Below, piece after piece: positions 1-64,000 of a DNA stretch of 64,000 nucleotides. The DNA lies in assembly GCA_022842205.1 (NCBI GenBank), contig JALHQA010000001.1, forward strand, positions 1 to 64,000, written 5' to 3'. Numbering within the stretch: position 1 is the first letter of the stretch; every line of letters begins with the position of its first letter. The position numbers and the translations under genes were made by a program. The notes under the pieces are model-generated. The model was not told the origin of the DNA. It searched no databases and worked only from the letters and a program-made list of their open reading frames with translations. This stretch comes from Hyphomicrobiales bacterium. Lineage in GTDB: Bacteria > Pseudomonadota > Alphaproteobacteria > Rhizobiales > Methylopilaceae.

Positions 1-98
1 GTCGGCTTCCACTGCGCGGTTGCGCCAACCGTCATCGCCAGAACCGCCGCCGCAGCAACAGCCCCGCAAGACGCAATTCGGCTAATCTCTCTCTTCAT
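1..98 (-). CDS. N-terminal fragment of an exported protein (truncated by window edge)
   Basis: Minus-strand ATG at 98..96 reads MKREISRIASCGAVAAAAVLAMTVGATAQWKP, a typical signal peptide; continues past position 1. Confidence 0.5.
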   Translation of the reverse strand, partial: MKREISRIASCGAVAAAAVLAMTVGATAQWKP

Positions 99-359
99 CG
101 CGTTCTCTCTCCCATGAACGATTTCCGCTTTTTTTTGCGTCGAACGCAGAGCGGATTTCGTTGTGAAGGCAACCGACCGAGCGTCGGCAGCTGGCGGGAG
201 TATATTGGCTGCCACACAGAAGGCAACCGTCGCGGCGCGCTATTCTTAAAAGTGAAATCTCCAAAGAAGTGCGGACGTTCAGATGCTTAATAAGGATGCA
301 GCTGTCCCCTTCAGGGGAACTCACGGGCCGCCGGAGGGGCCCGGCGCCCCGCTTTAATC

Positions 360-1361
360 TCAATCGCGGACGATCAGGGCGATCTTTCCGATGTGCTGGC
401 TGGACTCCATCAGCGCATGGGCGCCGGCAGCATCCGCCAGCGGGAAAGTCTTGTAGACGAGCGGCTTGAGCTTGCCGGCGGACAACAGCGGCCAGACCTT
501 TTCCTTCAGCCGGTCGGCGATCGCCTTCTTGTCGGAAACGGGCCGGGCGCGCAGCGTCGAGCCGGTCAGGGTCAGGCGCTTGGTCATGACCGGGAAGAAG
601 TTGAGCGCGACCTTCGGGCTCTGCAGGAAAGCGATGGAGACGTGGCGGCCCTCGGTCGCCATGATCGAGATGGTGCGCGGGATATAGTCGCCGCCGACCA
701 TGTCGAGCACGACATCGACGCCCTTCCCGCCGGTCTCGGCCTTGATGACCTCGACGAAGTCCTCGGTCTTGTAGTTGATCGCGCGGTCGGCGCCGAGCTG
801 AACGCAGGCGGCGCATTTTTCCTCGCTGCCGGCGGTCGTAAACACTTTCGCGCCAAAGGCTTTCGCCAGCGGGATGGCGGTCGTGCCGATGCCCGAGGAA
901 CCGCCGTGGACGAGGAAGGTCTCGCCGGATTTGAGCTGGCCGCGGTCGAACACATTGCTCCAGACGGTGAAAAAGGTCTCCGGCAGACAGGCCGCCTCGA
1001 CGAAGGACAGGCCCTCCGGCACCGGCAACACCTGGGCGGCGGGCACGGCGGCATATTCGGCATAGCCGCCGCCGGCGAGCAGCGCGCACACCTTGTCGCC
1101 CGTCTTGAACTCGGAAACGCCCTCACCGAGCGCGGCGACCGTGCCCGCAACCTCGAGGCCGGGGATGTCGGTCGTGCCCGGAGGCGGCTCATATTTCCCC
1201 ATGCGCTGAAGGACATCGGGGCGGTTGATGCCGGCGGCGTGGACCTCGATGAGAATCTCGCCCTTGCCCGGCTGCGGCACGGGACGGGTCGCGGTCTTCA
1301 GCGCCTCCGGGCCGCCAGGGGCTGTGATCTCGATCGCGGTCATGTCGGTCGGCACGGGCAT
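360..1361 (-). CDS. NAD(P)H-quinone oxidoreductase, zinc-free MDR/PIG3-like family
   Basis: 333 aa ORF with MDR motifs (AAGINRPDVLQRMGKY, VHGGSSGIGTTAIPLAKAFGAKV). Confidence 0.88.
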   Translation of the reverse strand: MPVPTDMTAIEITAPGGPEALKTATRPVPQPGKGEILIEVHAAGINRPDVLQRMGKYEPPPGTTDIPGLEVAGTVAALGEGVSEFKTGDKVCALLAGGGYAEYAAVPAAQVLPVPEGLSFVEAACLPETFFTVWSNVFDRGQLKSGETFLVHGGSSGIGTTAIPLAKAFGAKVFTTAGSEEKCAACVQLGADRAINYKTEDFVEVIKAETGGKGVDVVLDMVGGDYIPRTISIMATEGRHVSIAFLQSPKVALNFFPVMTKRLTLTGSTLRARPVSDKKAIADRLKEKVWPLLSAGKLKPLVYKTFPLADAAGAHALMESSQHIGKIALIVRD

Positions 1362-1544
1362 TTTCGTCTCCCAGAAAGGATGGCCGATGCGCTAGCGCGA
1401 ATTGGGCGGCGTGTGAACCCTTGGCGCTAAGTGGTTTTCGCGAAATCGCACTTAGCGGGTTTTCTTCATGGATAAATGTCCGCCGACGATTCATGTCGCC
1501 CTCGGGAGTACGGACCGTTCCCCGCCAGCCTGAATTGAATCGAT

Positions 1545-3749
1545 TCAATCGACGCGGACGGTCGCCGAGGCCGAGCGGCCCTCGCCGTCGAGCACCGTCA
1601 GCCGGGCAAAGCCCTGCCCGTCCGGCGTCCAGAACGCCGTGCTGCGGCGGGTATCGGCCGCGACCGGCCTGCCGTCGACAAGCCAGGTGTAAGGCGCCGA
1701 TCCACCAGCGGCCTTAAGCGCAAGAGGTTCGGGCGCGCCCTGCCCGGCGCCGAGATCGACGCGCACGCCGTCGGCCGGATAGGCGATGGTGAGCGGAACG
1801 TCGCCGGCATCGAGAACGGGCGCGGCCTCGCCGCGCGGCTGGAAGCGGCGCAGCGCCGGGGGCAGTTCGGCCATGCGCAGGCCCGCCTCGTAGGGCGCGG
1901 ACGGCAGCGGCTCGGTGCGCGGCGCGATGCGGGCAAAGGCATCGAACAGGATGGGAGCCGCACTGTCGCGCCCGACGAGACCGGGGCTCGGCGTGCCGTC
2001 CGGGCGGCCGGTCCATACGGCGACGACATGCTTTCCATCGAAACCGACGGCCCAGGCATCGCGGAAGCCATAGGAAGTGCCGGTCTTGTAGGCGATGCGG
2101 CCGGTGACGGCGGCCTTCGGCGCGGGCGTGCCGAGCAGCGCCTTCGACACCTGCCATGCCGCCACGGGGTCAAGAAGACGCAGATCGGGCGCCGGCGAAG
2201 CCTCGCCGGTCTCGTGCAACGCCACGGCATCGCCGCCGCGCGCCAGCGCCGTGTAGAGCGTGGCGAGATCGAACAGCGACGTACCGACGCCGCCAAGGCC
2301 GATGGCAAGGCCGGGTGCCTCGCCTTTCGGCAGTTTCAGGTCCACCCCTGCCTGACGCAGGCGCGCGACGAGCCGGTGCGGCCCGATCGCATCGAGCACG
2401 GCGACGGCCGGCACGTTGAGCGACAATTGCAAGGCGCGCTCCATCGTGACCGTGCCCTGATAGTCCTCGCCGAAATTCTTGGGCGCATAGGCGCCGAAGC
2501 GCACGGGACGGTCCTCGATCACAGTTGCGGGCTGGGCAATGCCCTCCTCGAACGCCATGCCGTAGATGAAGGGCTTCAGCGTCGAGCCGGGCGAGCGCAC
2601 GGCACGGGCCTGATCGACATGGCCGGCGCGCGCGTCGTCGAAATAGTCCGCCGCGCCGACATGGGCGCGCACCGCGCCCGTGGCGTGATCGACAACGAGC
2701 ATCGCCATCGAATGCGCCGCGCCGAGATTGCGCGAACGCTCGCGCGCGAGGTCCTCGAGCTTCGACTGGATGTCGCGGTCGAGGGTCGTACGGACGACTG
2801 GCTGCAATGGCGTTGCGGCGACGGCCTGCTCCGCGGTGTGGGCGGCGAAGGCCGGAAATTGCTTGCGGCCTTCGGGCACGGCTTCCGTTTTCGCGAACTC
2901 GGCCTCGGCGGGTGCGATGACGCCCTGCCCGAGAAGCCGATCGATGACGCGGTTGCGCGCGCGCCTGGCCGCCGCCGGATCGCGGTCCGGACGGCGCGCT
3001 TCGGGCGACTGCGGCAGCGCGACGAGGAGCGCGGCCTGAGCGGTGGTGAGCCGCGACGGCTCGCGGCCGAAATAAGCGAGCGATGCCGCGCGCACGCCTT
3101 CGAGATTGCCGCCATAGGGCGCGAGCGTGAGATAGAGATCGAGCACGCGCCGCTTGCCGACCGCGCGCTCCAGCGCCGACGCCGCGCCGATCTCCCAGAT
3201 CTTGCGCGACAGGTTGCGGCCGCGTTCCGGCTCCAGCAGCCGCGCCGTCTGCATGGACAGGGTCGAGCCGCCGGACACGACGCGCCCGGAGGTCATGGCC
3301 TGCCACGCGGCGCGGACGAAGGCCAAGGGATCGACACCGCCATGGGAATCGAAGCGGCGGTCTTCATAGGCTTTCAGGAAGGTCAGGTATTTCGGATCGA
3401 CCTCGGCCGCTGTGACCGGCAGGCGCCAGATGCCGTCCGGCGTCGTGAACGGACGCAGAAGATGTCCATTCCTGTCGACGACGAGTGTCGAAACGGCGGA
3501 CGCGCGGTCGAGAGATGGCGGTGGGGCGAGCGAGAGCCAGGCGAAACCGGCGGCGGCGGCAAAGACCGCAATAGCTGCGAAAACCCCGCTCGTGCGGGCC
3601 CTGCGTCCCCTCTCCCCTGCGGGGAGAGGGTCAGGGTAAGGGGGATGTATGGACGAAGCGCACTCCCTCAACCGGCCATCGCTGACGCGATGTGCCGACC
3701 TCTCCCCTCGGGAGAGGTGTGCCCGGAGACGCCGCACCAACTCCATCAC
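1545..3749 (-). CDS. pbpC: Penicillin-binding protein 1C (transglycosylase/transpeptidase)
   Basis: 734 aa ORF; GT51 motif (YEDRRFDSHGGVD), transpeptidase SPGSTLKPFIYGMAFEEG and KTGTS, C-terminal BiPBP-like domain; adjacent to an alpha-2-macroglobulin gene. N-terminal start uncertain because repeat sequence lies in the 5' end. Confidence 0.9.
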   Translation of the reverse strand: MMELVRRLRAHLSRGERSAHRVSDGRLRECASSIHPPYPDPLPAGERGRRARTSGVFAAIAVFAAAAGFAWLSLAPPPSLDRASAVSTLVVDRNGHLLRPFTTPDGIWRLPVTAAEVDPKYLTFLKAYEDRRFDSHGGVDPLAFVRAAWQAMTSGRVVSGGSTLSMQTARLLEPERGRNLSRKIWEIGAASALERAVGKRRVLDLYLTLAPYGGNLEGVRAASLAYFGREPSRLTTAQAALLVALPQSPEARRPDRDPAAARRARNRVIDRLLGQGVIAPAEAEFAKTEAVPEGRKQFPAFAAHTAEQAVAATPLQPVVRTTLDRDIQSKLEDLARERSRNLGAAHSMAMLVVDHATGAVRAHVGAADYFDDARAGHVDQARAVRSPGSTLKPFIYGMAFEEGIAQPATVIEDRPVRFGAYAPKNFGEDYQGTVTMERALQLSLNVPAVAVLDAIGPHRLVARLRQAGVDLKLPKGEAPGLAIGLGGVGTSLFDLATLYTALARGGDAVALHETGEASPAPDLRLLDPVAAWQVSKALLGTPAPKAAVTGRIAYKTGTSYGFRDAWAVGFDGKHVVAVWTGRPDGTPSPGLVGRDSAAPILFDAFARIAPRTEPLPSAPYEAGLRMAELPPALRRFQPRGEAAPVLDAGDVPLTIAYPADGVRVDLGAGQGAPEPLALKAAGGSAPYTWLVDGRPVAADTRRSTAFWTPDGQGFARLTVLDGEGRSASATVRVD

Positions 3750-6700
3750 CGCGCCTCCAGAACCTCGACCGCGCCGTGGCCGGTGCGCCCGAAACGCTCC
3801 GGCCGGTACATATCTTCCGCCACCGCCGGCGGATGGGCGTATTTGCCCGGCGCGACGGCGCGGATGATGTAGGCCGCCGTCATCGCCGCACCGGTGTCAC
3901 CGGTCCGGTCGAAGGCCGCGACGAACCGGTCGTCGCGGAATTCGGAATGACCGGGTGCCTCGTCCTGATCGAGCCAGGCGAGGTTTTTCACTTCCGCACT
4001 CGTTACGATGCGCGGATTATCGATCTCGAAACCTGCGGGAAGATGATCGACCAGCAGAATGCGGCTCGCCTGCTCATCCGTCTGTGTGACGGTGAGCACC
4101 GCGACGAGGCGCGTGTTCTGCGCGACGGAGGAAGGGTCCGTCTCCTCGCCGTCCAGTGTGTAATAGCTGCGCTGGACGGTGAGACCCTGCGAGGCTTCCG
4201 GTGGCATGAGCTTCGGCGCACCGCGCGTCGTGACAGTCGCGCTGACCGGCCCCGCCCCCGCATTGCCGACCGTGAGCGGCGCAGCGAGCGCATCGCCGTC
4301 GAGCACGGCGTTGAACACGCCGGCCTCTGCCTTGCCGTTGACGGTGAGCGCGAGCTTGGCGGCCTCCTCCTTCAGCGCGCGGCTGGCGCGGAGCAGCCAG
4401 GCATTTTCCTGCGTCGAGAACAGGCTGCGATTGCCGCGCGCGGCTTCGACACGCCGCGACGCCGCCGGGATGACCGAGGCGACCGAGGTTTCCGCCGCAA
4501 GCGCCAGCACGCCCGCACTGTCGCGGAGCTGCGTGCCGTAATCGACACGCGACAACTGATCGACAAGCTCGGTGCCGAGCGCCTCGTCGGCGGCGGCAAA
4601 GGCTTTCGCCGCGCGCGTCTGGTCTCCGGCCAGAGCCAGCGCCGCACCGATCTGCGCCCGCGCCAGCGGCGAGGAGATGGCGCCGATCTTCGAATCCGCG
4701 AGATAGCGCAGATCGCCGACAATCGGCCGGCCGTTGCGCGCCAGTACATAATGCGCGTAGGCAAAGCTCGACGCCTGCTGCTCGTCGTCGAACTCGCCCT
4801 GGTAGGACAGCACATTGCGCAGGCGCGCCAGCGCCATCGACACCCCGCGCTCCGGCACCTCATAGCCCTTCTCGCGCGCGCGCGTCAGCACATCACTGAC
4901 ATAGGCATCGAGCCAGAGATCGTCTCCTCCCGCCGCCCACAGGCCGAAGCCGCCGGTGGAGGATTGGCGGGCGAGAATGCGCGCGATCATCTCCTGCGCG
5001 CGATCGCGCGTGCCGTCCGCAAGCTTTACGCCGAAATCATCGGCATAAAGGATCGCGACCAGCTTGCTCGAAAGCTGCTCCGAGCACCCGTAGGGATAGG
5101 TGTCGAGGGCGCCGATGAAAGCCGCGGGCTCGAACGCTGCGTTCGGACCGACCGTCAGCGCGACCGAACCGGTGCCCGGCACATAGTCCTTCAGCATGTC
5201 GGACGAGACCGTGATGCTGCCGGTCTTCGGCGCAAGCTGGACGACATTGCGCGATGTCGTGACAGGCGCGGCAGGCTGCACCGGCATAACAAGGGTTTGC
5301 GTGTAACTTGCGCCGTCCGGCGCGGTCAGCGCGACATCAACGCTCGCACGGCCGACCGAGGTGCCCGAGACATCAACCTGAAGCGCGGTGCGTTCGCCTT
5401 CCTTGAGCGCAAACTTGCGGCCGGCCTCCGCAATCTTCAGCGCACCGCCCTCGCCCGACACGGTCAGCGCATATTCGCCCGCCGGGCCCGAGACATTGTG
5501 GATGTCCAGACGCAGGCGCGACGTATCGCCCACCGCGAGGAAGCGCGGCAGCGCGGCGGTGATGACGACGGGGTCGGCGATGACGACATCCTGCTCGGCA
5601 TGGCCAAGCTTGCCCTTCGTCCAGGCGATGGCCATCAGCTTGACCGTGCCATTGAATGCCGGGATGTCGAACGCGACTTCGGCCGTGCCGTCGGCCGCCA
5701 CCGGCACCATGCCGGAGAACAGCGCGAGCGGCTGCTGCGTCGGCGGTTCGCCCATGCCCATGCCGCCCATTTCGTCGCCGCCGGTGCGGATCCTGCCGCG
5801 CGCCGCGCGCATGCCGTCGATGAGCTGGCCATAGAGATCGCGGACATCGGCCGACAGGCGGCGCTGCGCGAACGCATCCTCGTCCGGCGCGGGAGCGGTA
5901 AAACCGGTGAGATTGAGAATGCCGACATCGACCGCCGCCACCGTGAGATGCGCCTGCTCGCCCGCGGCAAGGTTCGCGATCTTCACCGGCACGCGTATGG
6001 TGCCGCGCGGCGAAGCCTTCTCCGGCGCGGTGAGCGCGACCGTCAGTGTGTTCGGCGCGGGGTCGATCTTCGCATAGGCAAGGCCGATGGCGCGGCCCGG
6101 CATGCGGCTCGCTTTCGCATCGAGCGGACGATGCAGGAAGGCGACGACATAGGCGCCGGGACGCCAGCCATCGGTGACATCGACCTCGACCGAGTTCGCG
6201 CCCTGATCGAGATCGAGCGTCTTCGTTTCCAGCACTTCATTACCGATGACGGCGATGGTGGCCTTGCCGGCGAACGGCGCGTCAATACGCAGCTCCGCCT
6301 CGTCACCCGAAACATAGAGCGGCTTGTCGAGCGCGACATCGAGCGTGTCGGGCGAGGACGCGTTTTCCGAGGTCGCGTACCAGCCGGCGTCGAACACGAC
6401 GCTGGTGGCCGGACCGCCGGGATCGGTGCTGACGACATCGAGGCGATAGCGGCCGTAATCGAGCCTGGCTTTGATCTTCGCGGGGTTCTTCGCGTCCAGA
6501 TCGAGCGTGCCGTCGGAAACGCGCGTCGTCGTGGTGATGGCCTCGTAGTTCCAGTCCGAGCCTTCGGAATACCACTGGTAGCGCGTGTTGAGGCGCGCGA
6601 TTTCCCAGCGCACGCCCCTGGCGGCGAGGAACGTGCCGTCGGGGCCGACAAGGCGCACATCGAACTGCGCGGTCTCGCCTTCACCGAGCCGGTCGCCGAA

Positions 6701-8932
6701 CAGCGGCTTAACGCCGATGCGCGGACCCGCGGCTTCGACCGGCAGCGTCAGATTGCGCTCGACCGTGCGCCCGCCCGGCTCGCGCAGGCGCAGCGAGATC
6801 GCGGCCTCGAGCGGCTTCGACGTTTTCGGCAGGTTCGGCCGCGCGATGTCGACGGCGGCGTGGCCCTCCGCGTCCGTACGCGCAAGATCGGGCAGTTCGG
6901 TGCGGACCGGCGCGACCTCCTCGTCCGACAGGCCGAAGCGATAGCCCTCAAGCCCCGGCAGCGGCGCGGAGGAGGTGCGGATCGTGATGTCGCCCTCAAC
7001 CGCGAGATCGGCGGCCGGAGCGCCGTAGAGCCAGCGGCCATCGAGCGTGACCGGCACGCCCGAGGCCGTGACCGTCTTCGCATCGGCCGCGATCTCGGCA
7101 TCGAGCCGTTCGGGCACATAGTCCTCGACCAGAAACTGGGTCTCGCCGACAGGCGGCTGCTTCGGATCGGCCAGAACCTTGAGCCGCCAGGTTCCGGTCG
7201 AGGCGTCCGTGACGAGCGGAAGGGAATACGTACGCCCGCCCGCGCCGAGATCCTGCACCACGTCGCGGCGGTCTTCGACGCCGTCCGGACGCTCGAACAC
7301 GAAAGTCAGCGGCAGGTTTTCGACGGCGGCACCGTCGGCGTCGCGCAGCAGTGTCGTGACATGGACGGTTTCACCGGGGCGGTAGACGCCACGTTCGGTG
7401 TAGACCAATGCGTCCAGTGGTCCCGGCGCGGCGCGGCCCTCGACGCCGCGATCCGACAGGTCGAAGCCCGGCTGCGTCAGCACGAGGAAGCCGAAATCGC
7501 CCGCGGCGGCCGCCGTGATGAACGCCGGCGCGAGACCGCCGGTGCCCTTCACAAGACCGGCGTCGAAACGGGCATAGCCGCTCGCGTCGGTCTTGGCGGT
7601 GGCCAGTACCTCGTTGTTGCGGGCGACAAGCTTCAGATCGACGCCTTCGAGCGGCGCGGCGCTGGCCAGCGAGCGCACGAAGGTATGGACGCCGTCTCCC
7701 GCCGAGAGCGAGGTGAGGCCGAGATCGGACACGACGAACCATTGCGTCGCCTGCGAGTCCCACGCGTCCGGCTCGCTGTCGTGGGGGCGCGCCAGCATGA
7801 CATAGACGCCGGCCTCCAGCGTCTTCACCGCCTCGTCGAGCGGAAACGCGGTCGTGACCTCCTCGTTGAGCTTCTTCGTGACATCGACCTCACCCTCGAA
7901 CACCGAGGCGGCGGTGTCGGCGGCGAGCGTGTCGATGGCGCCCTGGTCGAGCTGGCGCTGGAATTTCTCGCCGGTGATCTCCTGCCCCATGCCGCGATCG
8001 CCGACGCGGAAGATGCGCAGCTTCACGCGCTCGACATTCACCGAGACAAACGGCAGGCCCTGCTGGCCGGTGCGCGGCAGGACGTAATTGCGGCCGGTGA
8101 AGCGCACCGACGGCGAACGGTCGCGGACATAGACCGTGGTCGTCGCGGGCTTCAGGCTGTCCTCATCGACGCTCGACGGCACGCCGGCGCGGATCGTGAT
8201 CTCGTAGGTCTCGCCGTGCTTCAGCCCGTCGACGCAGATGCGATCGCCCTCGCCGGTGACGGCCGGCCTGTCCATGCCCAGCACCGAGACGAAGGGTGCA
8301 TAGTCGACGCGGCCCTTGGCCAGCGGCTCGGAAAAGACGATGCAGGCGCGCGGCGAGGCGGTGTCGGCGTCGACCTGATAATTCACGACGCGGAAGCCGT
8401 GCTCCTCGCGCATCGCGGCATAGGCGGCGCGGACATCGGCATGCTCGTTGAGGCGCAGGCTCTCCCTGTAGGCATCGAGCGCGGGCCGCCAGTCGCTGTT
8501 CCTCGCATAGGCCTCGGCGAGGATGGCAAGCGCGCGGGCCTCGGATTTGGCATCGGCCGAGAGTTCATAGGCGCGGTAGGCGGCGGCGCGCGCCCGCTGC
8601 GGAAAGTCGTAGACCTCGCTGTCCCTGGCATCGATCCGCAAGAGAGCGACGGCATAATTGCGCCAGGCCTGCTCGCTGTTCGCATCGAGCACCAGCGCCG
8701 CGCCGAAAGCGGCATAGGCCGCGCGCCAGTCGGAACCCTTGGCGGCCTCGACCCCCTGCCTGATCCAGTCCGCGAACGGCTTGTCGCCGGGATCGTAGTC
8801 GGCCAGGATCTGTTTTTCATACCGCGCCACCTCGCCCTTCAGATATGGCCGGTCGAAACTCTTGGCCCCGGCGGTGCCCGCCAGCACGGCGACGGCAAGA
8901 GCGGCAAGAAGGGTGCGGATCAGGAAGGTCAT
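3746..8932 (-). CDS. Bacterial alpha-2-macroglobulin family protein (YfhM-like)
   Basis: 1728 aa ORF with signal peptide, MG-type repeats, bait-like region and CXEQ thioester motif (YPYGCSEQLSS); stop overlaps the pbpC start region. Confidence 0.9.
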   Translation of the reverse strand: MTFLIRTLLAALAVAVLAGTAGAKSFDRPYLKGEVARYEKQILADYDPGDKPFADWIRQGVEAAKGSDWRAAYAAFGAALVLDANSEQAWRNYAVALLRIDARDSEVYDFPQRARAAAYRAYELSADAKSEARALAILAEAYARNSDWRPALDAYRESLRLNEHADVRAAYAAMREEHGFRVVNYQVDADTASPRACIVFSEPLAKGRVDYAPFVSVLGMDRPAVTGEGDRICVDGLKHGETYEITIRAGVPSSVDEDSLKPATTTVYVRDRSPSVRFTGRNYVLPRTGQQGLPFVSVNVERVKLRIFRVGDRGMGQEITGEKFQRQLDQGAIDTLAADTAASVFEGEVDVTKKLNEEVTTAFPLDEAVKTLEAGVYVMLARPHDSEPDAWDSQATQWFVVSDLGLTSLSAGDGVHTFVRSLASAAPLEGVDLKLVARNNEVLATAKTDASGYARFDAGLVKGTGGLAPAFITAAAAGDFGFLVLTQPGFDLSDRGVEGRAAPGPLDALVYTERGVYRPGETVHVTTLLRDADGAAVENLPLTFVFERPDGVEDRRDVVQDLGAGGRTYSLPLVTDASTGTWRLKVLADPKQPPVGETQFLVEDYVPERLDAEIAADAKTVTASGVPVTLDGRWLYGAPAADLAVEGDITIRTSSAPLPGLEGYRFGLSDEEVAPVRTELPDLARTDAEGHAAVDIARPNLPKTSKPLEAAISLRLREPGGRTVERNLTLPVEAAGPRIGVKPLFGDRLGEGETAQFDVRLVGPDGTFLAARGVRWEIARLNTRYQWYSEGSDWNYEAITTTTRVSDGTLDLDAKNPAKIKARLDYGRYRLDVVSTDPGGPATSVVFDAGWYATSENASSPDTLDVALDKPLYVSGDEAELRIDAPFAGKATIAVIGNEVLETKTLDLDQGANSVEVDVTDGWRPGAYVVAFLHRPLDAKASRMPGRAIGLAYAKIDPAPNTLTVALTAPEKASPRGTIRVPVKIANLAAGEQAHLTVAAVDVGILNLTGFTAPAPDEDAFAQRRLSADVRDLYGQLIDGMRAARGRIRTGGDEMGGMGMGEPPTQQPLALFSGMVPVAADGTAEVAFDIPAFNGTVKLMAIAWTKGKLGHAEQDVVIADPVVITAALPRFLAVGDTSRLRLDIHNVSGPAGEYALTVSGEGGALKIAEAGRKFALKEGERTALQVDVSGTSVGRASVDVALTAPDGASYTQTLVMPVQPAAPVTTSRNVVQLAPKTGSITVSSDMLKDYVPGTGSVALTVGPNAAFEPAAFIGALDTYPYGCSEQLSSKLVAILYADDFGVKLADGTRDRAQEMIARILARQSSTGGFGLWAAGGDDLWLDAYVSDVLTRAREKGYEVPERGVSMALARLRNVLSYQGEFDDEQQASSFAYAHYVLARNGRPIVGDLRYLADSKIGAISSPLARAQIGAALALAGDQTRAAKAFAAADEALGTELVDQLSRVDYGTQLRDSAGVLALAAETSVASVIPAASRRVEAARGNRSLFSTQENAWLLRASRALKEEAAKLALTVNGKAEAGVFNAVLDGDALAAPLTVGNAGAGPVSATVTTRGAPKLMPPEASQGLTVQRSYYTLDGEETDPSSVAQNTRLVAVLTVTQTDEQASRILLVDHLPAGFEIDNPRIVTSAEVKNLAWLDQDEAPGHSEFRDDRFVAAFDRTGDTGAAMTAAYIIRAVAPGKYAHPPAVAEDMYRPERFGRTGHGAVEVLEAR

Positions 8933-9189
8933 TCGGGGGGCGCTCCGGCCGGGATCGGGTTTTCGGATGCCGCTCCCGGATTCGGGCGAATCTTGGCCCG
9001 GCGGAATCGGCGAGGCAACGGTCTATCCGGCTCCGATTTCAGGCATGTTTCGTCGGCGTTGCCGGGAGCTTACGGCGGGCCTTATGAACCCGCCGTCCGC
9101 AAAACCCGTTGCGGCGCGCAGCCTTGCCTGCGGCGAAGTTGGGGTTGCGGCTCTCCCCGCCCCCGTCTATATCGACGGTCCGCTGGTGA

Positions 9190-9266
9190 CGGAGTGTAGC
9201 GCAGCCTGGTAGCGCACCTCGTTCGGGACGAGGGGGTCGAAGGTTCAAATCCTTTCACTCCGACCA
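9190..9266 (+). tRNA. tRNA-Pro (anticodon CGG), CCA encoded
   Basis: Acceptor stem CGGAGTG/CACTCCG, anticodon stem CCTCG/CGAGG with loop TTCGGGA, T-arm GGTTCAAATCC, terminal ACCA; 77 nt. Confidence 0.93.
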
Positions 9267-9295
9267 GCTGCAAACCGCTCCCGACGGTGCCCCCA

Positions 9296-11170
9296 TCACC
9301 AGAACTTCAGTCCGCGCTTCTGCGTGACGTGGAACTCGCCCGAGGTCCGGCCGAAGAACAGCCGGTGGCTGCCCCGCGCATCGCGCCAGCCGAAGCGGCC
9401 CTTGCGGCAGGTGGCGTTGACCTTCGAAAAGGCCATGTCGGGCTCAGCGGTATCGCCGAACACAAGCAGCGTGGCGAAGGCTGCCGTGTTTTCCGTCTGA
9501 AGTATCGAAAAGCACGGAGACGGCACGAGGCTCTCCGCCTTGTCGGATCGCCAGCCGAGCAGTTCGGGCTCCGTCTGGCCGCGAACGACGGGCTGGAAAG
9601 CGCCGCCGGGCAACAGGTTGACGACGCGAAGTTCCTCGTCGCCGTTCACGGCGCGCATGCCGTCTCCGTCGGCGGCAACCACCCATTCCGGCGCAAGGTG
9701 AAACCACTGCCGGTAATCGTGGGTATTCTCCTTGTCGTGCAGCCAGTCGAGCACGAGCAGGAAGTGTCCGGCCTTCATGACGAGACCGCGCCAGTGCCGC
9801 ACGGTACGGAAGTGGCGGGTCTCGCATGAGGTAACGACGAACCCCTCCTCCTCGCGCGCATCGAGCAGCGCGGAACCGAACGGCTTTACGCCCTTGCGCG
9901 GGTAGTCGCGCCCGTCGATCTCGACGCAGTTATGAGCGCGCGTTTTCTCGACATAGATGCGGCGCGGATCGGAATACCAGAAGCCCTGCTTGAAGAGTTC
10001 GGAGTCCGGCGGCTGCAAAGGACCACCGTAGCCATATCGACCCGGATCGATCAGGACTTCGTGCCCTCGATCGATCCATATCATGCTTAAGTGGTCAGAG
10101 TGCTTGTGTGTACGAGAGTGGAACCCCGCAATCTGCGCAAGGTAAGCGGCACTCTCGCCTGGAAGATCGTCATCCGGTATCCGGGCAAATACATAGCCCG
10201 CATCGTGAACCGCCATCACGCCGGACGACGGGGACGACCCGACGCGACCTCCGGTCCTTTGGAAGAGCAATCCCGGGTCGGAGAAACCTTCTGCTTCCGG
10301 AGACAAATTGGTCCTGATTTTGACATCGGTATCGCCAATCGGAGCCAGCGAACCATTGGGCATGGTCATCCACGACAGAATTGATTCCGCCCTCTGAAGA
10401 AGCGGCCGGTATGACGACTCGATGAGCCCCGCTCTTTCCGCGCTGATAAGGCTGATCAGAACCATGTAATGATAACCCGGCGAATGCTCTTTGTGCGCCC
10501 CGCTTTGGAATAGCGTTCTTTCGAGAAGGGAAGAGAGGCGACGGGTAGCAATACCCTTGTATGCGGTGAACCCCGGAGCAGACTCGAAACGACGGGCAGC
10601 TGCTAGCTGGCCCAGCGCTTGATAGAGACCGTGGTTGTGATGCCCTCGATAGAAGGCATCGACAGACAACAGCTCATGGTGAAACACGAGGCTGCGCCAA
10701 AACGTCTCGAACTCGCCATCACTACACCGCTCATCACGCGCAAGATGATCGAGGATATAGGCCAAGCGATAAATTCGTTGGCCGACCCCCATATCGTACC
10801 AGGCTTTTGTGCCACCGTCCTCCAGAGCGGCCTGAATGCCGCTTTGAGTATCTTGAGTTAGCAACGACGCTTGATGCTGGAGCATCCAATCTCGAGCGAT
10901 GTTATAAGCAGCATCAAAATATCTTTGCTCCCCCCGAACTTGGAACTCTTGGAGTAGAAAGGAAACGGGATCCCACGCATGAAGCCGATACGCTGCGGAT
11001 CTGTCGTCAACATCGAAATCGATTGGCGGGCGTATATTCAGCGACCTCGCGCCCGTAACAAAGCATCCGCTCTCCAGAATATGCCGCGCGATCGCCGGAT
11101 GACTCGAGATCGTGTCGAGTTGTTCGTAGGCATCGATCGGACGCCTTGCGATCATGTTGCGTATGTGCAT
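9296..11170 (-). CDS. Heparinase II/III-like (polysaccharide lyase) family protein
   Basis: 624 aa; alpha-helical N-terminal region (HHNHGLYQALGQLAAARRF, HKEHSPGYHYMVL) and beta-rich C-terminal region (FHSRTHKHSDHLSMIW, IDPGRYGYGG) typical of the family. Confidence 0.82.
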   Translation of the reverse strand: MHIRNMIARRPIDAYEQLDTISSHPAIARHILESGCFVTGARSLNIRPPIDFDVDDRSAAYRLHAWDPVSFLLQEFQVRGEQRYFDAAYNIARDWMLQHQASLLTQDTQSGIQAALEDGGTKAWYDMGVGQRIYRLAYILDHLARDERCSDGEFETFWRSLVFHHELLSVDAFYRGHHNHGLYQALGQLAAARRFESAPGFTAYKGIATRRLSSLLERTLFQSGAHKEHSPGYHYMVLISLISAERAGLIESSYRPLLQRAESILSWMTMPNGSLAPIGDTDVKIRTNLSPEAEGFSDPGLLFQRTGGRVGSSPSSGVMAVHDAGYVFARIPDDDLPGESAAYLAQIAGFHSRTHKHSDHLSMIWIDRGHEVLIDPGRYGYGGPLQPPDSELFKQGFWYSDPRRIYVEKTRAHNCVEIDGRDYPRKGVKPFGSALLDAREEEGFVVTSCETRHFRTVRHWRGLVMKAGHFLLVLDWLHDKENTHDYRQWFHLAPEWVVAADGDGMRAVNGDEELRVVNLLPGGAFQPVVRGQTEPELLGWRSDKAESLVPSPCFSILQTENTAAFATLLVFGDTAEPDMAFSKVNATCRKGRFGWRDARGSHRLFFGRTSGEFHVTQKRGLKFW

Positions 11171-11204
11171 TCGGCCTCAGGCGACGGCTTCCACTCGCCA
11201 GCAA

Positions 11205-12755
11205 CTATCGCTTTATGAACTTGAATGGATTCACGCCTCTATCAGTGGTCGTCGGCTTGATAAGGATCGCCCGCAGAAAATCCTTCTCGAGATCGAAGCG
11301 CGGGAACCGCCCCAGGACGTCCTCGAAACGCTTGTAGAACTCTTCGTCGATGGGCGTCTTCGAGAACGTCAGATTCTGGAGGCTGAAGCCGGCAAGCGAG
11401 AAGTACGCGACGTAGTCGGCAACCGAAAGCTGGTTTACCCAAGCAGCCCCTTTCGGCCTTTGGCCAATCGAACGATAGTATTGCTCGAACACCTCGTCGG
11501 TGAAGAGCAGGTGCGGCCAAGGGAAGAAGATCTCGCGATAACGATGCGATGCTTTCGGACCTCTATAAAGATTGCAATACAGATGCAATATCCCGCCGGG
11601 CTTCAGCACCTCGTATGCCTTTCTGATCATCGCGTAGGGATGATGGACATGCTCCCAAACAGCCAATGAATACACGAAATCGAATTTTCCGATGTCCGGA
11701 GCATCGGGCGCGGAGAGGTCTGCCTTGAGATAACTGACGCGTTCGGACGGAGTGCTCCAATCGGGATATTCCGAGATATCCACTCCCAGGAATTCGCTGT
11801 CAGTTTTGCGTGCCAGGGCACGCGCCACCTCGCCTCGGCCGCAACCGATCTCCAGGATACGCTTACCATTCAAGTCGTGCTTGCCGAGGAGAAAGTCCGC
11901 GCGCTTCGCTCCGTGATCGGCGACACTCGATTGATCGTATTGACGCGGCCGGGGAACAAGAGGTTTCGAGCGATACTCTTCGTTGAGCTGCGTGAAGAGG
12001 CTGAGATCATACCGCACACCGCCTTTGGTGCGGGTCGTGTCGATCTCGTGATAGGGATCGCTGCGGTCCTGTTCGTACCCCGCCTCCGCAGATGTACCGG
12101 CGGCCCGCGTATAGACGCTCGTCATCCAGGGACCACGGGCCTCCCAGCCTGTTCGATCCGGCCCCACCTGCTTGAAATGCTCGCACGCCCATTCGGAGAG
12201 CAGATATGTCATTTCGTAGTATCGGCCCGGCTTGTCCTTCGATCCGATACGCTCGGTGTTGTCGATCACTAGCAGCCCGCCCGGGGCGAGCAAGCGGCGG
12301 GCACGGCGAATGCATTCCACCCGATCCCGGCCATCGACCAGTATGAAATCAAAACTGGCGTTGGGAAATTCTTCGAGCCGGTAGAAATAGGGCCGCGGCA
12401 CGAGTTGAACGTCCGCGGATATCGACCGCTGTGCGAGTTCCGCCTTCACCTGTCCAGCCCACTGGGGGTCATGCTCAAACGAAAGCAATTGCGTTCTCGA
12501 TGCGAGCCAAATCGTGGACGCTCCGGCGCCGAGTTCGAGAGCTCTGGCCCGTCCGCCAAAATTGTTCAGGAAATCTTCGATCCGATCCAAAGCCCGGTCG
12601 GTGAGCCAAGGCAGCGATCTGAACAGAGTTGAATTCGTTGCGGGATTTTGGGATTCGTTGGAAACGACCGCGCGCTGCTTATTCAAACCCAGTAACGTGC
12701 GCACTCCCATCGAATATCCCCAGGTCCGGCGCCACATGCGCATGTCGGGCGGCAA
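11205..12755 (-). CDS. Protein with two tandem class I SAM-dependent methyltransferase domains
   Basis: 516 aa; two motif I sites, ALELGAGASTIWLA (N-terminal half) and ILEIGCGRGEVARALA (C-terminal half), each followed by post-motif features (FDFILVDGRD; FDFVYSLAVWEHV). Confidence 0.8.
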   Translation of the reverse strand: MPPDMRMWRRTWGYSMGVRTLLGLNKQRAVVSNESQNPATNSTLFRSLPWLTDRALDRIEDFLNNFGGRARALELGAGASTIWLASRTQLLSFEHDPQWAGQVKAELAQRSISADVQLVPRPYFYRLEEFPNASFDFILVDGRDRVECIRRARRLLAPGGLLVIDNTERIGSKDKPGRYYEMTYLLSEWACEHFKQVGPDRTGWEARGPWMTSVYTRAAGTSAEAGYEQDRSDPYHEIDTTRTKGGVRYDLSLFTQLNEEYRSKPLVPRPRQYDQSSVADHGAKRADFLLGKHDLNGKRILEIGCGRGEVARALARKTDSEFLGVDISEYPDWSTPSERVSYLKADLSAPDAPDIGKFDFVYSLAVWEHVHHPYAMIRKAYEVLKPGGILHLYCNLYRGPKASHRYREIFFPWPHLLFTDEVFEQYYRSIGQRPKGAAWVNQLSVADYVAYFSLAGFSLQNLTFSKTPIDEEFYKRFEDVLGRFPRFDLEKDFLRAILIKPTTTDRGVNPFKFIKR

Positions 12756-12820
12756 CTTTAAACGTCTTTCGCAGGCCGTCCAATATTCTAGGTTGGCTGC
12801 TCACAAGGGTGCGAATCGAG

Positions 12821-14410
12821 ATGGCAAAGTCACGCTCGCTATTGTCCCGGCTGGTCCGCTCCGGGCGAAAGTTCTTTGAGAGCGAGCAGCATAAACGCTT
12901 TCATGACGTCTTGGCCGACTACGATCATGCCGTGACGGGCGTCGCGATTGCCGGGCATAGCCGTAGGATAGCAAGAGCACTGCCGCGCCATATCCTGATA
13001 TCGGCGCAGAAGGAGCTTCGCGGTTCAGAAGCGGATGCCGCGTGCCGCAAGATGTGCGCGGCCCTGCAAGATTCGACTATTTCCCCGAATGCTCTTTCGC
13101 AGCTCAACCGCCTTGAAGCCGTGCTGCGCTGCGGGCGCGACGGGGTTCCCCTGCCCGCGCGCGCGGCAGTGCCCGCCTATGAGCCCGACCCTTCCTCCGT
13201 GCTCTATGCTGCGCATATGCGCGAGCCCTTGCTGAGCAGCGGCTATGTCACACGCACGCGCTATGTGCTGAACGCGCTGGCGGAGGCGGGTTTCCGGCCG
13301 CAGGCGGCGACGCGGCTGGGTTTTCCGAACGATCTTGCGGCGTACAAGCACGAGCACCTTCCGCCGCGCGAGGAGATCGGCGGCACGGTGTTTCATACCT
13401 TGGCCGATGACGGCGGCGGGCGCTTCCGCCGCCCAGTCGACGGCTACATCGACGCGTATGCACAGCGTCTCGCCGCGCTGGCGACGGAGATGCGCGCCGG
13501 CGTCATCCACGCCGCTTCGAACCATGTCAACGGGCTCGCGGCGATCCATGCGGCGCGGCGCCTCGGCATCGCATCGGTCTACGAGATGCGCGGCTCATGG
13601 GAAGAGACCAAGGCCTCGCGCGATCCGGCCTATCGCGGCACGCCGGGCTTCCGGCTGGAACGGCGGCTCGAGATCCAGACGGCGAGCGAGGCGGACCAGG
13701 TGATCGCGCTGTCGCGGGGCCTTGCGGATTTTCTGGCCGATGCCGGCGTTCCGCCCGCGCGCATCCATGTCGTGCCGAACGGCGTCGACACCGCTGCGCT
13801 TCAGCCGATGCCGCATGACGGCGCGCTTGCCGGGCGGCTTGGTTTTTCAGGCCGGACGGTCATCGGCTATGTCGGCTCTCTCGCTTCCTACGAAGGGCTC
13901 GACATGCTGCTGCGCGCGGCGGCGCGGCTCGACGCGAACGGACGCAGGATCGGCGTCCTGATCGTCGGCGACGGAACGGAACGCGCAAAGCTGGAGGCGC
14001 TGGCGAAGGATATCGGCATCGCGGAACTCTGCCGGTTCACGGGCCGTCTGCCCTGGGCGGACGCCGTGCGTCATTACTCGATCATCGACATCGCGCCCTT
14101 CCCGCGCACCTCTTCGCCGGTGACGGACATGGTGACGCCGCTGAAGCCGTTCGAGGCGATGGCGCTGGAGCGCTGCGTGATCGGCTCGACGGCCGGCGGC
14201 ATCCGCGAGTGCATCGAGGACGGCGTAACCGGGCTCTTGTTTAGCAATGAAGACGAACTCGTCTTTACGCTGGAACGCCTGATCGAGGAGCCTGCCTTGC
14301 GGGCCAGACTCGTCGCCGAAGGCCGCCGCTGGGTCGAACAGGAGCGCTCGCTTCAGTCCGCCGCGAAGAGGCTTCAGGACATCTACCGCGCTCTGGGCGC
14401 GCGGAATTAA
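12821..14410 (+). CDS. Glycosyltransferase family 4 (GT4)
   Basis: In-frame ATG at 12821 (MAKSRSLLSRLVRS...); GT-B motifs HVVPNGVDTAAL, GYVGSLASYEGLDMLL, PFPRTSSPVTDMVTPLKPFEAMALE. Confidence 0.85.
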   Translation: MAKSRSLLSRLVRSGRKFFESEQHKRFHDVLADYDHAVTGVAIAGHSRRIARALPRHILISAQKELRGSEADAACRKMCAALQDSTISPNALSQLNRLEAVLRCGRDGVPLPARAAVPAYEPDPSSVLYAAHMREPLLSSGYVTRTRYVLNALAEAGFRPQAATRLGFPNDLAAYKHEHLPPREEIGGTVFHTLADDGGGRFRRPVDGYIDAYAQRLAALATEMRAGVIHAASNHVNGLAAIHAARRLGIASVYEMRGSWEETKASRDPAYRGTPGFRLERRLEIQTASEADQVIALSRGLADFLADAGVPPARIHVVPNGVDTAALQPMPHDGALAGRLGFSGRTVIGYVGSLASYEGLDMLLRAAARLDANGRRIGVLIVGDGTERAKLEALAKDIGIAELCRFTGRLPWADAVRHYSIIDIAPFPRTSSPVTDMVTPLKPFEAMALERCVIGSTAGGIRECIEDGVTGLLFSNEDELVFTLERLIEEPALRARLVAEGRRWVEQERSLQSAAKRLQDIYRALGARN

Positions 14411-15306
14411 CCCTCGTCCTCGACCGGTTTCAGCTTCCGCCGGTCGCGGCGCGAGGGGCCGCGCGGCCCCTCCTCGAGCGCGGCGATGACGCCGTGCAAT
14501 GTACGTATATCCGCTTCGGACAGGCCGAGGCGATGGAAGATGTTGCGGAGATTGCGCACCATCACCGGCTTCCGGTCTTCGGGATTGAAGAAGCCGGCGC
14601 GCTCCAGTGCCTCCTCGATATGGGCGAAGAAGGCGTTGAGATGCTGCTTTTCCGCCGGACCGGAATAGGACGGCATGTCGAACGGCAGCGCGCCGTCCGC
14701 CAGCTTGAACCATTCATAGCTGACGAGCAGCACGGCCTGGCTGAGATTGAGGCTCTTGAACTTCGGATTCACCGGAAATGTAATGACGCGGTCGGCGAGC
14801 GAGATCTCGTCGTTCTCGAGCCCGGTGCGTTCGCGGCCGAACAACACGCCGGCCTGAGCGCCCTTCTCCATCTCGGCGCGCATCAGCGTCGCCGCCTCGG
14901 CCGGGCCGTCCACGGGCTTGGCCTGGCCGCGCTCGCGCGCCGTGGTGGCAAACAGCAGCGTCAGCCCGTCCACCGCTTGCTCGACCGTCTCGAACACCCG
15001 CGCGCCTTCCAGAACCGCCAGCGCCCCGGACGCCATTGCGACCGCTTTCGGATGCGGAAACCTGGTCTGCGGCCGCACGATGCGCAGGTCCGTCAAACCG
15101 AAATTGGTCATGGCCCGCGCCGCCGCGCCGATATTTTCCGGCATCTGCGGCTCGACAAGAATGATGGCCGGGGGCTTCGAGGATCGGGTCAAAACATGGT
15201 CTCGCAGGGGGGTCAGGCGCAGCGGTATAGGACAAAACCGCGGGCCTGCCGAGCGCGCCAGAGCCCCGCATGCGCAGCAATTGACAGCATATTGTCGTTT
15301 TGACAC
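14407..15306 (-). CDS. trmJ: SpoU/TrmH-family RNA methyltransferase, TrmJ-like
   Basis: IILVEPQMPENIGAAARAMTNFGLTDLRIV and FGRERTGLENDEISLADRVITFPVNPKFKSLNLSQAVLLVSYE. True start is probably internal (near IILVEP); the annotated start overlaps the divergent marR-like gene. Confidence 0.85.
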   Translation of the reverse strand: MSKRQYAVNCCACGALARSAGPRFCPIPLRLTPLRDHVLTRSSKPPAIILVEPQMPENIGAAARAMTNFGLTDLRIVRPQTRFPHPKAVAMASGALAVLEGARVFETVEQAVDGLTLLFATTARERGQAKPVDGPAEAATLMRAEMEKGAQAGVLFGRERTGLENDEISLADRVITFPVNPKFKSLNLSQAVLLVSYEWFKLADGALPFDMPSYSGPAEKQHLNAFFAHIEEALERAGFFNPEDRKPVMVRNLRNIFHRLGLSEADIRTLHGVIAALEEGPRGPSRRDRRKLKPVEDEG

Positions 15307-15314
15307 TATATTGC

Positions 15315-15770
15315 ATGACTAGCGGCAAGCAGCAACCTGTCGGCGACGCGGGCCTCGACGTCATCCGCGAGGCATTGCGACTGAACGGTCCGCTGGCAGC
15401 CTCGGCCGACGCCCTTGTCGCGGATCTCGGCATCACCGGCGCGCGCTATCAGGTGCTTGCCGCCCTTGCCGCCCTGCCGGCGCCCGAACCTGTCGCGCGT
15501 CTCGCCCGGCTTCTCGGCCTGTCGCGCCAGAACGTGCAGCGCATCGTCAACGAGCTTCTGATCGACCGCCTCGTCCGGCTGGACGACAACCCGCATCACC
15601 GGCGGGCGAAGCTCGTGGTCCCGACCCCGCGCGGCCGCAGGATCTGCGAGGAGACGGAAAAGCGCCAGGGTCCTTGGGCCAACCTCCTGGTCACCGGCAC
15701 CACCCAAGACCAGATCGCCGCCGCGCTGCATGTCCTGCGCACGCTCCGGTATCGCCTCGAAACCGACTAG
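15315..15770 (+). CDS. MarR-family transcriptional regulator
   Basis: wHTH architecture ([45 protein letters not shown]). Confidence 0.85.
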
Positions 15771-15940
15771 ACCCGCGTACCTACGCCGCCAGAATATTTC
15801 CCGATTTTGAGAAAGCTTCCCAGAACGGCTCAGCAATTGGTTGCGAGGGCTTGAGATTTCGGGTTTGCCATCTTCTGCCGTGCGGAAGGCGGTGCTATAG
15901 GGAGCCTCCTCCGATCGCATCAGAAAGGCGTGGCAAGCAG

Positions 15941-17152
15941 ATGGCGAAAATCAAGGTCGCGAACCCGGTTGTCGAACTCGATGGCGACGAGATGACCCGG
16001 ATCATCTGGCAGCTCATCAAGGACAAGCTGATCCACCCCTATCTCGACATCGATCTGGAATATTACGATCTCGGTCTGCCGAACCGCGAAGCGACCAAGG
16101 ATCAGGTGACGGTCGACGCCGCCAACGCCATCAAGAAGCACGGCGTCGGTGTGAAATGCGCCACCATTACCGCCGACAACAACCGCATGACCGAGTTCAA
16201 CCTCTCGGAGATGTGGCGCTCGCCCAACGGCACCATCCGCAACATTCTCGGCGGCGTCATTTTCCGCGAGCCGATCATCTGCAAGAACGTGCCGCGCCTC
16301 GTGCCGGGCTGGACCCAGCCCATCATCATCGGCCGTCACGCCTATGGCGACCAGTATCGCGCGACGGATTTCCTGTTCCCCGGCAAAGGCGTGCTGACGC
16401 TGAAATTCGTCGGCGAGGACGGCAAGGTCATCGAGAAGGAAGTGTTCCAGGCGCCGGGCGCCGGCGTGACGCTCGCGATGTACAATCTCGACGAAAGCAT
16501 CAAGGAATTCGCCCGCGCCTCGTTCAACTACGGCCTCAACCGTAAGTACCCGGTCTATCTCTCGACCAAGGACACGATCCTCAAGAAATATGACGGTCGC
16601 TTCAAGGACATCTTCCAGGAGGTCTATGATAGCGAGTTCAAGGCCGAGTTCGAAAAGAACAAGCTTCACTATGAACATCGCCTGATCGACGACATGGTTG
16701 CCTCTGCGCTGAAATGGTCGGGCGGCTATGTCTGGGCGTGCAAGAACTATGACGGCGACGTGCAGTCCGACACCGTGGCGCAGGGTTTCGGCTCGCTCGG
16801 CCTCATGACCTCGGTGCTGATGACGCCGGACGGCAAGACCGTCGAGGCCGAGGCCGCGCACGGCACCGTGACGCGTCATTACCGCGAACACCAGAAGGGC
16901 AAGGAGACCTCGACCAATTCGATGGCCTCGATCTTTGCCTGGACGCGCGGCCTCGCCCATCGCGCCAAGCTCGACAACAATCCCGAGTTGAAGAAGTTCG
17001 CCGACACGCTGGAAAAGGTCTGCATCGATACGGTCGAGTCGGGTTTCATGACGAAGGATCTCGCCCTCCTCGTCGGCCCGGACCAGAAATGGCTCTCGAC
17101 GACGGGCTTCCTCGACAAGATCGACGAGAACCTCAAAAAAGCGATGGCCTGA
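15941..17152 (+). CDS. icd: NADP-dependent isocitrate dehydrogenase
   Basis: 403 aa from ATG 15941 ([23 protein letters not shown]...); eukaryote-like ICDH motifs [14 protein letters not shown] and [23 protein letters not shown]. Confidence 0.95.
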
Positions 17153-17348
17153 TGGCCGACGCTTCCGACCCGCTGCTTATGACGATCAGCCGGACGCTCC
17201 GGCGATCGTCGAGCGGCGGGCGGACGAACTTCTCGCCGCGGCGTTCCGCGGCGATTGCTTTGTCATTTCGCTGATCTCGCTCGCCGCTGCCTAACGAGCG
17301 GAACAACTCCGGACGCCTGGCGCTTCTTCCCCGCAGAGGAGTCGGCAC

Positions 17349-17852
17349 ATGGCTGTTGATCGCGAATCCTACCCCCGCAGTCTCGTCGTCCTGCACTGGC
17401 TGATCGTCGTGCTCGTCATCGGCCAGTTCCTGTCCGCGGACGGCATGGAGGACGTCTTTCGCGATGCCGACAACAGCGGTATCGCCCCTGGCCTGCCCGG
17501 CCCGGGTATCGCGCTGGCACACGCGGGATTTGGCGCAACGATCCTTGCTCTCGTCATCGTCCGTTTCATCGTCCGCATGGCCTCCCGCGTTCCGCCGCCG
17601 CCGCGCGACCTGCATCCGTTGCTCCAGCTTGCGGCGCGCCTGACGCATTACGGCCTTTACGCCGCCCTCGTCCTGACACCGCTCAGCGGCGCGGCCGCGA
17701 TCCTCATCACGCCGGAAGCCGGCGATGTGCACGAGATCATGAAGAACGTGCTGCTTGCTCTTGCGGCGGCGCATGTCGCGGGGGCGCTTATGCATCTCGT
17801 CGTGCTGCGGGACGGCGTGTTCTGGCGTATGGTGCCGGTCGGCCGCCGCTGA
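17349..17852 (+). CDS. Cytochrome b561 family protein
   Basis: Four hydrophobic segments; HWLIVVLVIGQF and AHVAGALMHLVVLRDGVFWRMVP. Confidence 0.82.
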   Translation: MAVDRESYPRSLVVLHWLIVVLVIGQFLSADGMEDVFRDADNSGIAPGLPGPGIALAHAGFGATILALVIVRFIVRMASRVPPPPRDLHPLLQLAARLTHYGLYAALVLTPLSGAAAILITPEAGDVHEIMKNVLLALAAAHVAGALMHLVVLRDGVFWRMVPVGRR

Positions 17853-17912
17853 CCCTTGGAAAGCCGGCGCGCGCTCCATCTGAGAGACTTGTCCAACACG
17901 CCGGCGGTTCCC

Positions 17913-18932
17913 ATGCGCTACAACAAGCTCGGCCCTTCCGGTCTTCTCGTGTCGGAAATCTGCCTCGGCACAATGACGTTCGGCGGCCGCGGCTTCTGGA
18001 CCAATATCGGCACGCTCTATCAGAAGGCCGCCGATGCCATCGTCCATCGCGCGCTCGATGCGGGCGTGAACTTCATCGACACGGCGGATGTCTATTCCGA
18101 GGGGCTATCCGAGGAAATCACAGGCCGCGCCATGGCCAGCTCCGGCCGCGCGCGTACCGACATCGTGCTCGCGACCAAGGTCTTCGGCCAGGTCGGTCCC
18201 GGCCCGAACGACCGGGGCATGACGCGCGGCCACATCATGGACGGCATCAAGGCCAGCCTGAAACGGCTCGGCACCGATTACATCGACCTCTATCAGATTC
18301 ACGGATGGGATCCGTTCACGCCCATCGAGGAGACGATGCGCGCGCTGGACGACCTGATCCGCCAGGGCCATGTGCGCTATATCGGCGTGTCCAACTGGGC
18401 CGCGTGGCAGATCATGAAGGCGCTCGGCATTGCCGACCGCATGGGCTGGACCCGGTTTTCGACGCTGCAGGCCTATTACTCGATCGCCGGCCGCGATCTC
18501 GAACGCGAGGTCGTGCCGATGCTGGAGAGCGAAAAGCTCGGCCTGATGGTCTGGAGCCCGCTCGCGGGCGGCCTGCTTTCGGGTAAATACGATCGCGAGG
18601 GTCAGTCGAAAGACGGGCGGCGTGCCAGTTTCGACTTCCCGCCGGTTGATCGCGACCGCGCCTTCGCCTGCATCGAGGCGATGCGCACCATCGCGGAGGC
18701 CAAAGGCGTGTCCGTCGCACGGATCGCGCTGGCCTATCTGCTGCACAAGCCGGCGGTAATGTCGGTCATTGTCGGCGCGAGCAACACCGAACAGCTGAAC
18801 GACAATCTTGCCGCGGCCGATGTCCGGCTTTCTCCGGCCGAAATGGAAGCGCTCGACGCCGTCAGCGCGCTGCCGCCGGAATATCCCGGCTGGATGCTGA
18901 AGCGGCAGTCGCGGATCCGCGATTCCCAATAG
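17913..18932 (+). CDS. Aldo/keto reductase
   Basis: MRYNKLGPSGLLVSEICLGTMTFGG, FIDTADVYSEGLSEEITG, DYIDLYQIHGWD, IVGASNTEQLNDNL. Confidence 0.92.
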   Translation: MRYNKLGPSGLLVSEICLGTMTFGGRGFWTNIGTLYQKAADAIVHRALDAGVNFIDTADVYSEGLSEEITGRAMASSGRARTDIVLATKVFGQVGPGPNDRGMTRGHIMDGIKASLKRLGTDYIDLYQIHGWDPFTPIEETMRALDDLIRQGHVRYIGVSNWAAWQIMKALGIADRMGWTRFSTLQAYYSIAGRDLEREVVPMLESEKLGLMVWSPLAGGLLSGKYDREGQSKDGRRASFDFPPVDRDRAFACIEAMRTIAEAKGVSVARIALAYLLHKPAVMSVIVGASNTEQLNDNLAAADVRLSPAEMEALDAVSALPPEYPGWMLKRQSRIRDSQ

Positions 18933-18935
18933 CGC

Positions 18936-19313
18936 CTACGGCAGAGCCGACGCGATCCACCAGGTGTTGCCGGCGCTGTCGCGCACGCCCCCGCGCCGGT
19001 CTCCATCGGCATTGTCTTCGGGCTTCTGTACGGACTCGGCGCCATGTTCGAGCGCTTTCGCATAGACCGCATCGACGTCGCCGACATAGACATGCAGCCA
19101 GACGGGAAACGATGGAAAGTGATCCGTGCCGTCGGAAATCATGACGACCGAGTCGCCGATTCTGATCGAGGCATGCAGCACGCTGCCGTCGTCGCGGTTC
19201 TGGCGGATCAATGTCTGCCCGCCGAACACATCCTCGATGAAATCGATGATCCGCGGCGCCTCGAACGCCATCATGTAAACGGAAACGGTCGAATGCCCTT
19301 CGCGCTGCGTCAT
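18936..19313 (-). CDS. VOC (glyoxalase/PhnB-like) family protein
   Basis: 125 aa, STVSVYMMAFEAPRIIDFIEDVFGGQ ... VYVGDVDAVYAKALEHGAESVQKPED. Confidence 0.75.
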   Translation of the reverse strand: MTQREGHSTVSVYMMAFEAPRIIDFIEDVFGGQTLIRQNRDDGSVLHASIRIGDSVVMISDGTDHFPSFPVWLHVYVGDVDAVYAKALEHGAESVQKPEDNADGDRRGGVRDSAGNTWWIASALP

Positions 19314-19379
19314 GCGGTTCCCTCACTCGTGGTGCGTAACTCAAACTAGAGCACATGGCCGCGAAGGGAATGCAGGCGG

Positions 19380-22046
19380 CTATCCCCGGAGTTGCGCCTC
19401 GACGGCCGCGAGCGCGGCGTCCGCCTTGGCGCCGTCGGGGCCGCCCGCCTGCGCCATGTCGGGACGGCCGCCGCCGCCCTTGCCGCCGAGCGCTTCCGAC
19501 GCCGTACGCACGAGATCGACCGCGTTGGCGCGGTTCGTCTGGTCGGCGGTGACGCCGACAACGATCGACGCGCGGTTCTCGTCGTCGACCGCGATGAAGG
19601 ACACGACGCCGGAGCCGATCTGCTTCTTGGCGTCATCGACAAGGCCCTTGAGGTCCTTCGCCGGAATGCCCTTCAGCACGCGGCCGAGAAACTTCACGCC
19701 GCCGATATCCTTGGCTTCAGGCGCGGCGTCCGCACCGCCGCCCCCGCCGCCGAGCGCTAGTTTTTTCTTGGCGTCGGCAAGCTCGCGTTCGAGCTTCTTG
19801 CGCTCTTCGAGCAGCGCCGCAAGACGCGCGGGAGCTTCCGAAACAGGAGCTTTCAGCAGGCCGGTGATCTCGTCGAGCGCGCGGCTCTCTTCGCGAAGAA
19901 GACGGCGCGCGCCCTCGCCTGTCGCGGCTTCGAGACGGCGCACGCCGCCCGCGACGCCGCTCTCGCCCGTGATCGCCACAAGGCCGATATCGCCCGTGCG
20001 CCCGACATGCGTGCCGCCGCACAGCTCGACCGAAAACGCTTTCTGCGACGCACCGCCCTCGCGGTCGCTGCCCATCGACACGACACGGACCTCATCGCCA
20101 TATTTTTCGCCGAACAGCGCGCGCGCACCCGACGCCACGGCCTCGTCGACCGCCATCAGCTTGGTGACGACCGGTTCGTTCTGCAGCACGAGGCGGTTCG
20201 CCATGGCCTCGATCTCGGCGATCTCGTCCGGGCTGATCGGCTTCGTGTGCGAGAAATCGAAGCGCAGCCGGTCCGGCGCGACAAGCGAGCCCTTCTGCGC
20301 GACATGATCCCCCAGCACCCGGCGCAGCGCCTCATGCAGAAGATGGGTCGCTGAGTGATTGGCGCGGATCGCCGTGCGGCGCGCGTGATCGACCTTGAGT
20401 TCGAGCGCCATGCCGGGCGCAAGCTCGCCCTTGATGACCTTCACGGCATGCACGAACACGCCGTCGGCGCGCTTGACGGTGTCGGTCACCTCGAGGCTGA
20501 CGCCCGGCCCCGTCATGGTTCCGGTGTCGCCGACCTGGCCACCGGACTCGGCGTAGAACGGGGTCTGGTTGAGCACGACGAAGCCGGTCTCGCCGGCCTT
20601 CAGCGTCTGTACTTCCTCGCCGTCCTTCACAAGCGCGACGACCGCGCCCTCGGCGCTCTCGGTGTCGTAACCCAGAAACTCGGTGGCGCCCGCCTTGTCG
20701 CGCACCGAGAACCACACCTTCTCCGTCGCGGTGTCGCCCGAACCGGCCCAGCTGGCACGCGCTTCCGCACGCTGCTTTTCCATCGCCGTTTCAAACGCGG
20801 CCGTATCGACCTTGATCTCCCGGCTGCGCAGCGCGTCCTGCGTCAGGTCGACCGGAAAACCGAACGTATCATGCAGCTTGAACGCGACGTCGCCCGAGAG
20901 CGTGTCGCCGGATTTCAGCTTCGCGGTTTCCTCGTCGAGGATCTGCAGGCCGCGGGCCAGAGTCTTGCGGAAGCGCGTTTCCTCGAGCTTCAGCGTCTCG
21001 GAGATCAGCGCCTGCTGCTGGCGAAGCTCTGGGTACGCGTCGCCCATCTCGCGCACGAGCGTCGGGACGAGCTTGAACATCACCGGATCGCGCGCGCCGA
21101 GCAGTTCCGCATGGCGCATGGCGCGGCGCATGATGCGGCGCAGAACGTAACCACGCCCTTCGTTCGACGGCAGGACGCCATCGGCGACGAGGAAGGCGGA
21201 TGCGCGCAGATGATCGGCGATGACGCGATGGCTCGGCTTGCGCGGCCCCTCGGCATCGACGCCGATGACATCGACCGACGCGCCGATCAGCGCCTTGAAC
21301 AGATCGGTATCGTAATTCGAGGTGACGCCCTGCAGCACGGCCGACATGCGCTCGAGGCCCATTCCGGTGTCGATGGATGGACGCGGCAGGTCGACACGCT
21401 CGCTCGGCGTCAGCTGCTCGTACTGCATGAAGACGAGGTTCCAGAATTCGAGGAAACGGTCGCCGTCCTCGTCCGGACTGCCGGGCGGGCCGCCCTGCAG
21501 CTTGTCGCCCTGGTCGATGAAGATTTCCGAGCACGGGCCGCACGGGCCGGTATCGCCCATTGCCCAGAAATTGTCGGAGGTCGCGATGCGGATGATCCGG
21601 TCTTCGGGCAGGCCCGCGATCTTCTTCCACAGGCCGAAGGCCTCGTCGTCAGTGTGATAGACGGTGACGAGCAGTCTGTCCTTCGGCAGGCCGAACGTGT
21701 CGGTGCAGAGCTTCCACGCCAGTTCGATCGCGCGATCCTTGAAGTAATCGCCGAACGAGAAATTGCCCATCATCTCGAAGAAGGTGTGATGGCGCGCGGT
21801 GTAGCCGACATTTTCGAGATCGTTGTGCTTGCCACCGGCGCGCACGCATTTCTGCGCGGTCGTCGCCGTCGAGTACGGGCGCTTCTCCGCGCCGGTGAAA
21901 ACGTTCTTGAACTGCACCATGCCGGCGTTCGTGAACATCAGCGTCGGATCGTTGCGCGGCACGAGCGGCGACGACGGCACGATCTCATGTCCCTCCTTCG
22001 CGAAGAACTCGAGGAAGGCCGACCTGATCTCGTTGACGCTGCTCAT
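19380..22046 (-). CDS. alaS: Alanyl-tRNA synthetase
   Basis: 888 aa; [63 protein letters not shown]. Confidence 0.97.
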
Positions 22047-22359
22047 CCGAAAGCTCGTGAAAATCCCGCATATGCCGCCCGGCCGGGCGGCGGACTGTCT
22101 TAGCGGCGGGGGTGAGAACTGTCTAGGAAAGCCCGTCTTTTCCTAGGGTTTTGCCCGCCGCGCCATATTCATATGGGGATAGCAGCGCTTCGGTTCATTC
22201 CGCATGCGGACGACCGGCCTCCCGCGAAACACGTCGGCCGGGGCCTCCCAAATACCGTCATGCCCGGCACCCTGCTCTGTTCAGGGTCCGGGCGTCCGGT
22301 GCGGAGGGTCTAGTTCCGGACGGCCGCTCGGGGAAGCGGCCATGACGGTGTGTGGACGG

Positions 22360-23439
<1,080 letters not shown>

Positions 23440-23510
23440 GATGATGCTCCCTCTCCGCCGCAACTGGATAGTGGGAACACCGTACACGCTTTGTTCTCAT
23501 TTTCAAGTCT

Positions 23511-23525
23511 GTTCTCGTTTTGTGC
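23511..23525. promoter_or_regulatory. Candidate alphaproteobacterial SOS (LexA) box upstream of recA
   Basis: GTTC-TCGTTTT-GTGC, one mismatch to GTTC-N7-GTTC, about 75 bp upstream of recA. Confidence 0.45.
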
Positions 23526-23535
23526 ATAAAATTTA

Positions 23536-26085
23536 TCATCCCCCCATCGTCTCCTTCACAGCCTGGACGAGGTCCTTGAGCGCGAAGGGCTTCGGCAGGA
23601 ACACAAAGGTCTCGTGCTCCGCGAGGTTCTTCTTGAAGGCCTCCTCGGCATAGCCGGAGACGAAAATGATCTTGATGGACGGGTTGCGCTTCCTGAGTTC
23701 CTTCAGCAGCGTCGGCCCGTCCATTTCCGGCATCACGACGTCGGAGACGACAAGGTCGATGCCGCCCGCCCCTTCGTCGATCAGCGTCAGCGCCTCGACG
23801 CCCGAACTCGCGGACAGGACGCTGTAGCCGCGCGATTCCAGTGCGCGGGTGGCGAAGCTGCGCACCGCGTCCTCGTCCTCGACAAGGAGAATGGTGCCGT
23901 GCCCCGTCATGTCCCTGGGCGGCGGCGGAGGCTCGACCGCCTTCACCGCAGCGGCCGCCGCGTCTTCGACGGTCGCGACATGGCGCGGCAGGAAGATGCG
24001 GAACGCCGTGCCGCGGCCCATCTCGCTGTCGACGAAGATGAAGCCTTCGGTCTGCTTGACGATGCCGTAGACGGTCGAGAGCCCAAGCCCCGTGCCCTTG
24101 CCGACCTCCTTGGTCGAAAAGAACGGCTCGAAAATCTTGTCGCGGATTTCGGCCGGAATGCCGGTGCCGGTGTCCTCGACCTCGACCAGAACCCATTCGG
24201 CCGCCGGCAGCAGCGGCTTGTTGAACTGCGCAACCTCGCCGGCCGGGATGTTGCGCGTCCGAAGCGTGACCTTGCCGCCTTCCGGCATGGCGTCGCGCGC
24301 ATTGATGACGAGATTGACGATCACCTGTTCGAGCTGACCGCTGTCGGCCTTCACCAGCCAGAGATCGCGGCCGTGATGCACGTCGAGCGTCACCTTTTCG
24401 CCGAGCAGGCGGCCGAGCATGAGGCGGAGATCCGTCAATACGTCAGCAAGCGCCAGCACCTGCGGGCGCAGCGTCTGGCGGCGCGAGAAGGCCAGCAGTT
24501 GACGCACCAGCCCCGCCGCGCGCGTGGCATTGTGCTTGATCTGCATGATGTCGCGGAACGAGGGGTCGGTCTGCTTGTGCGTGGCGAGCAGAAGATCCGA
24601 AAAGCCCATGATCGCCGTCAATACATTGTTCAGGTCGTGGGCGATGCCGCCCGCGAGCTGGCCGACGGATTCCATCTTCTGCGATTGCAGGATCTGCAGT
24701 TCGAGCTGGCGCTGCTCGGTGGTGTCGAGAGCGTAAAGAATGGCGGCCTCGCCATCCGGCCCGTTCTCGTCGCGCTCGCCTTCCATGGCGCTGAAGAAGA
24801 ATTTCGCGGAGTTGCCGTCTTCGCCGCCGATCTGCGCATCGACGGGCTTGATGTCGCTCTGTCCGGCGACCGCGCGCGCCAGCGCCTCCCCGAGGGCCAG
24901 GCGCCCCGCCTCCGCGACGGCGAAGAGGATCTGCCGGTCCTCGCCCTTCACCGCATCGCCGAACAGCCGCGCGAACGAGGCATTGGCACGCTTCACATGG
25001 CCGGTCTTGTCCACGGTCGCAATGGCAATCGGCGTCGTGTTGAAGAAGCGCGCGAATTGCACCTCGGCGGCGCGCAGCGGATCGTGAACGCCGCGCGCGC
25101 GCGAACGATCGAGCACGAGTGTCTTCGAAGGCCCCGGCGTGCCGTCCGGCGCATAGGCCGTCTTGTGCAGGATGCGCACCGGGAAGCTCTGGCCGGTGCG
25201 CGTCTTGAGATCGAGATCGAGCGCCTCGGTCTTCACCGTGCCGGCTCCGCCCGCCAGCGTGGAAAGAAGGCTCGCGCCGTCGCCGGCGAAAAGATCGGAG
25301 AGCTTCAGCGTGCCGGCGCCGATATGCGCGAGATCGTGGCCGAGCCATTCGGCCAGAGTCGCGTTCATGTAGCCGATGGTGCCGTCGGTCTCGGCGGAGA
25401 AGAAACCGGCCGGCGCGTGGTCGAGGAAATCGATGGCGTGCTGCAACTCCTGGAAGACGTTTTCCTGCCGCTCGCGCTCGCGCGTCACATCGGCGAGCGT
25501 CCAGACCGAGAGCGGCTTTTTCTGCTTGGGATGAACGAGCGGCCGGACGCGGATGCGGAACCAGGCCGGCACGCCGCGCGGCCCCATCTGCACGCGGAAC
25601 TCTTCCTGCAGCCTTTTGCCCTCCCGCGCCGCCTGCGACAGGCGGTAGATCGATTCCGCGACGTCGGGATCGGACGCGAAAATGCGCTCGACAGAGCGCA
25701 CATGGCTGATCTCGTCGACGCCGGTGAGATTCAGGTAGGCGCGATTGACGAACACGATCTCGCCGTCGGCAGCGGAAACCAGCAGCCCCTCTTCCGCCTC
25801 GGTCAGCAGCGCGCGGGCGAAATCGTCCTTCGGTTTGCTTGAGCCGAAACGCAGGATGCCGATGGCGCCGGCAAACAATGCGAAAATGCCGATGGCCGCG
25901 AGAAAGGCGAGGAAAACAAGAATATAAAATCCGGCATCGTCGCCCGACACGAAGCCGAGCCCGAACGCCGCGCCGACCAGAATGCCCGCGAGTGCCAGAA
26001 CCGCCTTTATATTTCCCGGTGGGTCGGTCCGGTCGATGGGGGCTTCAAAGCCCTTCTGTCCGCCCGATTCGGTTTTCCGCGCCAC
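23536..26085 (-). CDS. cckA: Hybrid sensor histidine kinase, CckA-like cell-cycle kinase
   Basis: Two N-terminal TM segments, PAS domains, HisKA ([22 protein letters not shown]), HATPase ([41 protein letters not shown]) and receiver ([18 protein letters not shown]... [15 protein letters not shown]). Confidence 0.9.
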
Positions 26086-26209
26086 GTCGCCTCCGCGGGC
26101 GGAGATTGGTGCGCGCGCCCTGCAAAAGCAATTGCGGGCGCCGGGATTTCAGGGGTTTTGCCCGCGCCTGAAAAGCGCACGGAGGTCCGGGGTCACGCGC
26201 TGGCTGGCT

Positions 26210-26549
26210 TCCGGCTGGCTTGCGCGCTTCCAGGTCTCGCCGGTCAGACGGCGAAAACGCATTGGCCAGCGCATGAACCCGCCGGAAGGCGGCTTCCGCC
26301 CCGGCGATCATTCGCGCATTTCCGCTTCATCGAGCGCCGCGGTGAAGCTGCGCCAGTGCTTGCCGCGGCCTTCGGGATGGCCGCGAGATGGCGCGCGCCA
26401 TGCGTCTCGGACAGGCCGAGCTTTTCCGCTTCCTTGATAAGGAAGGCCGCGCCGAGATTTGAGCCTTCGGCGACATAGAGCCAGCCGAGCGCGGTCGGGA
26501 GGTCGGCATCGGCGCCTTCAGCCTCTGCCAGCGGCCCGGGCAACCTCAA
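26210..26549 (-). pseudogene. Heme oxygenase-like remnant (N-terminally truncated, two frame changes)
   Basis: LGWLYVAEGSNLGAAFLIKEAEKLGLSETHGARHLA continues in a second frame (HPEGRGKHWRSFTAALDEAEMRE-stop) and then a third (MIAGAEAAFRRVHALANAF). Confidence 0.65.
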
Positions 26550-26670
26550 CCGCCATATTCATATCCCTCGTCCGGCCGCCCGCGCGCCTCGATTGCCGCT
26601 GCTATAGCTCAAGACGACTCAAAGGAGCGATCTCTCACCCGCAGTGGAAAGAATTGCGGATTTCATGAGG

Positions 26671-27747
26671 TCAGAACGGCCTGCCGCCGCGCTTCTTCAG
26701 CCCCATGACATAGCCGATGACTTCGGCCACCGCCTTGTAGTGTTCGGCCGGCACTTCGCCGTCGATCTCGACCGACGCGTAGAGCGCGCGGGCGAGCGGC
26801 GGGTTCTCGACGATGGGAATGCTGTGCGCCGTGCCGACCTCGCGGATTTTCAGCGCGAGATTGTCGAGGCCCTTTGCCAGCACGACCGGCGCGTTCATGC
26901 CGGCATCGTATTTCAGCGCCACGGCATAATGGGTCGGGTTGGTGATGATGACATTGGCCTGCGGCACGTTCTGCATCATGCGCTTGCGCGCGCGCTGCTG
27001 GCGCAGCTGGCGGATCTTCGCCTTGATGTGCGGGTCGCCTTCGAGCTGCTTGTACTCTTCCTTCAGTTCCTGGAACGACATCTTCTGCCGCTCCATCCAT
27101 TCATGGCGCTGGTACAGCCAGTCGGCGATGGCGAGAACGGTCAGAACCGCGACCGCGGTGCCGAGCATCGAAACCATCAGATCGTGTGAATACACGCCGA
27201 TCTTCGACGGATCGAGCATCGCCAGCAGCCCGAGTTCCTCGCGCTTCGGCCAGATGACCCAGACGATGGCGGCGCCGACAATGAGCAGCTTGGCGATGCC
27301 CTTGGCGAAGTTGACGAGGCTCGTTTTGGAGAACAACCGCTTGAAGCCGGCGAGCGGCGAAACCTTCGAGAGTTTCGGCGTGATCGGCTCGGTCGAATAG
27401 AGAAAACCGTTCTGCACGACATTGCCGAGGATGGCCGCGCCGACGAAGAACAGCAGCGGCATGGCGAGCGCAGTGAGGATCAGGAACGACATGCTGGTCA
27501 GCACATGGGTCAGCGTGCCGCCGTCGACCGAGATCGTGCCCGCGTTCGATATGAAGCCCTTGAGGCCCGCCGTCAGCTTCGAAGCGCTGTCGCTCGAGAA
27601 CATCACGAGCGCGATCGCGCCCGCCGACAGGAGGAACCAGTTGTTGACCTCCATGCTCTTCGGGACGTCGCCCTTCTTGCGCGCGTCGTCGAGTTTTTTC
27701 TGTGTCGGTTCTTGGGAGCGTTCGCCGCTGTCGCCTTCTTCAGCCAC
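26671..27747 (-). CDS. flhB: Flagellar export protein FlhB
   Basis: 358 aa; EDSGERSQEPTQKKLDDARKKGDVPKS N-terminus and NPTH autocleavage motif (VIITNPTHYAVALKYD). Confidence 0.96.
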   Translation of the reverse strand: MAEEGDSGERSQEPTQKKLDDARKKGDVPKSMEVNNWFLLSAGAIALVMFSSDSASKLTAGLKGFISNAGTISVDGGTLTHVLTSMSFLILTALAMPLLFFVGAAILGNVVQNGFLYSTEPITPKLSKVSPLAGFKRLFSKTSLVNFAKGIAKLLIVGAAIVWVIWPKREELGLLAMLDPSKIGVYSHDLMVSMLGTAVAVLTVLAIADWLYQRHEWMERQKMSFQELKEEYKQLEGDPHIKAKIRQLRQQRARKRMMQNVPQANVIITNPTHYAVALKYDAGMNAPVVLAKGLDNLALKIREVGTAHSIPIVENPPLARALYASVEIDGEVPAEHYKAVAEVIGYVMGLKKRGGRPF

Positions 27748-27753
27748 GAGGCA

Positions 27754-28518
27754 TTACCCTCCCTGAAGAAGCTGGCCGAGCCCGTCTTCCACATAGGTGA
27801 TGAAGACACCCATCATGGCCGACAGCACGAGCGCAAGAACGGCAAAGCCCAGAAGTATGGACGCGGGCATCGCGATGAAGAACACCTGCATCTGCGGCAT
27901 CAGGCGCGCCAGCACGCCAAGGCCGACATTGAAGATGAGGCCAAAGATCAGGACCGGGGCCGCAAGCTGGATCGCGATGCGGAACGAGCCGGCGGCCAGG
28001 CCCGCCGCGTATTTGGCGGCATCGCCCGTATCGGGGATCACGCCGGGCCGGAATATATCGTAGCTCTTGCCGAGAGCGGCGATGGCAAGGTGGTGCGTGT
28101 CGGTCGCGAAGATCAGCGCCACCGCGAGCAGCGTCAGAAAGGTGCCGACCAGCGCGCCCTGCTGGCCCTGGCTCGGGTCGACATTCATCACGAAGCCGAG
28201 GCCGAGCTGGTTGGCGATCACGGTGCCGGCGGTCTGCAGCGTCGCGATCATGATGCGGCCGGCGATGCCGAGCACGAAGCCGATCGCGATCTCGCCGATC
28301 AGAAGCCCGATCACCGCCGGCATCGCGCCGAGCGGCTGCGGATAGAAGCGCGCGGCCAGCGGATAGAAAACGAGTGTCAGCAGAAGCGCCGTCGCGAGGC
28401 GCACGCGCACCGGAAACGAGCGTTCGCCGATGCCCGGCAGCAGCATCGTCATCGTGCCGATCCGCGCGAAGATCAGCAGGAAGGCCATGCTCAGTTCGGG
28501 CAGGATCTGGATGCTCAC
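27754..28518 (-). CDS. fliR: Flagellar export protein FliR
   Basis: 254 aa polytopic, between flhB and fliQ; FLLIFARIGTMTMLLPGIGERSFPVRVRLATALLLTL. Confidence 0.94.
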   Translation of the reverse strand: MSIQILPELSMAFLLIFARIGTMTMLLPGIGERSFPVRVRLATALLLTLVFYPLAARFYPQPLGAMPAVIGLLIGEIAIGFVLGIAGRIMIATLQTAGTVIANQLGLGFVMNVDPSQGQQGALVGTFLTLLAVALIFATDTHHLAIAALGKSYDIFRPGVIPDTGDAAKYAAGLAAGSFRIAIQLAAPVLIFGLIFNVGLGVLARLMPQMQVFFIAMPASILLGFAVLALVLSAMMGVFITYVEDGLGQLLQGG

Positions 28519-28530
28519 GCCGCCGTCTTT

Positions 28531-28578
28531 CCCATCCTCATCCTGAGGAGGCGCGCAGCGCCGTCTCGAAGGATGAGA
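28531..28578. repeat. REP-like palindromic element (family A) between fliQ and fliR
   Basis: CCTCATCCTGAGGAGGCGCGCAGCGCCGTCTCGAAGGATGAG; same arms as units at 31948, 32008 and 32376. Confidence 0.8.
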
Positions 28579-28845
28579 TTATCCGCCCGCCACGATCAGC
28601 GCGGCGATGCGATTCATGTGCTCGGACAGTACCGCACCCATGAAGGGCAGCGCGAGCACGAGCACCACGAACATCGCAACAATCTTGGGCACGAAGACCA
28701 GCGTCATTTCCTGGATCTGCGTCAGCGCCTGGAACAGCGACACCGCGACACCGACGAGAAGGCCGCAGATCAGCAGCGGCGCGGAGACTTTCAGCAAAAC
28801 GATGATCGCGTCGCGGCCGACGTCGAGAACTTCAGGACCGGTCAT
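28579..28845 (-). CDS. fliQ: Flagellar export protein FliQ
   Basis: 88 aa; two TM helices; MTGPEVLDVGRDAIIVLLKVSAPLLICGLLVGVAVSLFQALTQIQEMTLVFVPKI. Confidence 0.94.
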   Translation of the reverse strand: MTGPEVLDVGRDAIIVLLKVSAPLLICGLLVGVAVSLFQALTQIQEMTLVFVPKIVAMFVVLVLALPFMGAVLSEHMNRIAALIVAGG

Positions 28846-28863
28846 ACTCGAAACTCCCCGCCG

Positions 28864-29187
28864 TCAGATCGGCATCCGCATGATTTCTTCGTAGGCCGAG
28901 ATCACGCGGTCGCGCACGCTCACCAGCGTTTCCAGCGCGACTTCGCTTTCCGCGACGGCCGTCACGACATCGACGAGATCGCCGCGGCCCTGCGCGGCCT
29001 GCATGGCCTGTGCATCGCTCTTCTGGCCGGCCTCCACGACCGACCCCACGACCTGTTCGAGCATCGCGCCGAAGCCGCCGCCCTCGGCGGTTTTCGCGAC
29101 GCCCGCGCCCGGCATCGGGCCCTGTCCCGTGCCCGTCAGCGAGGCGAGGCTTTTGTACGCATTGGCGGCAAGCAAGGGTGACGACAT
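28864..29187 (-). CDS. fliE: Flagellar hook-basal body protein FliE
   Basis: 107 aa; FGAMLEQVVGSVVEAGQKSDAQAMQAAQGRGDLVDVVTAVAESEVALETLVSVRDRVISAYEEIMRMPI. Confidence 0.92.
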   Translation of the reverse strand: MSSPLLAANAYKSLASLTGTGQGPMPGAGVAKTAEGGGFGAMLEQVVGSVVEAGQKSDAQAMQAAQGRGDLVDVVTAVAESEVALETLVSVRDRVISAYEEIMRMPI

Positions 29188-29198
29188 CTAATGACTCC

Positions 29199-29609
29199 TC
29201 AGGCCCGCAGGATTTCGAGTGTGCGCGCCACCATGCGGCGCGTGGCGCCGATGACGCCGAGATTGGCTTCGTAGCTGCGCTGCGCCTCGCGCAGATCCAT
29301 CTGCTCGACCAGCGAATTGACGTTTGGTGTCAGGACATAGCCGCTCGCGTTCGCGGCGGGATGGCCGGGCTCGTATTTCGACTGGAACGCCGACCTGTCG
29401 CGCTCGATGCGTCCCATCTCGACAAGCTGCGCGCCGAGCGCGTCGTCGAAGCTCGCCTTGAAGGTCGGCACCTTGCGCTGATACGGGTTGCCGCCCGGCG
29501 TCGACGCGGTCGAGTCCGCGTTGGCGATGTTTTCGGAAATGATCCGCATGCGGCCGGACTGGGCCTTCAGGCCCGAAGCCGCGATCATGACTGAGCGCAG
29601 GAAATCCAT
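29199..29609 (-). CDS. flgC: Flagellar basal-body rod protein FlgC
   Basis: 136 aa; rod motif SGLKAQSGRMRIISENIANADST and C-terminal EANLGVIGATRRMVARTLEILRA. Confidence 0.94.
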   Translation of the reverse strand: MDFLRSVMIAASGLKAQSGRMRIISENIANADSTASTPGGNPYQRKVPTFKASFDDALGAQLVEMGRIERDRSAFQSKYEPGHPAANASGYVLTPNVNSLVEQMDLREAQRSYEANLGVIGATRRMVARTLEILRA

Positions 29610-29621
29610 GATTTTGCCTCC

Positions 29622-30020
29622 TTAGGCTCGCCGCCCGATGGCGGTCTTCAGCATTCCGAGGCCGCGGCTGTAGAGCTGCGAGACCATCTGGTAGTCCATG
29701 ACGTTCTGGCTGACGCGCATCACTTCCTCCTCGAGCACGACAGCATTGCCCTCGGGGGTAATCTCGTAAGTCTTTGCCTTTTCAGGCTCCTGTGCCCGCC
29801 CCCCGGAGGGGCCGAGATGCATCGGGCTCGTCGTCGCCAGCTGGACGCCCGCCGCGGCGCTGCTCGCCATCGCGCCGAAGGACGGCTCCTTGAGGTCACG
29901 CGCCCGGTAATTCGGCGTGTCCGCATTGGCGACATTTTGTGCCAGTACGCTCTGGCGTTCCTGGTGCCAGCTCATGCGCTGCTTCAGCATGCCCACAAGC
30001 GGAAGGTCGGCGAACTGCAT
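29622..30020 (-). CDS. flgB: Flagellar basal-body rod protein FlgB
   Basis: 132 aa; KQRMSWHQERQSVLAQNVANADTPNYRARDL. Confidence 0.93.
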   Translation of the reverse strand: MQFADLPLVGMLKQRMSWHQERQSVLAQNVANADTPNYRARDLKEPSFGAMASSAAAGVQLATTSPMHLGPSGGRAQEPEKAKTYEITPEGNAVVLEEEVMRVSQNVMDYQMVSQLYSRGLGMLKTAIGRRA

Positions 30021-30074
30021 CGAATCTCCGGCTCGCTCATCACGAGAACTAGGAAGAAATTGCCGGGTGTATGG

Positions 30075-30090
30075 TTAATCCCGCGTTAAC
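30075..30090. promoter_or_regulatory. Candidate CtrA box in the divergent flgB/fliO region
   Basis: TTAA-TCCCGCG-TTAAC, exact TTAA-N7-TTAAC. Confidence 0.65.
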
Positions 30091-30177
30091 GAAGGGAAAC
30101 CACTCGCCTCGGCGGTAAGGTTTTGTTAGTTTGCCGTCCCGAGGCCGCGGCGGCGGACGGTAGGTAGGGGTATAGGC

Positions 30178-31209
30178 GTGGAAACACTATTTGGCGGCGA
30201 CCTGTCGGTCCCCGTGCGCTTCGCCATCGCTTTCGGCGTGGTCCTTTCGCTTATTGCGCTCACATTCGTCGGCATCCGGCGTTTCGCCGGCCGCAGGCTG
30301 CCGCTGTCGAACGGCGGCCGCGCCCGCCAGCCGCGCCTTGGCGTGCTCGATGCGTTCGCGATCGACGCGCGCCGCCGCCTCGTGCTCATCCGCCGCGACA
30401 ATGTCGAACATCTCATCATGATCGGCGGGCCGAACGATGTTCTCGTCGAGAGCGAGATCGTCCGCGCGCCCGCCCAGGCCGCGCTCGCCCCGCAGCAGGC
30501 GCGCCGCGCGCCGGGCGAAAACAGCCGCGCCGCCGTTGCGCCGCCGCAAGGTCAAGTGCAGCAGCGTTCGCTGCCCGCGCCGGAACAGCCCGCCGCCGTC
30601 GAACCGCCGGCCGAACCCGCGCCGCTGCGTCCCGCCGCGTTCCGCAACGCGTTCCAGCGTTCGCCGGAACAGGCGCAGGCCCCCGCTGCCGCGCGCGCCC
30701 CTGCGCCGACACCGCCGGCCGCCGCCATGCCTCCGGCCCGCCCAGCTGCTGCGCCTCCGGCCCCGCCGCGCGCACAGCGCGAAGTCGCCGTCGAAGGCGC
30801 GGAACAGGAAGCCGCGCGGCCGAAGGCCAATATCGATCCGCTCTATGCGGACATCGAGCGCAAGCTCGGCGAAGCGCTGTCGCGCGCGCCGTCCTCGCCG
30901 CCGACCGCTCCTCCGCCCGCACGTGCATCCGCGCCTGCGCCGCAGCCGGCCCGAGCGTCCGCACCGCCGCCGCCGAATTTCGAACGTCCCGCTCCTCCGC
31001 CCGGTTTTGAGCGTCCCGCGCCGTCCTTCTCGCGTCCGGCCACGCCGCCGCCCGCACCGGCACGGCCGGCCGCACCGCCGCCCCCGCTCCGCCGTCCGGA
31101 GCCCGCGGCAGCACCCGCGCCCGCCGCGAAGGATGCCGACGGAAAGAGCCATCTCGACGCTCTCGAGGAAGAGATGGCGAGCCTGCTCGGGCGCGACCGC
31201 TCGTCATGA
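30178..31209 (+). CDS. fliO: FliO-like flagellar biosynthetic protein with long Pro/Ala-rich tail
   Basis: One N-terminal TM, FliO-like region (LGVLDAFAIDARRRLVLIRRDNVEHLIMIGGPNDVLVESEI), then about 200 aa of Pro/Ala-rich sequence; 4-nt overlap with fliP. Confidence 0.82.
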   Translation: METLFGGDLSVPVRFAIAFGVVLSLIALTFVGIRRFAGRRLPLSNGGRARQPRLGVLDAFAIDARRRLVLIRRDNVEHLIMIGGPNDVLVESEIVRAPAQAALAPQQARRAPGENSRAAVAPPQGQVQQRSLPAPEQPAAVEPPAEPAPLRPAAFRNAFQRSPEQAQAPAAARAPAPTPPAAAMPPARPAAAPPAPPRAQREVAVEGAEQEAARPKANIDPLYADIERKLGEALSRAPSSPPTAPPPARASAPAPQPARASAPPPPNFERPAPPPGFERPAPSFSRPATPPPAPARPAAPPPPLRRPEPAAAPAPAAKDADGKSHLDALEEEMASLLGRDRSS

Positions 31210-31946
31210 CGCGCCGCCGAAAGGCAGCGTATACCTCCACTGTACTGGCATTGATCGCGGCGCTCGCCGCCGGGGCCGCGCACGCCCAGGGCGTGACCGT
31301 CGATCTCGGCCAGGGCGGCGTCTCGGAACGCGCGCTTCAGCTGGTCGCGCTCATCACCGTCCTGTCGATCGCGCCGTCGATCCTCATCATGGTGACGAGC
31401 TTCACGCGCATCGTCGTCGTGCTGTCGCTGCTCCGCGCCGCGCTCGGCACGCAGACCGCCCCGCCGAACTCCGTCATCATTTCGCTGGCGCTGTTCCTCA
31501 CCGCCTTCATCATGGCGCCTGTATTCACGACAGCCTACAACACCGCCGTGGTGCCGCTGATCGCGGGCGAGATCCAGCCGCAGGAGGCGTTCGACCGCGC
31601 CACCCCGCCCTTCAAGACCTTCATGCTGCAGCATGTCCGCGAGAAGGATCTGCGCCTGTTCGCCGACATGGCGCAGGAAACACCCGCCTCGCCTGAAGAA
31701 GTGTCCCTGCGCGCGCTCGTTCCGGCCTTCATGATCTCCGAACTGCGCCGCGCCTTCGAGATCGGCTTCCTGCTCTTCGTGCCGTTCCTCGTCATCGACC
31801 TCGTCGTGGCCTCGATCCTGATGTCGATGGGCATGATGATGCTGCCGCCGATCATCGTGTCCTTGCCGTTCAAGCTGATCTTCTTCGTGCTGGTCGACGG
31901 CTGGAACCTCGTCGCGGGCTCGCTGGTCGAGAGCTTCGTGCGTTGA
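31206..31946 (+). CDS. fliP: Flagellar export protein FliP
   Basis: 246 aa; signal peptide, ILIMVTSFTRIVVVLSLLRAALGTQTAPPNSVIISLALFLT, IGFLLFVPFLVIDLVVASILMSMGMMMLPP. Confidence 0.97.
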   Translation: MTRRRKAAYTSTVLALIAALAAGAAHAQGVTVDLGQGGVSERALQLVALITVLSIAPSILIMVTSFTRIVVVLSLLRAALGTQTAPPNSVIISLALFLTAFIMAPVFTTAYNTAVVPLIAGEIQPQEAFDRATPPFKTFMLQHVREKDLRLFADMAQETPASPEEVSLRALVPAFMISELRRAFEIGFLLFVPFLVIDLVVASILMSMGMMMLPPIIVSLPFKLIFFVLVDGWNLVAGSLVESFVR

Positions 31947-31947
31947 C

Positions 31948-31992
31948 CTCATCCTGAGGAGCGAGCGAAGCTCGCGTCTCGAAGGATGAGGA
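31948..31992. repeat. REP-like palindromic element (family A), unit 2
   Basis: CCTCATCCTGAGGAGCGAGCGAAGCTCGCGTCTCGAAGGATGAGG. Confidence 0.8.
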
Positions 31993-32007
31993 GGCAGGCT
32001 CACGTGC

Positions 32008-32056
32008 GGCCCATCCTTCGAGACGCCGCCTTTCGGCGGCTCCTCAGGATGAGGAT
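32008..32056. repeat. REP-like palindromic element (family A), unit 3, opposite orientation
   Basis: CCCATCCTTCGAGACGCCGCCTTTCGGCGGCTCCTCAGGATGAGG. Confidence 0.8.
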
Positions 32057-32077
32057 TGAAGATGTCGCGAGACTGAC

Positions 32078-32389
32078 ATGGACGCATGGCTTTACATCCT
32101 GCGATGTGCCGATGGCAGTTATTACACCGGCACAACGCGCGCCAGCCTTGAGGCCCGCATGGCCCAGCACAATGGCGGACATTTCGGCGGCTATACATCC
32201 AAGCGCCTGCCGGTGGCTCTCGCCTTCTCGCAGCCCTTCGATCGCATAACCGACGCCATCGCCGCCGAGCGTCAGGTCAAAGGCTGGACCCGTGCCAAGA
32301 AGGAAGCCTTGATAGCCGGCAACCTTGAACTTCTGCCAGAACTCGCACGCCGGAAAACCGGCTTTGCCAATCCACAATCCTCATCCTGA
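32078..32389 (+). CDS. GIY-YIG nuclease superfamily protein (UPF0213-like)
   Basis: 103 aa; WLYILRCADGSYYTGTTRASLEARMAQHNGGHFGGYTSKRLPV. Confidence 0.88.
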   Translation: MDAWLYILRCADGSYYTGTTRASLEARMAQHNGGHFGGYTSKRLPVALAFSQPFDRITDAIAAERQVKGWTRAKKEALIAGNLELLPELARRKTGFANPQSSS

Positions 32390-32420
32390 GGAGGCGCGCA
32401 GCGCCGTCTCGAAGGATGGG
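32376..32420. repeat. REP-like palindromic element (family A), unit 4
   Basis: CCTCATCCTGAGGAGGCGCGCAGCGCCGTCTCGAAGGATGGG; supplies the stop codon of the GIY-YIG ORF. Confidence 0.8.
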
Positions 32421-32499
32421 CAGCGAATTCGAACGGCCACAAACCGTTTACCGTCCTTCCCGATCTCCTTTGACCCCGCGCCCCGGCGCGCCCATCTGT

Positions 32500-32778
32500 A
32501 TGGGCATGAAAGCCGCCGTTCTCGCGCTCATGGTCCTCATCGCCGCCGGTACGCACGCCGGGGCCGCGACCTATGTCTCGGGCTTCACCCCACGCTTCGG
32601 CACCGCCCCGCAGAACCCGAACAATCCGGACTACCGCCCGCCGGACAGGCCGCGCAGCACGTTCGACTTCAACATCGATATCGGCACCGACTGGTGCGAC
32701 AGCCGATGGTGCGAGGACGACGATCGCGGCCGCGACCGGGATCGCGACCGCCCCCGCCGGCACCGCGACCGCCGCTAA
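32500..32778 (+). CDS. Small exported hypothetical protein with Asp/Arg-rich C-terminus
   Basis: Signal peptide MGMKAAVLALMVLIAAGTHAGA followed by ...DWCDSRWCEDDDRGRDRDRDRPRRHRDRR. Confidence 0.5.
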   Translation: MGMKAAVLALMVLIAAGTHAGAATYVSGFTPRFGTAPQNPNNPDYRPPDRPRSTFDFNIDIGTDWCDSRWCEDDDRGRDRDRDRPRRHRDRR

Positions 32779-32805
32779 ACCGCCTCTTCTCCGGCCAAAA
32801 ATATA

Positions 32806-32823
32806 TTCAACAAAACGGTTGAA
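32806..32823. promoter_or_regulatory. Candidate ArsR operator 1
   Basis: TTCAAC-AAAACG-GTTGAA inverted repeat. Confidence 0.7.
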
Positions 32824-32844
32824 TAATTTTTGGGCGGCGCTATA

Positions 32845-32862
32845 TTCAACCTCATGGTTGAA
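32845..32862. promoter_or_regulatory. Candidate ArsR operator 2, spanning the arsR start codon
   Basis: TTCAAC-CTCATG-GTTGAA; the ATG of the loop is the likely initiation codon. Confidence 0.7.
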
Positions 32863-33219
32863 CAACAGCATCTCGACGCCGTCTTTTCCGCCCTCGCGGA
32901 CCCCACCCGCCGCGCCATGCTGCGCGCCCTCGCCAAGGGCGAGCGCAGCGTCGGCGAACTGGCAGCGCCCTTCGACATGAGCTTTGCCGGCGCCGCCAAG
33001 CATGTGAAGGCGCTGGAGACGGCCGGCCTCATCTCGCGCCGCGTCGATGGCCGCAACCATGTCTGCAGCCTCAACGTCCAGCCCATGCACGGCGCGATGG
33101 AATGGCTGCGCTACTACGAGAACTTCTGGAACGAGCGTCTGGACAAACTGGCCGAAGAGCTGGGCGATCCGCCGCGCAGATCCCCCACCCCCCAAAAGAA
33201 AACACGGAGGCGTACATGA
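32854..33219 (+). CDS. ArsR-family wHTH regulator
   Basis: MVEQQHLDAVFSALADPTRRAMLRALAKGERSVGELAAPFDMSFAGAAKHVKALETAGLISRRVDGR. Confidence 0.92.
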   Translation: MVEQQHLDAVFSALADPTRRAMLRALAKGERSVGELAAPFDMSFAGAAKHVKALETAGLISRRVDGRNHVCSLNVQPMHGAMEWLRYYENFWNERLDKLAEELGDPPRRSPTPQKKTRRRT

Positions 33220-33737
33220 CCGAGTATGCAACGGCCCTTGCCGAGGACACCGTGCGCATCGAGCGCGATCTTCCCGGCCCCATCGAAAAGGTCTGGGCCT
33301 ATCTGACCGAAAGCGACAAGCGCGAGACCTGGCTCGCCCGCGGGCCGATGGATTTGCGCGAAGGCGGCAAGGTCGAACTGACCTGGGAAAACGACAATCT
33401 GTCTAAGAACGACATCCCGAGGCCCGAGAAATACGCGCACAAGAAGACCGACACGATGCGTGGAAAGATCGTCGAATGCGACGCGCCCCGCCTTCTCAGC
33501 TTCACCTGGGGCTGGCCAGAAGGCTCCATCGTCACCTTCGAACTGACGCCGAAAGGCAACCGCGTCCATCTTGTCATTACGCATGCGCGCCTGCCCGACC
33601 GCCCGAACAAGCTCGGCGTCTCCGGCGGCTGGCACAGCCATCTCGATATTCTGGTCGATATCCTGTCGGGCAAGGAACCCCGCCCCTTCTGGAAGAACTT
33701 CACGAAGCTGCAGGCCGAATACGAGCAGCGGATGTGA
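33216..33737 (+). CDS. SRPBCC/AHSA1-family protein
   Basis: DTVRIERDLPGPIEKVWAYLTESDKRETWLARGPMDLREGGKVELTW; ATGA overlap with the arsR-family gene. Confidence 0.9.
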   Translation: MTEYATALAEDTVRIERDLPGPIEKVWAYLTESDKRETWLARGPMDLREGGKVELTWENDNLSKNDIPRPEKYAHKKTDTMRGKIVECDAPRLLSFTWGWPEGSIVTFELTPKGNRVHLVITHARLPDRPNKLGVSGGWHSHLDILVDILSGKEPRPFWKNFTKLQAEYEQRM

Positions 33738-33779
33738 GGGGCGCGCAGCGCGCCCCTCTCTCCCGCTTGCGGGAGAGAG
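33737..33779. repeat. Two consecutive perfect hairpins (family B palindromic repeat / possible terminator)
   Basis: AGGGGCGCGC-A-GCGCGCCCCT (33737-33757) then CTCTCTCCCGC-TT-GCGGGAGAGAG (33756-33779). Confidence 0.75.
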
Positions 33780-33891
33780 CCGACGCCGGAGGCGAGCGGA
33801 GAGAGGGGAAAACCACGAAAGCTCTTCCGTTCTCCCCGGAGCGCTCCGCGCTCTCGGCCTCTCCCGTGAACGGGAGACGTGGCGTTCACTT

Positions 33892-35064
33892 CTACGCTGC
33901 CTTCATCACCACCTTGATGCAGCCATCCTCCTTGTTCATGAAGGGGTCGAACATTTTCGGTCCGTCCTCCAGCGTCACCCGGTGGGTGATGAGGAAGCTC
34001 GGATCGATCTCGCCCTCGCCGATGCGGTTAAGAAGTTCGTCCGAATAGCGGTTCACATGGGTCTGGCCGGTCTTGATGGTCAGACCCTTGTTCATCACCG
34101 CGCCGAACGGAATCTTGTCGACGAGGCCGCCATAGACGCCGGGGATCGAGACGATGCCGCCCGGGCGGCACACATAGAAGATCTCGCGCAGTACATGCGG
34201 CCGGTCGCTTTCCAGCATCAGCATCTGCTTGACGCGGTCGTAGACGGAATCGAGCGAGCGCGTGGTGTCGGCTTCGAGGCCCACGGCGTCAATGCACTTG
34301 TCCGGCCCCTTGCCGCCGGTCAGTTCGTTGATGCGCTCCAGCACGCTTTCGTCGTCGTAATTGATAGTAGTTGCGCCGGAATACGCCGCCATTGCCAGGC
34401 GCTCCGGTACCTTGTCGACGACAAAGACCTTCTGCGCGCCAAGCAGGAACGCGCTCTTGATGCAGAACTGGCCGACCGGCCCCGCGCCCCACACGCCGAC
34501 CCAGTCGTCCGGCTGGATGTCGCAATTCACGGCCGCCTGCCAGCCGGTGGTGAAAATGTCGCCGAGGAACAGAACCTGCTCGTCGGACAGCCCGTTGGGA
34601 ATGACGATCGGCGAAACATCGGCATAGGGAACGCGTACATATTCGGCCCATCCTCCGGCAAAGCCGCCGGTGATGTGAGAGTAGCCAAACATACCGGCAC
34701 CGGCATGGCCGAAGAACTTGTCGCCGAGATCCTTGCGCGGGTTCGTTGTCTCGCAGGCCGACCAGTTGCCGCGGCGGCACTGCTCGCATTCGCCGCAGCA
34801 GATCGTGAACGGCACGACGACGCGGTCGCCGACCTTCAGCTTCTTGTTGGCCGCGCCGACCTCGACCACCTCCCCCATGAACTCGTGGCCCATGATATCG
34901 CCCTTCTCCATCGTAGGCACAAAGCCGTTGTACAGATGAAGGTCGGAGCCGCAGATCGCGCAGCAGGTCATCTTGATGATGGCGTCGCGCTCATGCTCGA
35001 TCCGGGGGTCGGGAACGCTTTCGCAGCGGATATCTTTCTTGCCGTGATAGACGAGCGCGCGCAT
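33892..35064 (-). CDS. Zinc-dependent alcohol dehydrogenase (formaldehyde-dehydrogenase-like MDR)
   Basis: MRALVYHGKKDIRCESVPDPRIEHERDAIIKMTCCAICGSDLHLYNG; GHEFMGEVVEVG; structural-zinc cysteines in CCGECEQCRRGNWSACE. Confidence 0.9.
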   Translation of the reverse strand: MRALVYHGKKDIRCESVPDPRIEHERDAIIKMTCCAICGSDLHLYNGFVPTMEKGDIMGHEFMGEVVEVGAANKKLKVGDRVVVPFTICCGECEQCRRGNWSACETTNPRKDLGDKFFGHAGAGMFGYSHITGGFAGGWAEYVRVPYADVSPIVIPNGLSDEQVLFLGDIFTTGWQAAVNCDIQPDDWVGVWGAGPVGQFCIKSAFLLGAQKVFVVDKVPERLAMAAYSGATTINYDDESVLERINELTGGKGPDKCIDAVGLEADTTRSLDSVYDRVKQMLMLESDRPHVLREIFYVCRPGGIVSIPGVYGGLVDKIPFGAVMNKGLTIKTGQTHVNRYSDELLNRIGEGEIDPSFLITHRVTLEDGPKMFDPFMNKEDGCIKVVMKAA

Positions 35065-35431
35065 GAGGTATTCCTGCTTTTCGCGGGTTCCATGCAGCAA
35101 ACCGGCCAATCCGTCATTTGGTTGCGAAATGGGGAATAAATCGCCGGTTATCATAGGGGTAGCCGCACATACTAATATGACCTTTGGGGAAAGCCGAATG
35201 TTCGAGAACCGCGCAGCGCAGCCCGCGTCGTTTCCGGGAGATCGAGCCTTCCGGCCGAAGGCGGTCGATTACGGGTCTATGGCCGACGCGCTCAGGCGCC
35301 AGATACACATGATCCGTGGAACCGATGCGCTGAGTTTGTGCTCATGGGCCAGAAAGGCCGTTGGCCATTAGCTCCCATGCTCGGAATCACAGCGCGAAAT
35401 TGGAAGGCGACCAATCTTCCACGCCTGCCAG

Positions 35432-35629
35432 TTATCTCTCTGGTGGCTCGCCAACGGCGGGCTGCTCGCGTTCCTGAATAGCCGTGTCTTCCTGAGCCGC
35501 GATGACTTCGTAAAACGTCGCCTGCGTTTGGAGCATCCGCTTTTCACCCGCAGTTCGGTTTTCGTGCGCGCTCTTTTTCAGACGCTCCGCTTCCTTCCGA
35601 AAATCGTTCTTGAGGTCAGGGTTGGGCAT
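35432..35629 (-). CDS. Small hypothetical charged protein
   Basis: 65 aa ORF MPNPDLKNDFRKEAERLKKSAHENRTAGEKRMLQTQATFYEVIAAQED...; helical, plausible but short. Confidence 0.35.
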   Translation of the reverse strand: MPNPDLKNDFRKEAERLKKSAHENRTAGEKRMLQTQATFYEVIAAQEDTAIQEREQPAVGEPPER

Positions 35630-35904
35630 GACAGCCTCCAGCCCTTGGGGCGGGAACGCATCGATCTCCCAGCCGGCAGCGCCCTAATCCAGTAGCTGCC
35701 GATGGTCGAAACGTAGAGCGCTTGCGTAAAGAGTCGAGTCGCCATTGCGGCTGGATACAAACGTATAATATGCGCATAATATTCCTATCCCGTGCTACAT
35801 ACGGCCCGCTTTTAAATCACAAGGGCGCATCTAAAGGCGTATGGGTCCCGGGCTCCGCTTCGCGGCCCCGGGACACCAACTGAAAACCGAGGACCCAAGC
35901 ACCG

Positions 35905-36450
35905 ATGAGAGACCCCGCGACCGAGATTGCCCCCGGCACCATCCGTTTCGAGCGCAATTTGCCCGGCCCCGTGAACCGCGTGTGGGACTACCTCACCCAC
36001 CCCACGATCCGCGGCCGCTGGCTCGGCTCCGGCCCGATGGAGCTGAAGGAAGGCGGCGCGTTCGAGATCACCTTCCGCCCCGACGAGCTGACGCCGCATG
36101 CGGAAGTCGCGCCCGAGAAGCATTATTCGCCGAAGGCCGTCACGGTGCGCGGCGAGGTGAAGGACGTGAAGTTTCCCTTCATCCTCACTTTGTCCTGGCC
36201 CGCCGCCGGGCCGGATTCGACGGTGGGCTTTGTATTGACGCAGGTGCACGGGCTCGTCCGCCTCACCCTCACCCACAGCGGCATCGAAAGCCGCGAGAAG
36301 CAGATCGAGACCGCCGCCCTCTGGCACGCGCATCTCAACATCTTCGAGGCGAAGTCGAACATGGTTCTGCCGCCACCGTTCTGGAAGCGCTTCGCCGAAT
36401 ATGAGGAAAAATACGCCGAGGTGTTTCCCGGCCAGGCGCCGGCCAGCTAG
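35905..36450 (+). CDS. SRPBCC/AHSA1-family protein (paralog of 33216-33737)
   Basis: GTIRFERNLPGPVNRVWDYLTHPTIRGRWLGSGPMELKEGGAFEITFRPDELTPH. Confidence 0.88.
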   Translation: MRDPATEIAPGTIRFERNLPGPVNRVWDYLTHPTIRGRWLGSGPMELKEGGAFEITFRPDELTPHAEVAPEKHYSPKAVTVRGEVKDVKFPFILTLSWPAAGPDSTVGFVLTQVHGLVRLTLTHSGIESREKQIETAALWHAHLNIFEAKSNMVLPPPFWKRFAEYEEKYAEVFPGQAPAS

Positions 36451-36467
36451 CCGTCAGGCCCGGTGCA

Positions 36468-39400
36468 TCAGGTCGGGCGCGCGTCGGCGGTCTTCTGCGG
36501 TTCGCCGTCTTCCTTCATGCGCACGACGGGCGGCGCGCTCTCGGGATAGCGTTCGCGGTAGTCCTCGAGGAAGCTCTTCAGCGTGTCGGCCACCGACGCC
36601 GCCTTCGCCGCCTGCATGAAATCCGGGCCGCGCAGTTCGGACGGCGCGGTCACGACGTCGAATGTATGGGCGTCGGGCGTCTCGGCAAATTTCAGCGCGA
36701 ATTTGGAGCGCAGGCGATCGAGCCCGAGCGAGTCTTCGGACAGCGCATAGGCGATCGCGGCGCGCAGCACGTCCTGCCGCGTCGGCGTATCGAGCGGCTC
36801 CTTCTCGCGCCATGTGTCGCCGAGCATGAATTCCAGCGCCTCGCCGGCGGACTGCCAGCGGCCGGCGGCCCACTGGATGTCGGCGCGCAGCCGGTTGATC
36901 TCCTCGCCCTCATAGGCGGCGATCATTTCCAGCGCGAGGTCCGGCCGCCGCAATTCCGACAGAGCGCGCGCTTCGAGGATGAGGCGCGAGCGCACCAGAT
37001 CGGCCGGCAGTCCGGCGAAGCGGGTCTCGTGCAGAACGTTCAGTGCCTTGCCGGGCTTGCGGTCCATCAATTCGATGGCGGCCACATGGGCCGCGACCTG
37101 CGCCTTCGCCGGTCCCTGCAGGCGGTTGCGCACCTGATAGGTCAGAAGATCGGCGGCCTGCGTCAGGAGATCGACCTCGACCAGGCGGTCCGCCAGCTTG
37201 CGGATCAGTTCGTCGCCCTTGCGTCCGGGCGGCGTCAGTTCCTTGAAGTCGTAGAACAAGGCGACGCTTTCCAGCGTCGGCGGCGCGATCTCGCCACCCT
37301 CGCCGAGGAACAGGCGGGCGAAATCCACCGCCATCTCGTCCTGCAGCATGCGCGTCGATTCTTCCTTCGGGTGATGCTGCGCGGCGGTGCGCATCGCGCT
37401 GAAGGCATCGCGCCAGCGCTGTTCGCCCTTGTACATCATGGCAAGGCTGGCGAGCGCCGAGGCTTCGGTCTTGTCGCCGCGCCAATACGACGTCAGCCGC
37501 TCCAGGTCCTTGATGGCGGCGGTGCGGGCGATCTCGTTCATCTGATAGCGCAGGTTCGTCGCGTGCAGACGCGCCTTGGCCTTGGCGATCTCGTCGTCCG
37601 AATCCATCGCGCGGCGATAGGCTTCGAGCGCGAGACCCGGCTGGTCGAAGCCTTCGGCGATCTGTCCGCGCATCACTTCGCGCTGCGCCCAGCCTTCGGC
37701 CATGCCGAGCGTGTCCAGCGCATCGATCTGCGTCGCCGCCGTCGCGAAGTCGCGGGCCGCGATCGCGATCTCGGCCATGGTCTGGCGGAACAGGCGCTGC
37801 AGATCGGGCGGCATGGCGTCGAGCACCGGCTCGCCGCGGCGATAGGCATCGCGCGCAAGGCCGATATTTCCGCGTCCCGCTTGCGCGATCATGAGCCAGA
37901 GCGCGGCCTCGCCGTTCACCGACACCGAACCGCTGCCAAGCATGCGCGCGGCTTCGTCGAACTGGCGCAGCATCACGAACGCCGATCCGCGCATCAACTT
38001 GACGTCGGGATCGTCGGCAAGACCGGGCGAGTCCTTCGCCGCGACTTCGAGAATGGCCTTGGTCTCGGCCGCATTGCCGCTCGCCAGCTGGAAACGCGCC
38101 AGCTGCACGCGCGCCTTGGTGCGCTCTTCCGGCGACGCGCCGGCGGCGATGCGCGACAGTTCGTGCGCTTCTTCCGGCTTGCCCATTTTCGCCTTGCGCC
38201 AGGCATCGGGCGCGAACGGACTTCCGGGTTTGAGTTCCACCTGGGCAAGCGAGGGCTGTGCCGCATCGAGCGACACGGTCAGGCCCTTGTCGCGCGTCAG
38301 CATCACGCCCTTCTGCGTGGTCTTGACCAGGAAATCGTCCGCAATGGGCTTGAACGCCAGACCGTGCGAGGTCGGCAGCGAGGAAAATTCGATGAAGTCG
38401 CGCTCGCGCACCGTGCCGCGCGTCGGCGCCCCCAGCGTGACGACATAAAGCTCATCGCCGACGGTGTTGTCCTTGACATGATGTACCGTGCCGGTGCCCT
38501 CGACACTGGCTTCAAGCAGAGTGCGTCCATCGGCGCCGAAGCTCGGCGTGAAATGAATCGGTCGCGTGCGCACAAGGATCGTTTCGCCGAGCGACAATAT
38601 CCAGGTCCTGCCGCGATTGGTCAGGGACGCGAGACGCGGCTGCGCCAGCGTGAGTTCGAGCGCGACGCCCGCCCCTGTCGATTGTGTCTGCACGCGCGAG
38701 ATCAGGCCGCCGCTGTTGTCGGCGATGCGGCGCGTGTCGAATTTTTCATCGCCGTCGAACACCAGGAACATCGACGATCCGCGGATGAACGCAGCCGCCG
38801 CCTGCACCTTCTTGAGCGGAAACGCGACATGCAAAACCGTGTCGTCTTTCAGAACACGGACTCCGGTCTCCTCGGCTTCGCTCGCGAGATCCCGCAACAT
38901 GCGCTCGGCCGCCGGGATCATTGCGGGTTCGGCCTCATTTTCCGGAGCGGCGATATCCTTATGCGGCTGTGAAGCGGTGACCGGCTTTTGCGGCGCGGTC
39001 GCGGCCGGCGGAGCCGCCTCGGGCCTTGCCGGTTCCAGCGCGGCGAGCTGTGACGTTTGATTTTCGGCATGCGCCGCCACGGGCGCGGCAGACGGCGGGG
39101 CCTTGGCCGGCGCCGCGCGCTCCGCGGTCGCAACCTCGGCCTTCTTCTCCGGCGTCTTTTTCACCGCAACGTCGAATTTCGGCATCACATAGCCGCGCGG
39201 CATCTCCTCGGTATATTCGGCGTACTCGCCATATTCCGGTTCGAACTCGCCTTCGACTTCGGCGACCTTTGTGGCCTTGTCGGCTGAAGCCTTCACCTCG
39301 GCGGTCTTGTCCGGCACCCCGGCCGGAACCGGGACTTCCTTCGATGGCGCGACTTCCGCGGCCGGTTCGATGCGGCCCGGCTCGGTCACATCGACCACGA

Positions 39401-40148
39401 ACGCACGGTCTTCGGGAAGACCGCGCATCTCCTTGCCCTCGGGAACGCTGAAACGGACGATAAGCGCATCGCCCACGACTTCGGCCTTGAAATCGGTGAC
39501 TTCCGGCGGAAGCTCGGCGCGGGCCATGGCGGCGTCGAACACCGTCGTTCCAGGCACTGTCAGGATACCGTAGCGCCGGTCGCTCTTGAACCGCACCGCG
39601 ACCTTGTCGCTGAACGTGAATGTCAGGCGCATCCGGTCGGCGTTGCTGCCGGAGGAAACCTTCATTATGGCGGGCGGCAATGTCTGCGCGCGCGCGAGTT
39701 CCTTCTTGATGCGCTCCGCATCGAGCGCGCGCTTTGTCAGATCGGCCACCACTTCCGGCGGCAGCGGCGGCGGCATGCCGACCCAGCTTTCCGGCATGAT
39801 ATCGACGAACAGCTTCTCGCCGGCCGCCATGGTATTGACCTTGGCCTGACGGCCGAGCGCCAGCCGGACGCCCTTCCCATCGGGATCCCGGCGCGCAACC
39901 GTGACAAAGCTCGGCAGATCGCGGGCGATCGACTCGACCTTCAAATCCACCGGCGCCGAGAAGGAGATGACGACGACACCTCCCGAAACCTGCGTTTCGA
40001 TGGTGGGCGGGTCGTCGAACGTAAAGATCAGACGTCCATAGCCCTCCTGTTCGGAGGCCTGCACTTTCGCGTTTTCCGCCGCGGGCGCGGGCGTCGGAAT
40101 GGCAAAGGCAATCGCGGCGGCGAGCATGAAGCGGACAAGCCAAAGCAT
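36468..40148 (-). CDS. Large exported TPR-containing protein in the fliL-fliM-motE gene block
   Basis: About 1225 aa; signal peptide MLWLVRFMLAAAIAFAIPTPAPAA, beta-rich N-terminal part, Ala/Pro/Glu-rich linker, helical-repeat C-terminal half; same strand as and downstream of motE. The ORF can also start at 40214. Confidence 0.75.
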   Translation of the reverse strand: MLWLVRFMLAAAIAFAIPTPAPAAENAKVQASEQEGYGRLIFTFDDPPTIETQVSGGVVVISFSAPVDLKVESIARDLPSFVTVARRDPDGKGVRLALGRQAKVNTMAAGEKLFVDIMPESWVGMPPPLPPEVVADLTKRALDAERIKKELARAQTLPPAIMKVSSGSNADRMRLTFTFSDKVAVRFKSDRRYGILTVPGTTVFDAAMARAELPPEVTDFKAEVVGDALIVRFSVPEGKEMRGLPEDRAFVVDVTEPGRIEPAAEVAPSKEVPVPAGVPDKTAEVKASADKATKVAEVEGEFEPEYGEYAEYTEEMPRGYVMPKFDVAVKKTPEKKAEVATAERAAPAKAPPSAAPVAAHAENQTSQLAALEPARPEAAPPAATAPQKPVTASQPHKDIAAPENEAEPAMIPAAERMLRDLASEAEETGVRVLKDDTVLHVAFPLKKVQAAAAFIRGSSMFLVFDGDEKFDTRRIADNSGGLISRVQTQSTGAGVALELTLAQPRLASLTNRGRTWILSLGETILVRTRPIHFTPSFGADGRTLLEASVEGTGTVHHVKDNTVGDELYVVTLGAPTRGTVRERDFIEFSSLPTSHGLAFKPIADDFLVKTTQKGVMLTRDKGLTVSLDAAQPSLAQVELKPGSPFAPDAWRKAKMGKPEEAHELSRIAAGASPEERTKARVQLARFQLASGNAAETKAILEVAAKDSPGLADDPDVKLMRGSAFVMLRQFDEAARMLGSGSVSVNGEAALWLMIAQAGRGNIGLARDAYRRGEPVLDAMPPDLQRLFRQTMAEIAIAARDFATAATQIDALDTLGMAEGWAQREVMRGQIAEGFDQPGLALEAYRRAMDSDDEIAKAKARLHATNLRYQMNEIARTAAIKDLERLTSYWRGDKTEASALASLAMMYKGEQRWRDAFSAMRTAAQHHPKEESTRMLQDEMAVDFARLFLGEGGEIAPPTLESVALFYDFKELTPPGRKGDELIRKLADRLVEVDLLTQAADLLTYQVRNRLQGPAKAQVAAHVAAIELMDRKPGKALNVLHETRFAGLPADLVRSRLILEARALSELRRPDLALEMIAAYEGEEINRLRADIQWAAGRWQSAGEALEFMLGDTWREKEPLDTPTRQDVLRAAIAYALSEDSLGLDRLRSKFALKFAETPDAHTFDVVTAPSELRGPDFMQAAKAASVADTLKSFLEDYRERYPESAPPVVRMKEDGEPQKTADARPT

Positions 40149-40331
40149 GCCGCTGGGGGACTCTCCCCGTACGGCGCTCACGGCCTGACGACTTCTGTCT
40201 CTAATACGCGGCAAAGCTCCGCCCCTCCGCCTCCTGCGGTTCCCCTTATCGATACCTTGAAGCGGGTTAACAAAAGTGACTCGGAATGCCCGACTCCCCG
40301 ATCAAACGCGCCCCGTTTCGAAAGGTGTTTT

Positions 40332-41174
40332 TTAAGGCTGTTTCGGCGCGCCGCCTTCGATCTTGGGCAGCACATCCGGCATGGCTTGCACGGCCTTGGC
40401 CGTATCGCGCTTCGCCAGCGCCACGGTCAGCCGCTCCGCCGCCGCCGGCTCCATCCGGGCAATGATGTCGCTGGTCTTCTTCGGATTCATCTGGGTCGTC
40501 ACATCGACCAGAACCTTCATCTCCAGACGGTCGAAGATCGCCGCCGCCTGCTTCGGCTTCATGTTCTCGTACATCACGACGAGATCTTTCAGCTTCTGGC
40601 CTTCTTCGGCCTTGCGCGCGGCCTCGGCTGCGGCCAGCCGCTCCTCGACCGCTTTAAGTTCGGTGATCTGGTCCTCGATCTTCTTTTCCGCGGCCCGCAG
40701 AAGATTCTCGCGCAGATCGAGTTCCTGGGCGCGAGCATCTAGCTCCTCGCGCCGGCTTTGAAGGCGGTCCAGCAACGCCTTTTCGGCGCTCGACAATTCG
40801 CTCGGGTCCCGGTCCTGAATATCCTTCAGTTTTTCGGCGGAGGAATCGAGCGGCGGTGTTTCGGGTTTCGACTCCGCTTCGGCGGGGGCCTGTTCGGCCG
40901 CCGGCGCCTTGGCCTCTGCCTCCGGAGCAGGAGCCGGAGCTTCTTTTTTCTTCGGCACGCTGCCGGTGACGATCGGGTCGTACTGGCCGCTCCACGAATT
41001 ATATGTACGCGCCGCCGCCGATGGCCGGTATGTCTGCGCCACCGCCACCGCGGCCGCGGCCGCCTTCTTCTCTTCCTCGAAGGCGTAGTGACCCGTCAGA
41101 AGAAGGCCGGAGGCCTTCAGCACGAGCAGAAGCCCGACTCCGGTAATCGCGATCGGCAGGACACGCAGCTTCAT
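40332..41174 (-). CDS. motE: MotE-family protein (MgtE intracellular-domain-like)
   Basis: N-terminal TM, coiled coil (RREELDARAQELDLRENLLRAAEKKIEDQITELKAVEERL), MgtE-N-like end (AAAIFDRLEMKVLVDVTTQMNPKKTSDIIARMEPAAAERLTVALA). Confidence 0.82.
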   Translation of the reverse strand: MKLRVLPIAITGVGLLLVLKASGLLLTGHYAFEEEKKAAAAAVAVAQTYRPSAAARTYNSWSGQYDPIVTGSVPKKKEAPAPAPEAEAKAPAAEQAPAEAESKPETPPLDSSAEKLKDIQDRDPSELSSAEKALLDRLQSRREELDARAQELDLRENLLRAAEKKIEDQITELKAVEERLAAAEAARKAEEGQKLKDLVVMYENMKPKQAAAIFDRLEMKVLVDVTTQMNPKKTSDIIARMEPAAAERLTVALAKRDTAKAVQAMPDVLPKIEGGAPKQP

Positions 41175-41183
41175 GACGTCGCC

Positions 41184-41633
41184 TTATGCCGCCGTCTGGC
41201 GATCCTGGGAGCGCCGGACAAATGCCTGAGCGGCAGCGAGAGTAGCTGCGGCACGCGTGGCCGCCGCGCCAACGGCGGCAGGAGTTTCGGGGCGCACCGA
41301 ATGGGGCTTGGCGGCGGTGGCGATCAGCGCGATGCGCCTCACGACATCCTCGCCGAGAGCCGTCTGCTCGGTGATCGCCCGGGATATGTCCTCGGCGCGG
41401 CCGAGGCGCTCCCCCAGAGCCGCATCGCAATCGTGCACGGCCTGCTTCAGTCCCGAAATGGCACGGCCGGCGATGTCCGTTGCGGTAACAAGCTCCGCGA
41501 TCGTTGCCTTCAGAGCGCTTTCGTCGGAGCGCAGCTTGAGGAGCCGCCGGTTGAGAAGCCAGCAATATCCGATCGTGAGCGCCAGCAGCACCGCGACGAG
41601 CGATTCTATGACGAGCGCAATTCCGTTGCTCAT
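41184..41633 (-). CDS. DUF6468-like flagellar-locus membrane protein
   Basis: 149 aa; one N-terminal TM plus helical region; lies between fliM and motE with almost no intergenic space. Confidence 0.6.
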   Translation of the reverse strand: MSNGIALVIESLVAVLLALTIGYCWLLNRRLLKLRSDESALKATIAELVTATDIAGRAISGLKQAVHDCDAALGERLGRAEDISRAITEQTALGEDVVRRIALIATAAKPHSVRPETPAAVGAAATRAAATLAAAQAFVRRSQDRQTAA

Positions 41634-42797
41634 TTACGGCGTCTCCTTGAGAGTCTCTGCGGACTCGAAAATTGCCATCGTGGTACGAGATCTCCGGACC
41701 GGGCGCGCGACCTGCACGGCTACATGCTCCGCGGAGCGCCCCATCGTTCCCTGTGTCACGAGAAAATCGCCGCAGCGGAGTTCGACAAGACTGTCGGACT
41801 TCACGTCGAGCATCAGCGTATCGCCGACATTGAGATCGAGAATGCGCTTCAGCGGCATCAGGCGTTCATACAGCACGGCCTGAACCTCGATCTCCGCTCC
41901 CCAGATCTCGGTCGCAAGGTGACCTTCCCAAGTCGCGTCACGACCGAACTTTTCACCCATGAAGCCTTGCAGAAGGACATCACGGATCGGCTCGATGGTC
42001 GCGTAAGGCAGCAGGAAGTCGAACGTGCCGCCGCGATCTTCCATGTCGATGCGCAGCTTGACGAGGATCGCGGCGTTGGCGGGCCGCGCGATGGCGGCAA
42101 AGCGCGGGTTCGTCTCGAGCCGGTCGATATGGAAATTGACCGGCGACAGCGGCTTGAACGCCTGCACGGCATCGACAAGCACAAGCTCGATCATGCGCTT
42201 GACGAGATTTGTCTCGATCGTCGTGTACGGGCGGCCCTCGACACGCATCGGGCCGACGCCGCGGCGTCCGCCAAGCAGCACGTCGATGATGGAATAGATA
42301 AGGCTCGAATCGACGGTGACGATTCCGTAGTTGTCCCACGGATCGGCCTTGATGACGGCGAGAATCGCCGGCAGCGGAATCGAATTGAGATAATCGCCGA
42401 AGCGCACCGACGTGATCTGGTCGAGCGAGACCTCGACGTTGTCGGAAGTGAAGTTGCGCAGGCTGGTCGTGAGCAGCCGGACAAGCCGGTCGAACACGAT
42501 TTCGAGCATCGGCAGACGCTCGTAGGACACCATCGCCGAATCGATGATGGCACGAATGCCGGAATGCTGGTTGAGCGACAGCTCATCGAGATTGAAGCCC
42601 AGAAGGCTGTCGATTTCCTCCTGGTTGAGAATGCGGTCGGCACCGCCGCGCGTCTGGTTGTCGACGACGCTGGTGCCGCCGTCGAGCATGGCCGCCCATT
42701 CGGCCGCCATCTCTTCCGGATTATCACCGCCGGCCCCCTGCTCCGCGAGCGCCGCCCCCCATTCGGCGGCTATATCGATGTCATCTTCCTCGGCCAT
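41634..42797 (-). CDS. fliM: Flagellar motor switch protein FliM
   Basis: 387 aa; LNQEEIDSLLGF, LEIVFDRLVRLLTTSLRNFTSDNVEVSLDQI, FLLPYATIEPIRDVL, SPOA-like C-terminus. Confidence 0.95.
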   Translation of the reverse strand: MAEEDDIDIAAEWGAALAEQGAGGDNPEEMAAEWAAMLDGGTSVVDNQTRGGADRILNQEEIDSLLGFNLDELSLNQHSGIRAIIDSAMVSYERLPMLEIVFDRLVRLLTTSLRNFTSDNVEVSLDQITSVRFGDYLNSIPLPAILAVIKADPWDNYGIVTVDSSLIYSIIDVLLGGRRGVGPMRVEGRPYTTIETNLVKRMIELVLVDAVQAFKPLSPVNFHIDRLETNPRFAAIARPANAAILVKLRIDMEDRGGTFDFLLPYATIEPIRDVLLQGFMGEKFGRDATWEGHLATEIWGAEIEVQAVLYERLMPLKRILDLNVGDTLMLDVKSDSLVELRCGDFLVTQGTMGRSAEHVAVQVARPVRRSRTTMAIFESAETLKETP

Positions 42798-42805
42798 CGG
42801 TCCGC

Positions 42806-43327
42806 CTATTGGAGCAAAAGTTCTTTGAACAGGATGGCATCGACCTTGGCGGGGAAAACCGCCTGGTTGATGCGCCGCAGAAGCTCTTCCTTGAGCATGT
42901 ACATGCCCGCCGAACCTTCGAGGTCTTCGGCGCGCACTTCCCTCAGATGAGTCTGGAAACTGTCAATGACGCGCGGCAGGAGCGGTTTTACCTGCTCGGC
43001 CTGCTTTTCATCGGCGACTTCGAGCGCGATCTTCAGCTTGAGATATTTCGGACGCTCCGACGGTGCGGTCAGATTGACCATCATGTCGGGCAGATCGACA
43101 AACACAACGGGGGTCTTTTCCGCGACCTCTGCGTGCTCCGCCTCGCCGCCGGACAGAAATACATACGCACCACCACCCCCGACGATCGCGAGCGCAGCCG
43201 CGCCGGCGATCATCATCTGCTTCTTGTTGAGCTGCAGTTTGAACTTCCCCTTCGACTTGGCCTTCGCGCTCTCGTCGCCGCCTTCCGCGCCGTCGATGTC
43301 CTCGGGGGCATCCGCGATATTCGCCAT
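42806..43327 (-). CDS. fliL: Flagellar basal-body-associated protein FliL
   Basis: TM IAGAAALAIVGGGGAYVFLSGG, VVFVDLPDMMVNLTAPSERPKYLKLKIALEV; immediately upstream of fliM. Start set to MANIADAPED. Confidence 0.9.
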   Translation of the reverse strand: MANIADAPEDIDGAEGGDESAKAKSKGKFKLQLNKKQMMIAGAAALAIVGGGGAYVFLSGGEAEHAEVAEKTPVVFVDLPDMMVNLTAPSERPKYLKLKIALEVADEKQAEQVKPLLPRVIDSFQTHLREVRAEDLEGSAGMYMLKEELLRRINQAVFPAKVDAILFKELLLQ

Positions 43328-43410
43328 CTCGATCCCAGCCAGAATCGGCCGCACGACCCGCGACCTCGTTCTTAAGACTAGGGAAACAATGGTTAACACT
43401 CTCTTGCGGG

Positions 43411-43439
43411 CGGCAAATTCTGCCGGGTCATTCTTGCCG
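43411..43439. promoter_or_regulatory. Palindromic element CGGCA-N5-TGCCG plus degenerate copy (ftr/FlbD-site-like) in the fliL/flgF region
   Basis: CGGCA-AATTC-TGCCG (43411-43425) then GGGTC-ATTCT-TGCCG (43425-43439). Confidence 0.6.
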
Positions 43440-43512
43440 GGCCGGCGGCTTTTTCCTTCAAAGTTTCAGCGAATTATATGGTTTCCCATTGGTAAATCAG
43501 CGTTTTCTGAAT

Positions 43513-43528
43513 TGGCACGCCCTGTGAA
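43513..43528 (+). promoter_or_regulatory. Candidate sigma54 -24/-12 element for flgF
   Basis: TGGCACG-CCCT-GTGAA: exact -24 block, weak -12 block. Confidence 0.4.
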
Positions 43529-43596
43529 TTGCATAAGGCGTCTGCACGTCGGGAAGGACGGACGGACACACCGAAACGCACGAAGGGGGAAGCTTC

Positions 43597-44346
43597 GTGG
43601 AAAATGCGTTGCTCGTGGGACTGTCGCGCCAGGTCGCTTTGCGCCGTGAGCTCGACGTCGTCGCCAACAATCTCGCCAATCTTGGAACCGCCGGTTTCAA
43701 GAGCCAGGAACTTGAGTTCCGGGAATATCTGATGCCGGTCGCCAGCGCGGAGACCTTTCCGCGCGGCACCGACCGCCGCCTCTCCTATGTCGAGGACAAG
43801 GCGACCTGGCGCGATTTCTCCACCGGCCCGATCCAGCTTGGCGGCGGCCAGTTCGATGTCGCGATCGACGGCGATGCCTTCTTCGCGGTCCAGACACCGG
43901 CCGGCACGCGCTACACGCGGAACGGACAATTCCAGCTCGACAACCAGGGCATGCTCGTCACGAACGAGGGCTACCCGGTGCTGTCCACGTCGGGTCCGCT
44001 GCAGTTCGCAGACGAGGAAACCGACGTCACCATCGGTTCCGACGGCACGGTGTCGACCGCGCAGGGCGTCCGCGGACGCCTCGCCCTCTTCTCGTTCGAC
44101 AATCCGCAGGCGCTGAAGCCGGAAGGCTCGTCGCATTTCGCCGCGGAAGGACCTGCACAGGACGTCGCGGCAGGCGAGGCGCGTGTCATTCAATACGCAA
44201 CCGAAAAATCCAACGTACAGCCGATCGTCGAAACGACGCGGCTCATCGAAATCAGCCGTGCCTATCAGACGCTCTCGCAGATGATGCAGCGTGGAGACGA
44301 GCTGAGGCGCAACGCCATCGAACGTCTTGGCGACGTCGCGGCATAA
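43597..44346 (+). CDS. flgF: Flagellar basal-body rod protein FlgF
   Basis: GTG start; VGLSRQVALRRELDVVANNLANLGTAGFKSQELEF; C-terminal RLIEISRAYQTLSQMMQRGDELRRNAIERLGDV. Confidence 0.92.
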   Translation: MENALLVGLSRQVALRRELDVVANNLANLGTAGFKSQELEFREYLMPVASAETFPRGTDRRLSYVEDKATWRDFSTGPIQLGGGQFDVAIDGDAFFAVQTPAGTRYTRNGQFQLDNQGMLVTNEGYPVLSTSGPLQFADEETDVTIGSDGTVSTAQGVRGRLALFSFDNPQALKPEGSSHFAAEGPAQDVAAGEARVIQYATEKSNVQPIVETTRLIEISRAYQTLSQMMQRGDELRRNAIERLGDVAA

Positions 44347-44358
44347 GGAGACGAACAC

Positions 44359-45144
44359 ATGCGTGCTCTCTACACCGCAGCGACCGGAATGCTCGCGCAG
44401 GAAACGAATGTCGAGGTCATCTCGAACAACATAGCGAACATGCGCACGACCGGCTTCAAGAAGATGCGGGCCGATTTTCAGGACCTTCTCTACCAGACCT
44501 ACCGCCGGGCCGGCACGACGACATCGGACGCCGGCACTGTTGCTCCGGTCGGCGTCCAGATCGGCTCCGGCGTCAAGACAGCCGCCACGCCGCGCATCAT
44601 GAGCCAGGGCGGCGTGCTGCCGACCGAGAAGGATCATGACGTCGCCGTGCGTGGCGAAGGCTTCTTCCGCATCGAGATGCCGGACGGAACCATCGCCTAC
44701 ACGCGCGACGGCTCGTTCGAACTCGACAACAACGGCATTCTCGTCACGGTCGACGGCTATCAGATCGAAGGCGGCATCACCGTTCCCGACAACGCCACCA
44801 ACTTCTCGATCAATTCCGAGGGGCTCGTGCAGGTGATGGTGCCTGGCCAGCAGCAGCCGCAGGACATCGGCCAGATCCAGATCTCACGTTTCGTCAACAA
44901 ATCCGGCCTGCAATCGATCGGCGAAAACCTGTTTGTCGAAACGGAAGCCTCGGGCACGCCGATCACCGACAATCCCGGCAATGAGGGCTTCGGCACCCTG
45001 CTGCAGCGGCACCTTGAACAGGCCAACGTCAATGCGGTGACGGAGATCTCCGACCTGATCGCCGCCCAGCGTGCGTACGAAATGAACGCCAAGGTCATTT
45101 CCGCCGCCGAGGAAATGCTCCAGGCCACGACGAATATGCGGTGA
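44359..45144 (+). CDS. flgG: Flagellar basal-body rod protein FlgG
   Basis: MRALYTAATGMLAQETNVEVISNNIANMRTTGFKKMRADFQDLLYQT. Confidence 0.97.
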   Translation: MRALYTAATGMLAQETNVEVISNNIANMRTTGFKKMRADFQDLLYQTYRRAGTTTSDAGTVAPVGVQIGSGVKTAATPRIMSQGGVLPTEKDHDVAVRGEGFFRIEMPDGTIAYTRDGSFELDNNGILVTVDGYQIEGGITVPDNATNFSINSEGLVQVMVPGQQQPQDIGQIQISRFVNKSGLQSIGENLFVETEASGTPITDNPGNEGFGTLLQRHLEQANVNAVTEISDLIAAQRAYEMNAKVISAAEEMLQATTNMR

Positions 45145-46106
45145 TGACGATGATCCGGCTTATCTCTCTTATCGCTCTTCTGCCTGCGGCGTTTCTCGCC
45201 GCTCCCGCTGTCGCGCAGAGCGCGCCGTCGCTCCGCGCATCGGCGAGCATATCGTCCGACATCGTCACGCTCGGCGATCTTGTCGCGGATGCCGGCCCCC
45301 TCGCCGACCGCGCCATTTTCCGGGCGCCCGATCTCGGCCAGACCGGAACGGTTTCCGCGGTCGCCATCCTAGACGCCGCGAAAGCCCAAGGCCTCCATCA
45401 CATCGCCTCGAACGGCATCTCGGAAGTCAGCGTGACCCGCGCCAGCCGCCTCGTGGATGCCGGCGAGCTGCGCGCGCATGTCAGCGTCGCGCTGGCGCTG
45501 TCGGCCGGCTTCGACGATCCGGAAGCGCTGCGGCCGGACATCTCCCCGGTCCACCTGCCGGTCGAGGCCGACGGGGCGATCCACATCAGCGACGCATCCT
45601 GGAACGAAACCGACAAGACCTTTCGCGCCACGCTCACGGTGCGCCGCATCGACGGACGCGACGAGCGCCGCGAACTGGCGGGCCCCGCGACGGAAACCTC
45701 GGCCGTCATCGCGCTTCGCCGGGATGTGTCGCGCGGAAGCGTCATTACGCCGAACGATGTCGAGGTTCTCCGCGTCGCAAGGAACGAGGCAAAAACCGGC
45801 GCGCTCAACACGCTGGACGAAGCCGTCGGCAAGGAAGCCCGCCGCGCGCTGCGCGAGGGCCACAGCCTGAAAGGCTCCGATCTCGAGGAACCGACGCTCG
45901 TCAAGGGCAGCTCGCCTGTCACCATTGTCGTGAAATCGGGCGCCATGACCCTTACCGCCACTGCACAGGCCCTGCGTGACGGCAAGCTCGGCGACACCAT
46001 CCAGGTGATGAACATCCAGTCCAAGCGTGTTCTGCAGGCCGTCGTTACCGGCCCCAGTGAAGTCGCCGTCAACCCGCCGCGCACGCTCGTGACGGCCGCG
46101 AAGTGA
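45141..46106 (+). CDS. flgA: Flagellar P-ring assembly chaperone FlgA
   Basis: 321 aa; signal peptide, SAF-like region (LRRDVSRGSVITPNDVEVLRVAR) and C-terminal GDTIQVMNIQSKRVLQAVVTGPSEV. Confidence 0.9.
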   Translation: MMTMIRLISLIALLPAAFLAAPAVAQSAPSLRASASISSDIVTLGDLVADAGPLADRAIFRAPDLGQTGTVSAVAILDAAKAQGLHHIASNGISEVSVTRASRLVDAGELRAHVSVALALSAGFDDPEALRPDISPVHLPVEADGAIHISDASWNETDKTFRATLTVRRIDGRDERRELAGPATETSAVIALRRDVSRGSVITPNDVEVLRVARNEAKTGALNTLDEAVGKEARRALREGHSLKGSDLEEPTLVKGSSPVTIVVKSGAMTLTATAQALRDGKLGDTIQVMNIQSKRVLQAVVTGPSEVAVNPPRTLVTAAK

Positions 46107-46114
46107 GAACCACC

Positions 46115-46852
46115 ATGAGAATCACTCTCCGTTTTGCAACGCTCCTTGCTCTCGGCACCACGCTCGCCGGCTGCGGCGCCGCGGACCGCCTGAAGAACAT
46201 CGGCGAACAGCCGGCACTTTCAGCGATCGACAATCCGACGACGAAGCCGGGATACCGGCCCGTACAGATGCCGATGCCGCATCCCGAGCCTGTTCACTTC
46301 AATTCGAACTCGCTTTGGCGCACGGGCTCGCGTGCCTTCTTCAAGGATCAGCGCGCAGCGCGCGTCGGCGACCTGCTGACGGTTCGGGTGAAGATCGACG
46401 ACAAGGCGGAAATGGAAAATTCGACCAGCCGCTCGCGCGCCAATACCGAAAAGATGGGGGTGCCGAACCTGTTCGGCCTCGAGAACAAGATGGTCGAGGT
46501 GCCGATGGACCCGTCCAGCCTCGTCAACGCAAGTTCCAATGCCTCGAGCGCTGGCTCCGGCAAGGTCGATCGCGAGGAAGACGTACAGACAAACGTCGCC
46601 GCCGTGGTGACGCAGGTTCTGCCGAACGGAAATATGGTGATCGAGGGACGTCAGGAAATCCGCGTGAACTTCGAGATCCGCGAACTGATCGTCGCCGGCA
46701 TCGTGCGGCCGGAGGACATCCAGTCCGACAACATCATCGATTCCAACAAGATCGCCGAAGCCCGAATCGCCTATGGCGGCCGCGGCCAGATCACCGACGT
46801 GCAGCAGCCGCGCTACGGCCAGCAGGTGATGGACATCGTTCTGCCCTTCTGA
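46115..46852 (+). CDS. flgH: Flagellar L-ring protein FlgH
   Basis: Lipobox LAGC; SLWRTGSRAFFKDQRAARVGDLLTVRVKIDDKAEMENSTSRSR; GIVRPEDIQSDNIIDSNKIAEARIAYGGRGQITDVQQPRYGQQVMDIVLPF. Confidence 0.96.
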   Translation: MRITLRFATLLALGTTLAGCGAADRLKNIGEQPALSAIDNPTTKPGYRPVQMPMPHPEPVHFNSNSLWRTGSRAFFKDQRAARVGDLLTVRVKIDDKAEMENSTSRSRANTEKMGVPNLFGLENKMVEVPMDPSSLVNASSNASSAGSGKVDREEDVQTNVAAVVTQVLPNGNMVIEGRQEIRVNFEIRELIVAGIVRPEDIQSDNIIDSNKIAEARIAYGGRGQITDVQQPRYGQQVMDIVLPF

Positions 46853-46914
46853 GGACCGGGGACGCCTGGTTTTCGCAGGACCCGCCGGCTTCTTCCCAAG
46901 CCACGGGTATCAGC

Positions 46915-46949
46915 GGCCCTCGCCTTCCCCGCGAGGGCCGCAGCTTTTT
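46915..46949 (+). terminator. Rho-independent terminator after flgH
   Basis: GGCCCTCGC-CTTCCCC-GCGAGGGCC perfect 9-bp stem followed by GCAGCTTTTT. Confidence 0.75.
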
Positions 46950-46969
46950 CGGATTGGCTGTCCGGCAAA

Positions 46970-46994
46970 ACAAAAAAGACCCGCAACGCGGGCC
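46970..46994 (-). terminator. Terminator after dksA
   Basis: Minus strand GGCCCGC-GTT-GCGGGTCTTTTTTG. Confidence 0.7.
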
Positions 46995-47001
46995 TTTCAG
47001 A

Positions 47002-47412
47002 TCACTCGTCGCGGTAGACTTTTTCGCGGCGCTCGTGGCGTTCCTGCGCCTCGACCGACAGCGTCGCAATGGGACGCGCATCGAGCCGCTTGAGAGAAAT
47101 CGGTTCGCCCGTTTCCTCGCAATAGCCGTAGGAACCGTCCTCGATACGCTTCAGCGCGGCGTCGATCTTCGCGATCAGCTTGCGCTGACGGTCGCGTGCG
47201 CGGAGCTCGATGGCGCGGTCGGTTTCCGACGACGCACGATCGACCAGATCCGGATGGTTCTGATTCTCGTCCTGAAGATGCTCGAGCGTCTCCTTGCTTT
47301 CCTGAAGGATCTCATCCTTCCAGCGCAGAAGCTTGGCGCGAAAATATTCACGCTGGCGCTCGTTCATAAAGGCCTCGGACTCTGTAGGCCGGTACTCGTC
47401 CGCAACCGCCAT
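47002..47412 (-). CDS. dksA: RNA polymerase-binding transcription factor DksA
   Basis: 136 aa; LRARDRQRKLIAKIDAALKRIEDGSYGYCEETGEPISLKRLDARPIATLSVEAQERHE. Confidence 0.93.
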   Translation of the reverse strand: MAVADEYRPTESEAFMNERQREYFRAKLLRWKDEILQESKETLEHLQDENQNHPDLVDRASSETDRAIELRARDRQRKLIAKIDAALKRIEDGSYGYCEETGEPISLKRLDARPIATLSVEAQERHERREKVYRDE

Positions 47413-47585
47413 TCCGCACCCCGTTCCCGTAGCCTTCGCGAATCCCGCAACTCGCGCGAGGCCCTCTTAAATGCGGGCGGAATATAGCCACGGTCGGTTC
47501 ACGGGACAATGACTTTCGGGCCAAGCCAAAATGCTTGATTCAGCTTGGCTTTTTGCCCCTGGAGAGGTTTGTGGCGCGCAATTGA

Positions 47586-47999
47586 TCAGCCCGGCCGGCG
47601 CGCCAGCTTGGCGAGTTCGACCTCTGCACGGAGCTCGATTTCGGCGAGAATCGCGTCCAGCGCGGGATCGCCTGTCTCCTCCCGGGCCTCGGCAACGGCC
47701 TGATTGAGGCTCTGGAGGGCTGCGGGTGACAGTGTGCCGTCCAGCACACCGAGTTTTACCTGGTCCAGAAGATCGAGAAGACGGCGGCCGCGCGCGGTGC
47801 CCTTGCGGCGGCGCTCGCCCGCCATATCCACCGATTGCAGGGCAAGCAGCGTGTCGAGCCCGGGCACGGTTGAAATGCCGAATGTCTTTTGCGCGGGGGA
47901 CGACGTCTCGGCGTCCGGAAGGGAGAATCCCGTTCCGCCCTGCGCACGACGCACAGCCGAAGCCTGCTGCCCGATCCGGTTCGTACCTTCGACTCGCAT
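47586..47999 (-). CDS. fliX: Flagellar assembly regulator FliX
   Basis: MRVEGTNRIGQQASAVRRAQGGTGFSLPD ... LDLLDQVKLGVLDGTLSPAALQSLNQAVAEAREETGDPALDAILAEIELRAEVELAKL; divergent from flgI. Confidence 0.87.
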   Translation of the reverse strand: MRVEGTNRIGQQASAVRRAQGGTGFSLPDAETSSPAQKTFGISTVPGLDTLLALQSVDMAGERRRKGTARGRRLLDLLDQVKLGVLDGTLSPAALQSLNQAVAEAREETGDPALDAILAEIELRAEVELAKLARRPG

Positions 48000-48040
48000 T
48001 GGTCCAGCCCTTTCCCGCCCGCACGCTCGCTGAGTCCCTG

Positions 48041-48055
48041 TTAACCGGTCGTTAA
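48041..48055. promoter_or_regulatory. Candidate CtrA box in the fliX/flgI divergent region
   Basis: TTAA-CCGGTCG-TTAA exact; 42 bp upstream of the fliX ATG. Confidence 0.65.
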
Positions 48056-48058
48056 TGG

Positions 48059-48092
48059 CGGCAATTTTTGCCGCCCAAGGCAAAATCGACCC
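48059..48092. promoter_or_regulatory. Palindromic element CGGCA-N5-TGCCG plus degenerate copy (ftr/FlbD-site-like) upstream of flgI
   Basis: CGGCA-ATTTT-TGCCG (48059-48073, arms extend to GGCGGCA/TGCCGCC) then AGGCA-AAATC-GACCC (48078-48092). Confidence 0.6.
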
Positions 48093-48170
48093 TGCAGGAA
48101 TGGTCGCCCCGGAGCGGCTCGGCGCGGCCTTAGGCTATCGAAATCAATCACTTACGGCGTTAACCATGCG

Positions 48171-48186
48171 AGGCACGCTTCTGGCA
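48171..48186 (+). promoter_or_regulatory. Candidate sigma54 promoter for flgI
   Basis: AGGCACG-CTTC-TGGCA, GG-N10-GC, close to TGGCACG-N4-TTGCA. Confidence 0.6.
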
Positions 48187-48209
48187 TCGCTGAAGCCAGG
48201 AGATTTGTT

Positions 48210-49490
48210 ATGCAGCGCTCGCTCTCGATCCTGGTCCGCAACGTCACGCTTGCCGCCATCGCCGCCGGCACGATCTTCGCCGTGGCGCATGCGCGTGCGG
48301 CGGAGCCCCCGCTGCAGCTCGGACCGGCCCGGCCCTATATCGCGCCGACGGGCGAGGTTGTGGCTGCAACCGTATTGCCACCTCCCGCTCCCTATTGGCA
48401 GGGCAACGAATTCGCCTCTGGGGGTGACCCGGGCCAGATCGGCCCGACCGCCGCGCGCATCAAGGACCTCATCGACATCGAGGGCGTGCGCGAAAACCAG
48501 CTCATCGGTTATGGCCTCGTCGTGGGCCTCAACGGCACCGGCGACAGCCTGAACGCCTCGCCCTTCACCCGCCAGTCGCTGACCGCGATGCTGGAGCGCC
48601 TCGGCGTCAATACGCGCGGCGCGACGCTTCGTACAAAGAACGTGGCCGCCGTCATGGTGACGGCGAGCCTGCCGCCGTTCGGCACGCAGGGCACGCGCAT
48701 CGATGTCACGGTTTCGGCGATGGGCGACGCCACCAGCCTTCAGGGCGGCACCCTGCTGGTCACTCCCCTGCTCGGCGCCGACGGCGAGGTCTATGCGGTC
48801 GGCCAGGGGCCGGTCGCGGTGATCGGATTTTCGGCGCAGGGCGAGGCCGCGAAGGTCGTTCGCGGCGTACCGACAACGGGCCGCATCTCCAACGGAGCCG
48901 TCGTCGAGCGTGAAATCGAATTCGCGCTGGCCGGCATGTCCACGGTGCGGCTTGCGCTGCGCAACCCCGACCTCACCACGGCGCGGCGCATCGCCGGCGC
49001 CATCAACACGCTGATGGGCGAAGCGGTTTCCGAGCCGCTCGACCCGGCGACCGTGCAGCTCTCGATCCCCGACAGCTACCGCAGCAACATCGTGCGTCTT
49101 CTGACCGAGATCGAGCAGCTGCGCGTGCAGCCCGACAATATCGCGAAGGTCGTGATCGACGATTCGTCCGGCATCATCGTCATGGGACGCGAGGTGCGTG
49201 TCTCGACCGTCGCCGTCGCGCAAGGCAATCTGACCGTGACGATCAGCGAGGAGCCGATCGTCAGCCAGCCCGAACCTTTCAGCGACGGCGCGACGGTCGT
49301 CGTGCCGCGCACGACCGTGCAGGTCGATGATGAGAACCACCATCAGCTTGCGGTCGTCAAACAGGGCGTAACCTTGCAGGAGCTGGTCGATGGCCTGAAC
49401 TCGCTGGGCATCGGCCCGCGCGACCTGATCGGCATTCTCCAGGCGATCAAGGCCTCGGGCGCGCTGCAGGCCGACATCGAGGTCATGTAA
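48210..49490 (+). CDS. flgI: Flagellar P-ring protein FlgI
   Basis: 426 aa; RIKDLIDIEGVRENQLIGYGLVVGLNGTGDSLNASPFTRQSLTAMLERLGVN; VTLQELVDGLNSLGIGPRDLIGILQAIKASGALQADIEVM. Confidence 0.97.
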   Translation: MQRSLSILVRNVTLAAIAAGTIFAVAHARAAEPPLQLGPARPYIAPTGEVVAATVLPPPAPYWQGNEFASGGDPGQIGPTAARIKDLIDIEGVRENQLIGYGLVVGLNGTGDSLNASPFTRQSLTAMLERLGVNTRGATLRTKNVAAVMVTASLPPFGTQGTRIDVTVSAMGDATSLQGGTLLVTPLLGADGEVYAVGQGPVAVIGFSAQGEAAKVVRGVPTTGRISNGAVVEREIEFALAGMSTVRLALRNPDLTTARRIAGAINTLMGEAVSEPLDPATVQLSIPDSYRSNIVRLLTEIEQLRVQPDNIAKVVIDDSSGIIVMGREVRVSTVAVAQGNLTVTISEEPIVSQPEPFSDGATVVVPRTTVQVDDENHHQLAVVKQGVTLQELVDGLNSLGIGPRDLIGILQAIKASGALQADIEVM

Positions 49491-49810
49491 TGACATCGCC
49501 CGGCTCGTCCATCCTCTCGCAGATTTCGGCCCTGACCGGCGCGCAGGCGCCGGGCAAGACCGGCAATGCGGAGAAGGCGAAGGAGCAGGCGCGCGAATTC
49601 GAGAGTGTGTTTCTCTCGACCGTGCTGGCGCAGATGTTTTCGACACTCGAGGAAGGCTCCGGCCCCCTCGGCGCGCAGGGCGCCGGCGGCGAGACCTGGC
49701 GCTCCTTCCTCACCGACGAATACGCGAAGGAGATCGCCGCCTCCGGCGGCGTCGGCCTTTCAGACCAGATCATGCGTGAAATTATCAGCTTGCAGGAGCA
49801 GACATCATGA
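49490..49810 (+). CDS. flgJ: FlgJ-like rod-binding protein (no muramidase domain)
   Basis: 106 aa; AREFESVFLSTVLAQMFSTLEEGSGPLGAQGAGGETWRSFLTDEYAKEIAASGGVGLSDQIMREIISLQ. Confidence 0.85.
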   Translation: MTSPGSSILSQISALTGAQAPGKTGNAEKAKEQAREFESVFLSTVLAQMFSTLEEGSGPLGAQGAGGETWRSFLTDEYAKEIAASGGVGLSDQIMREIISLQEQTS

Positions 49811-50271
49811 CGACGAGCGCAGCGTTTCGAACCCCGTCTCGCGACGAAGCCGGACAGATGGTCGATCGCATTGTCGAAACCGTGGAGCGGTTGAACAGCA
49901 TCATGCAGCGCGAGACGGAGCTCATTCGCGCCGCCAAGCTGAAAGAGGCCGGACAACTGGTCGACGACAAGGCGACGCTTGCCGGGCTTTATCAGCGCGA
50001 ACTGGAAGCAGTGCGCGCCGCCGCCTCCGTCATCGGCCGTCTCGTGCCCGACCGCGCGGAAGTTCTGCGCAACCGCCTGGCGGGACTCCAGGAGACCCTG
50101 TCGGTCAATCTCGCGGTGGTCGGTACAGCGCGTGCCGTGGCGGAAGACATGATGCGTACGGTGGCCGACGAAGTATCAAAACGCGAGATGCCGTCGGTGT
50201 ACGGTATGCGCGGACAGATTGCACAAACGGCGAAAGGCCCTGCCCCGCTCTCCCTGTCGCGAAGGTCCTGA
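49807..50271 (+). CDS. FlgN-like flagellar chaperone/locus protein
   Basis: 154 aa helical (VDRIVETVERLNSIMQRETELIRAAKLKEAGQLVDDKATLAGLYQRELEAVRAA); 4-nt overlap with flgJ. Confidence 0.65.
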   Translation: MTTSAAFRTPSRDEAGQMVDRIVETVERLNSIMQRETELIRAAKLKEAGQLVDDKATLAGLYQRELEAVRAAASVIGRLVPDRAEVLRNRLAGLQETLSVNLAVVGTARAVAEDMMRTVADEVSKREMPSVYGMRGQIAQTAKGPAPLSLSRRS

Positions 50272-50419
50272 TCGCAACCCGCGCCGTGCGACGAACTTTC
50301 CGTATCTTAAGAAAGCGTTGATTCACCGTCTTTCTTGGCGGTTCTTTTAGACTTGTCCCCCAAAATCCTGCATGACTGCCGGAAGGTTTCCGGCGCACGG
50401 CAGGAGAAGAAGGGCGACA

Positions 50420-50815
50420 ATGGACGCCGCGCTTGCACCTCGGGCCTATCATGCTCCCGCGCCGGTTCCGCCGCGCGCGGAGGTGACGCCTGTGCGCGCC
50501 GCGGTGCCGAGCCTCCTGCCCCAGCCGCACCAGAGCGTCGCCGCTTCCGTTGAACATCAGGCCGCCCGTTTCGACGGTAACGACGGCCGCCCGCGCGCCC
50601 GCGCCGAACTCGCCAGCCAGACCCTGCGCGAGATCGAGCGTGAGGTGGAATTCAACGACGAGACGAACGACCTCATTTCGAGGACGCTGAACGCACGCAC
50701 CGGCCAGGTCATCAGCCAGTTCCCGGCCGAGCAGATTCTGAAACTGCGGGCCTATGTGCAGGCCGAGGCGTCCAGAATACCGGCGTCGGAACCGATACTC
50801 TCCCGCGACGCTTGA
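50420..50815 (+). CDS. FlaG-like protein
   Basis: C-terminus EFNDETNDLISRTLNARTGQVISQFPAEQILKLRAYV matches the FlaG pattern (D...TGEVIRQIPPEEVLKL-like). Confidence 0.55.
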   Translation: MDAALAPRAYHAPAPVPPRAEVTPVRAAVPSLLPQPHQSVAASVEHQAARFDGNDGRPRARAELASQTLREIEREVEFNDETNDLISRTLNARTGQVISQFPAEQILKLRAYVQAEASRIPASEPILSRDA

Positions 50816-50969
50816 GCTTTCAATAGTTTAGCCGGACTTCCCGATCATCTGTCTCAGGATGCGGACCATCGCGCGCCGCGCTCTGTATTTACTATCTGCT
50901 AACCATGTTTTCCTGAAGTCGCGTAGGGACAGGCCGCCACGCGGATATCGCGGCGTTTCGGCGATCCGA

Positions 50970-50984
50970 TTAACTGCCCGTTAT
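50970..50984. promoter_or_regulatory. Degenerate CtrA-like box upstream of flagellin 1
   Basis: TTAA-CTGCCCG-TTAT, one mismatch. Confidence 0.4.
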
Positions 50985-51009
50985 TTCGCCACATGTGAGA
51001 TCAGCCGCA

Positions 51010-51025
51010 GCTTCCAGGAGGAAGC
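51010..51025 (+). promoter_or_regulatory. Leader hairpin of flagellin 1
   Basis: GCTTCC-AGGA-GGAAGC, 37 nt before the ATG; counterpart at 52696. Confidence 0.6.
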
Positions 51026-51062
51026 GTAATTCGTATGAACTCCCAGGAAAGGGGTAGTAACA

Positions 51063-52544
51063 ATGGCTTCCAGCAACATCACTCTCTCGGCGGGCGTCCG
51101 CCAGAACCTGCTCTCGCTGCAGAACACGGCGGAGCTGATGTCGGCGACGCAGAACCGTCTTGCCACCGGCAAGAAGGTCAACTCGGCGCTCGACAACCCG
51201 ACCAACTTCTTCACTTCGCAGGGACTTCAGAGCCGCGCATCCGACATGTCGGGCCTGCTCGACAACATGACCTCGGGTATCAAGACGCTCGAAGCGGCCG
51301 ACAACGGCCTCTCGGCGATCACGAAAACCGTCGAATCCATGCAGTCCACGCTTCGTCAGGCACGTCAGGACAAGTCGTTCAAGACCGAGTCCTATACGCT
51401 TTCCGCCGGCATGGACAACACCGACATCCTGTCCTTCTCGGGCGGCGCTGTCGGTACGACGGCGGTCGACATCACCCTCGGCACCACGCCGGTCGCGGCC
51501 ACCCCGGCGACCCTGACGGGTGCCGGCGGTACGGACCTCAGCGTTGCTGACCCGGACCTCTCGGCCCTCGACGGTGAATCGATCACCATCACCCAGGGTG
51601 CCAACACCGTAACCTACGCCTTCACCAACGCCGCTTCGGGTCAGAAGACGGACCTTCTCGCCGACCTGAACGCCAACGGCTTCACGGTGACGGCGACGAA
51701 CGCCGGTCTGAACGTCAGCCGCGCCGATGGTGCGAACTTCACGGTGACGACCTCCGACGCGGCGGTCGATGCGGTGGTCGGCATCGCCGGCGGCACGACA
51801 TCGGCCAACGGTGTCGCAGCGGTTGCCTCCGCCGCGAAGACCGTCGATCAGCTCGTCACCGAGATCAACAACAACGTGTCGCTGACCGGCAAGGTCCGCG
51901 CCTCCAATGACTCCGGCAAGCTCCGCATCGAAAACCTTTCGACAACGGACCTCGACGTTGACGGCGTCACGGCGGCGGGCGTCGTCGACGGCGCCGGCAC
52001 GGGTCAGTCGATCGAAGGCAACAGCGTCCGTGCGAACCTGGTCAAGCAGTTCAACGAACTGCGCGACCAGCTCGACAAGCTGGCGGACGACGCCTCCTAC
52101 AACGGCGTCAACCTCCTGCGCGGCGACGTGCTGAAGCTGACCTTCAACGAGACGGGCTCTTCGACCATCGAAATCCAGGCGAAGGACGCCGATGACGAGG
52201 TCCGTCCGATCAACAGCGGCGAACTCGGCATCACCGATGCCACGGACGCCGAGTTCGACTCCGACTCCTCGATCGACACCCGTCTGGACGGGCTCGCGGA
52301 CGCCCTCGGCGTTCTGCGTGCGCAGTCGTCGAGCTTCGGTTCGAACCTCTCGATCGTCGAGAACCGTACCGAGTTCACGAAGTCGATGATCAACACGCTG
52401 CAGACCGGCGCCGATTCGCTGGTTCTGGCCGACACGAACGAGGAAGCGGCGAACATGCTCGCCCTTCAGACCCGCCAGCAGCTGTCCTCGACGGCTCTGT
52501 CGCTCGCTTCGCAGGCCGACCAGGCGGTGCTCCGCCTGTTCTGA
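51063..52544 (+). CDS. Flagellin 1
   Basis: 493 aa; N-terminal LSAGVRQNLLSLQNTAELMSATQNRLATGKKVNSALDNPTNFFTSQGLQSRASDM; C-terminal EEAANMLALQTRQQLSSTALSLASQADQAVLRLF. Confidence 0.96.
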   Translation: MASSNITLSAGVRQNLLSLQNTAELMSATQNRLATGKKVNSALDNPTNFFTSQGLQSRASDMSGLLDNMTSGIKTLEAADNGLSAITKTVESMQSTLRQARQDKSFKTESYTLSAGMDNTDILSFSGGAVGTTAVDITLGTTPVAATPATLTGAGGTDLSVADPDLSALDGESITITQGANTVTYAFTNAASGQKTDLLADLNANGFTVTATNAGLNVSRADGANFTVTTSDAAVDAVVGIAGGTTSANGVAAVASAAKTVDQLVTEINNNVSLTGKVRASNDSGKLRIENLSTTDLDVDGVTAAGVVDGAGTGQSIEGNSVRANLVKQFNELRDQLDKLADDASYNGVNLLRGDVLKLTFNETGSSTIEIQAKDADDEVRPINSGELGITDATDAEFDSDSSIDTRLDGLADALGVLRAQSSSFGSNLSIVENRTEFTKSMINTLQTGADSLVLADTNEEAANMLALQTRQQLSSTALSLASQADQAVLRLF

Positions 52545-52567
52545 TCCTTCGGATCGCAGCAAAACGA

Positions 52568-52596
52568 AGCGGCGGGGCCCTCCCCGCCGCTTTTTC
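52568..52596 (+). terminator. Terminator after flagellin 1
   Basis: AGCGGCGGGG-CCCT-CCCCGCCGCTTTTTCTTT; identical to the one after flagellin 2. Confidence 0.85.
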
Positions 52597-52656
52597 TTTG
52601 GCGATATACCTGAAATACGCAGTCAGCATCTGTTAACCGCGTTTTTCATCACATCG

Positions 52657-52671
52657 TTAACCATAAATTAG
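52657..52671. promoter_or_regulatory. Degenerate CtrA-like box upstream of flagellin 2
   Basis: TTAA-CCATAAA-TTAG, one mismatch. Confidence 0.45.
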
Positions 52672-52695
52672 AGGCCCCCCCGTCAAATGACAGGA

Positions 52696-52713
52696 GCTTC
52701 CAAAGGTGGAAGC
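52696..52713 (+). promoter_or_regulatory. Leader hairpin of flagellin 2
   Basis: GCTTCC-AAAGGT-GGAAGC, 35 nt before the ATG, same stem as flagellin 1. Confidence 0.6.
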
Positions 52714-52748
52714 CCGCATTTTTTCACGACTCCTGGACGGGGGCATTT

Positions 52749-54227
52749 ATGTCTGAAATCACTCTCTCGGCGGGCGTCCGCCAGAACCTGCTCTCGCTGC
52801 AGAACACGGCGGAGCTGATGTCGAAGACGCAGAACCGCCTTGCCACCGGCAAGAAGGTCAACTCGGCGCTCGACAACCCGACCAACTTCTTCACCGCTCA
52901 GTCCCTGCAGAGCCGCGCCGGCGACATGGCCGCGCTGCTCGACAACATGACCAGCGGTATCAAGACGCTCGAAGCGGCCGACAACGGCCTGACCGCGATC
53001 ACCAAGACCATCGAGAGCATGCAGTCCACGCTGCGTCAGTCGCGTCAGGACAAATCGTTCAAGAGCGAAGCCTATACGCTTTCCGCCGGCCTGGACAACA
53101 CCGACATCCTGTCCTTCTCGGGCGGCGCTGTCGGTACGACGGCGGTCGACATCACCCTCGGCACCACGCCGGTCGCGGCCACCCCGGCGACCCTGACGGG
53201 TGCCGGCGGTACGGACCTCAGCGTTGCTGACCCGGACCTCTCGGCCCTCGACGGTGAATCGATCACCATCACCCAGGGTGCCAACACCGTAACCTACGCC
53301 TTCACCAACGCCGCTTCGGGTCAGAAGACGGACCTTCTCGCCGACCTGAACGCCAACGGCTTCACGGTGACGGCGACGAACGCCGGTCTGAACGTCAGCC
53401 GCGCCGATGGTGCGAACTTCACGGTCACGACCTCCGACGCGGCGGTCGATGCGGTGGTCGGCATCGCCGGCGGCACGACATCGGCCGACGGTGTCGCAGC
53501 GGTTGCCTCCGCCGCGAAGACCGTCGATCAGCTCGTCACCGAGATCAACAACAATGTCGCGTTGGACGGCAAGGTCCGCGCTTCGAATGACTCGGGCCGG
53601 CTCCGCATCGAGAACCTCTCGACGCAGGCACTCGACGTTGACGGCGTCACCGCCGCCGGCGTCATCGACGGCGCCGCGGCAGGTGCCGCGGAGATCGGCG
53701 GCAACCAGGTGCGCGCCAACCTGGTCAAGCAGTTCAACGAACTGCGCGACCAGCTCGACAAGCTGGCGGACGACGCCTCCTACAGCGGCGTCAACCTGCT
53801 GCGCGGCGATCTCCTGAAGCTGACCTTCAACGAGACCGGCTCTTCGACCATCGAAATCCAGGCGAAAGACCTCGAAGGAGAGGAGCGGCCGATCAACACC
53901 TCGACGCTCGGCCTCACGCTCGCGCTGGAGCCGGATTTCGACTCCGATACGTCAATCGACGCCCGGCTCAACGCCTTGACCGACGCGCTCGGCGTCATTC
54001 GCTCGCAAGCATCGGCGTTCGGCTCGAACCTCTCGATCGTCGAGAACCGCACCGAGTTCACCAAGGCGATGATGAACACCCTGCAGACCGGCGCCGACTC
54101 GCTGGTTCTGGCCGACACCAACGAGGAAGCGGCGAACATGCTCGCCCTTCAGACCCGCCAGCAGCTGTCCTCGACGGCGCTGTCGCTCGCCTCGCAGGCC
54201 GACCAGGCGGTGCTTCAGCTGTTCTGA
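52749..54227 (+). CDS. Flagellin 2
   Basis: 492 aa; tandem paralog of flagellin 1. Confidence 0.96.
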   Translation: MSEITLSAGVRQNLLSLQNTAELMSKTQNRLATGKKVNSALDNPTNFFTAQSLQSRAGDMAALLDNMTSGIKTLEAADNGLTAITKTIESMQSTLRQSRQDKSFKSEAYTLSAGLDNTDILSFSGGAVGTTAVDITLGTTPVAATPATLTGAGGTDLSVADPDLSALDGESITITQGANTVTYAFTNAASGQKTDLLADLNANGFTVTATNAGLNVSRADGANFTVTTSDAAVDAVVGIAGGTTSADGVAAVASAAKTVDQLVTEINNNVALDGKVRASNDSGRLRIENLSTQALDVDGVTAAGVIDGAAAGAAEIGGNQVRANLVKQFNELRDQLDKLADDASYSGVNLLRGDLLKLTFNETGSSTIEIQAKDLEGEERPINTSTLGLTLALEPDFDSDTSIDARLNALTDALGVIRSQASAFGSNLSIVENRTEFTKAMMNTLQTGADSLVLADTNEEAANMLALQTRQQLSSTALSLASQADQAVLQLF

Positions 54228-54252
54228 CGCTCAGCGGACAACGCAAATATCA

Positions 54253-54281
54253 AGCGGCGGGGCCCTCCCCGCCGCTTTTTC
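54253..54281 (+). terminator. Terminator after flagellin 2
   Basis: AGCGGCGGGG-CCCT-CCCCGCCGCTTTTTCTTT. Confidence 0.85.
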
Positions 54282-54339
54282 TTTGACCGCAGGGCCGCGC
54301 GGCTCCAAGTTTTGGTCTGGTACAGGGAGGCGATTCGCG

Positions 54340-54780
54340 ATGGCTCTCAAGGTCGAACTGAAGCCCGGAGAACGCATCATCCTCGGCAACTGCATCGTCA
54401 CCAACGACAACCAGCGCACGCGCCTGTTCATTGAAGGCGACGCTCCCATTCTCCGCGAGAAAGATATTCTGACGCCCGAGACGGCGGACACTCCCGCGAG
54501 AAGAATCTATCTTGCCGTTCAGCTAATGTATCTCTCCAAAGATGTTCCAAAATTCCAGGATCAGTATTTCGAACTGGTTGGCGATTTTGTACGTGCAGCT
54601 CCAAGTAGTCTGGCGATGGTCGATGCGGTGAATAATGCCATATTAACCAACGCACTCTATAAGGCTCTGAGGGAAGCGAAGAACTTGATAGCTTTCGAAC
54701 AGGAGCTGATGGACCATGCAGCAAGGCGCGCAAGCTTACGCGAACACAGCACAGAAGACAGCGACCCCTCGCGATCTTGA
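54340..54780 (+). CDS. flbT: Flagellin synthesis repressor FlbT
   Basis: MALKVELKPGERIILGNCIVTNDNQRTRLFIEGDAPILREKDILTPETADTPARRIYLAVQLMYLSKD. Confidence 0.95.
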   Translation: MALKVELKPGERIILGNCIVTNDNQRTRLFIEGDAPILREKDILTPETADTPARRIYLAVQLMYLSKDVPKFQDQYFELVGDFVRAAPSSLAMVDAVNNAILTNALYKALREAKNLIAFEQELMDHAARRASLREHSTEDSDPSRS

Positions 54781-55105
54781 GGCCCAGCTTCTTATTCGCG
54801 CAGCCAACCGCCTGCAGAACATCGTCAGCGGCCAGGTTACCGACACCGAGGAAATGCGCGAGGCGCTGCGTTACAACCGCAAGCTCTGGACCGTGCTTTC
54901 CACATCGGCCACCGCCGCCGAAAATCCGCTTCCGCCCGCCATCAAGCAGAATATCGGCAATATCGCGATGTTCGTGCTGCCGCACTGCGTCGAGCTCGAG
55001 CTCGCGCCCGTGCCGCAGCGCATGACGTCCCTCGTGAACATCAACCGGGAACTCGCCGCGGGGCTGATGAGCAGCATGCGCAACGCGGACAGCGCCGCCG
55101 CGTAA
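54716..55105 (+). CDS. flaF: Flagellin synthesis regulator FlaF
   Basis: MQQGAQAYANTAQKTATPRDLEAQLLIRAANRLQNI; overlaps flbT. Confidence 0.94.
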   Translation: MQQGAQAYANTAQKTATPRDLEAQLLIRAANRLQNIVSGQVTDTEEMREALRYNRKLWTVLSTSATAAENPLPPAIKQNIGNIAMFVLPHCVELELAPVPQRMTSLVNINRELAAGLMSSMRNADSAAA

Positions 55106-55126
55106 GGACGCGGACTTCCCGAAATT

Positions 55127-55157
55127 AAAAAGCCGGGCATGAAGCCCGGCTTTTTTT
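55127..55157. terminator. Bidirectional terminator between flaF and flgL
   Basis: AAAAAGCCGGGC-ATGAA-GCCCGGCTTTTTTT. Confidence 0.88.
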
Positions 55158-55184
55158 GCGGTCGTTGCTATCCGCTTCTTGTTA

Positions 55185-56996
55185 TCAGAGAAAATTCACG
55201 AGCGTGAGCTGCGAGGCCATCGCCGTGACCTGGTAGCTCGCCTGAAGATTGGTCTGCAGCGCCAGCAGAGATGCCGCGACCTCTTCCTTGGACACGCCCT
55301 CGATATTCGCCAGCATCGTTTCCAGCACGGCTTCGGATTGGGTGTGACGTTCCTTCGCCTCATTCACCGAAACCGACACATTGGTGATCTCGACAACGAG
55401 AGATTCGAGCGTGCTGAGGCCGGTATCGCTCGAAAGCGCGGGACGAAGGCGGTCGGTCAGCGCGGTGTATTGCGCCTTGCCGATCTCTTCGTCGGAGACA
55501 TTCAGCTCCATCACCGCGAACGCGCCGAGACTTTCCATCAGTTCCCGGACGCCATCTTCGTTTGCGCGCGCGCCATAGCTCGCGTTCAGCGTGGCGTCGA
55601 TGCGCGCGTTCTGCGTCTGCCGCGCGGAATCGGTGCCGCTCTCGCCGCGATACCAATCGAAGGTCGTCGCCGTTCCATCCACAAGCGCCGCGGCCGTTCC
55701 AGGAGGCCCATCGACACGCAGCGGCGGTTCGCCGAAGAAATTACGCGACCCCGTGATGGCCGACGCCGCCGCGAGCGAGGTTTTCGCCTCGGTCTGTACG
55801 GCTGCGTCCATTGAGGACCTCAGATTATCGACCGTCTCGTCAAGCGCCGCTCCGATCACGAACTGGCCCGGCCCGGCGGGAGATGTTGTGGTGGCGGTGA
55901 GCTCGATTTCCTCGAAGCTCCCATCCGGCAGCTCGAGCGCAAAGCGCACGGAATCTCCCGACGCCGGCTGTGCCGTCAGCGTGAATTCCAGAGCGGGCGG
56001 CGTCCCCGCAGGACCTGTTGCCGTCGCGCCGGCGATGTTGGTTTCGGCACCGACAAGTTTAAAGCCGAACGGGCTCGGCGCCGCATCCTCGGCAAGCCGT
56101 ATCGTCGTATCGGGATCGTAAACCGGGCTTGCAATGCCAAGCTCCGCGGCAGCCGGGCCGCCTGTCGTGAACGTCACATCGCCCGCGTCTGCAACGATGC
56201 GAAGCTGGCCGTTGACGTTGGAAGCGGTGACATCGCCGTTGATCGATGCGTCAGCGTTGATCGCGTTGACCAGATCGTCCAGCGTGTTGATGCCGCCATC
56301 GTCGATCGTGAACGTTGCGGTCGTGCCGCCGACAGTGATGTCGAGCGTGTTGCCGTCCGTCACAAAGCCGGCGCCGCCAGCGCCCGCATTGGTAAGGTCG
56401 TTCTCGGCCGCGGCGCCGAGACCCGCACCGACAGCCTCGACGTTGAACGTCAGACGCCCGCGGCCGCCGGTGCCGAGATCGGCCGCCGTACGTTCGGCCA
56501 TGACGGTTTTCAGTCCGTCGCGGCCGAGCGCTCCGTTCAGGATTTCGTCCATCTTCGCAACAGGCGGCGTCGATACTTCGCGGCCGCCGAACAGATAGAC
56601 CCCGGCCACATTGACGTTCAGCGACTCGATCATGGTGTCGAGGCGCGACAGCGTCGAATTCTGCGCGATCGTCTTGCTGCCCGCGAGCAGCCAGTTGGTC
56701 GGCGTCATGTCGCCGCGCGTGTCCTGCGCGATGTCGGTCATCGTCGTCAGGCTCGCCGACATCATGTTGGTGCGCAGCCCGACCTGCTGGATATTCGTCG
56801 CATAGGTTCCGAGCGCGGCGAGCTTGCCCTTGAGGTGCAGCGCCATGCCCCGGTCGGAGCCGAGTCCGCCATAGGTCTGGGATTTCTGGCCGGTCGCAAG
56901 CTGCAGGCTCAGATTGTCGAACTGGCTACGCATCTGCGTCAGCGCGCGCGCATAGGAATGCGTGAAAAGCCCGGTGCCGTTGATCGTGCTACTCAT
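55185..56996 (-). CDS. flgL: Flagellar hook-associated protein FlgL
   Basis: About 603 aa; MSSTINGTGLFTHSYARALTQMRSQFDNLSLQLATGQKSQTYGGLG; flagellin-like C-terminus; contains a flagellin-IN-like insertion. Confidence 0.87.
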   Translation of the reverse strand: MSSTINGTGLFTHSYARALTQMRSQFDNLSLQLATGQKSQTYGGLGSDRGMALHLKGKLAALGTYATNIQQVGLRTNMMSASLTTMTDIAQDTRGDMTPTNWLLAGSKTIAQNSTLSRLDTMIESLNVNVAGVYLFGGREVSTPPVAKMDEILNGALGRDGLKTVMAERTAADLGTGGRGRLTFNVEAVGAGLGAAAENDLTNAGAGGAGFVTDGNTLDITVGGTTATFTIDDGGINTLDDLVNAINADASINGDVTASNVNGQLRIVADAGDVTFTTGGPAAAELGIASPVYDPDTTIRLAEDAAPSPFGFKLVGAETNIAGATATGPAGTPPALEFTLTAQPASGDSVRFALELPDGSFEEIELTATTTSPAGPGQFVIGAALDETVDNLRSSMDAAVQTEAKTSLAAASAITGSRNFFGEPPLRVDGPPGTAAALVDGTATTFDWYRGESGTDSARQTQNARIDATLNASYGARANEDGVRELMESLGAFAVMELNVSDEEIGKAQYTALTDRLRPALSSDTGLSTLESLVVEITNVSVSVNEAKERHTQSEAVLETMLANIEGVSKEEVAASLLALQTNLQASYQVTAMASQLTLVNFL

Positions 56997-57007
56997 GATC
57001 ATTTACC

Positions 57008-58846
57008 TCACATCGCGAGCAGGACATCCATCATCTCCTTGACGGTAGAGATCACACGCGCGTTGGCCGCATAGGCCGATTGAAGCTGCAGCAGCTTCGA
57101 CATTTCCTCATCGACGTCGACGCCCGATTTTTCGGCGAAGCGATCCTGGAGAGCGGTTACGACGACCTCCTGCCCCTCCTGCACGCGCGAGGCGAGCGCC
57201 GCGTTGTTGGCCTGGAATTCGATCAGGCCGCGCGCGAAGTTGGCGATCGAGCCGGTGTAGGGACTTGTCGCTCCGCCGAGGCCGGTGTCGGTGCGATACT
57301 GGATGGTCGCGTTTTCCAGCGCATCTCGCAGGAAAGTGGCGCGCGAGGCATCGCCCGAATACATCGGCGACTGGTAGTTGACGAGCAGCGCCGGATCGTC
57401 GATCAGCGCAGGATTGATGCGGATGCGGCTGGCAAAGCCGAGACGCTGGGTCAGGCCGTCCACGCTGCCGGTATAGGGCTCGGTGCCGTCGACGAAGAAC
57501 GGCAGCGCGAGCCCGTCGCCGGTCAGCGCCGTCGAGGTGACGCGCGCGGTGGCGCCGGTCATCGTGGCCGTGGCGGGAGCGGCATCGAAGGTGAAATCAG
57601 CGCCTGTATTCGTGACGGTGAATCCCGCGCCGAGCGCCGTCTGCATCTGCGCCGCGACGGAGGCGTAACCGCCGGTCCAGTCGATGCCGACGACGGTGTC
57701 GTTCGGATCGGCCGTGAGATCGTTCGCGAGCGGCAGAGCCGTCGGATCGTCGACGCGGACGAAGGTCACCGTGCGCGCCTGGCCGCCCGGCTGCTGGTTG
57801 TAGGTAACCGTGACCTTGTTGCCGGGCTGGACGTCGGCGAGGTTCAGATCGAAGCCGGTGCCGTTGGCGGTGCCCGTCATCTCGGCGGTGCCGAGCGCTT
57901 CGGCCAGCGCGGCAGCCATCTCGTCCAGCTGCGTCTGCGCTTCGACAAGGACATTGTCGCGCATGTCGGCATAGGCCTTCATGTCGCCGGAACGGATCGT
58001 GTTCCCGGCGAGAAGATCAACCGGCACATTGTCCGGCCCGCGCAGGATGACAGTACCGACGCGCCGTTCATTGGGATCGGTCGAGTAAAGCGCCTCCGGC
58101 GCCATCGCGACCGGCCCCTCGAACTCCAGCCTCGAGGGAGTGCTGTCGGTGTAAAGCGCGGCGCCGCCGGTGGTGTAGATCTGAAGCGCGGCATTGTTGC
58201 CGGTGACGCGGATGTCGATGAGCTGCGACAGCTCGTCGATATACCGGTCGCGCTGGTCCAGCAGATCGGGAGAGATCGCGCCCGTCGTGTCCATGACGGC
58301 GATCTGTTCCTGCACTCGATCGATCTGGCCGAGCAGCCCGTTGACCTGATCGACCGTCGAGGAAATGCCGCGGTCCGCTTCCTGGCGCATCGCCTGGATG
58401 TCGCTCGACATCGATTGCAGCGACTGGGCGAGAAGCTGCGCTTCGTTCAGAACGCTCTGGCGCGCCGATTGCGAGCTCGGGGTCGTCGCGAGCGTGTCGA
58501 GCGCGCCGGTGAAATTATTGATCAGCGTATCGAGTGAGCTCGTGCCGCCGGGCGTGCCGTACAGGCGCTGAAGCTGGTCGAGATAGTTCGACGCGATGTT
58601 GGAATAGCTGAGCCCGCTCTGCTCGACACGCATCTGGCGCTGCACATAGGTGTCGATTTCGCGCTGGATGCTGGTGACGCGAACACCCGACGTGCGGCCG
58701 TCGAGGACGTTCGCCTGAAGAAGCGCGCTCTTCTTGGTATATCCGGGTGTGTTGACGTTCGCGACATTGCCCGAGACGAGCTCAAGCCCGGCCTGCGTCG
58801 TGCGCAGACCGGACAGAGCGGTGGACAATGCGAAAGTCAGACCCAT
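57008..58846 (-). CDS. flgK: Flagellar hook-associated protein FlgK
   Basis: 612 aa; LSTALSGLRTTQAGLELVSGNVANVNTPGYTKKSALLQ; C-terminal MSKLLQLQSAYAANARVISTVKEMMDVLLAM. Confidence 0.95.
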   Translation of the reverse strand: MGLTFALSTALSGLRTTQAGLELVSGNVANVNTPGYTKKSALLQANVLDGRTSGVRVTSIQREIDTYVQRQMRVEQSGLSYSNIASNYLDQLQRLYGTPGGTSSLDTLINNFTGALDTLATTPSSQSARQSVLNEAQLLAQSLQSMSSDIQAMRQEADRGISSTVDQVNGLLGQIDRVQEQIAVMDTTGAISPDLLDQRDRYIDELSQLIDIRVTGNNAALQIYTTGGAALYTDSTPSRLEFEGPVAMAPEALYSTDPNERRVGTVILRGPDNVPVDLLAGNTIRSGDMKAYADMRDNVLVEAQTQLDEMAAALAEALGTAEMTGTANGTGFDLNLADVQPGNKVTVTYNQQPGGQARTVTFVRVDDPTALPLANDLTADPNDTVVGIDWTGGYASVAAQMQTALGAGFTVTNTGADFTFDAAPATATMTGATARVTSTALTGDGLALPFFVDGTEPYTGSVDGLTQRLGFASRIRINPALIDDPALLVNYQSPMYSGDASRATFLRDALENATIQYRTDTGLGGATSPYTGSIANFARGLIEFQANNAALASRVQEGQEVVVTALQDRFAEKSGVDVDEEMSKLLQLQSAYAANARVISTVKEMMDVLLAM

Positions 58847-58884
58847 ACTCGTCTCCTGAAGGCGGCCCTAAGCGCCGCTATCCC

Positions 58885-60585
58885 TCAGCGAACCATGTTG
58901 AGGGCTTCCTGCAGCATCTCGTCGGCGGTCGAGACGATGCGGGTGTTGGCGGAATAGGCCTGCTGGGTGACGATGAGCTTGGTGAACTCGTCGGCGATGT
59001 CGGTGTTCGAGCCTTCCAGCGAGGAGCCGATGATGGAGCCCGGCGCGCCGGGGATTGGCGGACCCGACTCGAATGTCGTCGCGAAGGCGCCGCCGTCCAG
59101 ACGCTTCAGCGCGTTGTCGGCGTTGAAGAACACGGTCGGAATTTCGGCGATGTCCGCCATCTGGCCGTTGGAGTAGAATGCCGTGATGCGGCCGCCATCC
59201 GAGATCTGGACGCGAACCGTTTCACCTGCGGCATAGCCGTCCTGGTTGAGCGTAATGACGTTCGCGACGGAACCGTTGTCGGCGTTGTACTGCGTCAGGC
59301 CGGTGGAGCCATGCGATAGCGTGACGTTGCCGACATTGTTGCCGTCAACCGTCAGGTTGCTGATCATCGTGGTCGCGAACGGCGGGTTCAGAAGGCTGTC
59401 CGGACCGAATGCGAAGTTCTGTCCGACGTTGGTCCACATCGGTTCGGTGCCGGTCGCGTCGTTGCTGGACTTGTAGAACAGGTTCCAGGTGTCCTGACCG
59501 CCATTGTCGGTGTTGTTGACCTTGGCCCAGCGCAGCTGGACCTTTACCGGCGTGCCCTGCGCGTCGTAGATCGTGACGGCGTCACCCGAGATCGACTGCT
59601 CTTCGAAAATCTCGGCTTCGTTTGCCGCGACAGTGCCGGTCGTGCCGAGCGTCGCGGGCGCCTGAGAGGCAAGGCCGAGCGCGGCGGCGGCGCCGCCCGT
59701 ACCGCCAACGGTCAGCGCGACGTTCGGGTTGTCGCCGGCGATCTGGATCTGGTTGCCGCCGACAATAGAAGCCGTGACGCCGTTGAGATCAGCGTGGTCG
59801 TTGATGGCGTCGACAAGATCCTGAAGCGTATTGATCTCGCCCGGGTCCATGCCGAAGGTGAAGGTCGCCGTCGCGCCACCCGGAATCTGCATCGTCAGGG
59901 TCGAGTCGTTGGCGAGATCGCCACCGGCGCCGCCGTTCGTCAGGTCGGTGGCAGCGGCCATTGCAAGACCGAGATCGGAGATGGCGATGGGCGAGCCGGC
60001 CGCGCGCGGGTCGGTTGTGAAGTCGCCCGGCTGCATGACGCCGCTGGTCGGCGTCTTCGGCAGGTTGCCGCGATAGGTGATGACGCCCGTGGCGCGGGCG
60101 GGAAGAATGTCGTTCGTCAGCGGCATGACTTCCGGCACGCTGCCCGAGACGTTTCCGGTCTCGCGGTCGATCGGCAGAAGCTTCAGGTAATAGCCCGCGC
60201 CGTTGACGAGATAGCCGTCCTTGTTGATCTCGAAGTCGCCGCGCCGGGTGTAGTAGTCGACACCGGAAAAGATCGGCTGGCCGTCGGCCGCGCCGGTCTG
60301 CGTCGCCACGACAAAATAGCCGTCGCCGTTGAGCGCCATGTAGGTGGCGTTGTTGGCCGACTGGATGTCGCCCTGCTGGGTGTTCGTCGCGCGGCTCTGG
60401 GAGATGACGGCGCCGGCTACCTGGCGGCTCGGAACGTTGTCCGGGATGAGGTCGGTGAAGCTCGTATCAGTGCGCTTGAACGCGGTCGTCTGCGAGTTGG
60501 CGATATTGCCGGAAATGTTTTCCAGCGCGTAGGACTGAGCCCGAAGCCCCGACACCGCCGTGGTCAATGCACCAAAGATACCCAT
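58885..60585 (-). CDS. flgE: Flagellar hook protein FlgE
   Basis: MGIFGALTTAVSGLRAQSYALENISGNIANSQTTAFKRTDTSFTDLIP; C-terminal SNTDIADEFTKLIVTQQAYSANTRIVSTADEMLQEALNMVR. Confidence 0.96.
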   Translation of the reverse strand: MGIFGALTTAVSGLRAQSYALENISGNIANSQTTAFKRTDTSFTDLIPDNVPSRQVAGAVISQSRATNTQQGDIQSANNATYMALNGDGYFVVATQTGAADGQPIFSGVDYYTRRGDFEINKDGYLVNGAGYYLKLLPIDRETGNVSGSVPEVMPLTNDILPARATGVITYRGNLPKTPTSGVMQPGDFTTDPRAAGSPIAISDLGLAMAAATDLTNGGAGGDLANDSTLTMQIPGGATATFTFGMDPGEINTLQDLVDAINDHADLNGVTASIVGGNQIQIAGDNPNVALTVGGTGGAAAALGLASQAPATLGTTGTVAANEAEIFEEQSISGDAVTIYDAQGTPVKVQLRWAKVNNTDNGGQDTWNLFYKSSNDATGTEPMWTNVGQNFAFGPDSLLNPPFATTMISNLTVDGNNVGNVTLSHGSTGLTQYNADNGSVANVITLNQDGYAAGETVRVQISDGGRITAFYSNGQMADIAEIPTVFFNADNALKRLDGGAFATTFESGPPIPGAPGSIIGSSLEGSNTDIADEFTKLIVTQQAYSANTRIVSTADEMLQEALNMVR

Positions 60586-60647
60586 GGCCTTCTCCCAAAA
60601 CCGGCGCGAGCCGAAGGGCGCGCCATAAAGTTGCCTGCCAAGAGGGG

Positions 60648-60663
60648 TGCAAGGGGAAGGCCA
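60648..60663 (-). promoter_or_regulatory. Candidate sigma54 promoter for flgE
   Basis: Minus strand TGGCCTT-CCCC-TTGCA (GG-N10-GC with exact TTGCA -12 block), 63 nt from the ATG. Confidence 0.55.
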
Positions 60664-60717
60664 GCGACCAAGCACAGCAAAATCAATAGTTTACGCTGAA
60701 TTACATACAATTTCGGC

Positions 60718-60751
60718 AGGCAGAATCGACCCCATGCGGCAGAATCTGCCG
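60718..60751. promoter_or_regulatory. Palindromic element CGGCA-N5-TGCCG plus degenerate copy (ftr/FlbD-site-like) upstream of flgE
   Basis: AGGCA-GAATC-GACCC (60718-60732) and CGGCA-GAATC-TGCCG (60737-60751). Confidence 0.6.
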
Positions 60752-60831
60752 GGCTGTTTTGGCCGCATCCCCCGGATGACATGGAGGAAATACGGTCTCG
60801 ACATGCGCCTCGCGGGCACTATGTGCGACCG

Positions 60832-61929
60832 ATGATGTTCCGCACCGCGCTTGCCGCCCTCCTCCTCGCCCTGCCCGCTTCGGCGCAGACATCCCAGATC
60901 AGGATCGACACCATCGCGGAGGGGCTCGAGAACCCCTGGGGTCTCGCTTTCCTGCCGGACGGCCGGATGCTGGTCACGGAACGCCCCGGGCGTCTGAATC
61001 TCGTCTCAAAAGAGGGCGAGGTCTCGAAGATTGGCAACACGCCCGACGTGGTCGCCCGCGGCCAGGGGGGGATGCTTGATGTCGCCCTGCACCCGGACTT
61101 CGCGCAGAACCGGCTCGTTTACCTCACCTATTCCGAAGCCGGCGACGGCGGCTCGGGAACGGCTGTGGCGCGCGGGAAACTCTCAGGTGACGGCAAGCTG
61201 CTTGAAGATGTCGAGGTGATCTTCCGCCAGACGCCGAAGGTCGCGGGCAACGGCCATTTCGGTTCGCGGCTCGCTTTCGCACCCGACGGCAAGCTGTTCG
61301 TCACGCTTGGGGAACGCATGGCTTATCGCGAAAAATCTCAGGACCTCGGCACGACCTTCGGCAAGGTCGTCCGCGTCAATGACGATGGCTCGGTGCCGGA
61401 CGACAACCCCTTCGTCGGCAGGGACGGCGCACTGCCGGAAATCTGGTCATACGGACATCGCAACCCGCAAAGCGCAGCCATCAACCCCGCCACAGGTGCG
61501 CTCTGGACCGTCGAGCATGGCGCGCGCGGCGGCGACGAGATCAACATACCCGAAGCCGGAAAGAACTATGGCTGGCCCATCATTTCCTACGGCGTGAACT
61601 ATGACGGCTCGAAGATCGGCGAAGGCACCGAGAAGGAAGGCATGGAGCAGCCGGCCAAGTACTGGGATCCAAGCTTCGCGCCGTCGGGCATGGCGTTCTA
61701 TACCGGCGACCTGTTTCCCGGCTGGAAGGGCGATCTCTTCATCGGGGGCCTGAAGAACGGAGAGCTTGTGCGCGTCGATATCGACAACGGCAAACCCGGC
61801 GACGACGAGCGTCTGTTGACCGATCTCGGCGAACGCATCCGCGATGTCCGTCAGGGTCCCGATGGCGCGTTGTATGTCCTGACGGATTCCAGCGACGGGA
61901 AGCTGCTGCGCCTGAGCCCCGGCGGCTGA
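60832..61929 (+). CDS. PQQ-dependent sugar dehydrogenase family (soluble aldose sugar dehydrogenase-like)
   Basis: Signal peptide; [90 protein letters not shown]. Confidence 0.93.
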
Positions 61930-62027
61930 CTTTTGGCGCATGGGTGGAACCGCAAACGCCCCGCCCCGCTTGTTATGCCGGATCGCAGCCTCCATGCTGC
62001 GATGGGGTCTAACAGGGGGCACATCAC

Positions 62028-62198
62028 ATGCGCGTCGGCAAACCTTCCGCCATCATGTTCATTATTTCCGCCGTGCTGGCGGCGCTCGCCGTGCTGGCGA
62101 TGCTGACCACCATTCCGGTGGTCGACGGCAACGAATTCATCTTCATGTTCGCCGCCTGGGCGGTGCTGGCGCTCTCGACCGTTATCCGCGGGATGTAA
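62028..62198 (+). CDS. Small two-TM hypothetical protein
   Basis: 56 aa MRVGKPSAIMFIISAVLAALAVLAMLTTIPVVDGNEFIFMFAAWAVLALSTVIRGM. Confidence 0.55.
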   Translation: MRVGKPSAIMFIISAVLAALAVLAMLTTIPVVDGNEFIFMFAAWAVLALSTVIRGM

Positions 62199-62207
62199 CC
62201 CGCCCGC

Positions 62208-62561
62208 TCACCATTTGTGGAACACGAAGAACGCGCCGGCGGAGATGAGCGCGAAGCCTATCGCGTGGTTCCATGCAAAGGCCTCCTTCAGGTACAGCAC
62301 CGAGAACACCGCGAACACGACGAGGGTAATGACCTCCTGCATCGTCTTGAGCTGGGCGGCCGAGTACACGGAATGGCCGATGCGGTTCGCCGGCACGGCG
62401 AAGCAGTATTCAACGAAGGCGATGCCCCAGCTTACCAGCACGACAAGCGCCAGCGGGGCCGCCTTGTACTTCAGGTGCCCATACCAGGCGAATGTCATGA
62501 AGACGTTGGAACAGATCAGCAGGACGACCGGAAGGACATAGGGAGAAACCAGACTTGGCAT
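62208..62561 (-). CDS. DMT/DUF486-family membrane protein
   Basis: 117 aa; LLICSNVFMTFAWYGHLKYKAAPLALVVLVSWGIAFVEYCFAVPANRIGHSVYSAAQLKTMQEVITL. Confidence 0.87.
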   Translation of the reverse strand: MPSLVSPYVLPVVLLICSNVFMTFAWYGHLKYKAAPLALVVLVSWGIAFVEYCFAVPANRIGHSVYSAAQLKTMQEVITLVVFAVFSVLYLKEAFAWNHAIGFALISAGAFFVFHKW

Positions 62562-62712
62562 GGGTTTTTGCTCGCGCGGATAAATACTTGGGCGGGTAAA
62601 CGAACACCCTACTAGCTCTATGGTGGAATCAGGGACCGTATGGTTAACTGAGTGTTACAGAAAGACGGTAAAAGCCGGTTTCTGTATCCTTTCGAGGTAT
62701 TTGGGGGAAACG

Positions 62713-62889
62713 ATGATGAACCTTTCTGCACCTACCCAGCCCGTATTCCTGATTGCGCTCGTTGTCGGCGCGCTCGCCATCATCAGCCTGCTCGGCGTTG
62801 CGATCCCGGTCGTATCGGCCTATGCGACCTGGCTCCTGATCGCTGCCTTCGTGCTGCTCGTTCTGGGCAACGTCCTGAACAATCTCTGA
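62713..62889 (+). CDS. Small two-TM hypothetical protein
   Basis: 58 aa MMNLSAPTQPVFLIALVVGALAIISLLGVAIPVVSAYATWLLIAAFVLLVLGNVLNNL. Confidence 0.55.
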   Translation: MMNLSAPTQPVFLIALVVGALAIISLLGVAIPVVSAYATWLLIAAFVLLVLGNVLNNL

Positions 62890-62929
62890 GTAAATACGGG
62901 GGCCTCCCCGGGAGGCCCCCGCTCCGCTC

Positions 62930-63190
62930 TCAGCCGAACCTGAGCTTGAGGGCAAGCACGGTTCCCGACAGCACCAGCGTTATCGCATTGGGCAGGATGA
63001 TGGCCGGCCGGCCGAGCAACAGGCCATAGAGCAGCCACAGCAAAACCCCGAACGTGAATGCCGCCTGCGTGGCGAGCGACAGGTCTCTCGCGCTTCTGGC
63101 GCGCAGCATTTTGACAACCTGCGGCAGCCAGCACAGCGTGGTGAACGAGCCGGCGGCAATGCCGACGAGTTCGGCGGTATCGAAGAGCAT
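62930..63190 (-). CDS. SemiSWEET-like transporter
   Basis: 86 aa, three TM; GIAAGSFTTLCWLPQVVKMLRARSARDLSLATQAAFTFGVLLWLLYG. Confidence 0.85.
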   Translation of the reverse strand: MLFDTAELVGIAAGSFTTLCWLPQVVKMLRARSARDLSLATQAAFTFGVLLWLLYGLLLGRPAIILPNAITLVLSGTVLALKLRFG

Positions 63191-63238
63191 GAACGTAAAC
63201 CATCCGGGGCGGTGCGCCCCGGATGGCGTAATGACTGA

Positions 63239-64000
63239 TCACAGCAAAGGCAACATGACGGCGAACACCGCCGCGAGCAGCCAGACGGCGGGCGATATCT
63301 CCTCCCACCGTTTGGTCAGCACCTTGACCACGACATAGGTGATGAAGCCGAGGCCGAGGCCGACCGCGATCGAATAGGTCAGCGGCATCGTGACGGCCGT
63401 CACGGCGACGGGCGCCGCTTCCGTCAGGTCGTCCCAATCAACCTCCGCCAAGGCCCGCGACATCACCACCGCGACGAACAGCAGCGCGGCCGCTGTCGCG
63501 TATTGCGGGATCCAGCCCGCGAGCGGCGCGAGAAAGAGCGCCAGCAGAAAGCAGATCGCGGTCACGACCGAAGCCAGCCCGGTGCGGCCGCCGGCGGCGA
63601 CGCCCGCCGCGCTTTCGATGTAGGAGGTTGTGTTCGAGGTACCGAGCAGCGCGCCGATGGTGGTGGCCGACGAGTCGGCGATGAGCGCCTGCCGCAGACG
63701 CGGAAGATTGCCCTCCTTGTCGAGAAGCCCCGCCCTGTGCGCGACGCCGACCAGCGTGCCGGCCGTATCGAAGAAATCGACGAAGAACATCGTCAGCGCG
63801 ACGATAAGGAACGAGCCTTCCAGAACGCGCGAGAAATCGAGCTGCAGCAGGGTCGGCGCAAGCGAAGGCGGCAAGGAGAACAGCCCGCCAAACGATGCGG
63901 CGCCCAGCGGCAGGCCCAGCACCGTGACGGTGAGGATGCCGATGATCGTGGCGCCCGGAACCCTGAGCTGGTTCAGCGCCGCGATGATGGCGAAGCCGAG
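63239..64000 (-). CDS. NCS2-family (AzgA-like) purine permease, truncated by window edge
   Basis: FFVDFFDTAGTLVGVAHRAGLLDKEGNLPRLRQALIADSSATTIGALLGTSNTTSYIESAAGVAAGGRTGL. Confidence 0.9.
   Translation of the reverse strand, partial: LGFAIIAALNQLRVPGATIIGILTVTVLGLPLGAASFGGLFSLPPSLAPTLLQLDFSRVLEGSFLIVALTMFFVDFFDTAGTLVGVAHRAGLLDKEGNLPRLRQALIADSSATTIGALLGTSNTTSYIESAAGVAAGGRTGLASVVTAICFLLALFLAPLAGWIPQYATAAALLFVAVVMSRALAEVDWDDLTEAAPVAVTAVTMPLTYSIAVGLGLGFITYVVVKVLTKRWEEISPAVWLLAAVFAVMLPLL

Follow-up and report, generated by a model that had tools for sequence, protein, structure and literature searches.

A CtrA box and an ftr-like palindrome kept in helical register between fliX and flgI in Hyphomicrobiales

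The handover from the CtrA program to the FliX/FlbD checkpoint during flagellar biogenesis is known chiefly from genetic work in Caulobacter. In that organism, control of flagellar genes passes from CtrA in the early phase to FlbD in the late phase, with FliX acting as the partner of FlbD (PMC3930126, PMC3096577). Between the early gene fliX and the late gene flgI of a Hyphomicrobiales bacterium, a CtrA box almost abuts an ftr-like palindrome in the 64,000-nucleotide stretch of DNA analyzed here (the window). This arrangement raises the question of whether the two sites are merely neighbors or parts of one control element.

The region between fliX and flgI is short (approximately 210 bp), and its elements are listed in Table 1. 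The fliX start was placed at the ATG at 47999, where the Pfam FliX match begins at residue 1, and flgI is followed by a gene for a rod-binding protein (PF10135). A sequence-only reading had named the two genes and called them divergent; the Pfam matches bear this out, and a divergent flgI was found at 129 of the 130 fliX loci of the order, the exception running off its contig. The box, the palindrome, the AGGCA site, and the sigma54-like site that it had picked out are all present, and its assignment of the CtrA box to the fliX side holds for an exact box 42 bp upstream of the fliX start that is kept in genus and order. Two details required revision. The AGGCA site lies where it had been placed, but it is a half-site rather than a second palindrome, with only GGCA conserved in the genus. 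The proposed gap of 3 bp is correct to the palindrome core CGGCAATTTTTGCCG (48059-48073), whereas the full 19-bp palindrome is only 1 bp from the CtrA box.

Table 1. Elements of the fliX/flgI intergenic region and of the related fliL/flgF region, in window coordinates.
Feature	Coordinates	Strand	Remarks
fliX	47586-47999	-	Early regulatory gene, leftward; PF10768, 134.5 bits (cut-off 25), residues 1-132
CtrA box TTAA-CCGGTCG-TTAA = TTAACCGGTCGTTAA	48041-48055		Conserved in genus and order
ftr-like palindrome GGCGGCA-ATTTT-TGCCGCC	48057-48075		Putative FlbD site; conserved in genus and order
Second ftr half-site AGGCA-AAATC-GACCC	48078-48092	+	19 bp from palindrome; GGCA core
CtrA half-site TTAACCAT	48160-48167	+	3 bp upstream of sigma54 -24 element
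flgI sigma54-type promoter AGGCAC-GCTTC-TGGCA = AGGCACGCTTCTGGCA	48171-48186	+	Approximately 105 bp from palindrome centre
flgI (P-ring)	48210-49487	+	PF02119, 465.6 bits; first gene of late operon
fliL (-)/flgF (+): degenerate CtrA box TTAACACTCTCTTGC followed by the palindrome at 43411-43425	43393-43425		Spacing 18

The window contains two copies of TTAA-N7-TTAA, where 0.04 would be expected, and three of the exact CGGCA-N5-TGCCG motif (43411, 48059, and 60737), which in every case precedes a late flagellar operon. A box-palindrome pair with a short gap was found once in the 2.78-Mb genome, and the reversed pattern was not found there. A search of the window with the bare sigma54 consensus returned 21 matches against 22.4 expected, which is chance level; the sigma54-like site at 48171 was therefore accepted because of its conservation in genus and order, not from its consensus match. 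On the fliX side, no conserved -10 element was seen in the comparison of relatives' loci and four congeneric genomes. Weak conserved columns on this side of the box were considered as a -10 and rejected, since they look like a degenerate ftr.

The genome encodes CtrA, FlbD, RpoN, and FliX, and five NtrC-family proteins in all. CtrA was 93% identical over 201 aa to a Caulobacter CtrA sequence. FlbD passed the NCBIfam equivalog NF050807 (800.3 bits; cut-off 750), whereas FliX scored 123.5 bits against its equivalog NF050808, under the cut-off of 175, and passed PF10768 by a wide margin. The sigma54-contact loop of the FlbD AAA+ domain (L033; C4:290474 of the same genome) reads GSFTGA, not GAFTGA. 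With these regulators encoded, the conserved TTAA-N7-TTAA box beside a candidate CtrA-regulated gene, in a genome with ctrA, is a probable CtrA site. Likewise, the CGGC..GCCG-type palindrome, which lies approximately 100 bp from a flagellar promoter of the sigma54 type in a genome with FlbD and FliX, is a putative ftr, and it fits the published ftr consensus. The GG-N10-GC motif in its TGGCAC/TTGCA context, weak as a consensus and conserved, is a candidate sigma54 promoter in a genome with rpoN.

Alignment of the intergenic region from four congeneric genomes showed conserved islands at TTAAC-N5-GTTAA, CGGCAAAATTTGCC, the GGCA of the half-site, and the almost invariant sigma54 motif GGCACGCTTCTGGCAT, and these islands coincide with the elements that had been picked by eye. 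In these genomes, no conserved island was seen between the CtrA box and fliX. Across the order, with at most one mismatch allowed in each element, the CtrA box was found at 111 loci (6.1 in shuffled regions) and the palindrome at 89 (1.2 in shuffled regions), and a strong sigma54 site stood at the corresponding place in 119 of 123 relatives as against 14 of 123 shuffled sequences. Pleomorphomonas retains the palindrome without the CtrA box, and families f40 and f43 the box without the palindrome. In other families (L026, L066, L067, L073, L077, L079, and L083), palindromes lie approximately 21-22 bp on either side of one CtrA box, in the order ftr-CtrA-ftr.

The distance between the two elements proved to be more strictly kept than their surroundings. 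The absolute box-palindrome spacing was 17-23 bp in 72 of the 74 fliX/flgI loci of the order that have both, with a mode of 20. The palindrome lay on the flgI side at +17 to +21 in 62 of the 74, the remainder being mainly at -21 to -23; permutation of positions across genomes gave 8.1 expected in this interval and a maximum of 18 in 5000 permutations. The same interval held 31 of 40 loci against 3.3 expected when one locus per genus was used. The standard deviation of the spacing was 1 bp among loci at +17 to +23, compared with 26 bp for the distance from the fliX start to the box. The spacing thus corresponds to an integral number of helical turns across the group, and the window, with a start-to-start distance of 18 bp, is two bases under the mode and falls approximately 2-3 bp below two full turns. 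The 20-bp rule is weaker in bacteria outside the order.

At fliL/flgF, where CtrA boxes are often degenerate and up to two mismatches were allowed, the spacing was either 17-21 or 29-30 bp with no positive values between, and both classes occurred within genus g2. The spacing therefore shifts by one helical turn, which keeps the sites on the same face of the DNA. The distances from the palindrome to the sigma54 site at flgI were also phased, clustering at approximately 94, 104, and 115 bp across relatives (105 in the window; R = 0.59 at 10.5 bp, a value reached in 0 of 20,000 uniform draws). Together, spacing and phasing place the FlbD-type site, the CtrA box, and the sigma54 promoter on one face in most relatives. 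In its distance of approximately 105 bp and its phasing across relatives, the palindrome appears to behave like the enhancer of a sigma54 activator. The earlier proposal that FlbD-type sites serve the flgI sigma54 promoter thus gains support from the architecture, in which a conserved promoter site lies at this phased distance.

We consider it probable that the region is a bidirectional control element in which one CtrA box and an FlbD (ftr) array are held in fixed helical register. We infer the binding of CtrA and FlbD, the directions of control, and the cooperation of the two from sequence, as follows. Phosphorylated CtrA at 48041-48055 would turn on early fliX leftward, and FliX together with early flagellar assembly would license FlbD, as is known from Caulobacter. 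FlbD would then bind the palindrome and the half-site and activate flgI rightward through the phased sigma54 promoter. Because the two regulators would sit side by side on one face, approximately two turns apart, FlbD occupancy would also modify the CtrA-dependent promoter, as co-regulator or as feedback, so that early-to-late switching would take place within one nucleoprotein complex.

The feedback might instead work by exclusion, with FlbD on the palindrome blocking or displacing CtrA at the adjacent box and so shutting fliX off. This reading is unlikely but has a precedent in Caulobacter, where FlbD on ftr4 upstream of early fliF represses that gene (PMC3930126), and in several families another ftr lies 21-22 bp away on the fliX side, a natural position for a repressor. 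In the window, by contrast, a scan with the ftr matrix found no further ftr leftward of the box, toward fliX, and steric exclusion would not require the whole-turn shift to 29-30 bp seen at fliL/flgF. Since the CtrA box and the palindrome do not overlap and their spacing preserves phase, the evidence favors action of CtrA and FlbD side by side and speaks against simple steric exclusion as the form of the interference that the earlier reading had suggested. The Caulobacter fliF promoter resembles the present one in having an FlbD site (here a predicted one) beside an early flagellar promoter; it differs in that the strong ftr here lies between the CtrA box and the late gene.

CtrA could also act mainly as a repressor of late flgI, instead of or besides activating fliX. 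The model for this is C. crescentus flgB/fliO, where a CtrA site common to the divergent promoters activates fliO and represses flgB (Boyd and Gober 2001, as cited in PMC6180460). The half-site TTAACCAT, so close to the -24 element, would suit such a role; among the four congeneric genomes, however, only two have it (the window and L004), it is rare elsewhere, and the main box adjoins fliX, approximately 120 bp from the sigma54 site, which makes this arrangement quite improbable. A general CtrA half-site at the flgI sigma54 promoter was rejected as a feature of the group, TTAA occurring there in only 7 of 92 loci. As far as flgB/fliO is described in PMC6180460, the two regions are alike in that an early gene and late RpoN/FlbD-dependent genes diverge around a CtrA site, and the fixed CtrA-ftr spacing is absent from that description.

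We then return to the reading of a joint CtrA-FlbD element and to its occurrence elsewhere. Among 249 genomes of the order, the exact composite gave 66 matches and its reversed control none. Their positions, together with tblastn searches using the flagellar proteins of the window, assigned 49 to fliX/flgI, 5 to fliL/flgF, 1 to flgB/fliO, and 8 to minC; the 3 elsewhere are probably chance matches. Within the 64 kb, a matrix derived from the fliX/flgI palindromes of relatives scored highest at 43411, 60737, 48059, and 30051, followed by a drop, and these four sites are all upstream of flagellar operons (fliL/flgF, flgE, fliX/flgI, and flgB/fliO, respectively), although only three are independent matches, the training set having included the 48059 site. 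A full-plus-half ftr arrangement like that of flgI occurs upstream of flgE (60722) and flgF (43425).

These regions differ in their further elements. Upstream of flgE, a half-site and a full palindrome (AGGCAGAATCGACCC and CGGCAGAATCTGCCG; 60722-60751) accompany a sigma54-like site at 60648-60663, and the stretch read there contained no CtrA box. Upstream of flgF, the sigma54-like halves at 43513-43535 (TTGGCACGCCCTGTGAATTGCA) have a non-standard spacing despite the strong ftr. The flgB/fliO region (30051-30089) has an exact CtrA box at 30075 and, 24 bp away on the flgB side, an imperfect ftr (AGGAAGAAATTGCCG) at 30051; with this distance and an imperfect palindrome, it falls outside the 20-bp rule, and its arrangement resembles the shared promoter of Caulobacter flgB/fliO. 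The two flagellin genes are without an ftr palindrome and have CtrA-like sequences (TTAACTGCCCGTTAT and TTAACCAT) at 50971-50985 and 52657-52664, and flagellin expression here may be of the CtrA type rather than the FlbD/sigma54 type.

At minC, a palindrome 19-21 bp from a CtrA box was found in all 13 minC-bearing genomes of g2 (the Methylopila group) and in G002, the composite loci including L141, L143-L147, and L149-L154. The CtrA box at minC was found in most genomes having the gene, including two without FliX, and the minC palindrome was absent from the window's own genome. No sigma54 site clearly above shuffled sequences was detected near the palindrome at the 12 loci scored (G002 and one other left out). 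As there is no homology between the minC promoter and fliX/flgI, the equal spacing speaks for function over descent, and the composite suggests a flagellar or FlbD input to the Min system. In Sinorhizobium meliloti, CtrA represses minCD (PMC4433202). Control of minC by CtrA would be common to both, and the g2 genomes add the ftr-like palindrome at its 19-21-bp distance.

The minC promoter also bears on whether the two sites are independent and their spacing simply inherited, packed into a short region. The gene order is ancestral, as the 129 of 130 loci indicate, and the region is small; the flanking distances, however, drift by tens of bases while the spacing holds within approximately 1 bp, and with the one-turn change at fliL/flgF and the equal spacing at a non-homologous promoter we regard this explanation as very unlikely. 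That a protein other than FlbD reads the palindrome is highly doubtful: five NtrC-family proteins are encoded, FlbD binding here is a prediction, and the minC palindrome has no detectable sigma54 promoter nearby at the 12 loci, but the best window matches are all upstream of flagellar operons, sigma54-like sites lie near flgI and flgE, and the palindrome, fitting the published ftr consensus, shows enhancer-like phasing at flgI in the order as a whole.

The conservation of the pair and its spacing across the order, and again at minC in one genus, suggests that CtrA and FlbD work as a single unit. Its parts are already known from Caulobacter, as is a divergent promoter sharing a CtrA site (flgB/fliO). 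As in Caulobacter class III promoters, an ftr-like site lies approximately 100 bp from a sigma54 promoter in a genome encoding FliX and FlbD (PMC3930126, PMC3096577); unlike Caulobacter ftr enhancers, the putative enhancer here is locked approximately two turns from a CtrA box. In the fla2 system of Rhodobacter sphaeroides, CtrA boxes likewise lie between divergent flagellar promoters, and there RpoN is not involved and the Rhodobacteraceae species compared were reported to lack the FlbD gene (PMC6180460). Neither a fixed CtrA-ftr spacing rule nor a CtrA-ftr composite at minC was found in the open-access literature, and within that coverage the rigid helical register of CtrA box and ftr-like site is apparently new, as are its repeated occurrence and the minC case.

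More tentatively, and as a possibility rather than an expectation, CtrA and FlbD may form a cooperative complex on one face of the DNA whose spacing follows a fixed grammar and which serves as a portable module at early/late flagellar gene pairs and also occurs at g2 minC, through which the flagellar checkpoint would reach division-site control. From a rigid, phased composite shared by many Hyphomicrobiales families one would predict that CtrA and FlbD meet on the DNA. If this is true, the minC module would link flagellar assembly directly to cell division.
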